Below, piece after piece: positions 1 to 64,000 of a stretch of 64,000 nt of DNA. Within the stretch, counting starts at the first letter, position 1. Every line of letters starts with the position of its first letter. Source of the DNA: Heterostelium album PN500. Lineage: Eukaryota > Evosea > Eumycetozoa > Acytosteliales > Acytosteliaceae. The notes under the pieces are model-generated. The model worked only from the letters and a program-made list of their open reading frames with translations. It did not search any database and was not told the origin of the DNA. The DNA is taken from assembly GCF_000004825.1 (NCBI RefSeq), contig NW_008805065.1:1-64000 (forward strand), written 5' to 3'. A program made the translations under genes and the position numbers.

Positions 1-290
1 TTTCTTTTGGTGGTAAACTGTTACTAAATCCAGTGATAAACTTGTGATTGGAAAGCTTTGGATAACTTCCTCCAGCGACTTATAATTAACTATATTATTA
101 TCTTGTTGTGGTTGTTGTTGTTTGTGTTGCTGCTGTTGTTCATCGAATTCCCTTATGACTCGAGCGAATTCATGGATAAAGTAATATGAGAAACTCATTC
201 GATCTTTTTCATCTTCGAGCTCAGCTTTCTTTTGGAAATAAATACCAACTAATTCCCACGAATAGCTGGTAATTGGAAAATTATCTAATC
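1..290 (-). CDS. Partial unidentified coding exon running off the left edge
   Basis: The minus strand is open from about position 290 to the window edge. It encodes roughly 95 residues, starting near DNFPITSYSWELVG, then a charged helix-like part and a glutamine-rich stretch that is usual for dictyostelid proteins. The same bases on the plus strand contain several stops. A stop lies just upstream in this frame next to a possible splice acceptor, and a nearby ATG (about 311) is in another frame, so this is either an internal exon or a decayed first exon. I do not recognise a family. The remainder lies outside the window. Confidence 0.35.
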
Positions 291-702
291 TTTAAGTTGT
301 TGTGTCATATGCATGATTTATTTAATTTATAAAAATAATGAAATATATATATTATTTAAATATTTTATTCAATGAATACAACAAGTTGATATTTAAAATT
401 AAAACAAAGTAATTTTTACTTAAAACTTTCAATTTATTTGTTAAAAGTATAAAAAGATACTTTATTTAATTCTTAAAACTAGAAAATAATCAAAATAAAA
501 GTGTACATTCGTTTATTTTTAATTAAAGTTAATTAATGTTTCACCTTAACTGAACTTCAAAAAATAAAAAACATACTAATAGTAATCTTTAGATGAGTGT
601 GATAATAGAATATCTTGATAATCATAATAATAATGTAATACAGATAAGATAAGAAAAAAGTTTAATCATTCAACTTGGTTTTATTCAATTGAAGAGTACA
701 AA

Positions 703-1080
703 CTATCAATACTTACAATTTTGGAAATACCAATTATCAATCTTATAAGAGCAAAATCATTACCAGCATCTCTCAAACTATTGAAAATCTCCAATTCATA
801 TTGTACAAAGCTACCTTTTAATTCGATTCCTATGACCTATACCACTAAAAATAACAAAAATAACCATAATAACAATAGTTTTACATTTTAATCAAGGTGG
901 AATGATCAACTTACTCACTTGATTGGGACCAAGACAAGACGATATAAAACTATTGTTTCCAATTCTTCAAAGTGTAGATTTTACATTAATATTAATAATA
1001 ATAACAGTTTTAATATCAATCAATTTCAATCAAGGTGGAATCATCAACTCAACTGAACAACTACAAAAATTGATACAGTA
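703..1080 (+). pseudogene. Probable FNIP/LRR-type relic
   Basis: A plus-strand reading from about 703 to 880 contains KSLPASLKLLKISNSYCTKL followed by PFNSIP. This resembles the repeat of the FNIP-like family present intact in the next gene. Further on, two pieces reading FNQGGMIN (near 889) and FNQGGIIN (near 1027), 138 bp apart, look like the FNQ signature of FNIP repeats, with stops between them. No continuous frame joins the pieces. I read this as a degraded copy just upstream of a related gene. The match is short and the assignment is tentative. Confidence 0.35.
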
Positions 1081-1233
1081 ATCTTATGAAATAGATATTA
1101 CAAATAAATAATGAAAAACTAAATACAAAACAAAACTGGCTCTTGCTTGTAACCATAAATAGAATAATAAAACAAAAACAGCCACAACCACTATCATTGT
1201 AAAAAATTTTATTTGGTTTTTTTTTTCACGAAA

Positions 1234-2832
1234 ATGGCTATAGATAATAATAATAATAGTTATAAAATAGTTCATTTATCACATTTATTATTGAATAATA
1301 TTACTAGATATCTTGATAATGTAGATAATATTAGATTCTCATTTGTTTGTAAAAGATGGTATCATGAAAGAGAATCTTATTTGTTCTTTACTAGTGATGC
1401 TGATGTTGATTATTTTAACTTTTATAAAGAAGTTCAACTAAAGTCATTTAAATCAATTAAAATACATAATAATCTAAAATATAAAACATTATTTATATTT
1501 AATAAAAAAAGTCACTTTGATAGGTACGACAAATCACCGTATAATAATAACAATCGGTATGTATATTTGTTTGTTTAAATTATTACTACTTTTAAATATA
1601 TATATTGAAATGACTTGTTAATAGATTAAATTTGTAAATATATAGATCGAATTTTTAGAGGGAAGTGTTACCTACAATGATATTGATCAAGTACATTTAA
1701 AGTTATCTCAGGGTAGTATGGATATTTTAAAGTTCAAAGATCAACTTGAGAGATTAGCAGTGAAAAAGTTGGCTCTTCCACCGACAATTCAACGTTTTAC
1801 ACATGGTAGTTTACCATCGAATTTGAAAGAGCTTAGATTATTTAATTATCAGTTTCCCTTTGGAAGAGTGGAGATCTTCCTTCTTCGTTAAAGTATCTAT
1901 CTTTAGATGATTATTCATCATCATTGTCTGTTGGTTCACTACCGCCACAACTTGAACACCTACATATTGTAACCTATAGAAATGTAATAGAATTGGCAAA
2001 TGACAGTGTACTGCCAAGAACATTGACAACAATAGAGAACTGTCCTTCTCAATGGTTCAAGATTCTAAGAAATCTACCATTACTTACAACTCTTACCTCG
2101 GATTGCAATATACCGTTTGGCTATTTGGAAGCAGGTGATCTTCCACAGTCATTGACAAGATTGGAACTACATAAGTCAACTACCAAATTTAAGCCTGGAG
2201 TAATACCATCTTCGATCAAATATCTATTTCTAAATACATTGGATCTGTCCTCAGAGGTGTTACCAAAAGATGCACACTTTGATTATCTTGGATTTTCTGA
2301 TACTACATCACCTATTCTTCCTGGTCAGTTACCACCAAACATCATTGAGCTTGAAATATTTAAATATAGTAAACTTCTTGTTCCTGGATCACTGCCATTT
2401 GGAATCGTAACATTGAAATTTCCCTGTCTAGATGCCAAGTTTCTCATTGAAGGAGTGATTCCATCCTCCACCAAAACACTTCAACTTTTTAATTACAACA
2501 CCCTCCAGCACACTCCATTTGACATTGCATCGATACCAAACTCAGTTGAACACCTAATTCTTGGCACCGATGAAGTGGACGTAGATCTCCCAAATCTTCC
2601 TGATTCCATCAAAACATTAGAATGTAGAAGACACCTTCTCAAGAAATACAATATTGAATCACTCAAACCATCGATCACAACCATAAAGATGATAGAGGTT
2701 AAAGCTGCTTATTTCTATCGAATTGATCCAAGTTATTTTATAGCAAGAACATCATCAGATTTCATATTGATCAAATCAAAAGCTTCTAATAATATTGTAA
2801 AAAAACTACGTTCTAAAATAAAAGTTATATAA
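1234..2832 (+). pseudogene. F-box/FNIP-like LRR protein gene with a frameshift
   Basis: Exon 1 (1234-1560) starts at an ATG and encodes an F-box-like N-terminus (LSHLLLNNITRYLD, then FVCKRWY). An 85-bp intron (1561-1645) keeps frame into exon 2. Exon 2 reads IEFLEGSVTYNDIDQVHL and then repeated units of about 22-25 residues of the G-x-LP-x-S-L/I-x-x-L-x-L type, as in dictyostelid FNIP/LRR proteins. At about 1860-1870 the frame shifts by one base: the first frame stops at 1889-1891, while the next repeat (GDLPSSLKYLSL) continues in another frame to the stop at 2832. The family is thought to act as ubiquitin-ligase adaptors with a repeat-based substrate surface; that role is inferred. Either the gene has been recently inactivated or one base is missing from the assembly. 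Confidence 0.75.
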
Positions 2833-3835
2833 CTCTGAATTAGTGGAATATTATTTTTTTGCACACCTCCGAATGATCTGATGTTTGAATGTTTGATTCA
2901 TTTAAATCACTCATTTCTCTTTATTCACTTTGACCTATATATATGTGTTATCATCCTACCTCCATAAATACCACCTTTTCTTAGTCCATGACTATGATTA
3001 TATTCACTTTATATATGTGACTATCTCAATTTCTATCTTTATATCTGTGTTTTATTAGTACATGCTCAATCCACGCCACCCTTTTGAATCTCTATTTAAA
3101 TATCATTTTTACATCATATAAATGACATTTCATTCTTATTTACACTCTATATATTGTTATCTGTGATATTACTACTTACAATTAGTTAACCAAAACCAAT
3201 CCTTTTTGTTTTAATGGCTAAACTTTTTTGATCAATCTCCTTACTCTTTTTTTACTTTGTTTTACTTGACAATATGAGCAAAACATCTAAATACAACGTA
3301 AAACAATATAGGTATATTTATTTTTTGAAACAAATAATTGTTGTTTAAAATTGGGTGGGTCCCATATTAACCCCTATAAAAATTTTCACTTGTGATTGTT
3401 GTTGTGCTGTGGATTCGTGCTTGCCTGGTCGAAGTGAAATTGGACATCAATATTCCAGATACGCAAAAGTAACCAGACACCATTGAAGAATACTAAACTA
3501 CCTATAGTCTTTTCAGTGCACTTTGTAATATCATCAGATACATCTGATTCATTTTAGAAAAATTATTTGTATTCCAACAATTATATTACCACAATTAAAT
3601 ATTTACCAATAATCAAGCAAATCTTACAATTTGTTTAACCACTAACAATATACATCAATAAATAAAATCTTTACTAAAATTATATTTGATTTTAAATTAT
3701 CTTTAACCTTGAACTCCTACAAACTCTTTCTCTACCTAAACCAAACATGAGTAGTATTTATAAATTATAAATTGGGTATCTATATATATGTATTGGAGAT
3801 GTTATAAAATAAATCAGTTGCTTATTGCTTTATTT
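2833..3835. other. Non-coding spacer
   Basis: No supportable gene. The sequence is A/T rich with short pyrimidine-rich stretches. A patch at about 3345-3500 is richer in G and C than its surroundings but has no clear reading frame; it may be an old inserted fragment. Confidence 0.5.
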
Positions 3836-4330
3836 TCTTGTAGTTTTTCAATATTTTCAGATTTAATAAATGATACACTGGATGTATTCTTAAGAATGAA
3901 ACTCTAATGATCGATACGATATAGATATTTATATCTATATTTACTAGTTGATTTAATAGTTCCAAGTATGATGCAAGTGATAGTTGATCTGTATGAATCT
4001 ATTCCATATCTAATTATATCTTCTAATTTGATAGTTATCGTTCGAATTTAATCCGGAAGCATTGTTGGATCATAGTTAAAATAATCTCCAACAATGTTAG
4101 TGATTCAATGGAATTTGGAGGTGATTTCGAATCAAAAGTATCTTCATTTGGGTATATAATTTTACATTTGAAAAGATTTAGATCTTTTGTGGAGGAAGGA
4201 ATGACACCTTCAATGATACTTTGGATTAATGAAGTAGAGTGATAATGATTCGATTCCAAATGGTAAACTTCCTGGAACAAGATGTATATCATATTTTTCA
4301 ACTTGAGACTTTTGATATTTTAAAAAAGAA
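3836..4330 (-). pseudogene. Relic of an F-box/FNIP-like gene (C-terminal part)
   Basis: Read on the minus strand this matches the last part of the gene at 1234-2832 segment by segment. LVPGSLPFGIESL is followed, after a frameshift, by IIEGVIPSSTKDLNLFKCK and PPNSIESLTL, then YLYRIDH, an in-frame stop, and SFILKNTSS. The corresponding functional segments are LVPGSLPFGIVTL, IEGVIPSSTKTLQLF, IPNSVEHLIL, FYRIDPSYF and TSSDFILIKS. At least one frameshift and one stop are present and no N-terminal half is visible. It is a truncated, inverted paralogue of its neighbour, probably from local duplication. Confidence 0.75.
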
Positions 4331-4414
4331 TACGATTTGGTAAATCTAGATTTTCTAACAAAAATCAAAAGATAAATCATGATAAATTTATTGTTAGTTT
4401 TAAATTATATTAAA

Positions 4415-6540
4415 TTAAAATGTTGTTGTATTAAGGGAATAAAAAAGGGATCCGCATGTGCGTCGATCGGAATGTGAATCTTTGAATACACTTTGCCATT
4501 TGTCGGATTCGATGGAATATCGATGATTTCCATAGTGCTTACCACCGAGAAGATAGATAAAACTGTGTGAAGGATCAACTTGATGGTATACCATCGAACA
4601 GAAATTCTTAAAGTGCAAATCCAAATGTTTAAGTTGTTTGATCTCCTTGGTGTCGATATTGATGGAGAAGAAACGTCGGTCATCCGAGTGTATGTAGATT
4701 TTTCCATTGCCATCGTGACAGTGAGCACTGGAATTGGCCAGCTCCTTTGACACCAGGAAGTCGGCGACACTACACCCGACAGGATCGAATGTGATTATCT
4801 TGTTGGTGTTATAGCCGACGGTGTAGAGCAGTCCTCGATAGAAGAACGAAAGCACCTGAGTTTTGGCGAGAGTTGGGTCGCGCACCTCGAAATACCTGAT
4901 GAATTGCATGGTGTGTAGATTGAAGCGTGAGATCACCAGCGTCGATCGCTTGTACCCATTGAGCAGATAGATATTTTCGTAGCCATCGAAACACACGCTG
5001 ATGTCTTTGCCACCTTCAATGCCAACGATGTCTCCTTCCATATCGATCGATTTCGACTTTATCGAGAATCGTTGGTATCTACTGCTAAAGTCATCGCCAC
5101 CGAAAGTGTAGATACTATCGCCAACCACCACCATTGAGTTAAAGGTACAAGCACCGTGCGATCGGATATCCAGTAGTTCGACTTCAGTGTTTGTAAGATT
5201 ATAGAGCATCGCTTCATTATCACAATCTACACTGAAAATGAATGACATTGAATGTTGGTGATGACCATTACCACTACCGCCACCACTACCACCAACAAAT
5301 AAAGATTGTGATTGACTTAATGACAAACTAGACATTGACAAACTAGATCGTCTGTTGCTCGTTGAATTATTATTGGAATCTATCAAATTAATTGATAATG
5401 ATATATTTTGTTTTATTTGATTTACCAATTGTTGATTAACAATTAATTTATAATTATAAAGTTGATTTGTTGTTGTTGTTGTTGTTGAATTTGATGTGGT
5501 TGTTGAAGTTGTGGTGTTTTACTTAATGTTTTTTCACCATTGAAATTGATTGAAGCAGATGATAATGAAAGTGCACTGAAAAAAGCTGATGATGACGTAG
5601 ATGATAAAGATGATGAAGAGGATGATAATAAAGGTGAATGTGGTAGTGTTGCTGTTGCAGTTTGAACTGGGTTGTTAGGAACAATACCAAATTCATTATT
5701 AACCAAAATATTATTGGATTTAAACAGTTTATTATGTTGCTGAATTAATTGTAATATTTTAAAATCATCTTTATCATCTTGACTATTACCATTACTACTA
5801 TCATTATTTCTATTATTGTTACTAAAATTAAAATTACCAAATAAATTCTGATTATTTTCATTTATAAACTGTTGAATTGATTTCGATCTTTGTATTGATT
5901 CGATAATCGATTGAATATCAGTTCGATCGAATAATTGTTTTTCTTCATCTTCTTGATTTTGTTTTGTTGTTTTATCAGTGCTATCGTTACTGTTGCTATT
6001 TGAAATGTTTATAATATTTACTAATGATTTCAATTCATTGATATCAAATTGTACTTTATCTCTAAGTGAATCTTTATCATCTAGTATCGGTATCTTTATT
6101 CTCTGTTCCTCTTGAGTGAGATAGTCGTGTAGTTGTCGGAAGTGCTCAGAGATCTCTTCATCTGTCTTTTGCAAACGTTGATATGATTCCGATCTCATTT
6201 TAGCAGTTGACCAAATTTCATTGATTCTCGAAAATAAGTAACTCTCATTTTGACTGTTCTGTTGTCGCTGTTTCTGTTGTTTTTGTTGTTGATCTACTAT
6301 ATTATTAATAATTATCAATGGATTACTAATACTACTATTATTACTATTTAAATTGTTGATAATATCATTTCTGTTGTTTAAAAGTGATTGTTTTATATTG
6401 AAAACATGTTCAAATTGATGTGTTCGATGATTTGTAATACATATGGAGCACAGTAACTTGTTACAATCATAACATATAAACTCTGTTTGTTTCTTATGTT
6501 CCAAACATAGTTGTTGTTCTTGTTTTACTCTTTCATACAT
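4415..6540 (-). CDS. B-box zinc-finger protein with kelch-like C-terminal propeller
   Basis: The protein begins at the ATG at 6538-6540. Residues about 10-50 form a B-box zinc finger: CLEH, CYDC, CSIC and the final histidines of NHRTHQFEH. A long N/Q/S-rich linker with probable coiled coil follows. The C-terminal third has kelch-type blades such as DSIYTFGGDDF, ENIYLLNGYKRS and SFIYLLGGKHYG. The two halves lie in different frames. A candidate 143-bp intron (5522-5380, GTAAAA to GATAG) joins them in frame to give about 660 residues; a one-base slip in the CAA tract near 5470 is the alternative. B-box/kelch proteins are a large dictyostelid family; a ubiquitin-adaptor or scaffold role is inference. 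It is transcribed divergently from the ppcs gene. Confidence 0.8.
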
Positions 6541-7006
6541 ATTAAGAAATAAATAAAATGTAATTGTTTTTTCAAAAAAAAAAAAAATGACCCATTCTCT
6601 AAAAAAAATTCTAAATCAGTTGTTGTGCCCATGTCATTGAACGACACATCTACTTTTTTTTTAAAAAATTGATTTTTCTTTTAAAAAATAAAAAACCTTA
6701 AATATTCTTTTAAAATTAATTAACTTTAATATTAAAATTAATCTATTTCAAATTCAAAACTATTGATTAATTTATTTCCTAATTTGTAAAAAATGATCTT
6801 CAAAAAATTAAAAAATGGGAAGTGTGTTGATAAAAACCCCATGTCCGAAATATTGATGACACATTTTTATGCGTCATACAATTGTTTTGAACACCAGCAG
6901 ATATAAATAAGTGTTGTTGGAGTTTGAATTGATTTAATTAAAAAAAAAACCAAAAGTTTTACAATTAAATAATATTTTTAATATAAATTTTATCTATAAA
7001 TATAAA
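6541..7006. other. Divergent promoter region (B-box/kelch and ppcs)
   Basis: A 466-bp A/T-rich spacer between two divergent genes, with long A and T runs at both ends. A TATA-like element lies about 105 bp upstream of the ppcs start. A short G/C-containing patch at about 6825-6895 may hold regulatory sites, but I recognise no specific factor site. Confidence 0.5.
6901..6909 (+). promoter_or_regulatory. TATA-like element upstream of ppcs
   Basis: ATATAAATA about 100 bp before the ppcs ATG, followed by an oligo-A/T tract. This is the usual arrangement of dictyostelid core promoters (TATA box plus oligo-T initiator). The call rests on motif and position only. Confidence 0.4.
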
Positions 7007-8394
7007 ATGGAAAATCATATCAATGATAAAAGATATTCTTTAGAAGATCTACCAGAGAATGTAGCTAAATTCTATAGATCCGTGCCATTTCCACATGACT
7101 ATGCAACCAACTTTAAAAGTATAAAAGAATTCGCAAGACAATGTCAACTTTCACATTCAAAAACAATACTTATCACTGTATGTTAGTTTATATTGAAAAA
7201 CAAAACAAAAATGTTTGTACATGTATGTTTTTGTTAATTTCTATATTTATATATATTTATATAATAGTCTGGAGGTACAATCGTACCAATAGAGAAAAAC
7301 ATGGTTAGATACTTGGATAACTTTAGTGGTGGAGGTAGAGGTGCTGCAACTGCTGAGTAATTATCACTATTATTATTTTTATTTTTAGAAATTCATCTTT
7401 GGTATTGTTCAAACAATTTTATATTTACAATCTTTATTGTTTACTGTTTATTTATCTCTCCCTTTTAGATACTTTTTAGAACATGGATATCATGTATTGT
7501 TCCTCTATAGAAAGAATTCATTGCAACCATTCATTAGACATCTGATGTTACATGACACCAACTTTTTTACATTCCTATCGTATAATCCTGAGCAACATCT
7601 AGCCTACGTAAGCGATACCTATAAAGAACAAGTATCTAATCTATTTATGAAATGGAAATCTGTAAGTAATCTAATTGACTCTATCTATTAAATCTATCTT
7701 TTAACTCTAATCTAATCTAACATCATTCTTCTTTAATAATAGTATATAGACTCTGGTAGACTTTTAAGAGTTCATTTCGAAACAGTTGGTGAATATCTTT
7801 ATTATCTAAGAGCATCTACAATTGAACTATCGACACTAAAAAGAAATATGATTATATTTGCTGCTGCTGCTGTATCCGACTTCTATATCCCATTAGATCA
7901 AATGGTAAATATCATTATATATTATATGATATGATTATAAACTAGAAATTGTATATATTAATTGATCAATTTGTTGTTGCTTTTAGTCAGAACATAAGAT
8001 TCAATCAAAGAATGAAGGATTAACAATTAATTTAGATCCAGTACCAAAGTTGTTAAAGTTGGTTGTCTCTGAGTGGGCACCCGATGCATATACAGTGTCA
8101 TTCAAGTTGGAAACCGATATTAATATACTGGATGCCAAGTGTCAGACATCGTTGAACTCCTATCATCATCAATTGGTCATTGGTAATCTACTGTCGGACT
8201 ATAAGAACTGGGTGGTATTCCACACACCCTCTAAACCGGCAATGTACATCAGAAAGACAGAACAGCAGATAAAAGATCATGTAGATATTGAACCGATGAT
8301 TGGTGAACGTTTGAAAGATCTTCATAGAATCTATTGTGATCATCCACCTCATACAACTACTAATCATAATCATAATCATCATCAACAAAATTAA
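7007..8394 (+). CDS. ppcs: Phosphopantothenoylcysteine synthetase (eukaryotic PPCS)
   Basis: Catalyses ligation of cysteine to 4'-phosphopantothenate, the second step after pantothenate kinase in coenzyme A synthesis; cytosolic. Five exons: 7007-7177, 7268-7356, 7469-7661, 7743-7904 and 7987-8394, all joined in frame across GT-AG introns, giving about 340 residues. Family hallmarks in order are SGGTIVPIE and [15 protein letters not shown] (nucleotide-binding loop), [48 protein letters not shown] and [11 protein letters not shown]. These match the stand-alone eukaryotic enzyme rather than the bacterial bifunctional CoaBC. The start ATG lies in an A-rich leader typical for the genus. The C-terminus ends in a lineage-specific His/Asn-rich tail. 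It is convergent with the TBC gene downstream. Confidence 0.95.
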
Positions 8395-8793
8395 AAACAA
8401 TAGAAAATAAATAACAACAACAACAATAACAACAATAACAACAATTAACAGTACATGAATAATAATAATTATTATTATTAAAAATGATGATATAAAGATC
8501 TTTAAACTTTGTATTTAATTTTCTTTTCTCTTTTTTTTTCTTTTTTGATAACCTCCTTCCATAAGAGATTTAAATAGTATCACTATTATTATATTATTAT
8601 CTTTTAATATTATTATTATTATTATTATTATTTGTTTTACTTTTTTTATCATTTACTTATTGTTTGTTTACTTTTGCTTTTTCTTTTTTTAAGTTGTGTT
8701 TGTGTTAAGTTGTTGGAGTTTGGATTGGGAATGGGAATGGGGTTTGGAATATGAGGATAAAACTTGGAACTATTAATAACAATTGTTAGTATT
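8395..8793. other. Convergent 3' intergenic spacer
   Basis: About 400 bp between the 3' ends of ppcs and the TBC gene. It contains AAC, AAT and ATT microsatellite runs (for example 8595-8632) and T runs, and no gene. Confidence 0.5.
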
Positions 8794-11715
8794 TTACTTT
8801 GAACTGAGTGGATCTTCTGTATCGGCATCGAATTCATCGTAATCTGGTATATTCTCTGGAAGTGGAAGATCACCAAGTAACATATCCTTGATTTGCTTTA
8901 CTTGTGCAACTGCCAACATCAATGAATCATGATTAATCAATGATGGACTAGTTTATATTGTAATATAAATAGATAGATATTAGTTAATTAACTACCGTTT
9001 AAATTAAATGTAAATAGAATAGAATTGTTATATATGTCATACTTTTCACTAAATCCAGCTTGTAAAGTCGGTACGATATCACCTAATGAATTACCGATGT
9101 ACTTCTGGATGTTACGTAGTCTTTTGATCTCTTGATTGATCGCTGCCTTTGGTGTTATGGTAGATACTTTGGTGACGGCAACACTCGATCGTTTGCTCTC
9201 ATAGTTGGAGCGTGCCGCTGACAGACTGACAGAGGTCGTCAAGAAACCGAGTGGCTCCATGTCTTTCTTGGCCGACTCGAACAGGTCGCTCGAACTGATA
9301 TTAACCAAACGACTCTTGAGATCGGAGGAATTAGTTGATACGGTTGTAGCTGGTTTGGCAAAGAGCGATTCTCCATAGATCGAAGTGGTGGCACTCGAAC
9401 TGATAACCTTTGGTGGTGGAGCGGTGGTGGTGGTGGTGGTGGTGGTGACCGGTGCAGACATCGGTGTAGTTGGCGCACTCTGACTCTGACTGACACCAAC
9501 GATATTTGGTGTAGTTGCAGTCGATGAATAGGCAGAGGTTGACGATGAATATGAATAATTATTGGAAGTTCCTTTAGGTGAAGTACTGGTGATGCTCGTT
9601 GCTACCTTTGAAGTGGTACTGGCAATAGTACCAAGAGGATCATGCAACAACGCTGAAAACGGTGTAAATATATTCGATGGACTGTTCTTTCCGTGTTGCT
9701 CCGGTGATTTAAATTGATGGCTAGTTGGCAATGCACTTGTTCCATTACCAGCCACATTCTTCTGTTGATGTTGCTGCTGCTGCTTACTCGATGCCTTTTG
9801 ATAGTTATAATTATTATTCATATTGAATGGACCGTGACTATCTTTAATTCTAAAGGCCTGGTTGATCAACAAATAAATATCTTCAACCGGTGGATATTTA
9901 AACAATCTTTTCAATACACCACTATTATCTTTTTGTAATACTATAATATCAAATATCAAACATTAATATATACACAATTAAAACTAAATAGATAATACAT
10001 AAACATACATTGTTCTCTAATATAAACCAACATTGAAATTGATACGAAATCTATTAAAACTAAATCTTCACCATATGCAAATAATGAATCCCACATTTTC
10101 AATACATCTTCCAAATGAAATTCTCTTCCAAATAACAATCTAATCCAACGTCTATATTATAATAATATTATTAATATTAATCAGATTTATATTGTATTTA
10201 AATACATACAATAAATAGATTTGTGGTTCGATACCAAGAGATTCGAGATGTGCATGTAACTCTGGATCCTTTTGTCTAAGTAATTTGTTGATATTTTTAC
10301 ATTTCTGAACTGCTTCATTTATAACTACAGGTGTTGTTTCTTTCTTTTGTTCTTCATTCTATCAATATTATTATTATTATTAGAATGTTATTAATGAATA
10401 TCGGAACTAAATCAATCATATGATATATATATGTTAACTTACTGTGTTTAAAATATTAAATGATGTTGTTAAAGATGATAATGTTTGTGAATTTGGATTT
10501 GAAGAAGTTGATGTTGATGTTGACGATGATGATTGTAATGAATTTGATAAGTTTGTAAATGATGTATTTGGTGTTGTTGATGTACTATTATTATTGCTGC
10601 TATTATTGGTTGTGGCTGTTGCTGTAGGTGATGATACATTTGGATTTGGCGTCACACCAAACCAATTGGATGCACGCTTCATCAGAGCTTCGAAAACGGT
10701 GAATAGATCGTGCTCCAAGAAGTTCCTATCATAGATTGTATCGATCAACGTTGGATTCTTCTCTGCGTCGTCACTCTTCTTAAACCTATCGACCTCACTA
10801 AAAAACAAATAGAGCATCGGTGCCAGCAACTCATGCATACCCTGTCTATATGATATCTGACTATTCGTCTTTGAATATATAAATAGTATTCTCAACATAA
10901 TCTATACAAGTGTAGGAGTATAGTACAACCAATTAGTTACAATTCAGTGCAAGCAAAGCAAACAGAATAACAAGAAAAACAAACAAAACATACCTCTTTT
11001 GTTGTTTGATTTTGAAAGAATTCATTATCAGGATAAGTTCTCTCAATGTCTAATGTAATTGTCTTTTGTAACTCTCTATTTCTAAAGAATTTGTTCCATG
11101 GTGACTATAGAATATGTAAACAATATATAATTAGTTAGCTATAAACAAAAACATAACATAACTTAACATACATTTTCATCATTTGATAATGGATCGAATA
11201 CAGCAGTCTCTTTTCTTGGATCTACATAGTGCTCTTCTAATAGCTTTGTGTAATGTGAACGTTGTAAAGTTATCTCTTGTTGCCATCTTTCAATTGCATC
11301 TACATTTAAACATCCTAAGAATATCTAAAAAGTTGTTGAATATGTTATGTTAGTTAATATGTTTTGGTATAATTGAAATGAATTGAAATGAGGTAATGAT
11401 GTTTGTTGGTTTGTTGGTTTGTGATGATGACGATGATGATAAAAAACATACTCTCCATGCTAAACCACGAAGTGTTGAAGTTGCAAGTGCGCCGGTGTAT
11501 GCATTATGTTTCAGTATCTCCAGTGGTGTCTTGTTGAGTGGTGCCACCGAGAAGAAGAGACTGTTGAACTCTACATTTACATCGGGAACATTCAATACAC
11601 TCTTGGGTTCGTGTACCTCTGCTTCGATAACTCCGACTACAACGGTAGATTCATTCTCACTCGATGTAGTGGCATTATCCACCGACATTGTAAACTGTGA
11701 ATTATTTGTATCCAT
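8794..11715 (-). CDS. TBC-domain Rab GTPase-activating protein, TBC1D5-like
   Basis: TBC proteins stimulate GTP hydrolysis by Rab GTPases; TBC1D5 acts on Rab7 with retromer at endosomes. Predicted exons on the minus strand are 11715-11452, 11324-11172, 11104-10994, 10901-10443, 10358-10210, 10151-10009, 9940-8996 and 8909-8794, giving about 779 residues. All three TBC signatures are present: LRGLAWRIFLG (motif A), ITLDIERTYPD with the arginine finger (motif B) and ISYRQGMHELLAPMLY with the glutamine finger (motif C). The large insert within the TBC domain after KRASNWFG and the domain order resemble TBC1D5. A Ser/Thr/Asn-rich insert and a Q/S/T-rich tail are lineage-specific. The last splice is uncertain: the coding-like stretch before 8909 (HDSLMLA) is out of phase with the donor at 8996, so the acceptor at 8910-8911 was chosen to keep frame. 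Confidence 0.88.
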
Positions 11716-13816
11716 GTATATATAATATATATTCTAACAGTTATTAAATATATCTATTCTAATTCTATTTTTCTACTAAATACTACTACTAATACTCTAC
11801 TCTATTCTAACTCAACTCTACTCTATTCCACTATTATAATATTATATTACTCTATATTACTCCACTTAAAATTTTCAAACCAAACTTAAACTAATTTTAC
11901 CACTTTTTCAAAAAAAAAAAAAAAAAAACAAACAAAAATGAATTTTACAAAAAAAAAATAAAGTTATTCAGAAAAGTATCGATAAATTTGATTACAATAT
12001 GAATAAAGTTTTAGAACTAATGATATTTGTTGTGTATATATAAATAAAGTGCAAAGTTGAGAAGAGAAGCGTATACCAAATAGAAAAAAAAAAAAGTTAA
12101 TTTTGAAAATTTTGTTGCAAACGAATTTTCTTTTTTTAATTTTTTTTTATATTATTTTTTTTCCCCTTTTCTGGTGGTAATAAACACCTAGGCACCCTCT
12201 TAAGAAATCAATCAAATAAAAAAGATATTTCATTTTTTGAAACTAAACAAACTTGATTAATTGCTTTTGAGTAAAGTTTTGCATTAGAAAATAATTTAAT
12301 TTATGATATTTGTAAATAAATATCAAGTTTGTGTTTAAATCAAAAATGATCATTACATTTTAACTTTTCTTTTGAATTTTGCAAAGATTCAGTCCACCAA
12401 AGTTATTTATATGAAGTTCAGTAAAGTATCATTATGAAAAAAGTTGAGATTTTAAAGTAAAAAAAAAAATCTAAAAGTTTGATTATATTTTTGTTTTTTT
12501 TTAGCTTTTTTAAAAAAACATGTTTTGTGGTGTGTTTTTAGTTAAAATTCTGATCAACACCAGTTTTTTTACACGAGTGTACCCGGTGTTATCGTGAGAC
12601 CTCGAGCTTTTAAATTAATTTTTAATTAAGCATTTTTCTTTGAGGCTGAAACTATTTTTTTGTTTACCACCAGTCGCTAAATTTTTTTGGTTTTTTCGTT
12701 CATCAGTTATTTTTAATATGTTATGATTAATATTTTTTTTGAGTCAAAACAAAACACTAAAAAAATAAATAAAAAAATTGTTATTTATATATTTATAAAT
12801 ACAAATCTGTTCTGTTAAAATATAAATATATAAAAAAAAAAAACAATCAACCAAGTCAATTGTTAATAGTTAGTTAATTAATAAAAGTTTGGAAATTTTT
12901 GTTTTTTTAAAATTGTTTTTTTTTGGTTATCAATATTTTATTTTCATTTTAATCTTTTTGACAAGATTTTTATATCTATAATAAAATTCAAATCAAATAA
13001 AATAAAATAGTAACTTTTAGATCCTTATCAAATCAAATTTTAACAAATATTATTATAATTATAAAAAAAAAACAAAAAAAAATTTACAAAAAAAAGATTT
13101 TCATATTTTTTTATTTTCCACTTACTCCACACACATTTTTTATTTTTAAAATTTTGTTCAGCACACAATCAATCCATCATATCCGTCAGCACCATCAGTC
13201 AGTTATTATTTTTATTTATATAAAATTATTTATATATAATTATATAATTATTATTTCTCTTTAATAGTAACTTTAAAGAGAGTTCCCTTTTTTCAAAGAT
13301 TTTCGCTTAGAACTTTCAAAAGTTTAGATTTGGTTGAGTTGTTGTTAGTTATTTTCAAAATAACAACGACAGCAACGACAATAAAGAAAGGAAGCAACAA
13401 TAGCATCATCAACATCAATCATAATCGTAGAAGAAGAAGAAGAGGAAGATATATAAACCCAACTATTAATTATTAATAAACAATATATATAATAATATTA
13501 ATAGTTTAAAAAGTATATTTTTTGCAACATTATATATTTTATATATATAGAGTTGCTTACTTTTCGTTCCAATTCAAATTACAGCACAAACAAAACAACA
13601 ATCCAAACAATTCAAACAAAACACAAATCACAATTACAACAACAACAACCGCAAAACAAAACAATTCACCTTATTTCACACTCTCTCTATTTTCCAACTT
13701 CACACACCTTTTTATTTTTTGTTTTTCTTTGTTTTTGTTTATCTCTCTCTTTCTCTCTCTTTTTCTTTCAATCAATCAATCAATAATCAGTCATTTAAAA
13801 CAATCGTTTATTAATT

Positions 13817-13847
<31 letters not shown>

Positions 13848-14053
13848 AGATATATATATAATTATCAATATTATATATATTCTCATAATTTTATTTTCAT
13901 TTTATATAATATTCTTTTATTGATAAACAACCAAATTGTTTTATAAATATATTTTTTATTTTTATTTTTATTTTTAAATAATTATATTATTAAAAATAAA
14001 AATAGAAATATTAAATATTAAGAAAAGAGAATAAAACAAACCGAATTCAAGGA
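11716..14053. other. Long divergent intergenic region / 5' leader of puf60
   Basis: A 2.3-kb non-coding stretch between the divergent TBC and puf60 genes. It has extreme A and T homopolymer runs (for example 11905-11930), a small higher-GC patch at 12575-12612, a purine-rich AGA/GAA stretch at 13425-13452, a CAA-rich stretch at 13565-13665 and a CT-rich stretch at 13680-13760. The last three may belong to a long 5' UTR, possibly with an intron. Short open frames here have no protein-like composition. Confidence 0.5.
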
Positions 14054-17000
14054 ATGAGTAGAAGTAATAGTCCAAAGAATACAACTACAACTAATAAATT
14101 ATCAAATAGTGGTAGTAATATTAATAATAATAATAACAATGGTAGCAACAACAGCAGTAGCAGTAACAGAAAGAAAAGAAACGAAGCTAATGGTATAGAG
14201 ATTTTACAAACATCACCTGATAGTAACTCTATTTCACTATCAACAAGTAGTAACGGTACTATTACTACATCATCATCAAATAGCAACAATAATACCACTA
14301 CAAATAACAAAGAAAAAGATAATAGTAATAATAAGGATAAAGATAATAAAGATAATAGTGGAAATAGTACATCATCATCATCATCAAATAAAAGATCATC
14401 GAGATCATCAAAAAGTAATGGTAGTAGCGATACTATGATGACTTCTACAACAACAACATCCTCTTCTTCTGGAAAGAATAGTAAATCATCGTCATCTTCA
14501 TCATCATCAAAGAAAAAGTCATCATCATCATCATCATCAAATAGAAGTAGAAGTCATAGTAGAGGAAGAAGTAGAAGTAGAAGTAAGTCCGACACAAGCG
14601 GAAGTAGCAGACACGGAAGTGATGGTAGCGACAGAAGTCATAGCAGAGGAAGAAGTAAGAGTAAGAGTAGATCAAGAAGTAGAAGTAAGAGCAAGAATAC
14701 ACGATCGCGCAGTAGAAGTGGTGGAGAAACAACAACGACATCACACAGTAGTAGATCTTCACCGAGCCATCATTCATCGTCGTCACATCATCACCATCAT
14801 CATAGTAGCAGTCACCATCACGGACATCACAGCCACGGACATCATGGACATGGACATCATCATCATCACCACCACAGCAGCAGCGGTCACCACAGCAAGA
14901 GTCGCAGTCGTAGTCGAAGTAGTCGTCGATCGAGTAAGAGTAGATCGAGCCGATCCAACAGCTCCAGCAGCAGTAGCAGCAGAAGTAGAAGTAGAAGTCG
15001 CAGCAGAAGTCACAGTAGTCGCGCCAGTCGCTCTCACGGCAACTCGAGAAGTCACAGTCGAAGTCGTAGTCGAAGTCGATCCAACAGCCGAAAGTCGAGA
15101 AGCAGAACCAGAAACAACAGTAGTAGCAGCAGCAGAAGTAGAAGTAGCAGTCGCAGCAGAAGTCACAGCAACAACAGCAGAAGTCGCGGAAGAAGCAAGA
15201 GTCGCGACCGATCGGGATCTTCATCGTCGTCGTCGTCCAGTCGCTCGCACTCGCGAAGCAACAGCAACAGCAGCTCCAAACGAAAGCACTCTCGTTCGCG
15301 TTCCAGAAGTAAAGAATCTAGCAGCAAATCGTCACGTCGTCGCAAGGAATCATCTCGCTATAGCAGTCGCAGCGACAACAACAACAAGTCGTCGTCATCG
15401 AGACGAAGCGAGCGTAACGGAAGCAAGCGAAGCAAGCGTGATAAAGATCATCGCGATAGCAATAGCAGTCGTGATAGAAAGAGCAGTAACAGCAGCAACA
15501 ATAGCAGCTCATCGAGATATAAGGACCGATCCGACCGATACAGCAGCAACAGCAGCCGAAAGTCAGGCGATAGCCGAGACAACGATCGTTACTATCGTTC
15601 GTCAAAGCGATACTCGTCTACCAGTCGATCGAGAAGCAGGAGCAGCAACAACAGCTATTCATCTTCATCACGTGATAAAAAAGACTACAACAGCAGCAAC
15701 AATAACAACCACAGTAGCAGTAGTAACAGCAACAGCAGCAGCAGCAGTAACAACAACAATAACGACAGAAAGAGAAACAGAAGTCAAGAAAAATCAGATA
15801 ACGAACTCGGTCAATCAGCGCTGAAAAAGAAGACATCTGGTTGGGATAATTTGCCAGACAGTAAGTTAACTATATTTAGATCATCACCAACAAATCAACG
15901 CCAACAAAACAAACATTATATCAACTATCGACAATCTTCTACATTTTCAAGTGTGACTATAGTATTATTATTTGTTTTTGTGAAAATTTATCCACATTTT
16001 ATTTTCATATTTTTATTTCCACTTTTCAACTTTACTACTTTTCCATTTTCAATTTCATTCCAAATATTACTTTACTTTCACTTTCAATATCATTTCCAAT
16101 TCTATATGAATATTTACTACTATTATCTATTAACTTTTTCTCTTAACTTTTTAATTTTAAAAAAACTCCAATCTATCTACTTTTATCATGACTGATAAAT
16201 ATTTTTTGATAAGTTTTTTCTTTTTATTACTATACTTTAAAACAGTTTAGAATTTAGAAAATTACTTTTATTTACTTTTTTTTTTAGCTACCTTTTTTTT
16301 TTTTCTTTCTTTCTTTTCTGAATTATAGGTGAATTTGATTGATTTTGATGTACTAACTCTAATACATTTTTACTTTTTTTTTTAGAACAATCGATCGAAT
16401 CACTTACACCTCAACAAATACAACAACTACAACAGGCAGCACTCAATCCAAATTTGGGTGCAGGATTAATTCCACTTTCCACTTTGCAATACACAACTAA
16501 GTCACCTACCTCAACAACATCCAATTCACCTGTGAATAATTTAATTCAACAACAACAACAACAACAACATCAACTAAATCAATCTGGATCATCGTTGCTC
16601 AATAACCATCATCATCATCATCATCACCATATTCCAACAGCAACAGCCAGTACAACAACTCAACTTCTGAATCTATCAGGAGGTATTCCACCACCACAAC
16701 AACAATCATCACCGTCAAACAACAACCCACAATCTTTAGTTTCAACACAGCCATCAACGTCGTCGTCGTTATCATCGTCGACGTCGCATCTCGTTCAACC
16801 ACCATCCACTATTCTACCGTCAACAACGCCAACAACACACCCGAAACAACAACAAACTCCAGAACAAGCTCAGTCTAGAATCTATATTGGTAATATACAT
16901 TTCAACTTGACCGAGACCGACCTCACCTCCATATTCTCGCCGTTTGGTCCCATCAAATCACTGTCGCTCTCCAAGGACCCTGCCACAGGAAAATCAAAGG

Positions 17001-18350
17001 GTTACTGCTTCATCGAGTACTCCTACCCCGAGGCTGCCAACAATGCCATCTCACACATGAATCACCAATCGCTAGCCGGTAGACAGATCAAAGTTGGCAG
17101 ACCCTATATCCCTGTGGCCGGAAGCGCTGGAGTCGGAGTTGGAGTCGGCGGCGTCGCACCCACTGCCAACGCTAACACAATAGCAATTAACGCCAGTACC
17201 ACCGGTGGTATGGCCGTCAACAATCAACCAACACCCCTACCAGCTACAACAACAGCACTTCTGACGACACCATCACCCTCACCCTCACAAACACCAACCC
17301 CATTCACAAGCATATCATCAACGACGCTATCCTCATCCAACTCGAATGTCCCACTGATCACTATTCCAGCAGTTACCTCGCAGCAACTACAACAACCAAC
17401 ATCGATACTACCGAAACAAGATCCAATGGCATCGGAAAATCGTATCTATGTAGGATCGATCCCATGGAACGTAAACGAAGATCAAATCAAAGTGATCTTT
17501 AGTTCCATTGGTAATGTTGTTTCTTGTTCATTAATGCCAAATTTAGAATCAGGAAGACATAAAGGTTTTGGGTAAGTTGTTTTTTAATTATTAATATAAT
17601 TAATTGATTGTTTGATTGGTTGAGTAATGATTATTAATATAACTATGTTGTTTTATTTAGATTTATTGACTATGATAATTCAAAATCAGCAGAGGATGCA
17701 ATAGCAACTTTAAATGGATATGACATTGGAGGTCGACAACTAAAAGTTGGCAGACCAATTAAAAATGCATCAATTAGCAGTAGTAATGGTAAGTTTAAGT
17801 TTGATATTTAAATTGAAGCAAATCTCTTATAAATTTATTAATATAATATTATTTAGAATCAAAACAAACTACTCCTTTAAGTACACCAATGGTTCCAACT
17901 TTATCATCATCGGTAGGAACTGATTCAATAGAAGATGATGTAACTCTAAGTACCGAGCAAAGAATATTGCTCACCCAGAAATTACTTCGACAAGATATAT
18001 CTCGTACCAGTGTATGTTTATTAATATAATTTGTTAGCTAATATTTTAACTAATCATATGATTGTTTCTTAATTCATTAGAATCGTTGTTTGGTACTTAG
18101 AAATCTAGGTTCACCCAAAGAGATTGATGATTTTTTTGAAGAGGAGATTAAAGCTGAATGTATGAGCTTTGGACAAGTTGAGAAATTTGTGCTTACTCAC
18201 GATGCTTCGGTGAAGGCCTTCATACTGTTTAAAGAGCCTGCCGCATGTGCCACCTGCTTCAACAAGCAGAATGGAAGATACTTTAGTGGCTACATTGTAA
18301 AGGCAGAGTACTACGATATCTCTCTTTTCAACAAAGGTGTTTATAATTGA
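14054..18350 (+). CDS. puf60: PUF60-type splicing factor with giant RS/His-rich N-terminus
   Basis: PUF60 is a U2AF65-related factor that binds polypyrimidine tracts and helps define 3' splice sites in the nucleus. Exons 14054-15860, 16386-17571, 17661-17788, 17857-18011 and 18081-18350 join in frame to about 1181 residues. RRM1 (about 765-845) has RIYIGNIHF and KGYCFIEY; RRM2 (about 955-1040) has RIYVGSIPW and KGFGFIDY. Both end in KVGRP, a PUF60 trait. The C-terminal UHM (about 1093-1181) has CLVLRNLGSPKEIDD and NGRYFSGYIVKAEYYD. The first 600 residues are unusual: Asn/Ser-rich, then about 300 residues of SR/RS dipeptides interrupted by a His-rich patch, then SGWDNLPD next to the first splice site. 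Animal PUF60 lacks such an RS domain. Intron 1 (525 bp) is long for this region. Confidence 0.92.
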
Positions 18351-19092
18351 TTTCTTAAGCGTGATCATCCCAGATCGATACCAACCTGACCTGACCCAAC
18401 CCGACTATGACAACTCACATTTACTCACTCACCTCACTCACTCACCTCACACCGACCAATCATGATTGGAGCCAACACATCACAGATACAACCAATCAAA
18501 ATAGATATTAGATATATAAATAGAGAGAGAAGGATGTGAAGTAGTTAGTAAAAAAATGATATCAGATGCCAATCAAACAACATTTCAACAATAGCAAAAA
18601 AAAAACCAAAAACCAAAAAAAAAAAAAAAAAATAATAGTAACATCAACACAACACACAACCAAATTTGCATAACATAAAAAAATAGAAATTAGAAAACTA
18701 AAACCAAGTTTACCAACCAAACAACACCTGTTATTGTTTACACAAAACAATTTTGCACTGAAATAAAAAAAAACTATTGTCTAAACTAATATTATTATTA
18801 AATTTCTCTTAATTTTTAAAAAGAATAATGGTATGGATTCCAAAGAATGTTTAGAAAAATAGACATTTAATTTTAAACAATTGTTTCTGATAAATAACTT
18901 TGTCCAGGCTAAAAACTTGAATTTTTAATGAAAATACACAGACTAAAAATCCAATTTTTTGTTTATATAATCTGGGGATAACAGATTATTGATTCATCTA
19001 TTTTTATTATATTTTTATTTATCTTTATTAGAATTAAAATTTATTTCGATCTCTTTAGCAATTAGTCAGTAAAAAAAAACCGAAATATTTCA
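18351..19092. other. Intergenic spacer
   Basis: Non-coding spacer between puf60 and the alpha-kinase gene. It starts with ACTCACC-type repeats (about 18420-18450), then has A-rich tracts (18595-18632) and an A/T-rich region. No gene or RNA feature is recognised. Confidence 0.5.
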
Positions 19093-19853
19093 ATGGAGGT
19101 TCATTCATTTATTTTGTCAGAGTTTCGATTATTGGATATTAGAAATTCCAAAGCTAAATTAATAACCCCTGAGGGAAATAAATCTGTAACAGTAACTTTA
19201 GGAAATTTCATTGGTAAAGGAGCTATGAATTCTGCTTTTCATCTCAAGATTAAAGATGATCCAAAAAAATATGTTGTAAAAGTTCCATTAAAATATCGAA
19301 TGACAAGTGAAGCTATGGTGGAAGATTGCTCAATAATTATTTTTGAAATAGCAAAAAAAATGGCTAACTGTTTCAATAGTAGAGGTGTACCTAAAAAAGT
19401 TAAAATCAATATCCCATCTCTTTTAATTCTTGAAGAGTAAGTAAAAATAATTTTAAATTATGAATAAAAGTTTTTTTAATATTTATTAATTATAACAGTC
19501 TAAGATTTAGGATGGCTGTGGTTGAAGAGTTTTTAGAAGGGGATTATGTAAAGTATAATAATAACAAAGGATGGGTAGATGATAATAGAAACACACCCAA
19601 TGCATTCAGTCACTTTTCATTCATTGCATCCAAGGGACAAATATTAATCGCTGACATCCAAGGAGTAGGACATTATTATACCGATATTCAAATACATTAC
19701 CATAATCCAGAGGAGTTTGGACAAGGTAATCTATCTCATCTTGGAATAGTTGCATTTTTCCAAAATCACAAATGCAATCCAATCTGTGAACAATTGGGAA
19801 TAGCCACCGAGGTAAAAATTAAAACTGGTACTTACCCAAAAGGTTTCTACTAA
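19093..19853 (+). CDS. Minimal alpha-kinase (MHCK/eEF2K family)
   Basis: An atypical serine/threonine protein kinase related to myosin heavy chain kinases and eEF2 kinase. Two exons (19093-19436, 19499-19853) give 232 residues, almost exactly one catalytic domain. Visible features are a glycine-rich GKGAMNSAFHLK, the lysine of YVVKVPLKY, VVEEFLEGDYVKYNNNKGWV, the catalytic/metal segment LIADIQGVG and YTDIQIH, and the zinc-binding end GNLSHLGIVAFFQNHKCN with PICEQLGI. All key residues are present, so activity is plausible. Unlike MHCK-A to -D it has no WD40 repeats or coiled coil, so substrate targeting must come from elsewhere. The start ATG follows an A-rich leader. Substrate unknown. Confidence 0.92.
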
Positions 19854-19932
19854 AAAATATTTGTAAATAAAAAATAGTATAGTTAGTTTAAAATTAAGAA
19901 GCCAAGTATAGTTAATATTCTTTGATTATTTA

Positions 19933-22900
19933 TTATAGAGTAAATATATTTGATTGTTGTCCACCAACCATTATTTGTACATAGTTTGGTAAATTAACAT
20001 ATTGACATGAAACTTCTGTACTGCTTATGAATGATGTACATGTTTCATTGTGATTCGAATAAATTAAATTAATGTATGAGGAATTTGGATTGAATGATAC
20101 ACCAGATTCAACAGGAACAAAGTTATTTCCAACGATTGAAATAAAACCTGAATTTAAATAGTAATTTGTGATCGATGGGGGCAAATAGGAAACTGAGTTA
20201 TTGTTACCCATACTAACTGATTGATTGCTAAGTGATGCAGCTATTGAGAGATTGTATCCTATTCCTGGAGGGATATAGCACTCAATGAAATAGTTGAATG
20301 CAGTACAATCGATTGGCTTTGAATTCAATGTGAATTTTAGATCGGTTGATGAAAGTCCCCAACCAAAACCTTTAATCTGTATTAAACCTCCACGTGTCTC
20401 TACTAAGGTATTATTGAATTGTGTTACTATTGGTGGCAAGTAGCTGAATTGTGATTCAAGCGATTGATCTCCAGCTTGGACAATGATAGGTTGATTTAGA
20501 GTATTGCTATCTAAAACGAAATTGATTGATTGGTCTGTAACGTTACTGATATCAACTTGGAAATCACCTACATATACATTAGGTAATTGTTCCAGGCCAT
20601 TTCCAAATCCACTACCCAAAATAACGATTGTGTCACCAGGATCGCCAGAGCTTGGCGAAAATCCAATAACAGAAGGTCCACTGAAACTAAAGGATTGTGG
20701 TACTACAGAGTTGATGGAAAACTTTGAAGATTGATTATCGACTACCACTCTAATTGTTTTATAGTCACCAATTGCTGGTGGTGTAAGACAAGTGATTGAA
20801 GATGATGTAACTAAAGTAATTGGAGAGCATTCTACGACTTCATCGATCCATACTTGTACTTTAGTTTCGTCTTCACCGAAATTAGATCCAACAACAGTCA
20901 ATAAATCATTTCCAAAACTATTAATTATATCTGGCTGAATATCTGTGATTATTGGTATGTCGTAGGAGAACAAGAAATTGGTTCTTTGGATATTGAAAAT
21001 AGATTGGTCAGTTGATAGGTATATGAGATTTTTAGAGCCAACACCACTTGGAACTTGGCAAACCATTTGGTTTGAAGATAAAAGTAATGAAGATTGGCAT
21101 TGATTGTTATCTCCAATGGAAATGGTCATCGATGAATTAAATCTAATACCGTTCAACGTTATTGGATATCCACCAGCAGTCGATCCAGACAGCTTATCTA
21201 CGGATGTAATGATTGGTCCAACTCCAGAGCATAAAGAATCAAAGTTATTTGATGTAAAATCGTTATAACTTATCATCTTTATATCACACAGTTTAGAATT
21301 TACGGTGGCAATGACAATGCCATCATAATCGCTGGAGATTACACCATTATAGGAACTTGGTTTTTGAAGATAGAAAACTTCTAAATCACCAAATTTTACA
21401 CTTGAGGTTGATTTACTTATTATTATACTTTCCAAAACACCTGTTATTGAAGCAATAGAAAGTGGAGATAACAAAGTGATTCTTGTTCCAGTTGTTCCTA
21501 CTTTCTCGTATGCCAAGTCTATTTGGTCACCGTATCTATCACGATTGGTCTCATCAATGAATTTAATGGGTTGATTATGATATTGGCTAATTGGATCCAA
21601 TATTAATGTTTGGATAGCTTGGCTTTGGTTGGAAATGGTTATCCATTTATCAATTGAATTTTCTAATTTCTCCAATTGATAAACTGTTAGCGCAGCCAAA
21701 CTACTCTCGTTCATTGTCTTCATATAGGATTGTAATAATTGATGAATTCCAGTCTTAATTATTCTTTCATCTGGTTGAAGTGGTGATTGTTGTATTGTTG
21801 GAATATCGGTAGTTGAAAGTTTCATATTTCTGTGAATAAGTATTGAGTCTGTTTTCATCATTGTCATTACTACATCTACATCTGCAAGTGGAGCTGGTGG
21901 ATTGATAATATAATTATTTATCAAGATTGTCTGGAAATTGTTATCGGTGTTGTAAGCGGCATCTACGTAATCAGCAAAATCAGCTAATGACTTGATACCA
22001 TCTTCTTTGGATGTAGTAATGAGAATATTTAATAAATCAGTGACAGGAATTGAATCGGAATCATCTACTTTATCCACTCTTCCAGCAGCACCATTGGCAA
22101 TAGATCCACCCATCCAATCCCAAACTGCAGCAGCTGTTCTTCTAATTGATTGATCAACAGTTGGATTTACCATATCTCCATTACTATATTCATAATCAAT
22201 ATCTTATTAATAATTTTATTCTCTTTTATTTAATATAAGTAATTACTTACTCTGTAGAAATATAAGTTTCAATATTACCAAATACATTGAATGTTGTATC
22301 CATACAGATATCAAAATTTTCATCCTTTGTAAAGAATAAATTCTAGAATAAAAATAAATAGAAGATTAATTAAATTTCCATTCTTTTTAAAAATAATAAT
22401 TATAATAATTACATTATAAAGTTTCTTTGAAATAGCTAAAATAATACCATTTGCCCAGTTTGGATGTTCATCTATTGAATAGATTAATTTCGCTTTATCT
22501 GGAGCACCGGCTTGATTGTAAATGTATTTAAGTGTCATAAAATATGCAACTTCCTCTTCACAAAGGGCATCACTTATTCTTAATATGAAAGGTGTCTCGA
22601 AACGTGGAGTAAGAATAACACCACTAGTATCAACCATGTATTGATATATCTTACTCTTTGCATTTGGAAGTTTAGTTTGGAAAGTGGAGGTAAATTTCAT
22701 CAATTTGAAATCATCGTTGGCTTCCAAATCATAGTTTCTAACTGCTTCCACGTTAGCATAGGGATGTTGGTAGACAGGTGGGAAGTCAGGTGCAACATAT
22801 CCAGCTGGCAATACCCGCTGTATTTGGGTCACACGCGATTTATCTTTGGTACACTCGGTTAGCGCATCATCGTATTCGCAAACCGCTCCAATCTTATCGT

Positions 22901-25900
22901 CGAATGCAATATAGTGAAGTGACATGGTATCGTCGGAAACATAGTTTAGAATATCAATACCCGGTAAATCTGGTGGAGTTGGAAGTACCGATTGTTCACC
23001 GGCTGTCGCAACATTTGCGTGCGAAGTTCTCAGAGCTTTGAGATCCAAGTTGAGATCGTGAGCGTTTGGCATTGTTGCAGCAGTCACTGTTTCAATTTGT
23101 TTTGGAAGCTTTGAAATATGATTGGTAGCAATAAAATCTTTAACCTCTACTAAAATATCGTTTTGCCAGACTGGTCTATCCAATTTAATCGGTTGATCAA
23201 CGGTCAAAAACAACTCGATAGAATCGGCTCTCTTTGAAAAAGTTCCATCTGCTTTAATTGAATTATATGCCCTAACGAATCGATTGAATTGATATACTAA
23301 ATAGGGGTTTTGGAAACATACAGCCCCACCTCCACGACCACCTTGTCCATTATGTCTATTAGTGTCACCAGTGCAGAAATAATTTTCTAATTTAATTAAA
23401 AAAAATAAAAGTTAGTTCTGTTTCTAAATTGAAAATCCTGGAAAATTATTAAAGTTAACAATTGTTTACCATTTGCACTGTATGCATTAGCTCCATATGC
23501 TGGATACATTGGAAATCCAATTTTAGAATGATCTTTAAATTGTATAAATAAATTTTGTTAGTTAGAATGATCTTTAAATTGTATAAATAAATTTACAAAA
23601 ACAATATGTTTACTTACCAGTTTTACTTCCAAAATAAATATTATTGACATAACCACCACCTCCACCTACTGCAGGAGTTGCAAGACCTCTATTAAATTCA
23701 AGATGTGCAATATTTAATACCTGTTCAGTTGGTGAATATTGTACGAGACTCATTCCATACCACATTTCAACAAACATTCTTCGTTTGAAATGGTCTGCGA
23801 TTGGCATCCAAATGTCAATTCCATCATAGATTTTCGCTTTCTTTTGAATGTATGGAGAGAGTGTTGCAGGTCTCGGTAGCGCAATATCTGGATATGGACT
23901 GTTTTTATCATCAAAGCCGGTACCACTTTTCATGAAATAGACGGCATTCAAACCACCACCGATAACGGTTGCCGCTGACTTCCACCAGCATGTATTCTCA
24001 AGATTTAGTGTGTTGGCAACGATTGCGTCACAATCGGCAATTAAATCCTTTTGTGTCTTTTGAACTGGTGACGCTGCGAGTGGAACTCTAGCCGGAAATC
24101 CTTCATAGTAAGCGATAAAGTCATAGAAATATGGATATCGGTTCTGTTGATTCTGGTCGTATGTATCCATACCGGGGAATACTTTTCTATTCGAAAGGAG
24201 ATGAGCATCGTTCCTAATCAAATATTTAGCAATATCCTCCAAATGATTAAAAGAATAACAAAAGAAATGTTGACTCTTGTCTGGTTTTCCAAGGAATTTA
24301 ATGAGCTGAGCTGGATGATTATATGAAAATCCATCCGCTTGATAGGATGGAAAAGCAGGATTTGAATGTTGTACATGTATTCCATTCACTTTTCCAGTGG
24401 GATCTTCATCTTCGAATATCACGAAACCTTTGACGTGTCCATTGCCAACGGTATTAGTGAATTTTGAATTTCCACGACCACCAGCATTTGTTCTTGTATC
24501 GGGTTGATCGTTGATGAATAGATAATAATAATCTTCATATTGTTTGAAGGTAGCTTCGATCGGACTGAAATTAACTTGACCTCTGGCACCAGTGGGATCT
24601 TGAAGGTCATCCAACTTTACCAAACTCTGAGAATTAGAATCCATGTATAAATAGGAACTGCTTTTACTCAATCCAAGCTTATAGATAAACCACCAATCTA
24701 CAGGACTGTTTGTTCCTTCGCCTGAATCTGGTTCCGGTACACCAAGACATGACAGTGCATTGGAAGTGAATGTAATGGTTTCCATAGAGTCTACGGCAGC
24801 GGTAGTGGCATCAGGTTGTACATGTATCTCGACATTGTATACACCTTTGATAATAGCTGGAATATCACAGGTTATTTTGGTATCGTCATTGACAATCGCT
24901 ATGTTCACACATGCCTGAGTACCGACATCGACAGCAATCAAACCAGCGTTAATACCAAATCCATTTCCTGTCAAGGTGAGAGTGTAACCTCTCTTTTCCG
25001 ATCCTTGCTTCGGAACGATTTCATTAATCGATGGACCAATAAACTCTATTTCATGTAATGTTGAAAATTCATGTTCTATACCTTCATGATCTTTCACATA
25101 CAGAATTACATAATAAAGTCCAGGAGTATATGGTGGAATTGTACATGTTATTTGATCGGGTTGAATAGTACATCCAGTCAAATCCATTTCCTTTTCATCG
25201 AATTTAATTGCTGTTACAGTTTGGAGATTTGTTCCATCGATAATAAGATCACCACCACCTTTTGGTGGATTGGTGGTTTGTGACATATCGGTAATAGCTG
25301 GTTCACTATAGGTAAAGGTCAGAGTTGATTTATAATCCATCTTTCTAATTGCGAATGTAATTTCTTTGGCACCAACAGAATCTCCAGCCGGTACGAAACA
25401 TGTGAATTGATTTGCATTGATCTGGAGTAGTCTCTGACATTGTTTATTATCGACAAACACTTGTATTTCCTTACGAAGTACAAGTACCGACAAACCAATT
25501 GGAAAATTAGTACATGTCAAAGTGACGAGAGAAGAAGAGTGTAAGAAACCATTATCTTTGGAAATGGCGGTGATCGATGGTACAATAGTTTCCAATAGCA
25601 CAGGATTACTATCTCCACCATTCGATTTGACAACCAATGTTCTATCACCAACCGGATGCTTACTGGAATCGAAATTAATATATAGAGTGGCGGAAGTTGA
25701 TAGTGGTGTAGTTAAATACTGTATTCCATCGACAAAAACGTTGGTTTCTCTGTGGAATCCACTTCCTTTAACCTCGATCAACCATACACCTTGATTCAAT
25801 ACCTTATCGGGATTGATATTATCGATCTTTGGTTCATAGTAATTGAAAAACGATAAAGACGTATAGATACCACCACCAATGTTTGCTTTGATTTGATAGG

Positions 25901-27273
25901 ACGATCCCAATGGATTACTCATATCGAAAGCAGCTGTTTTACAAACAAACGAACTAGCTTGTAATGTAGTTGGATCTACTGTACATACGGAACCACCGAT
26001 ATCAACTGTAACAACATCCATTAAATGTTTACCAGTTACAGTAATATCAGTTCCACCTACATTTATACCAATATCTGGTAATGATCCGAAAATTTCTGGA
26101 TCTATAAGAGTATATATCAGTTAGTTTTGTTTTGTTTTGTTATGGAATATTTATAAACAAACTTACGATATAATCCAAATTTCTTATCACAGAAAGCAGG
26201 TTGTTTATCTATTGAGATGATTACATCTTGGAATTCTACCAATCCGGCACCAAGGTCGAATATAGTGGTATCACAACTGAGTGCACCGGTTAGTTTGTCG
26301 ACTTGAACATTGGAGCATGGTTGTCCACCTACGGTGATGGTTGAGAGCGATGCACCGTAGATATCGTGGAAATCAGTTCCTTCAATAACGATGTTATGAG
26401 AGAGTCCTGCAACACCGTGATCTGGTCGAATCGATGTAACTACCGGAGCGACATAACTAAATGGATTTGGTGCAATCATTTCCAATTTCGTATAGGTTCT
26501 GACCCTGAGTAGATAATCTCCTGTTTCCATTGGGTCGATATCGGGTATCACCGCTTGAATCTCTGTTGCCTTTACAATGTTGACTTTCAGTGTGATTACA
26601 GTGGCATCACGAACCAATTCCACAACGGGAGGTGTATCATATTGATTGACAATAAAATGTTCACCTTCAATTCTCAATATTCTTGCATTGGCATTTGGAT
26701 AATAGCTATTTGGTGAAAATGATTTAATTGATGGTTCTAATAATATATATTAAAAATTAATAAAATTATATTAGTTAATTTTTATTTGTTGTAGTAAAAG
26801 TAACATTTAATTATATTTACTACTTACCAACATATGTAAATACACCAGTAAAGAAAGGTGGTTTTGAAGGGTCAAAGAAGATTTTAAAGGTGTTTGAATC
26901 GGTATCTAATTTACGTTTACGAGAAGAGGTATCATAGTTTGGTCTTGGAACCTCAAAGGCGTAACCGTCGTCCAGTTCGTACAAAAATTTAAAAGGAGTA
27001 ATACCTGCACTATTTTCAATTTGTAAAATTGGGACACTAAATGGTGGTGCTGGAAAATCATTGCCTCTAATAATGAATCTGGTGAGGTAGTCAGTCAAGT
27101 TAGTGAAAAGTATGTTTAAACAATATAGCTATTATCTATTCTTAAGATAATACATACAAATTACCACCAGTTGCGAAACCTACAAGTTGACTATCAACGT
27201 ATATTGCACTCACTTGTGAAAATAAACTAAAAATAATAAATAGATTTACAACATTATAAGAAGATATTATCAT
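19933..27273 (-). CDS. Secreted IPT/TIG-repeat protein with an embedded DNase II domain
   Basis: Predicted exons: 27273-27158, 27066-26828, 26736-26167, 26101-23618, 23532-23470, 23386-22413, 22342-22251 and 22183-19933, about 2262 residues, in frame throughout. A signal peptide opens the protein (hydrophobic NLFIIFSLFSQVSA). Residues up to about 755 contain successive IPT/TIG domains (for example VTSIRPDHG, INEIVPKQGSEKRGYTLTL). Residues about 758-1198 match DNase II: VDWWFIYKLG, YLYMDSNS, first catalytic HxK in GHVKG, second HxK in DHSK, then FCTGDTNR and GGRGGGAVCFQ. An unassigned region follows, then more TIG domains (about 1835-2262). No transmembrane tail is seen, so it is probably secreted. 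DNase II is an acid endonuclease working without divalent metal. The exon 1/2 junction is the weakest: coding-like sequence upstream of 27066 (LTDYLTRF) may also be exonic. Confidence 0.9.
23523..23595. repeat. Tandem duplication across a 3' splice site
   Basis: Two 34-bp copies (23523-23556 and 23562-23595, period 39 bp), almost identical, inside the DNase II/TIG gene. Each contains the minus-strand acceptor TTTAAAG followed by ATCATTCTAA. Only the copy next to the exon at 23532 keeps the frame; use of the other acceptor meets a TAA after a few codons. Confidence 0.8.
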
Positions 27274-27622
27274 CTTTATAATATTTGTTGTTAAAAAAGA
27301 TGAAAACTATTAAAATAAAATATTGATGATGACATTTTTATAGAAAGAGAAGTCGCGAACGACAACTATTAAAAAGAAATTCGATAATTTCGTGTATCGG
27401 CACAATATGATTTTGATTGGGTGACGGGTTGATTTTGGAATCTATCATTAAATTTATGTTGAGGATATTTTTTCAGAATATTTATAAATAAATTATTAGT
27501 TTTCTTATAAAATAGCAATTAAATTGAATTTAAAATTATTAATAATTTGATTTAGAAATGAATTGATTATTTTTTTTAAATATAATATTAATTTTTTCCA
27601 AAGACAAAAAAGAATCATCATC

Positions 27623-27694
27623 TCCCCTTTGGTCTAGTGGTGAGGATTTTCGCCTGTCACGCGAAAGGCCCGGGTTCAATTCCCGGAAGGGGAG
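27623..27694 (+). tRNA. tRNA-Asp (GUC)
   Basis: 72 bases that fold as a complete cloverleaf. The acceptor stem TCCCCTT pairs with AAGGGGA and is followed by discriminator G. The D-arm carries GGTCTAGTGG (A box). The anticodon stem TTCGC/GCGAA encloses loop CTGTCAC with anticodon GTC. The T-arm CCCGGGTTCAATTCCCGG contains the B box. No intron. Dictyostelid tRNA genes serve as landing sites for retrotransposons, and the next 1.5 kb downstream holds retrotransposon ends. Confidence 0.97.
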
Positions 27695-27774
27695 AAAAAT
27701 TTATTTAAAATTTGTCCGCATGCGAATCGTTGACCACTTATGTAATGTAAGAAGGTTTATCTGTCGAACAGATC

Positions 27775-28527
27775 ATAATTAGTTAACTTACACAACCTTA
27801 TCAACCATCACCACAAACCAGTACTTACATCAGGTCAATTCCAACTATCTCTTCCCCCCACTAAAATAGACTTTACATCAACCCGAAACATCTTCTACTA
27901 CATTAACTCCATCAAACACCACAGAGGTAGAAACACAGTATTCAGATTCTTCTCAAGATCACTTCCTGGTATGGCATACATCAAACAAGATAGTTGTAAA
28001 CTATGTTCAGCAAATGACTTTGACCCACACACACATTATTTCTTTAATTGTCGAGTCATCCTAAACAAATTCAACCTCAAACACATCAGACAACATCTAC
28101 AAATTGCCAACTACGAAGACGAATGGTCACTGGAAAAATCTACTACTCACTTCTACCTCTGCGATGAATCATCAGACCTAACAGCGATCATCTACCACAA
28201 CATTTGGAAACATGTCAGTTCAATTCTATTCAGTCAAGATGACAAAATACTCGATTTCTCCAACCAATCTATTATATCCGACTTCGATATCCACAGAAAC
28301 ATTCTAAAATTAATAAACAACACTCCAACACCAGCCAACTAATCAAGTAAATGAAATTAACTCTCTTCCCAACCTGCCAACTAATTAATTAAATCAACCA
28401 ACAACTAAAAAGAAAAAAAATAGACTACGAAAAAAACTTGATGGTAAATCCATCCTTTTAATACAACTTTTAATAAAACATGTATACCACTTTAGTTATT
28501 ATAAAAAAAAAAATAATTAGTTAACTT
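27775..28527 (+). mobile_element. 5'-truncated non-LTR retrotransposon copy with target-site duplication
   Basis: A 3'-end fragment of a TRE/L1-like element. From about 27790 to 28342 one frame is open and encodes the C-terminus of an ORF2-type reverse transcriptase polyprotein, including RFFSRSLPGMAYIK and the zinc-knuckle CKLCSANDFDPHTHYFFNC (C-x2-C...H...C), as in RT-associated zinc-binding domains. About 160 bp of A-rich 3' sequence ends in an A tract at 28501-28513. A 15-bp direct repeat, ATAATTAGTTAACTT, flanks the element (27775-27789 and 28513-28527), which is a target-site duplication. The insertion starts about 80 bp downstream of tRNA-Asp, the side used by TRE3-type elements. No RT or endonuclease domain remains. 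Confidence 0.8.
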
Positions 28528-29152
28528 CCCTTTTGGCATAGCGGGAAAACCCATTGGTTACATGTAAGAAGGTTCATCCTAAGCGCACTGGTCATGTCTG
28601 TGAGTTCTGTGGTGACACCTTCACTGAACTCTGCAACCCACATGAGCATTTCTTCTTTAAATGCAGGAATGTAGTTTCACAGCAGTTCCTTTCCTTTATC
28701 AAACATATATACCAGAAGTACTGTAACTATAGACTTCGCAATTGGAAGCACTGGTGCATCAAGTTCGACGGTCCTATTCGTACTACTGTCCACTTCACCC
28801 ACCTTACTGCTGCTATCGTACATTCGTTATGGCAGGCGCTGTCCTGTGAAATGTTTGGTGATGGCACCCATTACAAGCTGGAAAATACCGTGAAGAGAGC
28901 AGTCACCCATTACACCAAATTAATCGATGCCAATTACCACAAGCTTAACTTCACAATCGCTAATTCTATCTCCCAAGGAATCACTGTCGACTGCTCTACA
29001 ATAACACGTAAATTTAAATCTGATTGGAATCTAAATCCTTCCAACTACGTGCCACCACTTTATACTGTTGTTCATCAACACTCAACTACTGTTAGATCTA
29101 TTCTATCCTAATACTACTAAACTTATTAATTAATAATAAAAAAAAAAATAGA
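28528..29152 (+). mobile_element. Second 5'-truncated non-LTR retrotransposon end
   Basis: From about 28542 to 29111 a single frame encodes a second ORF2 C-terminus: KRTGHVCEFCGD, then HEHFFFKC (the same C-x2-C...H...C knuckle), THLTAAIVHSLWQALSCEMF and a basic tail. It differs strongly in sequence and base use from the copy just upstream, so it is a different subfamily. An A tract at about 29140-29150 marks the 3' end. The first copy appears to have inserted at or inside the 5' edge of this one. No ATG start and no catalytic domain, so it is inactive. Confidence 0.7.
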
Positions 29153-29421
29153 TCAATCATCATTTAAATTTCCAGATATGTTAAGAGTCAATTAAAGCCA
29201 GTGAGAAAAATAAAAAAAAAATGACATAGCGAACCACTAACTGTTCACCCATTTTTTTTTTTTCATGACAAAAAACTATTTTTGCTGTGTCCCGTCAGGC
29301 TTCTGAATGTCCATCTTCATTATCACCAATATGATATCGATATTTAAATGTATATGATAATATTAACTTTAATATAATATGTTAAAAATCATTTAAAACA
29401 CCTAAAGTAAAATTAACTAAC
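29153..29421. other. Non-coding spacer
   Basis: A/T-rich sequence with a long T run near 29253. It contains one copy (29381-29403) of a 23-bp sequence also found at 40290-40312. Confidence 0.5.
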
Positions 29422-29572
29422 AAACAAGTCGATGGTTTTTTATTTTTTAACATTGGCATCGGTGGTGTATGTACAAAACACTAGAGTAAATCACATTAAA
29501 CAAGTCGATGGTTTTTTTATTCTTTAATTGGCATCGGTGGTGGATGTACAAAACGCCAGAGTAAATCACATT
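29422..29572. repeat. Imperfect tandem repeat, two ~76-bp copies
   Basis: Copy 1 (29422-29497) and copy 2 (29498-about 29572) both begin AAACAAGTCGATGG and share GGCATCGGTGGTG, ATGTACAAAAC and AGAGTAAATCACATT, with a few substitutions and small indels. No coding sense is evident. Confidence 0.8.
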
Positions 29573-29624
29573 CATCTTCTATGGATTCGTATGGATCTTC
29601 TGAGATAGTTACCAATTTCTAGCT

Positions 29625-29885
29625 CTTAATTTTGCTAAGGATTCTTATTGTCCAACATCGGCATGCTATGACAACAAAGATCACATCTATTTAGTCAAAG
29701 GTGTTGATAATAAAAGAATAGACCAATTCAATATTAAATCTATCTGATTGATCGATTGTTTTGGTTTTCACTGAGAATCTATACCAAATATTAAAAGTTC
29801 TATAGCTGTTTGAACCACCGAATATATAGATATATTCACCATTGATCCAAATGTTGTGCCTAGGCATCTCTACTCTTTCTATCAT
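29625..29885. pseudogene. Kelch-type gene relics in opposite orientations
   Basis: Plus-strand 29625-29747 reads PTSACYDNKDHIYLVKG and NKRIDQFNIKS before a stop. Minus-strand 29885-about 29735 reads HNIWINGEYIYIFGGSN, then WYRFSVKTKTID. Both look like blades of the B-box/kelch family (compare SIYTFGGDDF and RFSIKSKSID in the gene at 4415-6540). Neither has a start or a full domain. The head-to-head arrangement suggests a rearranged dead copy. Confidence 0.55.
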
Positions 29886-30185
29886 TCAATTACTTCTGGT
29901 TTACTGGGTGTACTAAAATCAATCAATGTTATTCTAGAACGGAGAAGAATGAAGCTGAACAATATATATACTGCAAAATAAACATTTTAAAAAAATAATA
30001 AAAATAATAAAAATATATCTCTTTTGTGCTGACTTCAATGTGTAAAAAACAAACCTATAAAATGAAATAACACATTTTATATTTTTATTTACAATCGATG
30101 TGGAATGATTCCATTGAATTATTTAGTAGTGATGTTGATATTATTTTATTATTATTATCAACATAGTTTAGAATGAGTACATTTC

Positions 30186-30405
30186 TTATGATTTAAAAGA
30201 AGGGATACCTTTGAATGGTATTGCAGTACCTCTATATAAATTGGGAGGTTGTCTGGTGCCACCACCAGCATACAAACTGTTAATGTTGGGTCCTTGGGGT
30301 GTTGGTCTTCCTGTGTTTCCTATTGAATCAAAAAAATAAAAATAAATATAATTATAAGTCTAAAATACCTATTAATATTATTTATATATAATACAAACTT
30401 GACAT
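30186..30405 (-). CDS. Small conserved-looking protein, 46 residues, unknown
   Basis: A two-exon gene too short for routine ORF calling. Exon 1 (30405-30399) is only ATG TCA A; a 79-bp intron (30398-30320) ends in CAATAG; exon 2 (30319-30186) completes 46 residues: Arg/Pro/Gly-rich with NTGRPTPQGPN, NSLYAGGGTRQPP and GIPSFKS. There is no signal peptide, transmembrane segment or cysteine. Codon use looks coding and the frame crosses clean splice signals. I do not recognise the family. Confidence 0.55.
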
Positions 30406-30814
30406 TATTATTTCTTAGAGTTTTTATTATTATTATAAATAAAAACAAATCTTTTCTAGATTGGATTAAAATGAAATCTTAAAAAGAAAATTAATTTAAA
30501 AAAAAAATATCTGGATAAAATGTTTAAAATAAGTTGTAAAAAAAAAAATATCTTTCACCATGATTTTTGTTGATCTACACAAAAAGGTTTTTTTTGCTAA
30601 AATTTAATGTATCTTATCGGCATTATAATGATGACTTTTTACTTTCAAAACATTAAAGTGGTAATTGATTTTAAATTATTGTTTTTTTTTTTTTTTTAAG
30701 ATAATGATCATCTTCCGAATGAATATCAAGATTTTTCTTTTGCAAAAGAAATTAAGCCTGGTGATAGATAAAATGTATTTATGATATTTTTTTACTAGCA
30801 CAAAAGTTAAATAT
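30406..30814. other. Non-coding spacer
   Basis: A/T-rich region between the small gene and the 3' end of the F-box/FNIP-like gene. Contains A and T homopolymers (for example 30681-30698) and no supportable gene. Confidence 0.4.
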
Positions 30815-32504
30815 TTATTTAATATTTAAAATTTTTGATTGTTCTATTATTCCTGCAACCAATTGAAATCGTTTACTGTTTCCATATAACAAGAAATGTT
30901 TGCTATCCAATCTTCTGAGTGTACAGTTATAGCCTTTAGATGTAAGTTGGATGGTGGTGATAGTTGTTGTTAGGTTTTCAATTTTGTTGAGTTTTAGGAA
31001 TTTTTTTGGAATGGAAATCGACTTGAGTAAAGCCGGTAAGAATTCGCCTGGAACTTGAAATTCAAAGCAAGGTATATGTAGTCGCTCTACGGTCTGCGGA
31101 ATTGACTCGATGTTATTCTTTGTTGAATGAATCACCAGTTCTCTACAACTAGGAATCATACCTGGCAGTATGATATTCTCACCGTAACCCAAATGTAAAT
31201 AGTCAAGAAAACTGGTGGCGCTACTACTACCACTACCACTACCACTACCGACTTGGTCAGTACCACCGGTGGTGCTGCAATACTTGAAAAGTTGGTTACC
31301 AACCAAGTCAGGATCGAAATTGAAAACCGGTAGTAGCAATCGTTGTATACTGCTTGGAAGCCGGCCTAGTGGATCGAGCGTGTAGACTTCCTCGAGATCG
31401 AGAGTCACCAGCTGGTGCAGCTCGCTAAAGACATCCTCTTCGAACCGAGTGTTTCCAACGATCTTCAAATGGGAGAGTCCGCTCGGTAGCATTCCTTTGC
31501 GAAAATGAAAACTATCGATGGGATATAGATTCAATTCGCTGATCCGCGGCGGAATATCGCCAGGCTGCAGGGTGTCGCTATTCGAGATCTGTAGACACAT
31601 CGATTCGAGAGTCGCCGGCAACCTATCTCCTCTGAGCAGCTTTAGTAGCTTCAGCGGTATGCTCAGTGATTGTAGAGCGCCTGGCAACTGAATCGCCGGT
31701 GATATAACATTGTTGCCAAACTTGTCGACTTGGATGAACGCTCGTAGCTCCTTGAGATTCGGCGGTAGTGTCTCCATGTTGAAGCGATGGTGATAGTCCT
31801 CCAGCAGAGTAAGTCGTTCGAGTCGGCGTGGCAACAAGCCGGTATCTATCGGTTCGTTCAGTGTACACAAATAGGAGAGACTCTCAAGAGTATCCGGCAG
31901 TTTCGATATATCGAGCTGGTGATCTGTGGTGATTCTCTTGATGTTTGGTGGAAGTCTGTCAAACTTGAAATCCACTCTGTTATTGAAATTCAAAGAAACA
32001 ACATTGGAGTTTGCCAATCTATCTCTAAAATTCCAATCTAAACTGATATCACCCAATCCATCATGAAATATTATCTGTGTTACAGATTCAGGTATTTCGT
32101 ATTGATCTAGAGGATAACATAACAAACAAACAAACGATTAATAATCGTTTGTACTTTAGTATGTGAATGTTGTTTCTCTTACCCAGATTAAATATATAAT
32201 CAATAGAATCGAATTGATAATGTTTAGCATAGTAGTTTGGTGCAAAGAATAGAGAACACTGCGTTTTAAGTTCTAACGATTGTTTGAGTTGTGATTTATA
32301 GGAGTTCAAATGAAATTGAGGATACTCTTTATCGATTCTATTGGAGTTACTTTGCGAGAGATTCGCACACTCCAATAAAAGATATTTATCTTTTTGTAGA
32401 TAGAAACGCTTACAAGTTAAACTAAAACATATTTTATCGATATTGTGATTTAAGAATCTAATGATATTTGATAATAACAAATGTGATAAATTAACAAATC
32501 TATG

Positions 32505-32557
<53 letters not shown>

Positions 32558-32603
32558 TACTATTACTACTATTATTAATATAATTTGAATGTTTATCTGT
32601 CAT
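30815..32603 (-). CDS. F-box/FNIP-like LRR protein
   Basis: An intact relative of the broken gene at 1234-2832. Exon 1 (32603-32183) encodes a poly-Asn stretch, from the ATT/AAT repeat at about 32512-32555, followed by an F-box-like VNLSHLLLSNIIRFLNH and FSLTCKRFY. A 76-bp intron leads to exon 2 (32106-30815). It has repeats of the LP-x-x-L-x-x-L-x-L type: RLPPNIKRI, KLPDTLESLS, LLPRRLERLTL, TLPPNLKEL, DIPPRISELNLY, MLPSGLSHLKI, RLPSSIQRLLL. A Gly/Ser insert sits between repeats. 570 residues in total. Likely a substrate adaptor of an SCF-type ubiquitin ligase, by analogy with the family architecture; no partner is visible from sequence. Confidence 0.85.
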
Positions 32604-32895
32604 CTGATAAAATAGGAATCACATGATTGTTAATAATATATGATCGTGCTGCTTATAATACCATATGAATTCAAATTTTTATTTTTATTTTTATTTTTAT
32701 TTTTTTTTTTTTTTTAAATCTTGTATTTAACAACAGCAATTCTCATTGAACAAAAATAGAATCACATTGGATTTGATTGTTTGTAAAGATATTTTATTAA
32801 TAAACAAAAAAATAATTAATAAAATGATACAGATAGAAAAAAATATATTTAGATTTTAATAAAGTATTTCAAATTATTATTATAATTATATGATG

Positions 32896-33000
32896 ACGGT
32901 GACGACAAACCCATAGAAGTACTTCCATAGTTGAAACAAAACAATATTAAATTCATAACCGACGCTGACTCTTCTTAACATCCAGAGGATGTGTCGCAAT
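32896..33000 (+). pseudogene. Relic of the F-box-like family gene at 37820-38923
   Basis: Bases about 32915-32967 closely resemble the 3' part of the gene at 37820-38923 (around 38808-38860): the shared order is ACTTCCAT, GTTGAAACAA, ACAATATT, TTCATAAC. Translated, EVLP, a stop, LKQNNIKFITD parallels ELLPLLKQYNIEFITD. A stop and downstream decay show it is dead. It sits on the far side of the intervening genes, so the family has duplicated locally. Confidence 0.55.
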
Positions 33001-33103
33001 TCATCTCAAATTGAGGAACTATACAAACTATCACAAACCTTAATTAAAAATAATAAAATAAAGTCAATATACTTTACAATTTATATTATTACTTAATTCT
33101 TTA

Positions 33104-34319
33104 TTATCTCAAAGCAAGCTTTAAATAATATGGGACACCTGATTCAAAGTATGGAATGATTATTTTCGTTATTTCTTCACTGTCAAGGTTTATCAAGGAA
33201 ATATCGATATTGATGTAATCCTGACTGTTGACGAATGCGATGTATCCATTCACGGGATCAAAGACGTAGGGGAAGAAGAATGATAGTTGACTTGGTTTGG
33301 TATTAAAGAAGGCAATCGAAATGTTGGTGGTCAAATCTATTTTAATAATAGTCAACAGTTCACTGGTGGTGCAAATGTAGATGCAATCATTGTATAGATA
33401 TACGTTGAAGATCTCTTGCTCTGAGGTTTGTAAGTGGTAGATAAAGTACTCTTGATCTTTGATCACTGACTTACTAGCCAAGTCAAAGACAGTAAGTCTG
33501 ATATTCGATTCGGATCTCTGCTTTTCACTTTGTGAAATCAAATAGTTTCTATTTCCAATTGGATCGTAGTAACATCCGACGATTGAAGTACTAATATTTG
33601 AATTATAGGCAAATCTAAAAGATGTGTAAAGAAAAAAATCGGGTTGTTAGTGGTGTGTTGTGATTTGTTTTGTTTGTTTTCTACAAAGTGGAACAATCAA
33701 CTTACTGAGATTGTGTTTTAAAATTATCTCCTACCAAATCAATGGTTTGGGTAACTTGGTTTTGAACACATTGATAAACAATTTTATTAACACTGTCATA
33801 ACCGATATATCCATTTAACAAATCATATATTTGAAAGTTGACAGAGACTGACATTTCATTTTGAGTGGTTACTTTATTACTCTAATCAACGTGAGATTTA
33901 TGTTAGTTTTCGAAAGAATTTTAAGCGTTAAAATATTATAGTATTGGTATGTACGTTACCGTTGAGTTGTAGGTATAAAGTGTTGGTCGACCATTGCTTA
34001 AAGTACCATTCACACCAAACAGTTGATATTGATCACCTTGACCTGGTGCTAAACCAAGCAAAGGATTATAGTTTGGGCTCTGAATCGGTATTTGATTGGA
34101 GAGTAGGGTTTTACCATTACTCAAATCGATCGAAGTGAATTCTTTTGACAAAAGATTAATAAAGTTCAATGTTTGTGGTGTTGCCTACAGCGTAAAGGTG
34201 GTAAGTATTTATTTAGAATTAAAATAAAAATTCGAATCTATCTTTTGATTACTACATACTGAATAGGCAATCTTGCAACTTGACAAACATAAAACAAATA
34301 AAATAATGATTAATTTCAT
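33104..34319 (-). CDS. Secreted protein of unknown function, beta-rich
   Basis: Exons 34319-34260, 34184-33960, 33881-33706 and 33614-33104 give 323 residues. The first exon is a signal peptide (MKLIIILFVLCLSSCKIAYS). The mature chain has short repeats in which an aromatic/hydrophobic strand is followed by D-x-x-N-G or D-P-x-x-G: YDLLNGYIGYD, YYDPIGNRNYL, YVFDPVNGYIAF. This suggests a beta-propeller-like fold. N-glycosylation-type NxS/T sites are present (for example VNGTLSN, TYNST). No transmembrane tail is seen. I do not recognise a named family. Introns are 61-91 bp with GTAAGT, GTATGT or GTAACG donors. Confidence 0.75.
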
Positions 34320-34392
34320 TGTTGTTTATATCTGTTTAATATTGAAAATTTTTGTGGAGCAGAGCAATAAAGAATAAATCTTCCACTTGGTA

Positions 34393-34401
34393 CTTTATAT
34401 A
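34393..34401 (-). promoter_or_regulatory. TATA-like element of the secreted-protein gene
   Basis: On the minus strand TATATAAAG lies about 75 bp upstream of the ATG at 34319, at a typical core-promoter distance. Confidence 0.4.
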
Positions 34402-34798
34402 GCTACCATTATGACTATTGGAAAGTATCTTTCTTTTTCATCAAATTTTATTCTTAGATAAAAGAAAAATAAGATACTCGAATCAAAGATTTTTAAAGTA
34501 ATATCATGATTTAAAATAATTTTAAGATAAAAATTGTGTATGCACAAAAAAAAAATACTTTAATTAATCGGAAGCAAGCAAACACCTATACTTTTCGGTG
34601 TTTTTAAAATTAAATGATTAATAAATTCTAACTTTTTACTTGAGAAACAAGGATTATATATATATCAGTCAACAGAAAGTTAGACATACCTCTCGAATCT
34701 AAATTTACTGAGAAATTAGTTCTGTTTACTATATGAATACATAAAACCATCCACACTATTTTGAAAAACTGAAAAAAACCATCGGATGATCATTTTGA
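34402..34798. other. Divergent intergenic spacer
   Basis: About 400 bp between divergent starts. A/T rich, with alternating TA at 34656-34664 that could serve as a TATA element for the downstream plus-strand gene. Nothing else recognised. Confidence 0.4.
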
Positions 34799-34825
34799 AT
34801 GAATATTAATAAAAGTCGATTAATA

Positions 34826-35068
34826 ATGATAGATAAAACTAGTATACAAAAAGTTGGCGTCTTAGGTATCGGTGCTTTCATCTTTGGTTCAATAGTATTT
34901 GGATTAATCTTACTTGTTATTGTTTTATACTATTCATTATGTTCTAATAGATTGGAATCTGTTACATCGTCTAAAATAAATAAATCAAAGAATGAATCAC
35001 TATCATCATCATCATCATCATCACTATCATCGTCATCATCATATCAACTAAAAAAGAAAAATAACTAA
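34826..35068 (+). CDS. Short membrane protein matching the N-terminus of the RhoGEF at 60799
   Basis: About 80 residues from the ATG at 34826; an upstream in-frame ATG at 34799 would add nine. It begins MIDKTSIQKVGVLGIGAFIF, has a hydrophobic segment of about 35 residues that could cross the membrane once or twice, then SNRLESVTSSK, a poly-Ser run and a basic end. The gene at 60799 starts with the same layout: MIDKANTQ, a hydrophobic segment, SKRLEST, then poly-Ser. This gene stops there and has no DH or PH domain. It is either a truncated duplicate or a free-standing membrane-anchor paralogue. Function unknown. Confidence 0.6.
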   Translation: MIDKTSIQKVGVLGIGAFIFGSIVFGLILLVIVLYYSLCSNRLESVTSSKINKSKNESLSSSSSSSLSSSSSYQLKKKNN

Positions 35069-35153
35069 AAATCTACAACAACAACAACTACTACATTAAA
35101 AATAAAAGATACAACACTACACTTTTTATTTATAAACAATAATACAAAAATAT

Positions 35154-37056
35154 CTATTCTAATGAATGAAGTTGTTTCAATTCGGTCAAGGTGAAACTAG
35201 CATAGTTCTTGTTCCAGAGTCTGGCGTTATTCCAGTACTCGGTTGGATTGTCTCTGTAGAGTCCGGCTTTAACAGGATCGATCGGATCCATTGGATTCGG
35301 TGACTGTAAGAGTGAACTTATGGCCAACATTATCTGATGGAGCGTTAGCTGTGGACCGTACTTATCCTTGAGAATATCCAAGCAGATAGCGCCGTTCGAG
35401 TTGATATTGCAATGGTACACTTTTGTTTCGAAATGGACTTTTGGTGGTTTGAATGGGTAGTCGTCTGGGAACACCACCGACAGCAAATAGAGACCTTCGT
35501 ACGCCGTTCCAACGGGTCCGCGCATCGCCACTTTCCACACCTGGATGTTTGTCTGCGACATGAATATGGTGAACATCGGTGAGGTGGTCTTTTCATTCTC
35601 ATTGGTGAACACCTGGTATTCTTTGAGGATACGCTTGCTACACATCTTTGAGCCATACACAGGATTACTCTCCAAACTAGCGACCGCCACATTACTAGAG
35701 CATTTTCCAGCGCTTTTAATGGTGGCATCCGCCTTTTGTTCGACGGTGGTAACTATTTCCGGAGCGATCGCTGAGAATGCCGCTTTACTGTTGATTGGGA
35801 TAGAGAATGCTGCCAAGTTGTCACGTGTCGATAGATTGACGACTGCTTCACGCTCGAATAGCTCTACACCTGCCTTTGACGAGTTGAAAGTGAAACACGA
35901 TCCACCTGTTGCCTTGGTGAAAGATCCGAGTGTATTTCCACCCTCTCCAATGGGAATAGCATCCAAGATGATATTGGCACTCTTCAAATATTTATACACT
36001 TCATAAGGACATGCATTACTATTGTCTTGTCCGTCGGTCAATGCAAATACTCTACAAATTAATTTATCCGACGGTGCTAAAACGAAACCGTCCGCCAAAG
36101 ATGTTGGATTTTCACGATATTTAACAATTGTTTCTCCTGCCAATTTAATAGCTAGTGGTAGTAGTAGTTGGATGAAAGAAATATAGAATTAGATTCGTTA
36201 ATAAATTCGAATAAACCATTAACCTATGTTATAATTACCTTCATATAATCTTGTTTTACTTTGATTGGCAACTACTTCACCCAATTCAGTGGAGAATGAA
36301 TCAAAGTTACGGGTTGGTGGGAATGTTACTTCGATACGCTCGCCAAAGCAAACCAAACCAACGATTGCAGCAATCTCCAACTGAACATACTTGTCGATCA
36401 TAGTTTGGAATAAAGCTTGAGCTATCTCTATTCTCTTCATTTCTAACTCGCCTGGTGTCAATGATCCTTTGAATGCAGCTGATCTCATGGATCCAGATAA
36501 ATCCAAAACAATCTATAAGTAAGTAATTACAAAAAAACAATTAAAGTTAGTTTTTTTTAACTTATCTTTATAATTTTATTATTATTAATTTCAATCTTAC
36601 CATATCAATTTGTTTAATTTCTTGTTTATAATTATTATTATTATTATTGTTATTATTATTATCACTATCTTTAGTGATTTCCGATGATGTTGTTGATGTT
36701 GATGATGTTGTGGTTGTTGAAATATTTACATTTGACAACTTTTCAGATATGTTATCTGCTATTGTTGTTGTCGTTGATTGTTGTTGTTGTGGTGGTTGTT
36801 GTTGATTATCATCACCAACAACTGGCTGTTGAGATTGTTTTAATTGAAGTAGATCATTGTCATTTATACCTAAATCCTCGAGAGTATCTTCATGATACAG
36901 CTCCGAGCTGTTATGATACAATTGATATTCAGAGGTGACATCAACTGTTAGAAGTGCTCTTTTAATGATTTCTTTAATCAATTGCTCTATGGATTGTCCT
37001 TTCTTATAAGGCACAGCAATTTTTTTATTTATTGAAACAATTTCAATTGTCAACAT
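35154..37056 (-). CDS. Ubiquitin-like / VWA / E2 ubiquitin-conjugating fusion protein
   Basis: Exons 37056-36601, 36512-36239 and 36151-35154 join in frame to 575 residues. Residues about 1-75 form a ubiquitin-like domain ([36 protein letters not shown]). A Q/T/N-rich linker follows. From about 153 comes a VWA domain with the MIDAS motif [10 protein letters not shown] and FALTDGQDN. From about 410 to the end is an E2 core: [29 protein letters not shown], then [11 protein letters not shown] with the active-site Cys at about 500, and [17 protein letters not shown]. The usual HPN motif reads HCN: the catalytic asparagine is kept but proline is replaced by cysteine. E2s carry ubiquitin as a thioester; VWA folds bind protein ligands through a metal. 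A self-contained ubiquitination scaffold is inferred. Confidence 0.9.
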
Positions 37057-37367
37057 TTTTCTTTTATTTAATAGATATTTATCTATAAATATATATATTT
37101 AATAATAACAAACAAAAACAATAACCAACTTTAATAATCAAATCAATGGACAATACATTTCACATGTTTTAAACTTGTATCTGCTTTTAGATTTAGCAGA
37201 AAATTTTAAGATTATTTTTTTAATAATAATAATAATTTTGGTTCATGGGTGTTGTTTTTTCACTAGTGACTGTTTTTGAATCATCTGATTGATCTATCAT
37301 CAGAAGATGGGGTTGAAAAAAAATAAAATAAAATAAAAATAATTTCTTTTCTTCAAAATATTTGTAA
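37057..37367. other. Divergent intergenic spacer
   Basis: A/T-rich promoter region between the Ubl-VWA-E2 gene and the following plus-strand exon. No clear start codon or exon for the downstream gene was found here. Confidence 0.4.
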
Positions 37368-37810
37368 AGAGAGGATGAATCAATAGAAAGTCAATGGATA
37401 TCAATTTTAGTGATAGAAATTCATTGGTTAACTTCATCATACAATCTATATTATTGCTTGATTGATAGCGATGATAATGATGATGAACAAAAGAGATCAG
37501 AGTGTGTAAAATTATTCTCAAACTATCATTTAAATAAATTCATTCACTATTTCGATGTCGAAGGTTATGTAAAGTTCTTGGTTGATTTCTTCTTTGAGAG
37601 ATCATCTAAAGTATTCAATCAAATTTATATAAGTCTTCAATGCCAAGATTATAAACCATTGGTACTTATTATTATAAGAAAGATTGTAGATGATAAAAGA
37701 GTATGTTATTTATTTATATATATATATATGTATTCTCAGAGAGATGATCGATCATACTTATAATTTGTAAATTAATATACTTTGTTATTATTATCTAGTT
37801 TTGTGACTAG
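37368..37810 (+). CDS. Unidentified exon(s), possibly the 5' part of the following gene
   Basis: Open from about 37368 after a possible acceptor (GTAAAG) to a GTATGT donor at 37701. It encodes about 110 residues with good coding character (KLFSNYHLNKFIHYF, EGYVKFLVDFFFERSSKVFN). There is no ATG at its 5' end, so an upstream exon is missing from this model. Splicing to the acceptor at 37797-37798 ends the protein after FCD at 37808-37810. Splicing instead to the TAG at 37808-37810 as acceptor would run in frame into the gene starting at 37820. Family not recognised. Confidence 0.4.
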
Positions 37811-37819
37811 TTCATACAA

Positions 37820-38923
37820 ATGAATCAATCTGATATCGAAGAATTGAAAAGAAGAATAGATAGTTATAGTAATAATTTAAAATTAAATAGATATAATTAT
37901 AGTTTTAATTATAATTATTTGTATGAAAAGGACAATACAAACAATAATAAAGTAATCTCTAACAGCAGCAACAACAACAACAAATTAGATATAAAAACAA
38001 CAACAAACTCTACAACAATAACAACTACACAAAAATACATTTTATCAGATTTAGTATTGAAAAATATCATTTCAAAGACTGAATTCGATTTTGAAGATCA
38101 AAGGAGTGAGAAGAATGATAATAACAAACTTTTTAACTTTAAGAATTTCAATACAATTAATCTTGCGTTGGTATCGAAAAGATTCTTTAATATAGTTTCG
38201 AAAATCATAAACAATCTCTATTATGGTTGGTACAACTATTTCAATATTGACAATAAATATTGTTTAATCAAAAAAACTCCGCTTCTATTTGATTATGAAT
38301 CGATCAAATATATCAGATACGATCGAGGTGCTGAATATGCCAATAGAATGACATCAAGAGTCGAAACATTCCACATAGAATCGGATGAAATCTACTCCAC
38401 TACCGGAGGGTCTTTACGTAGAGATTATTTATATTCACATTCGCTCAGCCCGAATAGTCAAGATCGTACATCAATTTTACTACCAGCGTATTTAGTACAC
38501 CCACCACCAATGCCAAACCTAAAGAATATCGTTGTTCATAATTATATGGGATTCAGAGAAAACTAAAGCCAACTGCTTATACACATCTTTAAGACGACAC
38601 CGAATGGCAATAGACATGGAATCGAACGATTCACAATTAATATGAGAAAATCATGGGACAGGACACCAGCGTATCAGATTATTGATTTTCTCACTCCACT
38701 TGCTCGGCTACATTTCAAGACATTGAAATCAATCAAAATGACTTTTTGTAACAAAACAAATGATAATGATATCAAGCAACTTGTCCAAGAACTGAAAGAG
38801 CTACTTCCATTGTTGAAACAATACAATATTGAGTTCATAACAGACGATAATATGCTTTGTGAAATCAGAAAGATGTTCACCGAAAAAGATGAAGTCTATC
38901 AATTCTTAAACGTTTTAGAATAA
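37820..38923 (+). pseudogene. F-box-like family gene interrupted by an in-frame TAA
   Basis: Begins MNQSDIEELKRRID, has an Asn/Thr-rich stretch, then an F-box-like segment: YILSDLVLKNIIS, and NTINLALVSKRFFNIVSK. The remainder (SIKYIRYDRG, MPNLKNIVVHNYMGF) resembles dictyostelid F-box proteins without clear repeats. A TAA at 38564-38566 ends the first 248 residues, but the same frame continues without interruption to 38923 (IDFLTPLARLHFKTLKSIKM, LKELLPLLKQYNIEF). A related relic at 32896-33000 contains the region after the stop, so that region belonged to the ancestral protein. Either a recently acquired nonsense mutation, a readthrough site or a sequence error. Confidence 0.65.
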
Positions 38924-39220
38924 ATTAATAAAAGTTACAAAAAAGAATCTAAATGATTTTTATTAATAATTCTGTTAGTTTTTTTTTTAACTATCGCCAT
39001 GCTTTATAGCTTGACTTCTATAACGGTCATTTGGTTTTGCTCATGAATTGGACTCTTTTTTAGATTTACCAACAAAGACTATGGATGAAGTGGAGTTTTT
39101 GTTTTTTTTTATTATAATTTTGTGGTTCAAGTACATTTTAAAAGTTACATCAGAATGAACCATTTCACTAACTACGTCCTTCGACACTGGATGCTTTACC
39201 ATCATGAAGTGGGTAACAAG

Positions 39221-39358
39221 GTTGAAAAAATAAAAATCAAGAAGACAGATCTCATTTGGTTTAATTTGACGATTTAAATTTGATTTTTGATTGCTGTATG
39301 AGAACTTGATAAATCAAGATCAAATAATATATTAAATATTACTAAAATATTTTAGATT
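39221..39358 (+). repeat. ~139-bp direct repeat, copy 1
   Basis: From GTTGAAAAAATAAA to AAAATATTTTAGATTT this segment is nearly identical to 42248-42386, with only a few substitutions and one- or two-base indels. Includes the shared block GATTTTTGATTGCTGTATG. The two copies flank the WAP-type gene cluster in the same orientation. Confidence 0.9.
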
Positions 39359-39573
39359 TTAATAAAAGTGATGTATTTGATTGTTTAAAAAGTGTAAGTA
39401 AAAACTATTGATTGTGATAAAAATTAAAATATATTGGTATTTTATTTATTGGGGTGTGATTTTGGTAGTATTCGGATCGTATTTATATATTATTATTATT
39501 ATTTTAGGATAGTGCACCATAAATAATATTATTTAATCATCGATGATTGAAGAGGTGATTGATTTCGTAAGAG

Positions 39574-39581
39574 TATAAATA
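39574..39581 (+). promoter_or_regulatory. TATA element of WAP gene 1
   Basis: TATAAATA about 118 bp upstream of the ATG at 39699, followed by an A/T-rich leader. Assigned by motif and position. Confidence 0.45.
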
Positions 39582-39698
39582 CTAAAAAATTATTTCTTTT
39601 ATTTAGTATCATCAACAACAAATACAATAATTGTTAATATTGCTTAATCTTCTCTAGAGAGTTATATAAACTAATTATCTATCTAAATAATCAAAATA

Positions 39699-40016
39699 AT
39701 GAAATCAAAATTTTTCTATATTTTAATAATTCTATCATTGCTCATTGTTGGACTTGTCAAGAGTCAGAATGATAACTTGAAATGTCCACGCATGAATGAT
39801 CCCACTCAATATGGTACCTGTGCCGATACCTGTTCAGAAATAGAAGAGTGTAGTAATGGAGAATTATGTTGCAGTATGAATTACCAATCATTATTTAAAG
39901 ATAAATTTATTATATCACTAATTAATATTAATATTAATTCTTTTTAATTTTAATTAATAAAAACTTACACAGTGGCTGGATGTGGTAAAGCTTGTGTTGT
40001 TGGTATTCCTATCTAG
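39699..40016 (+). CDS. Small secreted WAP-type (four-disulfide core) protein 1
   Basis: Exons 39699-39873 and 39973-40016 give 72 residues. Signal peptide MKSKFFYILIILSLLIVGLVKS is followed by a cysteine-rich core with eight cysteines in WAP order: KCP, TCADTC, EEC, ELCC, then after the intron GCGKAC. The intron falls just after the CC pair in phase 1, as in the second copy. WAP domains are small extracellular domains, often protease inhibitors; the function here is unknown and the inhibitor idea is inference. The donor is GTATGA. One of three related genes in 1.6 kb. Confidence 0.75.
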
Positions 40017-40289
40017 ATATCAGTTGTAAAAGTTAATTTAAGTATTGAATTATTATTTATAATAAAAATCCATATTTGAAGGGTTAATAATGTATAATTT
40101 TTTATACATCATTTTATGTATCAAAACTTTAAAATAATAAATAATATTAAACAAATATCTAAAAATTAATATTTTATTTTTTTAATAAGAAATGAATTAC
40201 TTAATTGTAAAAACTACATTAATCTTTGATTATTGGAAGTGACAATACAATATAATGCCCATATAATTAAATAATATTAAATACTATTT

Positions 40290-40312
40290 GTTAAAAATCA
40301 TTTAAAACACCT
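40290..40312. repeat. 23-bp sequence shared with 29381-29403
   Basis: The 23 bases starting GTTAAAAATCATTTAAAAC are identical at both places, 10.9 kb apart. Here the copy lies just upstream of the dead WAP copy. Both lie near sequence resembling CCGTCAGGC, in opposite orientations. Confidence 0.7.
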
Positions 40313-40329
40313 CGCCTGACGGTATTTAG

Positions 40330-40537
40330 ATATCTAAAGGTTGAAGCTGGAATTTGTGATGAAATGTTAACTAAAGCTAAACGTAGTCCAAAAGGAGAAC
40401 TAAGCTGTAGTAAGTTATTTTAATAAATATTTAAAATTATTTAACAATAATTCTAAATCTGATTTTTTTACATATTATAATTAATTTTAGGTAATGGATA
40501 TGGTCATTCATGTATGAAGGGAGTACTATCTGAATAA
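40330..40537 (+). pseudogene. Degenerate WAP-type copy
   Basis: Two exon-like parts, about 40330-40409 and 40491-40537, joined by an 81-bp intron with GTAAGT/TTTTAG and the same phase-1 position as in the two intact copies. The second exon reads SNGYGHSCMKGVLSE, parallel to GNGCGQVCKKGVPVQ in gene 2, but one cysteine is now Tyr. The first exon lacks the signal peptide and most cysteines (EAGICDEML, GELSC). The splice sites survive although the protein has decayed. Confidence 0.65.
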
Positions 40538-40967
40538 TATATTTAGATAACTTTGTTCTATAACTTAACGGAATATATAATTTATTAATAAGAATAGCTA
40601 AAATTAAATGATTATATAGATTTTATTCAAGTTAGCTTATTATAATATTAGTAAGATGATATATAATAGTTTCAAAATAAAATGTAATATTTTCCATCAT
40701 ATATTTCGATATTTAAGTTTATTATAAATTCAAACTTTCTAAAATTCAGACTTTAAAGTTATATATAAGGTTATTATGTTCTTAACTTCTAATAGATTTA
40801 TATTTTCTTTTTTCAATTTTATTTACTTTTTGTTTAAAATTATTCTTTTTTCTTTTGGAAATTATTATTATGAATATGTAGTTTCCTAATGAGGTTTAAA
40901 AAACAATTAAATTAAAATTAATAACTAAAATCATATATAATAAAACAATAACAAAAATCAATTAAAA
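40538..40967. other. Intergenic spacer
   Basis: Very A/T-rich region before WAP gene 2. TATATATAAGG at about 40758-40768 could be its TATA element, though it is about 200 bp from the start codon. Confidence 0.4.
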
Positions 40968-41268
40968 ATGAATACTATCAAGATATTTTGTTTCCTATTT
41001 ATCTTCTCATTCTTAACAATTGGAATTGTAAGAGGTGAAACTGATCGGGTTGATCGAACTGAAGGATTAGTTTGTCCATCACATGTTGGACCACCAGCAT
41101 GTGTTATTGCTTGTGAAGATGATAGTAGTTGTAATCCTGGTTATTTATGTTGTGGTAAGTTATTATTAAAATAATATTTATCATTCAAAAAATTAATTCT
41201 AATCTTTTTTTCTAATTTAAGGCAATGGATGTGGTCAAGTTTGTAAGAAGGGAGTTCCTGTTCAATAA
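40968..41268 (+). CDS. Small secreted WAP-type (four-disulfide core) protein 2
   Basis: Exons 40968-41154 and 41222-41268 give 77 residues. The signal peptide (MNTIKIFCFLFIFSFLTIGI) is followed by a short charged stretch and a clean eight-cysteine WAP core: VCPS, PACVIAC, SSC, YLCCG, GCGQVC, ending KKGVPVQ. The 67-bp intron splits the codon after CC, as in copy 1. The pairing CC-x-x-GCG-x-x-C near the C-terminus is the WAP signature. Very similar to WAP gene 1 in design though not in sequence, so an older tandem duplication. Probably extracellular; target unknown. Confidence 0.8.
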
Positions 41269-42247
41269 AATGAAGTCACCAACAAATTTTTTGTTCAACA
41301 AGATTTTTAATAAAGATATAAAGCAAAAATAAACTATGAATAATTCCCAATTTCTAAAATGTTACTAAAATAAATATTAAATTTGAATACATCTCCATTA
41401 TTAAAACAAGAAAATCTATGTTTTTTAATTTTTTTGTGTTCTCAAATATTTGGACAAAAAGTCTATCTTAAAGGAAATCGCTATAGCCGGAAACAAAGAG
41501 ATTCTTCCGGTAAATTCTCAATCCATGACCCAAAAAGAACGGGCTATAGAAATAAGAGATAAAAAGCGCAATAATAACTTCCCAAGATACACAGTATGTT
41601 CAACTTTTTTTTAAATCACCTCATTAACCTTATTAATTGAATCAAATTTTGACAGGGATATTATCAAAATAACCTATGATGTAACTAAAAAAGAAAAGAA
41701 AGATACTAGACGAAGAACCAACAATTTCTTTGTATCAAGCAAACCTTCAAATCAATAATACCACCAACAACATTTGGAATAATGTACAATCTTCTACATC
41801 ATAACCTCAAATTGTTTCCCAAAATACCTCAACTACAACCCAAAACTGTGGGTCTAAGTAACTTGATTTTTTTTTTTTTTTAATATAACTAATGTAGTAT
41901 ACATGTTTTATTTAAAGTGATTGAAAGGTAGCTTATAGCTACGAAAGAGGTATTTAAAATTGGAGAAGGAGGGTTGTACCGCTCAATTGATCGTTTGTAA
42001 TTTGATTAATATTCCACCGGTCTACTTTCATGCTTGATTTATCCTTAAAAAGATGTATTTGATCCACATCGTACGATTCTCCCATACCCTAAAAGAATTG
42101 TTGTATGAACTTTACCATTTCTAGATTCTATATCTAGTCATTCTAACTATTAAATTTCCATCGCCACATTCCACGATTTGATGGCTTCTATCTACGTTGA
42201 CAAGGCGTATGATTCTCGAAAAAACAGAAGCATCTAAGTAACTTGAA
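41269..42247. other. Intergenic region with two unidentified coding-like relics
   Basis: Plus-strand 41455-41602 has overlapping open readings (for example LKEIAIAGNKEILPVNSQSM) with base composition unlike the spacer around it. Minus-strand about 42225-42000 can be read in pieces with frameshifts: HQIVECGDGNLIVRMT, then GMGESYDVDQIHLFKDKSSM and DRWNINQI. Both look like decayed genes, but I do not recognise the families. The words CTAAGTAACTTGA occur at both 41847-41859 and 42235-42247. Confidence 0.35.
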
Positions 42248-42386
42248 GTTGAAAAAATAAAATCAAGAAGACAGATCTCATTTTTGTTTAATTTGACGAT
42301 TTAAATTTGATTTTTGATTGCTGTATGAGAACTTGATAAATCAAAATCAAATGATATATTAAATATTACTAAAATATTTTAGATTT
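42248..42386 (+). repeat. ~139-bp direct repeat, copy 2
   Basis: Partner of 39221-39358, about 95% identical by eye. Lies about 150 bp upstream of the ankyrin gene. See copy 1. Confidence 0.9.
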
Positions 42387-42536
42387 ATTTGTTTATGGTT
42401 GTTTTTCTTAAATTTTTCCAATAATTGAATATTAAAAAAAAAATTAATTTTAAATCTTAAAAAATTCAGACAACAAAAAAAAACGACTAGGTCCCAAATA
42501 TTAATTTTTTTCTCTGTTGCTGAATGGAATCAACTT

Positions 42537-44090
42537 ATGTTTTCAAAAATAATCAATAATATAGTATTGAGTAAACTGATCTTTGATCAAGTTCATTATA
42601 TATCTAAATTGAATAGTGAAAAGTCATACAAATGGAATGAAGTTTTAAAAAAGCAACCACAAATCTTGGCAAGTCATGGCTATTATGACGATATAAAACA
42701 ATATTTAGGTGATCGTAAAAACTGCAGATTTAGACTTTTCAATGATGAATTAGTGTTTGTCATCATTAAACAAGGAAGTTTACAGATGTTTGAATTGGTC
42801 ATGGAGTATCAACAACCGACAAAGAAAAAAGATTATCTAAACAGGCTATTACAGAGAGCAGCGAGATATGGGAGATTAGATATTTGTCAATATCTATTAG
42901 ACGAATTCCCTTCATACCGATGGAACTACTATGAGGCAATTCAGTTGACACCTCTTTCCAATAGTAGAGAGGTGTTGGAATTCTTGGAGAGTAAAACTGA
43001 TCGATCTATGCTTGGCCACGAATTACAAACATTGAATTGTGCTGCTGGTTGTGGTAGTTTGGAGATGATCAAATGGTTGATAGCTACGAGGTCGCCACCT
43101 TTGACCTCTTCCGATATGTTGAATCAAGCAATCATTGGAAATCAAATGGAAGTGTTAAAGTACCTGATTGACGAACATTCACAACTGTTAAACCTTGACA
43201 ATACAAGTTATCTTGTGAATGCAGCTGGTTCAAGCCAACGATTCGAAATATTCAAGATGTTGTATGATTACGGTTGCAAGTGTCCAGAGAATGTCGCGAA
43301 TGTTGCAGCCTGCTCTGGAAATCTAGTGTTGATCCAATGGTTGATTGCAAATACCAGTTGCGAAATCAATGGCAAGTCATTGGAAATGGCTGCTGAGTAT
43401 GGACATCTCAATTTGGTCAAGTGGTTGGTGAGTAATCATTTGCAACCCGACGTCGGTTCACAACTACCAGTAAACATAATGAATAGAGTAGCATTAAGAG
43501 GTCACCTCGATACATTGGTTTGGTTGGAGAATAATACATCGCATCGCATCGATGATATCTTAGATATAGCGAATAGAGTTTTATATTTGGGTTTTCCAAA
43601 CATGATTCAATATCTCTGTGAAATGATCGATAGAGAAGCATCAAAAACAACAACATCAACAACATCAACATCAACAACCGAGAACCGATTTACATTCACA
43701 GGACTGTTGGAAATCGCTGTGATGAGTTGTGATTTGAACATTGCCAAATGGGCGTATACCTTCTATTCCGATTCTGACAATACTATTGCAATAGAAGGTA
43801 GATTGGAAGAGAAAATCATACATGCACTCACAAGAGATAAAGTTAAGATGATTGATTGGTTGTATACCAACGTGACAGAGCATCGTGGTTGGCTAAACAA
43901 ATGGCAGAAATACATTAAAACCGTGGTACAATTAAATAGCTACGAATCATTGGAATGGCTATTAGATAGGATCACTCTACCAGCGGAATATCAACAAGAG
44001 CTATGTAAAAAATATCCAAATTCATTTGAATGTATAGAAATAATTAATCATCATTTTTATATGCAAAGTTTAAATTTAAAACAAAAATAA
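42537..44090 (+). CDS. Ankyrin-repeat protein
   Basis: A single uninterrupted exon of 517 residues. It carries about ten divergent ankyrin-like repeats of the dictyostelid type, alternating helix pairs with A-x-x-G-x-L/H-x-x-x-x-W/Y-L: RAARYGRLDICQYLLDE, AAGCGSLEMIKWLIA, QAIIGNQMEVLKYLI, AACSGNLVLIQWLIA, MAAEYGHLNLVKWLVSN, VALRGHLDTLVWLEN and later AVMSCDLNIAKWAY. Short TTS/TST insert near residue 370. The N-terminus (FSKIINNIVLSKLIFDQV) is the usual opening of this family. No enzyme domain; a protein-interaction role is likely. Intact, unlike the related gene at 56026. Confidence 0.85.
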   Translation: MFSKIINNIVLSKLIFDQVHYISKLNSEKSYKWNEVLKKQPQILASHGYYDDIKQYLGDRKNCRFRLFNDELVFVIIKQGSLQMFELVMEYQQPTKKKDYLNRLLQRAARYGRLDICQYLLDEFPSYRWNYYEAIQLTPLSNSREVLEFLESKTDRSMLGHELQTLNCAAGCGSLEMIKWLIATRSPPLTSSDMLNQAIIGNQMEVLKYLIDEHSQLLNLDNTSYLVNAAGSSQRFEIFKMLYDYGCKCPENVANVAACSGNLVLIQWLIANTSCEINGKSLEMAAEYGHLNLVKWLVSNHLQPDVGSQLPVNIMNRVALRGHLDTLVWLENNTSHRIDDILDIANRVLYLGFPNMIQYLCEMIDREASKTTTSTTSTSTTENRFTFTGLLEIAVMSCDLNIAKWAYTFYSDSDNTIAIEGRLEEKIIHALTRDKVKMIDWLYTNVTEHRGWLNKWQKYIKTVVQLNSYESLEWLLDRITLPAEYQQELCKKYPNSFECIEIINHHFYMQSLNLKQK

Positions 44091-44190
44091 AAAAAGTGAA
44101 GCGCATTAACCCCACAAATTTTTTGTCATTTTTACAACAAATGATCATTTTTTTAGTCTTAAAAGGTTTATTATCGTGCTTTGACCAAGC

Positions 44191-44887
44191 ATGAGCATAA
44201 TCAAACCTACACAGAAATTTATAGTGTCACAAAAAGAAACTAGTGATCATAAAAGTGATGATAGTTGTTGGTTTAATCAATGGAGAGATCAAATAAATCT
44301 AAAATATAATATAAAAGCAATAGAAGTAGAAAATATTAATAATAATAATAAAGATAATAATTATAAAGTAAAACAAAATAAAAAGAAAAAAGTATATTTT
44401 ATTTTATTTTATTTTATTTATTTAAATCTTATTATAAACTAACCTTTATATTATTAATATTAACAAAAAATAGTTAAGACATAAACTAAAGAAAAAGAAA
44501 TATATCAAAGAGAAGAAGAATCAATTACTCTTATTAAATGAAACTATTGATGAATGGCAACAATTAGTCAGACAAAATGAAATAGATAATCAAAATAGAA
44601 TAGAGTTAAATAATGTAAAGAGTAATAGCAATAACAATAATCATAATAGTAATAAGAATAAACAAAATAATATAGAAAATAGTGAAAATAATAGTAGTAC
44701 TTTATCGATTTCAAGTACATTGAAATTACTTAGAAATAAACCAATTAGTAATCAAACAACAAGTGAGCATGTAGAAAAAGAAAAAGTAGATCAATATAAT
44801 CAACAATTTTATAATAAATCATATCTTTCATTTAATGGATTGGTAGAAGTTAGGACTACGTGGGATAGATATCAAAGTGAAGAATGA
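44191..44887 (+). CDS. Possible U11/U12 snRNP 59K (PDCD7)-like protein
   Basis: Exon 1 (44191-44391) and exon 2 (44474-44887) join in phase 0 to 204 residues. The N-terminal part has WFNQWRDQINLKYN; the middle is strongly basic (RHKLKKKKYIKEKK) and helical, with NETIDEWQQ, then Asn-rich low complexity. The C-terminus YLSFNGLVEVRTTWDRYQ resembles the conserved end of PDCD7/U11-59K proteins (roughly L-x-x-L-I-x-I/V-R-x-x-W-D-x-Y). That protein belongs to the minor (U12) spliceosome. The assignment rests on this short motif and the basic helical region, so it is tentative. Its last 32 coding bases overlap the convergent CTDC gene. Confidence 0.6.
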
Positions 44888-46343
44888 ATATGAATGATAA
44901 TATTGTGCTTAGGAATAACTGAATTTGTAGTTGATGATGACGATGACGATCATGTAAAGATAGACCATGATTGTTGGATTTATGACATGGAACAATGGGA
45001 GTGTGATAGCACCCAGTTTGGTTACTACATAGATCCATTGTACAAACATCGGAGTCATCACACAACGATGTCTTTGGAAACAGACAGCCGGTGCCGTTCA
45101 CACAGAGATCGTCAGTACAGATATTACCATCGTTACAAATCACCGGTTGGTTTATGCAGCCCACAGATCGTTCACAGCTATCGGTTGTACATTGATCGTG
45201 GTCATTGCAATTCTTCAGTTCGAATACACACCCGGTTGCATTGTCACAGTAATCAATGGTACAAGCAGACCAGTCGTCACAAACCACAGGCTTATCAAGG
45301 CAGCCTTTAGCTTCATCGCAAAAGTTTTTTGTACAAGCCAAACCGTCTTCACAACTCAATAAACTGAATTGACAGCCGAGTGTTGGGTTGCAGCTGTCGG
45401 TGGTGCACCGATTCCTATCATCACATTGGATTGCAATGTTAGAACATCCTTGTTTGGCGGAGCAGCTGTCGTTCGTACAAAGATTGTTGTCGTCACAAGA
45501 CAATGGCGTGTTTAGACAACCCAGACTTGGAATGCATGTATCGACAGTGCACAGATCCATATCGTTACAATCGATGGGAGAATGAACACAACCATTGTTA
45601 ACAGTCACATTACAACTGTCGACAGTACAAGGATTATCGTCGTCACACGCAGTAGGAAGATGTTCACAGCCTTGAGAAGATATACAACTATCGACAGTAC
45701 ACGGATTACTATCGTTACAGCTGATAGCAGTATATTGGCAGCCAAGTAACTTGTGACAATTGTCATTGGTACACAGATCATTGTCATCACAGAGAACCGG
45801 TGAATATACACATTGACCATTGGCAGAGTTACAACTATCGATCGTACAGATATTGCTATCGTTACAATTGATTGGAGTGTAGATACATCGTTCTTCTTCT
45901 TCTTCAACTCCTTTCGATCGAAACATACTGCTGTTGCAGTGGTCGGTAGTACAAAGATCGTTGTCATTACAAACCAGTGGAGTGTGTAGGCAACCATTCG
46001 GAGATTGACAACTATCGGCAGTACAAAGATCGTTGTCATCACAAACAATTGGAGTATGTATACACTTTCCATCTTTACATCCATCGGCAGTACAATTATT
46101 GTAATCATCACATATTTCACTTATAATACAACTCTCTATTGATTGTAATGATGTTGTTATTGATGTTGATGTCGATGATTTTATATATATTTCATGACAT
46201 CCAACACATTTTATATAAATATCACTATCTTTAACTTTTTCCAACTGATTATTTTCACATTCTTCTTCTAAACTATCTAAACCATTGTTGACAACAAATA
46301 AAATATATAACAACAAATAAATATAAAAACATAATTTAAACAT
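44856..46343 (-). CDS. CTDC-repeat extracellular matrix-type protein
   Basis: A single exon of 495 residues. Signal peptide (FKLCFYIYLLLYILFVVNNG), then about 15 tandem cysteine repeats of roughly 24 residues of the type C-D/N-D-x-x-x-C-T-x-D-x-C, spaced GC-x-x-x-x-x-x-C: CDDNDLCTADSC, CNDSNICTIDSC, CDDDNPCTVDSC and so on. This is the CTDC repeat of dictyostelid stalk and slug sheath proteins such as EcmA and EcmB, which build cellulose-containing matrix. The end carries a His-rich stretch and a hydrophobic segment (LFLSTILSFIFILHF) near the C-terminus that could be a membrane or lipid anchor signal. The stop TAG at 44856-44858 lies inside the coding end of the convergent gene. Confidence 0.9.
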   Translation of the reverse strand: MFKLCFYIYLLLYILFVVNNGLDSLEEECENNQLEKVKDSDIYIKCVGCHEIYIKSSTSTSITTSLQSIESCIISEICDDYNNCTADGCKDGKCIHTPIVCDDNDLCTADSCQSPNGCLHTPLVCNDNDLCTTDHCNSSMFRSKGVEEEEERCIYTPINCNDSNICTIDSCNSANGQCVYSPVLCDDNDLCTNDNCHKLLGCQYTAISCNDSNPCTVDSCISSQGCEHLPTACDDDNPCTVDSCNVTVNNGCVHSPIDCNDMDLCTVDTCIPSLGCLNTPLSCDDNNLCTNDSCSAKQGCSNIAIQCDDRNRCTTDSCNPTLGCQFSLLSCEDGLACTKNFCDEAKGCLDKPVVCDDWSACTIDYCDNATGCVFELKNCNDHDQCTTDSCERSVGCINQPVICNDGNICTDDLCVNGTGCLFPKTSLCDDSDVCTMDLCSNQTGCYHTPIVPCHKSNNHGLSLHDRHRHHQLQIQLFLSTILSFIFILHFDIYPT

Positions 46344-46596
46344 TGTTATTATTTAAATATTAGAATTAAACATTTTGTTTGTAGAAGAATAGAAGTATTA
46401 GTAGTAGTAATCATTATAATGTTAATAATAATATTTATTCAGTTTAAAAATAATTATACAAAAAAAGATCAATGTTTTAAAATAAGAAATAATAAGTTGA
46501 TTATTATAATTGCAAAAAAAAATAAAAGGAGTTCTTAAACCTTTCTTATTTTCTTTTTCTTTATTTGTATAGTATTATAATTAGTAATATATATGG

Positions 46597-48988
46597 TTAT
46601 TTTTTCCATTGAGGTGACAATGGATTCTGTGAAGCGACTTGAACTGAACGTCTGGATGAACGTGGTGATGGAGTTGGTGGTGGTGTAATACATTGTTGGC
46701 AATCAATTAATGCACTCATCCATTTATCCTTCAATTCTGTCGATGGTGCAACAAATGTATATACTTTTTTAGATGTTACAACTTGGAATGAATTTTGGAA
46801 ATCTAAAAATGGCAATAAATTGATAATTAATCATTTTGTTTTGTAATTACAATCCATATTTTCCAACTTACTTTTTAATACAGAAATAGCTTTTACATCG
46901 GAGAATAATATAGTTTTGAATAATGATTTTCGTTTTAAACTGTTGTTGCTGTTGGTATGAGAAAGTACTGACGATGATGTCGTCAACGACATCGATGAGG
47001 TGGTCGGTGAAAGTGTGTGTGGTGGAGTGGATGCGCTCGAGTTGGGAAGTGTTTTCGATTTGTGATTGTGATTGGTTTTTCTTGGTGAGGTCGGTGATTT
47101 GTTGTTTTGTTCCGTGCAGATGATACATTCCTTAAAGAGATATACAAAGAGGTCTTTCTTGGTGGATGCCACCATGCCTTTAAGCAGTGACAGCTGTCCC
47201 TCCATAATATATTTGGAGCCACCAATCAAGTCGTCGGCACCGCTTATTATAGATTTGATCTCGGCTATCTTGTCGGCATCGCTCGAGGTTCGCTTCGATT
47301 CGTTCAAGTAGAGAGTCAAGTCGTGAAGCTGACAGAGAGCAAGCGCAGCCATATTGGTGTCGGGGTGGTCAGGTGCAGTGAACTTTTCGATCTCCTTTAG
47401 GAATATGATGTAACGTGGCAATCTTTGGACAGGCATAACAATGAAACTACCGAAATCCAAATTACGACAACGATCGTTACACTCACCCGACAGAATCTTC
47501 TTGTAAACGGTTGCACAATTACTGTTGGTCTTTAAATACTTGGTATAGGCAAAAGCTTTTTCATAATTATTAATATACACTTCATATAATTTTTGGAAAT
47601 CTCCCATCTTTTTTTTCGAAAATTAAATTAATAAACAAATACTTTAAATGATAAAAGTTAAATAACTTACAAAAGGTAAAAAAATATCACCAATAGTTGA
47701 TTCATCTTTCCAGTTTTTCAATGAATTTTCAAATTGTGACAGTAGTTTGGTGTGAACATCGCGCAGTTCATGAATGTTTGAGAATAATATATATAGATTT
47801 TCATCGGTTAAAAGATTCGAATCTTTCAATGGTTGATAGAAAACATCGATAATCGTATTCATGTCTGAAACGTATCCTTTCTCTACATGTACCATTTCAT
47901 CGATTGTTTTTGTTCTTCTTGATGTTGGTGGTGATGATGATGATGTATTTGTTGTTGTTGTTGGTGTTGCTGGTTTTGTTATTGTAATTGTTGGTTTGTT
48001 GTTTTCATTGTTATCGTTGTTACTCGAGGTTGTTGAAGTTGTATTCTCTAGCAATGAAGGTGATGAAATCGATGGTGTAATAGATACAGCAGCACTTTGC
48101 TTTGTACCAGCACTATTTGAAATAGATTCAATGGCAGCAGGTGAAGATGATGCAGATGAACTGGAGATGCAAGAGGACATCGACGATGATCTAGATGGAT
48201 GTGGTGTCGACTCTTCTGACATCAAATCGATTGACAATGAATGTTGCTCTCTGGTAAGGTTAACATTGTTATGCATTTCCAATTTCTCAAATGATCTTTT
48301 CAATAGTTCATCTTCAATTGGTTTCAATTCTTCAGTATTATTGGTTGATGATGTTATTGATGTAGTTGATTTATCATTTTGATCAGATTCTTCATCTGAA
48401 CTGGTTTCACCAACAATCAAATTCGGATTGAATTCGTCACCCACCGGATTCAAATCGATTTGATCTGGCAGTTGTTGTTGCTGTAGTTTGTGTGCACCAA
48501 TGACGGCAGAGATGGTTGGAGTTAACTCTAGTTGTTTGATCTCTAAAACCTGTTGTTCTCTCTGTTGTTTCTCCAATTTCAATTTCTTAAGCAATCGAAT
48601 TGCCAGCCATCTACGTACGACCGACTGAACCTTGACTATACACCATATTCTATGTGAATTCTTTGAAACGATTCTAACGTTTGGATAACCAATCGATAGT
48701 TTTTTCAATAATTTTAAAATATTTATCATCATTTTTTTAATATTTAGAAAAGTAGGCGTAGGTATGTTAGAAATATTTGTTTAAAAAACAATTAAAAAAA
48801 TGATTGATTGATTGACCATTCAATTTGATTTGAAATTAAAATCAAATTAAAATTAATTAATCAACAATACAATTATTATTAACATTTACATACACTCCTG
48901 ATTTTACTCTGGATGAAATTGGTCTATGTTGTTGATGTTGATCGGGTCGTTTTGAGAACTGACTGACAGTAGAAGTCCTTGCCAACAT
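46597..48988 (-). CDS. RhoGEF (DH-PH) with IQ motif
   Basis: Guanine-nucleotide exchange factor for Rho/Rac GTPases. Preferred exons: 48988-48894, 48673-47671, 47607-46872 and 46802-46597, about 679 residues in frame. The first exon (MLARTSTVSQFSKRP) is chosen because its GTATGT donor and the TTAG acceptor at 48674-48675 keep frame; an alternative start is the ATG at 48732 within that intron. An IQ calmodulin-binding motif lies at about 42-62 (VKVQSVVRRWLAIRLLKK). Ser/Thr/Asn-rich linker next. The DH domain starts near RRTKTIDEMVHVEKGYVSDM and contains SFIVMPVQRLPRYIIFLKE, the conserved helix. The PH domain (DLFVYLFKECIICT, FQVVTSKKVYTFVAPS, KDKWMSAL) carries a low-complexity insert. Confidence 0.88.
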
Positions 48989-49009
48989 TCTGTTATATTC
49001 TTTTGTCGT

Positions 49010-49045
49010 GATGTGATGCGATGCGATGTGATGCGATATGATGTG
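49010..49045. repeat. GATGY-type minisatellite
   Basis: Imperfect tandem units GATGC, GATGTGATGC and GATATGATGTG, in the likely 5' leader of the RhoGEF gene. Probably unstable simple sequence. Confidence 0.7.
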
Positions 49046-51903
49046 TTGGTTATTTTATTTTATTTTTTTATTGCTAATTTACTACTAACTACTATTGCTA
49101 TTTTCTATTATTAAAACTACTACTACAGTCTAATCTTGATTTGATTTGCTTTTTGGTAATTCTACTTGAATGATTTGATGGATTGTTTGATTGATTTGGT
49201 TGACAATATTACTAATGATTTGTGATGTAAATGAATGAATAAAAATGTAACTATTTTAATAATTACAATGTAAATATAGATAAACTTGTAAATTTACTTC
49301 TTCTACTATTTAGTTTGTGCGATTGTTTTTGGTGTTAGATTTAAATCTGGATGCGTTTACCGAATTGTGGTTGTTGTTGTTGGATTAATTTGATTTGATA
49401 TTCAATTCCTAAACACCACCCTTTTTTTTGATTGGTGAATACTAGTATGATTCAAGTGAAAAGATATATCTGATCAATCTGTTCTTATTAATTCTATTTC
49501 ATAATATTCTACTATTGTTGCTGCTGTTGATTATGATGTCCTATCAATTTATAAAGTGTTACTACACTATTTGTAAATCTATATTTTAAATATAAAAAAT
49601 AAAATCCGGAAGAAATAAATTAATAAAGAGAAATAAGCTTATTTATTTATCCCATATATGAAATAAAATAAACAAAACAAAACAAAACAAAAAAAAAGAT
49701 ATTTTACAATTATTTAAAATTTTAATCATCCCATATGGATATCATGTCATGTCATATGATGATAATGATAATGATATTGATGATGATGATAATAATGATG
49801 AAGTAGGTTGATGATCTATTTGTTTAATTGTTTGTGTTGTGTTGTGTTGTGTCTGTCTGATTCATATATATTTATATTAAAAAAATTTTTTTTTAATTGG
49901 AATTCCACTACCAAGACAAGATAAAAATTAAAAATAATCAAGAAATTTAATAAACTGAGGATGAAAATGAGAATTGGTGTTTGATTGATGAAAAACGATG
50001 ATCGTTGGGTGAAAAAAAATGAGTTGGGGATTTAAAAACAAAAAAAATTGTAAACAATCAATTTATATTGCATGCAAACAGTTGTTTTGCTTTGAGATAA
50101 TCGGTTTTGATAGTTTTTTTTCCTCCTTCTCCAAACAAAAAAGTGTAGAATAGACTTGTTTATAAACCACTTTGTCATTTAAACCCATACCATTATCTTA
50201 TCTAAATTATTTACCTACACATGTTAAATTACACTTTTTTTATTATCTTTATATTTTTTTTTTTGTTATTAATTGATTGGGTTAACGTATAAATATGTGT
50301 GTTTTTTTTGTTAAATATTTATTTATTTATTTAGCAAGTTTAACAAACAAACAAATAATAAATAAAAGAAATATATATATATTACTATGAGTACTACTTC
50401 AATACAATATTTTTTGATATATAATTAAACTTTTCCTTTACTGTAATTAGTTTTTTTTTTTTTGGTTTTTCTGTTTTGTTTATTTTAAAAGTAAACAGTA
50501 CCAATATCAAATTGAAATACCAACCAAACCATCTTGACACCAATGTTATAAATTTGCTTTGTTTTTACCAATTGGTTTTAATTATTGTTTGTTTTTTGTT
50601 GAGAGTAAAGTTTAGTGTGTGTGTGGGTGGTTGATGATGGATTCCTATCTGAAACTGTGGTATAAAATAAATAGTCAAGCATTGATGTATGAAAAAAACA
50701 ATGAAAATGGAAAGAATGTATGAATATTTGGTTTACTTTGTTGTTATTGGTTTTTATCGTTGCTGTAGTTGGTGGTACCCGAGTTTAGTTGTGATGTTTA
50801 GGTTTGTATGTTACTTTTGAATGACATTCATACCAATTCCATTTAATTCCAATCCAATCTTGTAAGTTATGTCGACAACACAACAATAACTACAACTATA
50901 CAAATACAAAAATAATACTATTGTTATTATTATTATTATTTCTTCGTGGTATACAATATAAAAGTATAATTTTAAGATTTTATTTTTAAATCTTTCAAAA
51001 TTAATACAAAAAGGTGTTCCACACAAACTGCTTCCGTGTTTGTTGTTGGAAACAGTTTTTTTTTTTGAATCCAAATTGCTATTCCTGTTTTGTAAAGTAG
51101 TTGTTTTGTTTGATACTGATATCTCAGTACATGGTTGAAATGTTCATTGAAAATTGCAACAAAATCTAGATTCTCATCTTGAACAATATTTATACAAATA
51201 TAACTTTTTTTCAGATAAATCTTACTTTTTTTGTTTTTAAAAATCGGATATTACATAAACATTTATTACTACTATTTATTATATTATTATTATTTTTAGT
51301 ACTATTATTATACAATTATATTATTACTATTATTATTATTTGACAAATTAATTTTATTAATGTATAGCTGTTCAATATTGAACTTAACTATAATAATATT
51401 ACACTAAACTATGATTTTCTTTATTTTATTTTTGTTTTTTGTTTGTGATCACAATGTCCAAACAATTCAATAGTTGTCTCTGTTTTAACTTTGAAAGACT
51501 ATAATTTTATAATAAAAAGAAAATATATCTTTTTTTTTTTTTTATTTAAATGAAAGTTTTGAAGGTAATGTGTGGGTTGGGCATTGCATGTTTTTTTAAA
51601 TGGTTTTTGTCACACCATAATCATATAAATGGGGGATAGTTAATTAAAAAACCCCCAACCTGTTAATGCAAAATTAAAAAAATTGAATTTTTAAATATTT
51701 GAAAAATTGTTTATTTGAAAAAACCTTGTTGTTTTCCTCAAATTAAAGTAAATGATGGTAATCTTGTTGTGATCTCAAATCTAACCATTATATTGCGATT
51801 TTATAATTTACAATTAATTTTTATTAAATTTTTATTTAACCAGAATCAACAAAAATGATCATTCGAGATACAATCATTCATTTTTAAATATGACTACCTA
51901 AGT

Positions 51904-51990
51904 TGAACAGACATCTTGAAAAAATAAAGTTAAATTAAAGTTAATTTTTTGAACTTTAATTTAACTTTATTTTTTCAAGATGTCTGTTCA
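51904..51990. repeat. Perfect inverted repeat, 39-bp arms, 9-base loop
   Basis: The left arm 51904-51942 starts TGAACAGACATCTTG; the right arm 51952-51990 is its exact reverse complement, ending CAAGATGTCTGTTCA. The spacer is nine bases (51943-51951). A transcript would fold into a 39-bp hairpin without mismatch. No clear target-site duplication flanks it, and no transposase is linked to it. Confidence 0.95.
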
Positions 51991-52224
51991 AAAAATTACT
52001 TTAAAAAACTGTATTAGACTATTATTTTTCATGGTTTCTAATGCCAATGAAATTAAAATATATAACTTGAATAATGAACACAAACTATAAATTAAAATAA
52101 TGTTAAGAATGATATTCTTTCATTAAATATTTCATGTTCATTCATTCATACATTCATTTTTATCATGACTTTCGTCATAGCAAATAGGATAGAACATTTA
52201 AACTCTAACAATGACAATCAAAAC

Positions 52225-53310
52225 ATGGGAAATCCAAAATCATTCATCTTAGAGAGGTAAAGCGCCCAGCAGATATATTTTGTTTTAACAATAACTAACC
52301 TAACACAATCCACCTAATTAATTAGATTCACAGAGGATAATCGATGATGGCGATGAAAGTGACAGAGTGGAACTTGAGCCATATACTATAGCTGAGAATA
52401 TTACGATCAAGAAGTACTTATCGAAACATGAACGATTCGGCTTCAAGAATCGACTTGCCTATGTCCGTGGATCAGTGCTAGTCTATGAGCTTGAGATATC
52501 TATAGCTAACGCTATGCTTTCTGATTGGTTCTCTAGTAGGTGGGCTCCATGTGGTTTAGGCACAGATTTTGGTCGATACCTCCAGAGACCAGGCACCGTC
52601 GATCTCACTGTTGCTCCTGGCACCATAGTCCAACAAGCCGATCAATCGTTTAGGCCGTACGGTCGTGTAGGATTGGCTGCCAATGCAACTGGTGTAACAT
52701 TCCCAACGATGGTAATCGAGGTTGGTGTTAGCCAGTCGCTCAATTCGCTCCATGAAAAAGCACAGCGTTATCTGTTGCCAACAACCGATATATAGTGTTG
52801 ATAATTGTTATATATTTTATTATTCCTACTTTTGTTGTTATTTTTATCACAGTTTCTTGATGATAGCTCATTGGGAACGAGATTGAATTTTACTCTTACA
52901 ATGACACCCAAGAGATCTACAACCGTTCAGGGGCAGAGAGGTAGAACAAAGAAGACAAAGAGTGCCACAACTCAAGTTGTTAACAACACCCAGTCGCAAG
53001 ATTCTCCTTAAGAAGAACATCGTACATGGGAGTCGACTATCATCCATCTCAAAAAGGTAATAATGTATTTTCTTCATTAAACACACTGATGCATCTTAAT
53101 TCACATAGGAGAACAGATGGCTATCCTATTCATGGACACCTCGATGCAGCTACAGCTCCTCCTGTTGTTGGTAATCCACCAAACCCAGTGTACACACTCA
53201 ATGAAAGCCTACCTATATTTTATAACGATACCGCAGAGATAGACATCTTGATGACTAACAACATAATTAACAGATACCCGCCACTTTATAAAGTGACAAC
53301 ACTCAAATAA
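52225..53310 (+). pseudogene. Uma2-like PD-(D/E)XK nuclease-fold gene, probably disrupted
   Basis: Exon 1 (52225-52256, MGNPKSFILE) joins exon 2 at 52336 in frame. Exon 2 contains the core: GTIVQQADQSFRPYGR, then FPTMVIEVGVSQSLNSLHEKA, which matches the P/A-D-x-S-F and I/V-E-V-G-x-S-x-S pattern of Uma2-like restriction-endonuclease-fold proteins. A TAG at 52793-52795 ends this frame. Beyond it, after a pyrimidine-rich stretch and a CAG acceptor, DDSSLGTRLNFTLTMTPKRS continues in a new exon, then a basic segment and, further on, PIFYNDTAEIDILMTNNII. No splice donor joins the first part to the rest in frame. Either a broken gene or an unusual intron. Base use is richer in GC than the spacer. 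Homologues are common in bacteria and fungi. Confidence 0.6.
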
Positions 53311-53670
53311 AAAAAAAATAAGTTTAAAATTTATTATCTATCTATATATCAAATATTCAATATTCATTCAAATATTCTTTTTATAAATAAATAATAAAAT
53401 AATTTAATTTATCGTTTTATTTAAATAAATTAAATTATTTTTAACAGACTTTTTTTTTTTTTTTTTTTTTTGATGTTCAATTTTTTTAATAAATTTTTAA
53501 ATTTAAATTATTTTATTTTATTTTTTTTTGATCATTTTTAATTAATTGTAGATAGTTAGATAATCACATATATACACATATATAATTCAATATATTTTTT
53601 TGTAATTTAATAGTTTTTTTGTTTTTGATATAATAATAATAATAATATATAGATAAAATAAGTTTAGAAA
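53311..53670. other. Intergenic spacer / rpn11 promoter
   Basis: Extremely A/T-rich with an uninterrupted T run at about 53450-53471 and others. No gene. Probably includes the rpn11 promoter and leader. Confidence 0.5.
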
Positions 53671-54819
53671 ATGAATAGACAATCGATTATGAGTTTATTT
53701 GGTAGAGATGGTATGGGAATGGAGAAGATTACAGATGCTACACCATTACCAGATACAGCTGAAACCATACATATATCATCTTTAGCTTTATTAAAAATGT
53801 TACAACATGGTATGTTATTATTATTACTTTTTAATTGTTCATTTTTAATTTTATTAATATTTATTTAATTAATAATCAATCAATCAATCAATCAATCAAT
53901 TAATTAATCAATCGATTATTATAGCAAGAGCAGGTGTACCACTTGAAGTTATGGGTTTGATGCTTGGTGAGCTGATTGATGAATATACTATTAGAGTGAT
54001 CGATGTGTTTGCCATGCCACAGAGTGGTACCAGTGTCAGTGTCGAAGCGATCGATCCCGTCTTCCAAACCAAGATGTTGGATATGTTGAAACAGACCGGT
54101 CGTAATGAGATCGTTATCGGTTGGTATCACAGTCATCCGGGATTCGGATGTTGGTTGTCGTCGGTCGACGTCAACACTCAGCAGTCATTCGAGCAGCTAC
54201 AGGCACGTGCCGTTGCCGTCGTAGTCGATCCACTGCAATCCGTAAGAGGTAAAGTCGTAATCGATGCCTTCCGTACCATAAAGACACCGCCCACCTCTGA
54301 ACCACGTCAGATCACATCGAACCTCGGACATCTCCAGGACGCATCGATCCAGGCACTCATCCACGGACTCAACCGTACCTACTACTCGATCGCCATCAAC
54401 TACAGAAAGAACGAACTCGAGCAAAAGATGCTCTTGAATCTTCACAAGAAGAAATGGACCGAAGCTTTGAATCTCGAGAAATTCGATACTCACTCACAAA
54501 ACAATGAAAAGAAATTAAGTGTATGTAATTGACATGTTACAACAACATCTTCTTCTATCGTTTTTGTTTATTAATAATACTTTTTACTTACTTGCTTTAT
54601 CATATAATATCTATATAATTATAGGATTTGTTAGAGTTGACTAAATCATATCATAAATCGATTCAAGAAGAAGATAAGATTACCGACCCAGAGAAGAAAG
54701 AGGTATCTTTGGTTGGTAAATTGGATCCAAAGAAGCATTTGGTTGCCGATGTACATTCTTTGATGGCTTCAAATGTAGTTAGAGTTTTAACTGTCATGTT
54801 AGATACAACTGTATTCTAA
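53671..54819 (+). CDS. rpn11: 26S proteasome lid deubiquitinase Rpn11/PSMD14
   Basis: Zn-dependent JAMM deubiquitinase of the 19S lid that removes ubiquitin chains from substrates during degradation. Exons 53671-53809, 53925-54520 and 54625-54819 give 309 residues, the normal family length. The JAMM motif is complete: EVMGLMLGE with the catalytic Glu, [14 protein letters not shown] with the two His and Asp zinc ligands. The insert and C-terminal segments are also conserved: [58 protein letters not shown] and LDTTVF. Intron 1 has an AATC microsatellite just before its acceptor. No oddities; a single-copy essential gene. Confidence 0.98.
53873..53918. repeat. AATC microsatellite in rpn11 intron 1
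   Basis: About ten AATC/AATT units immediately upstream of the 3' splice site. Likely length-variable. Confidence 0.8.
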
Positions 54820-55246
54820 ATTAATTAAAATTAAAAAATAAATCAATCATCCAAATCATATCAAACACCCTGCAAGTAAATACACAATAAATCAACCTCC
54901 AACACAATTTCAAATTCAAATTCAAACAACACAAATACAAATACAAACCAAACCAACACTTAAAAATAAATAAAACAATTAAAAAAATAAACAAATTGCA
55001 AGATTGTAAAAGTTCGCAAAAATGCATTGCAACTTTCTTTTTTGTGTTGGTTTGCAAATGAGGGATGCGTCGCCCGACAACTTTTTTACGATTATAGAAT
55101 CTGATATTGATTGTTGTGCACAACATTTTTTTTAAACTTAAATTAATCTTCTTTTTTTCTTAATTTTTATTATTCTTTCATCATTGTCATCAACAGATAA
55201 CCTATAATCTGTATCAAATAAACTGATTTAAACTATTTAATATTCG
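54820..55246. other. Intergenic spacer
   Basis: Rpn11 3' flank with CAAA/CAAAT-rich sequence (about 54900-54960) and the promoter of the next gene. No gene recognised. Confidence 0.4.
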
Positions 55247-55615
55247 ATGTCATTTCCATTCCCATCATTCTGTGCTGGCTGTGGCAAAAGCAAAAGACCA
55301 AACGAACCTCATCAATGTGATTTACCACCTAGAACTACAGATACATTCTGTGTACATTGCCGATCATGGATATCAGTCCCTACTGCAAGAAGATGTCCAA
55401 ATTGCAATAGCGTATTACATGGAGGCATAGTTGTGAGTAATCCTAATGAACCAGACTACTCAGTGGTTCATTATCACAGAGGTAATACTAATAGAAATCC
55501 ATATGGTGGAAATCCTTTTGGAGGAAATCCTAATGGTGGTTTTGGTGGAAATCCTTATAGTGGCAATCCTTATGGTGGCGGAGGTGGATTTATTGGTAAT
55601 CAGCCATGGTTTTAA
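55247..55615 (+). CDS. Small zinc-ribbon protein with Gly/Asn-rich tail
   Basis: A single exon of 122 residues. The N-terminal half has paired cysteine motifs: FCAGCGK, HQC, FCVHCRS and RCPNCNS, which can bind one or two zinc ions as zinc ribbons. The C-terminal half is low-complexity NPYGGNPFGG-type repeats ending in QPWF. No signal peptide. The start ATG lies in an A/T-rich leader. I recognise no named family; a protein- or RNA-binding role is possible but unproven. Confidence 0.65.
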   Translation: MSFPFPSFCAGCGKSKRPNEPHQCDLPPRTTDTFCVHCRSWISVPTARRCPNCNSVLHGGIVVSNPNEPDYSVVHYHRGNTNRNPYGGNPFGGNPNGGFGGNPYSGNPYGGGGGFIGNQPWF

Positions 55616-56025
55616 ATGTATTATTAGTATATTGTTAGTTATTAATTTAAAATTAATAAAATAGATATAATTCTTGTTTACGAATGGAGACAGGTGGTCA
55701 CCTTTCAAAATTAAACAGAAAAATAACAAATAGATGATCGATTTAAATAAATATCATTGAGTTAAATCCATTAATTAAATATTTTATATTTCTGAATTAG
55801 AAATTTTACTAAATGATTCCTCAGAAAGGTGGTAGCTTGCTGTTACATGCAAGAAAAAAATTAGTGTGAAAAAGTTTACCATCTAAAATTTAAGTTTTAT
55901 TTTTATCCCTCATATGAATTTTTTTTAAAACCATTTAACAAACTAATTATAGTTCTTTTGTTACTTTTACAAAAACAATAATAATTCTTAACAAATAATT
56001 TTATTGAAAAGTTACTTTAATATAA
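55616..56025. other. Intergenic spacer
   Basis: A/T-rich spacer without recognisable features. The short stretch AGGTGGTCACC near 55691 is a chance-level palindrome. Confidence 0.4.
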
Positions 56026-58438
56026 ATGTCATCAATGTCTAATAGCAATGGTAAGAAAAAAAAATTTTTTGTTGCTGTTTTTAAAAAATTTATTTTTCTA
56101 ATTTTTTTTTGTTTATGCTAAAGATATATGTTTTACAAAAGTATTTCAAAATAAGATACTTCTTCAAAAGCTACTGAAACATGTGAGAGAAGATATCAAT
56201 GGTCATTCGGTTCAAGATGAAATGTTCTTGTTTAAAAGGCGAAAGTACAATCATTGGAGCAGAGGATATGAAATTCTTGGTAAAAATCATATTGGTTTGT
56301 TTGTTGACAAGATTAAAACAGGTCGATATATAGAGATCTCGAGGTCTGACATATCAAGTTTCTGTATGAAAGTAAAGGATATCAATCAATTTATGGTGGT
56401 GTAGAGCAAGTACAGAGACACTCTATTTATATCTAGAGATTTGATATCAAATGCATGTAGAGCTGGTAACATTGAAATTGTAAAGATACTTCTCAATCAA
56501 ACATCACCGATTCAACTTAAAAGAGATGGTGCATTTAAAGGTGCTTTGATAGGTGGTCATGTGGAAATTCTCGATTATCTCGTGAAGAATGGAATCGATC
56601 CTATCAATGAATTGGACAAGAAGATAATGGATGATTTAATCAATTACCCAAAGATCCAATCAATCGAATGGTTATTTGCTAAATTCGGTGAGGATATCAT
56701 CATGGAAAAGTACAAGACTACCCTCGGAACTTTATATTTCAATCCACAATTGAGCGATGATAAAGTATTTATCTATCGATTATTAAAGAAACATGGTTAT
56801 ACTTTTGGTCCAAAGATAATAGAGCCGATCATTAACGGTAATCTCTCTCTCAGTAATTCTATAGAATTATTATCATATCTCATGGTTAATAAGGAGAGCA
56901 ATCATCTTGGAGTTACTTCAGAAACAGATACCAAATACCTCTTATCAATGAAAGAGAGTATAGTAAAACAATTTCCAATTCCTGAATCACCCCTGGTTGA
57001 CAATCTCTGTTATAATCTCCTACTTCTTGATGTTATGTATCATCATCACGGTGCATTATACTCAAGTGATTATATTGGCAAAACAGTCTCAGAAATCGTT
57101 AGAATTAAACTTCAATTGGCAGGTCAATTAAATATATCAAACCAATCAATCATCGATGATTTTCTATCGAAGATCGTTTCACTCAATATGAATATAGATG
57201 ATCGTGGAAATGTAAAAGATGAAACCAATCTTCGAAAGACTCTAACATTGTTATTCAATCATGGATCTCGCAATCAAATTGAGTATCTTGTCAATAGAAT
57301 GGATACCGATCGATCAATCATTGAAGTACCTCTTCAAGAATGTATTTATCGATGTGTTGCATCACTTTTCGAAAGAGAAGATGGAAATCTTGCAATTCAA
57401 ATGATTGAATGCATAAAGAGAGTTTTCACCAAACAAGGTTTAAAGTTATTCAGAAACTTTAAAGAAGATCGCAGGGACCATGGAAATGCTTGCATGATAT
57501 ATGAAAGATCACATCAGAAAGCTGGATCAAAAGAATCAATTCTTTATCTCATGGATAACCTTGATGGATGGCAAGTTGATATTCATGACAATGAAACTAC
57601 TCAGCGATTTGGTTCATTAATATTCGATCAATTGGTAATGCGTGGAAAAGTTATCAAAGAAGATGGATCACTATCAAATGAAGCATGGCATATTATTGAA
57701 AGATCAAGAACTAAGCAGCAATTGGATCACATTTTGAAATATGAAGGAGTCATCCAAGCAACAACTGAGGATCAATCAATATGGAACAAAAAGGAATATA
57801 ATGCACTTGATTTTACAATCAAATATGCACCAACTATTCATCGAATGTTTCTTATTGGTATCTGGATTGGTACATATCATTTTTATGAAGTACAAACGAT
57901 AGAATTCCTCAATTGGTTGACAATATATGCCAAGGGTTGTCTAAAGTTTGATCATAAGATAATTCAAGATCCAGAATTGATCTTTCATGTCTTGAAGAAC
58001 AAAATCTTCTCAGATGTTAATCTCTCTTGCTTTGATATCAAACAACTAATGACAATTAAGCAAAATCCAAATCTATTAAGATTCATCTATGAAAATCACA
58101 GATCTCAATGGAATCAAGTGGTGAGAAACAACATGTTGGATATCCTTAGATCATCGAACGAAATTCTTGACCTAATATTCGGAATCGATCCCGATGCAAT
58201 GAAATTATTAACAAACAATGCCCAGGACTTTGTACCAAGGCTCCATGAATATTATTACGACAGATTGTTTTGGATGCATAGAAAAGGAACTCATCTTTCT
58301 TTGGATGAAACCATCACAAAGTTTGGTGATTCAACTGGTATTCTTACGTTGATCAATAGAGAAACCAAAAAAATAACAAAGACAAACGCAAATCAGACAA
58401 TCAAACAAAAATCAAATAATAAAAAACAAAAAAATTAA
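56026..58438 (+). pseudogene. Ankyrin-type family gene with an in-frame TAG
   Basis: A short exon (56026-56050, MSSMSNSN) is spliced through a 73-bp intron to a long exon from about 56124. It opens with the family start CFTKVFQNKILLQKLLKHV. A TAG at 56402-56404 interrupts the frame after FMVV. The same frame then runs without a break to 58438: SKYRDTLFISRDLISNACRA, GNIEIVKILLNQ, GALIGGHVEILDYLVKNGID and many weakly ankyrin-like helices, ending in a Lys-rich tail. Downstream codons are free of further damage, so the stop is recent, read through, or a sequencing error. If translation starts after the stop, a 665-residue protein without the family N-terminus would result. Confidence 0.65.
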
Positions 58439-58540
58439 TTAAATTAATTTCATTCATTTTTTTTGCAAAACAAAACGAACGTACCTTTTTTTTTTTTAAA
58501 TTTTAATTTATCATTTTTTTGGTTAGTTATATAGATAAAA

Positions 58541-60165
58541 ATGAAGAGAGCAGCAGATGAAGATGAAGTTGAAATGGATGATGATGTAGAAGATCAATCG
58601 GCTAATACAACTGCAGCAGCGACAAAGAAGAAGAAGAAACAGGTAAAGAAAAAGTCAAAGCCAGTACCTCTGACCAAGTCGGTTCCATCGGCATCGGCAG
58701 CAGCACCACCAAAACCAATACATATGGTACCGAAACAAATGCAACCAATCACCAAAGTACACTTTAATGACATCGGTCAGAACGCTGCCACCAATAGCGA
58801 TCACCGTGTCGAAGCCGACGGTGTCATGTCGTGGTTGCTCGGTTCAAAGGTGTCACTCGATGAGTTCTACGACGACTATTTCGGTGTGAAGCATCTCGTT
58901 GTGAAACGTGGTGACTCGAACTACTACAAGTCGTTCTTCACCAAGGATTCAATCGATAAGATGCTCAAGAGCAACTGTCTCAAGTTCAGCGAGAACATCG
59001 ACGTCACCAACTATGTTGATGGCGAGCGTCAAACTTTGAATCCAGAGGGTCGTGCTTACCCCGCTCAAGTATGGAAACACTACCGTGAGGGATGTTCGAT
59101 CCGTCTTCTCAATCCACAGACATTCAACGCCAACGTCTGGAGAGTTCTCTCCACACTACAAACTCACTTCCAATGCGGAATGGGTGCCAATGTCTACCTA
59201 ACTCCAGCTGGCGCACAAGGATTCGCTCCACACTACGACGACGTTGACGTCTTTATCATCCAACTGGAAGGTAAAAAAGTATGGAGATTATATCCACCAA
59301 GAAGTGAACAAGAAGTTTTAGCAAAGAAATCAAGTGGTATGTTGTTGTTACTGAATTCAAATAATATACTACAAGTTTATTAATTAACAATTGTTTTCTA
59401 GATAATTTTGAACAAGAAGAAATTGGAGAACCAATCGTTGAGGTTACTTTGGAAGCTGGTGATGTTATGTATTTCCCAAGAGGTGTTATTCATCAAGCTT
59501 ATAGTCCAGAGGATGTACATTCATTGCATATCACCATTTCGACATATATGAATAATACTTGGGGTGATTTGATTGGAAAGGTGTTGACACGTGCACTCGA
59601 CATTGCCAACGATGAGTATGTTGAGTTCCGTGAGGGACTGCCACGTGACTACACTCAGTTCCTCGGTGTGATGCACTCTGATAAAGCGGGTGACGAACGT
59701 CGTAAGGAGCTGTTGGACAAGGTTGGAACACTCTGGGAGAAGCTCGGTCAGTGTTTGCCAACCGATGTCGGTGCCGATTTGATGGCCGTAAAATTCTTGC
59801 ACGATTCGCTGCCACCCGTTTTCAATCAACTCGAAAAGAAACACTCGATCGAAGACGACAATGCAGCGAGCGAATTGAAGTTGGAGAGTCGTGTGCGTTT
59901 GATTCGTCAGGACTCGATTAGAATTGTTCATGAAGACATTGCAGTGTGCTACCACAACATGGACAACACAAGAGTCTATCACCAAGTTGGAACGGAGCCT
60001 GGTGTCATTGAATTCACATTGGAGTGTGTCGATGCCATCGAACACCTGATCGACTCTTACCCAACTTATATTTCCATCAAAGATCTTCCAGCAGAATCCG
60101 ATCTACAGAAATTGGACGTTGCAAATGCACTTTATGAAAAAGGTTTATTAATGATTGAAAAATAA
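58541..60165 (+). CDS. no66: JmjC ribosomal oxygenase NO66 (RIOX1)
   Basis: Fe(II)/2-oxoglutarate-dependent oxygenase; family members hydroxylate a histidine of ribosomal protein uL2 in the nucleolus and have been reported as histone demethylases. Exons 58541-59336 and 59402-60165 give 519 residues. An acidic start and KKKKKQVKKKSK nuclear-type signal precede the core. The metal-binding HxD is in GFAPHYDDVDVF, followed by QLEGKKVWRLYPP; the second His is in FPRGVIHQAYSP. The substrate-groove segments NVYLTPAGAQGFAP and the winged-helix C-terminus (FTLECVDAIEHLIDSYPTYI) fit the family. All ligands present, so it is probably active. The spacer to the ankyrin-type gene upstream is only about 100 bp. 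Confidence 0.95.
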
Positions 60166-60798
60166 ATAAAATAAAAAAAAGAGAATAGAATGTTTTTTTT
60201 TTAAAATCGTCATTTGTTCAAGCTATCTGAGATAATTAACAGATATATCTGTTTTTCAGACTATTTTCATTGGGTCTAATGAACTACAAATAAAAATAGT
60301 CATTATTTGGTTTGATAAGGTCTCCACCGGTGGGGTGGGTAAGGAATATCATTGTTTGTCGCAGTTAGTTGTATTATTATGATCATAATACACCCTCCAT
60401 TATTCATAAATAATTGGTGTATCTTTGAATTCTTATAAAGTCTATAAGCTTAGTAAGATAATAATCCGATCAGCTAAACAACTAAGAAACTTTTCGATTT
60501 TGTATCTCTAAATAAGTCTATTAACATTTCACCTATTGATAACCTATAAAAATCTTTTTAAAAAATAAATAAATAAAGTGATTGATCACTTTGATGCAAC
60601 CCAAAGCCAATTTAAACAACATGTTGGTTAGTTTCAAAGAAAAAAAAATAAAATGAAACAAAATAAAAAAAATTTTCAAACCTTTTTTTTTTAAAAACTA
60701 AAAGTGTTGGTTACAGGGTTGTTTTTTTGATTTATTTTATTCATATCATTTTTAAATATTATCTTTTTTGAACTAGTTAGTAAAAGAACATAAAAAAA
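60166..60798. other. Intergenic spacer
   Basis: Contains a perfect palindrome TATTATGATCATAATA around 60374-60389 and a small GC-rich patch (CCACCGGTGGGG) near 60325-60340. No gene recognised. Confidence 0.45.
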
Positions 60799-62918
60799 AT
60801 GATTGATAAAGCAAATACACAACAACAACTTAGTGATAACATTGCGACGATAGGTGTCATAGGTCTTGGTGTTTTCATTACTGTCTTTACTGGCTCTATG
60901 ATCTATGGATTACTATTGTTTGGTACTGTTTTGTTCTATACTTCATATTCAAAGAGATTGGAATCAACAACAACAACATCATCATCATCATCATCATCAT
61001 CGGCAGCACCTTCAAAGTCATCTGGTACACCAACAACTTTAATATCAAATGTAGAAGAAAAACTTAAACAGATGGTGTCAAGTGCTAATGCTGCTATTGC
61101 TAATGCTAATGCATCTTCGACATCAAAACAAACTACATCGTCATCGCCAATGAAAGTTACTGCACAACTTAACAAATCATTACCACAAACACCACCAACC
61201 ACGTCAACATCAACAACTACAAGTCCATCCACTACACCCAATAAACCGTTGAGACAAGTACCAAATCCTCCAGTTCCACCAAGACCATCTACAACAACTG
61301 TCAGTGCAGAGTTGGCTCCACCTCTTCCACCAAGAAAACAACCCATTGCCACAGAGGAAGAGGAAACCGCTCCACCACCTCCTCCACGTAGATCGTCAGT
61401 TCCCCTTCCAAATCCATCACCTGTATCATCACCAGTCAAAGTTGTACCAAAGCCAGCATCCACTCCAGCTACACCTTCAACACCGTCCACTCCATCAACT
61501 CCAAACGTTGCTGTTACAGATTCTCCAACTAAATCATCCCCATTCAAACCAACAACAACAACAACTTCATCCTCTTCAACACCATCTTCATCATCACCAA
61601 CATCGGAAGGTAAATCATCTAAAGCAGCAGGAATGTCAACACTTCGTGGACTCATTGGAGGTGTCGTAAAGAATATTACAGGACCACAGATATCGTCGGA
61701 GGAGCGTGAAAAGAACAACCTCAAGCGTAAGAACATTGCCGATGAGATTCTACAGACTGAGAAGGTGTACGTCGGTAAACTCAAGGTTATTGTCGAAGTC
61801 TTTTACATCCCATTGAAGACTGCGGCAACTGAGAATCCACATCCTCCACTCACCATCGAACAGGTACACTCTATCTTCTCAGAGATCGTAACCATCTACA
61901 ATTACAACTCTCATTTCCTCAATTCACTACAAGACAGAATTAGCAAATCAACAAGCTCTTCAACAACAGTATTAGGTGATATTTTCATTTCAATCGTAAG
62001 TTATTAATATTATAACATGATTAACTTTGCTTTTAAATGGTAGCAATTGCACATTTATTAATTATCCAATCCGAATCAATATAAATTTCTATAGACTGAT
62101 TTCCTAAAGACATATACTGTTTATATTAATAACTATTCGAAATCGATGGAGACTTTGGAAAGAGCGAAAAAGAATCAATCTCTAGTTAATCTTTTGGATA
62201 TATTCTCTCAGAATCCGGCATGTGATTGTTTGGGATTGGAATCAATGTTGATTATGCCCGTTCAACGTATTCCAAGATACATTTTGTTGTTGACCGAGCT
62301 CTCAAAGGTAACCGATAAGAATAGCTCTGACTTTGCACCACTGCAGAAAGCGTTGGAGAAGATGAAGGTACTTGCCTCCGATATGAATGAGAACAGACGT
62401 GAAGCGGAACTGCTCAACCGTATGTACGAAATACAGAATACTCTCGATGGCTATCATGACGGTGACTTTATCTCACCCGCTAGAAAACTGATTGCCGAAG
62501 CCAACTTTCAAGAGAGATCCGTCAAGAACGGTAGTCCGAAACCAAGAGACAGCGTATCAAAGAGCTCCAACGTTCATTACATCCTCTGTAATGATATTCT
62601 TCTGAGAACCAAACAAAAAGGTAAAAAGCTACAACTCAAAGAAGTAATCTCTGTAAATAACATTTCATTTAAAGATATTCCAGGTACGTTTTAACAACAA
62701 TCTATTAAAGTGTTAATCCGATTAAACTAACTTTTATTTATACTATTTTATTAGATGAACCATTGGCAATAGTATCATCTGATGGTGATATATTATTATT
62801 AAAATCAGAAGAGGATCCAATAGAAGAGAAATGGAAAGACTTAATTAGAAATCAACAAAAGATTAATAAGGATAATGAAATCTCGTTTGGTGTAAAAAGA
62901 GATTCATTGCGTTTGTAG
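60799..62918 (+). CDS. Membrane-anchored RhoGEF (DH-PH)
   Basis: Exons 60799-61995, 62095-62683 and 62755-62918 give 649 residues. The N-terminus MIDKANTQ is followed by a hydrophobic stretch (IGVIGLGVFITVF, YGLLLFGTVLFY) that forms one or two transmembrane segments. A Ser/Thr/Pro-rich linker with proline-rich SH3-type motifs (PPRPS, PPLPPRK, PPPPPRRS) comes next. The DH domain begins near NIADEILQTEKVYVGKLKVI and includes ESMLIMPVQRIPRYILLLTEL. A PH domain follows (VHYILCNDILLRTKQKG, LAIVSSDGDILLLKSEEDP, EKWKDLIRN). RhoGEFs activate Rho/Rac GTPases; a fixed membrane anchor is unusual in the family. The first 60 residues are duplicated as the short gene at 34826. Confidence 0.9.
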
Positions 62919-63178
62919 CATTTAAACTAAATGTATTTTTAATTGAAAAAAAATAAACAAAAAATCAATAATTGTTTGTTATTTATTAATTTCTTTATGT
63001 ACTTATTATATTATTATTAAATAGATTATTACAATAAAAACTTTTTTTTTTTTTCAATATTTAAAATTATTATCATTTTCTAAACTAAAATGTCATCAGA
63101 TAAGCTGGTGTCACAAAACCAAAAAAGACCAATCCTAGCCAAAAAACAAAATAAAATAATATCATGATGGAGTGGTGG
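62919..63178. other. 3' flank of the RhoGEF gene
   Basis: A/T-rich. A 26-codon plus-strand frame (63090-63167, MSSDKLVSQNQKRP) has no further support. Confidence 0.35.
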
Positions 63179-63292
63179 TCTATGATTGGAATGGTAATTG
63201 GTTGTAGGCACGGTAATCATCTCTTGAAAGAACTCTACCAGTAGTTGAGAATAGTCTTTCTGAGTCTACTGAAGAAAGTGGGAATGATAATA
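63179..63292 (-). pseudogene. hAT transposase C-terminal relic
   Basis: Minus-strand reading to a TAG at 63179-63181: LSFPLSSVDSERLFSTTGRV, then LSRDDYRAYNQL. This matches the C-terminal dimerisation region of hAT-family transposases (S-x-D/S-E-R-x-F-S-x-x-G-x-x-x-x). The frame is blocked upstream at about 63300 and no catalytic core is present in the window. A further minus-strand piece at 63399-63560 (ASETNSHLPTDEI) may or may not belong to it. Confidence 0.6.
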
Positions 63293-63300
63293 GTATTCAG

Positions 63301-64000
63301 GCTGTTTTAAATAGAGATACACATAGAACAAACAAACCTAAAAAAAAAAAAAATAATTAATAAATTATTAATTTAAATTAGGAAAAAAAATTCTAAAATC
63401 AAATAAGATAGTATTCATACACTCTAGTTTGAAACCTAAATATATTCACTAGAATTTCCATTATCAATGGTAGGTTGTCAGTCATGATTTCATCGGTTGG
63501 AAGATGGGAATTGGTCTCGGAAGCACGAATATTCCTAGTGATAATTACAAATAGTTCTATTTGATGACATTTTAGTTTAGAACTTAATAAAAATTTATAA
63601 ATAAATAAAAAAAAAGTGGAATTAAGAAATAAAAAGACTAGGAAAAAAATTAAATAAATAAATAAATAAATTTGTATTCCAAAATTAGTTTTATTTTCCA
63701 TTAACTAGTTAGAATATTTATTTATCAAATTTCAACCCTTTTTAAAGTGAATTTTTATCCTCCAAACTTAGAATCAATATTAATTTTATTTTTTAAAGAT
63801 ATCTAGCAGTCAAAGATATTAATATACAGGTAGTTTCGGAGATGCAATTGTTTGTGATACTAAACTTTAACAATTTTCTGAAATGATCTCTCCTTTTTCT
63901 TAAAGTAGTGCTTTTTATAATAAATACATTACATCTATTAAGAATTGGAAGAATTCATTAAAATTTATTATCCTCAACACTGTTGCATTTAAATATAAGA
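63301..64000. other. A/T-rich right edge
   Basis: Apart from the coding-like minus-strand piece at 63399-63560, this contains AAAT microsatellite units at about 63600-63670 and no supportable gene. Confidence 0.4.

Follow-up and report, generated by a model that had tools for sequence, protein, structure and literature searches.

Dictyostelid proteins built from TIG repeats are usually counted as adhesion proteins, and a gene of Heterostelium album PN500 in which such repeats stand on both sides of a DNase II domain raises the question of whether its product works as a nuclease or as a recognition protein. The gene lies in the window, by which we mean the whole stretch of 64,000 nucleotides that was analysed (contig NW_008805065.1, positions 1 to 64,000). 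The features of the gene are the following:

19933..27273, minus strand: predicted TIG-DNase II gene, rebuilt from DNA; 8 exons, 2266 aa
27158-27273, 26828-27078, 26167-26736 and 23618-26101, minus strand: exons 1-4, by splice reconstruction
23470-23532, 22413-23386, 22251-22342 and 19933-22183, minus strand: exons 5-8, by splice reconstruction
27205..27273, minus strand: putative signal peptide, about residues 1-23; hydrophobic stretch at residue 1, judged by eye
24801..26446, minus strand: N-side TIG array, six domains, residues 220-746; Pfam and local TIG profile
23283..24704, minus strand: DNase II domain, residues 779-1196, interrupted by introns 4 and 5; PF03265 match
24426..24440, minus strand: HxK motif 1, GHVKG, residues 867-871 (His868, Lys870); alignment
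23522..23618, minus strand: HxK motif 2, DHSK, residues 1141-1144 (His1142, Lys1144); Asp codon split by intron 4
21220..23282, minus strand: module X, residues 1197-1838 (about 640), without a known family; recurs after DNase II in paralogues
19948..21216, minus strand: C-side TIG array, five domains, residues 1840-2262; Pfam and local TIG profile; the protein end follows directly

All seven introns of this model are GT-AG, and the spliced frame, which has no internal stop, runs from a signal-peptide-like start through six TIG domains, the DNase II domain, module X and five further TIG domains to the stop codon. Residues 24-219 may hold additional, weaker TIG-like repeats. When the protein was scanned with Pfam, DNase_II (PF03265) was matched in two stretches at 125.6 bits against a cut-off of 23, and TIG (PF01833) at 165.3 bits in six stretches on the N-terminal side of the nuclease and at 115.9 bits in five on its C-terminal side, in both cases above cut-off. 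The sequence-only reading had placed DNase II between TIG arrays in one signal-peptide protein of about 2260 residues, with VDWWFIYKLG, GHVKG, DHSK and GGRGGGAVC in frame, and had proposed a search for the two Pfam families; the scan and the eight-exon model agree on this architecture, the rebuilt protein has 2266 residues, all four strings are present in it and both domains score above cut-off with TIG on either side. That account had missed module X, as well as a family of about 48 loci in which many copies (13 of 34) lack the HxK motifs. Exon 5 (63 nt) bears nearly the whole of HxK2, and intron 4 (23533-23617, minus strand) contains an exact 32-base duplication that repeats the 3' acceptor together with the opening codons of exon 5; splicing to the upstream acceptor copy would give DHSN followed by a stop before HxK2 is complete. 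Nearby on the plus strand, an alpha-kinase domain (PF02816) spread over two frames (19066-19853) lies tail to tail with the gene, and a tRNA-Asp (gtc; 27622-27695) is located about 350 bases upstream of its start codon.

HxK1 of the window protein aligns with 15 bacterial DNase IIs, in an alignment in which the window row ends before HxK2, and HxK2 aligns with the DHSK of L001, a solo DNase II of the same genome. DHSK and DHAK are described as C-terminal active-site strings of DNase II in the available part of PMC4148230. His891, within QHSNP, falls in an alignment column that is invariant in 16 of 16 rows. Porcine DNase II requires His115, His132 and His297, according to excerpts of PMC11430429; their predicted counterparts, matched by position, are His868, His891 and His1142, the pairing of His891 with porcine His132 having been set by position, without the pig enzyme in the alignment. 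The PDB chain 5i3e, which has GHTKG and DHAK in place, matches the profile from the bacterial DNase II alignment at 6e-142; a single-sequence PDB search with the window protein found 5i3e at E 0.001, with HxK2 out of register against another stretch of that chain. In common with DNase II as represented by PF03265 and by 5i3e/5unb (Putative deoxyribonuclease-2), the window protein has the PVDWW start, HxK1 and the third histidine, and with solo L001 it shares HxK2 and the GD-x-NR ... RGGG end. It departs from the PF03265 norm in that the domain lies inside a 2266-residue TIG protein, is about 90 residues longer (421 residues versus 332 in the solo DNase II, with insertions visible in the alignment with L001) and is followed by module X. 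A predicted model of the exon-4 part alone, the rest of the domain lying in later exons, had a mean pLDDT of 40.5.

We searched the genome (32.93 Mb, 39 contigs) and obtained 65 PF03265 matches clustered into about 48 loci, which rules out a unique fusion. Of these loci, 36 were read at least in part, and 34 copies were read at both motif sites; the 12 unread loci are two on C23, five on C27 (C27:317429, C27:345964, C27:350698, C27:356422 and C27:362119), C3:474680, C9:28254, C10:746728, C15:493073 and C15:996629. TIG matches accompany DNase II in 33 of the 34 copies read at both sites, and in 31 of the 34 they lie on the same strand within the sequenced surroundings examined. For L032 and L040 the TIG matches come 2-3 kb further down the same strand; in L001, whose frame is 360 aa long, 1.5 kb of flank holds no TIG match. 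Seen from the other side, 131 of 150 scored TIG matches (from 729 candidates) are no more than 9 kb away from a DNase II match, a range covering at most 2.4% of the genome, although one gene enters this count many times through its repeats, which are not independent. Two DNase II loci occur twice, in opposite orientation and with near-equal scores (C3:16928-22011 and C23:5805-10713), a pattern that would fit either a segmental duplication or a duplicate in the assembly. L010:2501-3037, which lies downstream of a giant frame of the TIG-pseudonuclease type, holds a weak SdrD_B-like stretch (22.7 bits, cut-off 29.7) that may, as a guess, link L010 to colossin-like proteins.

TIG and DNase II stand in one uninterrupted frame in 15 paralogues, seven of which have both HxK motifs. 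These seven (L021, L022, L023, L026, L027, L029 and L031) are closer to the window copy and carry TIG, HxK1 and HxK2 in one frame; the giants L009, L011-L015, L017 and L018 (frames of 1821-4436 aa) likewise join TIG and DNase II, as found by Pfam in six of them and by local profiles only in L012 and L013. In L012, L013, L015 and L018 the single frame has TIG at both ends: DNase II follows the first TIG part, and about 545 residues of spacer separate it from the second. The window copy needs seven introns, so that two or three neighbouring genes might have been wrongly joined by splicing, but against these paralogues we regard such an error as highly improbable. The uninterrupted frames exclude wrong joining for the family, the window copy itself having a spliced model, and Pfam scores this high together with paralogues of the same order in a single open frame exclude chance.

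Module X gave no Pfam match (best 0.098), and against the PDB its first half gave none and its second half a single match at E 2.8. When the second half was searched in the genome, it was found in 27 places: its own gene, 15 further ones scoring more than 200 bits and 11 with weaker scores. Twenty-four of the 27 lie no more than 6 kb downstream of a DNase II match on the same strand. For a 25th (C3:2655847) the preceding DNase II start, in L028, was detected by local profile only, and two on C15 are without a known DNase II match. The sequence that follows DNase II in the giants is related to its counterpart in the L024/L025/L028 group (hhalign probability 99.3, E 1.8e-20). Resemblance of these regions to the window X is confined to the last 60-90 residues (hhalign probability 10, E 0.003; blastp down to 2e-5). 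Across the family, module X co-occurs with TIG and DNase II.

Both HxK motifs are kept in 21 of the 34 copies read at both sites (L001, the window copy, L021-L023, L026, L027 and L029-L042), and neither is present in 13 (the eight giants, L019 minus strand, L020, L024, L025 plus strand and L028 minus strand); mixed copies with only one HxK numbered zero among the 34. Left out of this count are L019b and L025b, read at HxK1 only, and L028b, a local-profile find outside the 48 with the start only. HxK2 of L037, L038, L039, L041, L042 and the window copy was read at an inferred exon start; L037 reads HAK, with the preceding residue unreadable, and in L031, L036, L039, L040 and L042 the His and Lys of HxK1 are kept and the next Gly is not. 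In the giants, site 1 reads SLGKG and site 2 D-[HRK]-S-[HYF], and the six that were aligned show VSWW in place of VDWW and GDY(S/T) in place of GD-x-N. When the motif columns were left out of the tree, a branch with support 99/97 separated the 13 HxK-less copies, all on one side, from the window copy, and on the window side the HxK pair is kept in 20 of 20 TIG-joined copies read at both sites. We left the tree unrooted because long branches (L001, L020, L019 minus strand) meet at that very branch. In our view the motifs were likely lost in a single event, and the family mixes enzymes with likely pseudoenzymes.

Since both motifs are missing in 13 relatives, the family is not used for nuclease activity alone, and the purifying selection seen in recent inactive pairs (dN/dS 0.20-0.36) indicates that the HxK-less copies are not simply dead genes. 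The frames of L035:1850-1876 (in DNase II) and L026:2500-2525 (in X) are apparently broken, and these are apparently pseudogenes or assembly errors, so some copies may be decaying. With both motifs absent in 13 of 34 copies, the window protein might itself be a pseudonuclease that uses the DNase II fold for binding only. A precedent exists in Trichinella spiralis, whose DNase II-like family is likewise very largely expanded, with about half of it excretory-secretory, and where 1 of 125 predicted genes is said to have a predicted active site (PMC4148230, in part). That family differs in that TIG is not mentioned in the available part of the same source, and that here both motifs are kept in 21 of 34 copies. 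The window copy has both motifs and the third histidine and lies across the 99/97 branch from the 13, and we consider a pseudonuclease quite unlikely.

In bacterial and archaeal genome contigs, 164 pattern stretches led to 17 DNase II relatives. All 16 with a complete domain have both HxK motifs, and 15 of these 16 are frames of 345-440 aa; together with the 360-aa frame of L001, this bears out the earlier statement that DNase II usually occurs alone. A local, dictyostelid-trained TIG profile, which is a limited test, detected no TIG near the 17. One planctomycete DNase II (L056:2669-5284) is extended at its N-terminus by about 450 residues that match no Pfam family. Carriage by viruses was considered and dropped, as 34 pattern stretches in viral contigs yielded no relatives by tblastn.

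Expansion of DNase II in dictyostelids has already been published, in that lineage-specific expansions in five species, P. pallidum included, share the GO term deoxyribonuclease II activity, among others (PMC8535579, in part). These expansions probably include the TIG-DNase II family, whose architecture and active/inactive split are not named in the accessible sections of that paper. For IPT/TIG, excerpts list 110 proteins of P. pallidum under cell adhesion (PMC4931340 Table 4) and an expanded family (PMC4334915). We found no description of TIG-DNase II proteins in the open-licence PMC literature, as far as its texts were accessible, nor did we find there the split into active and inactive copies; domain databases may well list the architecture.

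A hydropathy scan of the window protein found the N-terminal stretch to be the only one over threshold. The proteins of the window copy, L021, L022, L023, L026 and L027 share their end point to within a few residues, directly behind the last TIG, and hydropathy showed no anchor in any of these six complete C-termini. Hydropathy likewise detected no membrane or GPI anchor in the window protein. The last frame of L027 has one hydrophobic stretch from frame residue 3, which is probably intron read-through since it is placed ahead of the start of the X match at residue 55. The suggestion of a surface-bound protein is not supported, as by hydropathy no membrane segment follows the start and five relatives end at the same place. 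C-termini that end after the last TIG without an anchor argue for a soluble exported protein.

The Tgr proteins of Dictyostelium (TgrB1/TgrC1) resemble the window protein in having TIG/IPT repeats in a large exported protein, and their TIG domains mediate cell-cell binding (PMC12324515, in part). The window protein might accordingly be a recognition or adhesion protein of this type, with TIG binding other amoebae and the nuclease domain incidental, in keeping with the filing of IPT/TIG proteins under cell adhesion. Tgr proteins, however, are transmembrane in the available part of PMC12324515, whereas by hydropathy the window protein lacks a Tgr-type transmembrane segment and cytoplasmic tail, and it carries an enzyme domain; the six C-termini that end after the last TIG and the HxK pair kept in all 20 window-side TIG-joined copies also speak against an incidental nuclease. 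We hold a Tgr-like function to be unlikely, and the hydropathy data argue for an exported protein that is not a Tgr-like receptor. Extracellular and lysosomal locations are indistinguishable from sequence.

Collectively, we propose, at a probability of roughly 0.55, that the product of the window gene is a DNase II-type acid nuclease set in a TIG scaffold, exported and not bound to a membrane. Within the large family of enzymes and pseudoenzymes in this dictyostelid genome it would be one of the catalytically competent members, and it is probably an active exported nuclease. If it follows the chemistry known for DNase II, the HxK motifs, one from each half-domain, would form one active site, which would cut DNA, perhaps RNA, at acid pH via a covalent histidine intermediate and leave a 3'-phosphate. 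The TIG arrays could serve as spacer and as binding part, keeping the enzyme attached to cell surfaces, matrix or engulfed bacteria. The enzyme may act on DNA of bacterial or other foreign origin, either within the phagolysosome or immediately outside the cell, with the HxK-less copies possibly acting as binding or structural modules. Alternatively, the secreted nuclease might trim or recycle the amoeba's own extracellular DNA, for example in DNA nets or dying stalk cells. S cells of D. discoideum cast DNA nets that are digestible by DNase I (PMC4773522, in part), and a secreted DNase II could act on nets likewise. These nets were studied in another species, though, and the sequence gives no pointer to own over foreign DNA, which leaves a role on own DNA improbable in our view.

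The most unusual signal came from a recent pair of catalytic copies, L027/L029 (L027:4149-6830 and L029:69-2750, frames intact). Their TIG parts differ by 8 amino-acid-changing and 12 silent differences and their DNase II parts by about 37 and 7, respectively, so that at similar dS (0.037 for TIG, 0.027 for DNase II) dN/dS is 0.21 for TIG versus 1.39 for DNase II (Fisher p 8e-4, from rounded counts). With HxK unchanged, the charge of the DNase II part has shifted by +14 (13 changes up, 2 down; sign test p 0.007), and the shift is significant in this pair only. The value of 1.39 is not significantly above 1 (p 0.26). Other recent catalytic pairs, given by locus number, have DNase II dN/dS of 0.94 (21/26) and 0.92 (38/41, middle part), and recent inactive pairs have 0.20 (12/13), 0.36 (17/18) and 0.25 (24/25); pooled, 27/29 and 21/26 differ from the three inactive pairs with a Fisher p of 2.6e-4.

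The other pairs do not all agree, and we treat the L027/L029 contrast as a lead. Older catalytic pairs are low in DNase II (0.17 in 21/22, 0.19 in 30/32 and 0.43 in 19b/40), and a general claim of positive selection was not upheld. In pair 30/32 the part before DNase II is higher (0.45), pair 32/34 is saturated, the contrast within 21/26 is weak (TIG 0.72 versus DNase II 0.94), and the overlap of changed sites between pairs is marginal (0.04, 0.06 and 0.02 by circular shift). All these recent-pair comparisons cover other copies than that of the window, whose nearest paralogue is at 55%. A speculative extension, which we rate as doubtful, would be a secreted nuclease/pseudonuclease system in which the TIG scaffold is conserved, the catalytic DNase II surface diversifies under conflict with prey, phage, a competitor or an inhibitor, and the inactive giants act as partners or decoys.

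Most scored TIG matches in this genome lie near DNase II, and the DNase II copies read fall into a set with and a set without an intact active site, which would alter the reading of the TIG expansion. In amoebae that feed on bacteria and belong to a group with genetic tools, enzymes and pseudoenzymes can here be compared in a natural setting, and the purpose of the DNase II expansions becomes directly testable.
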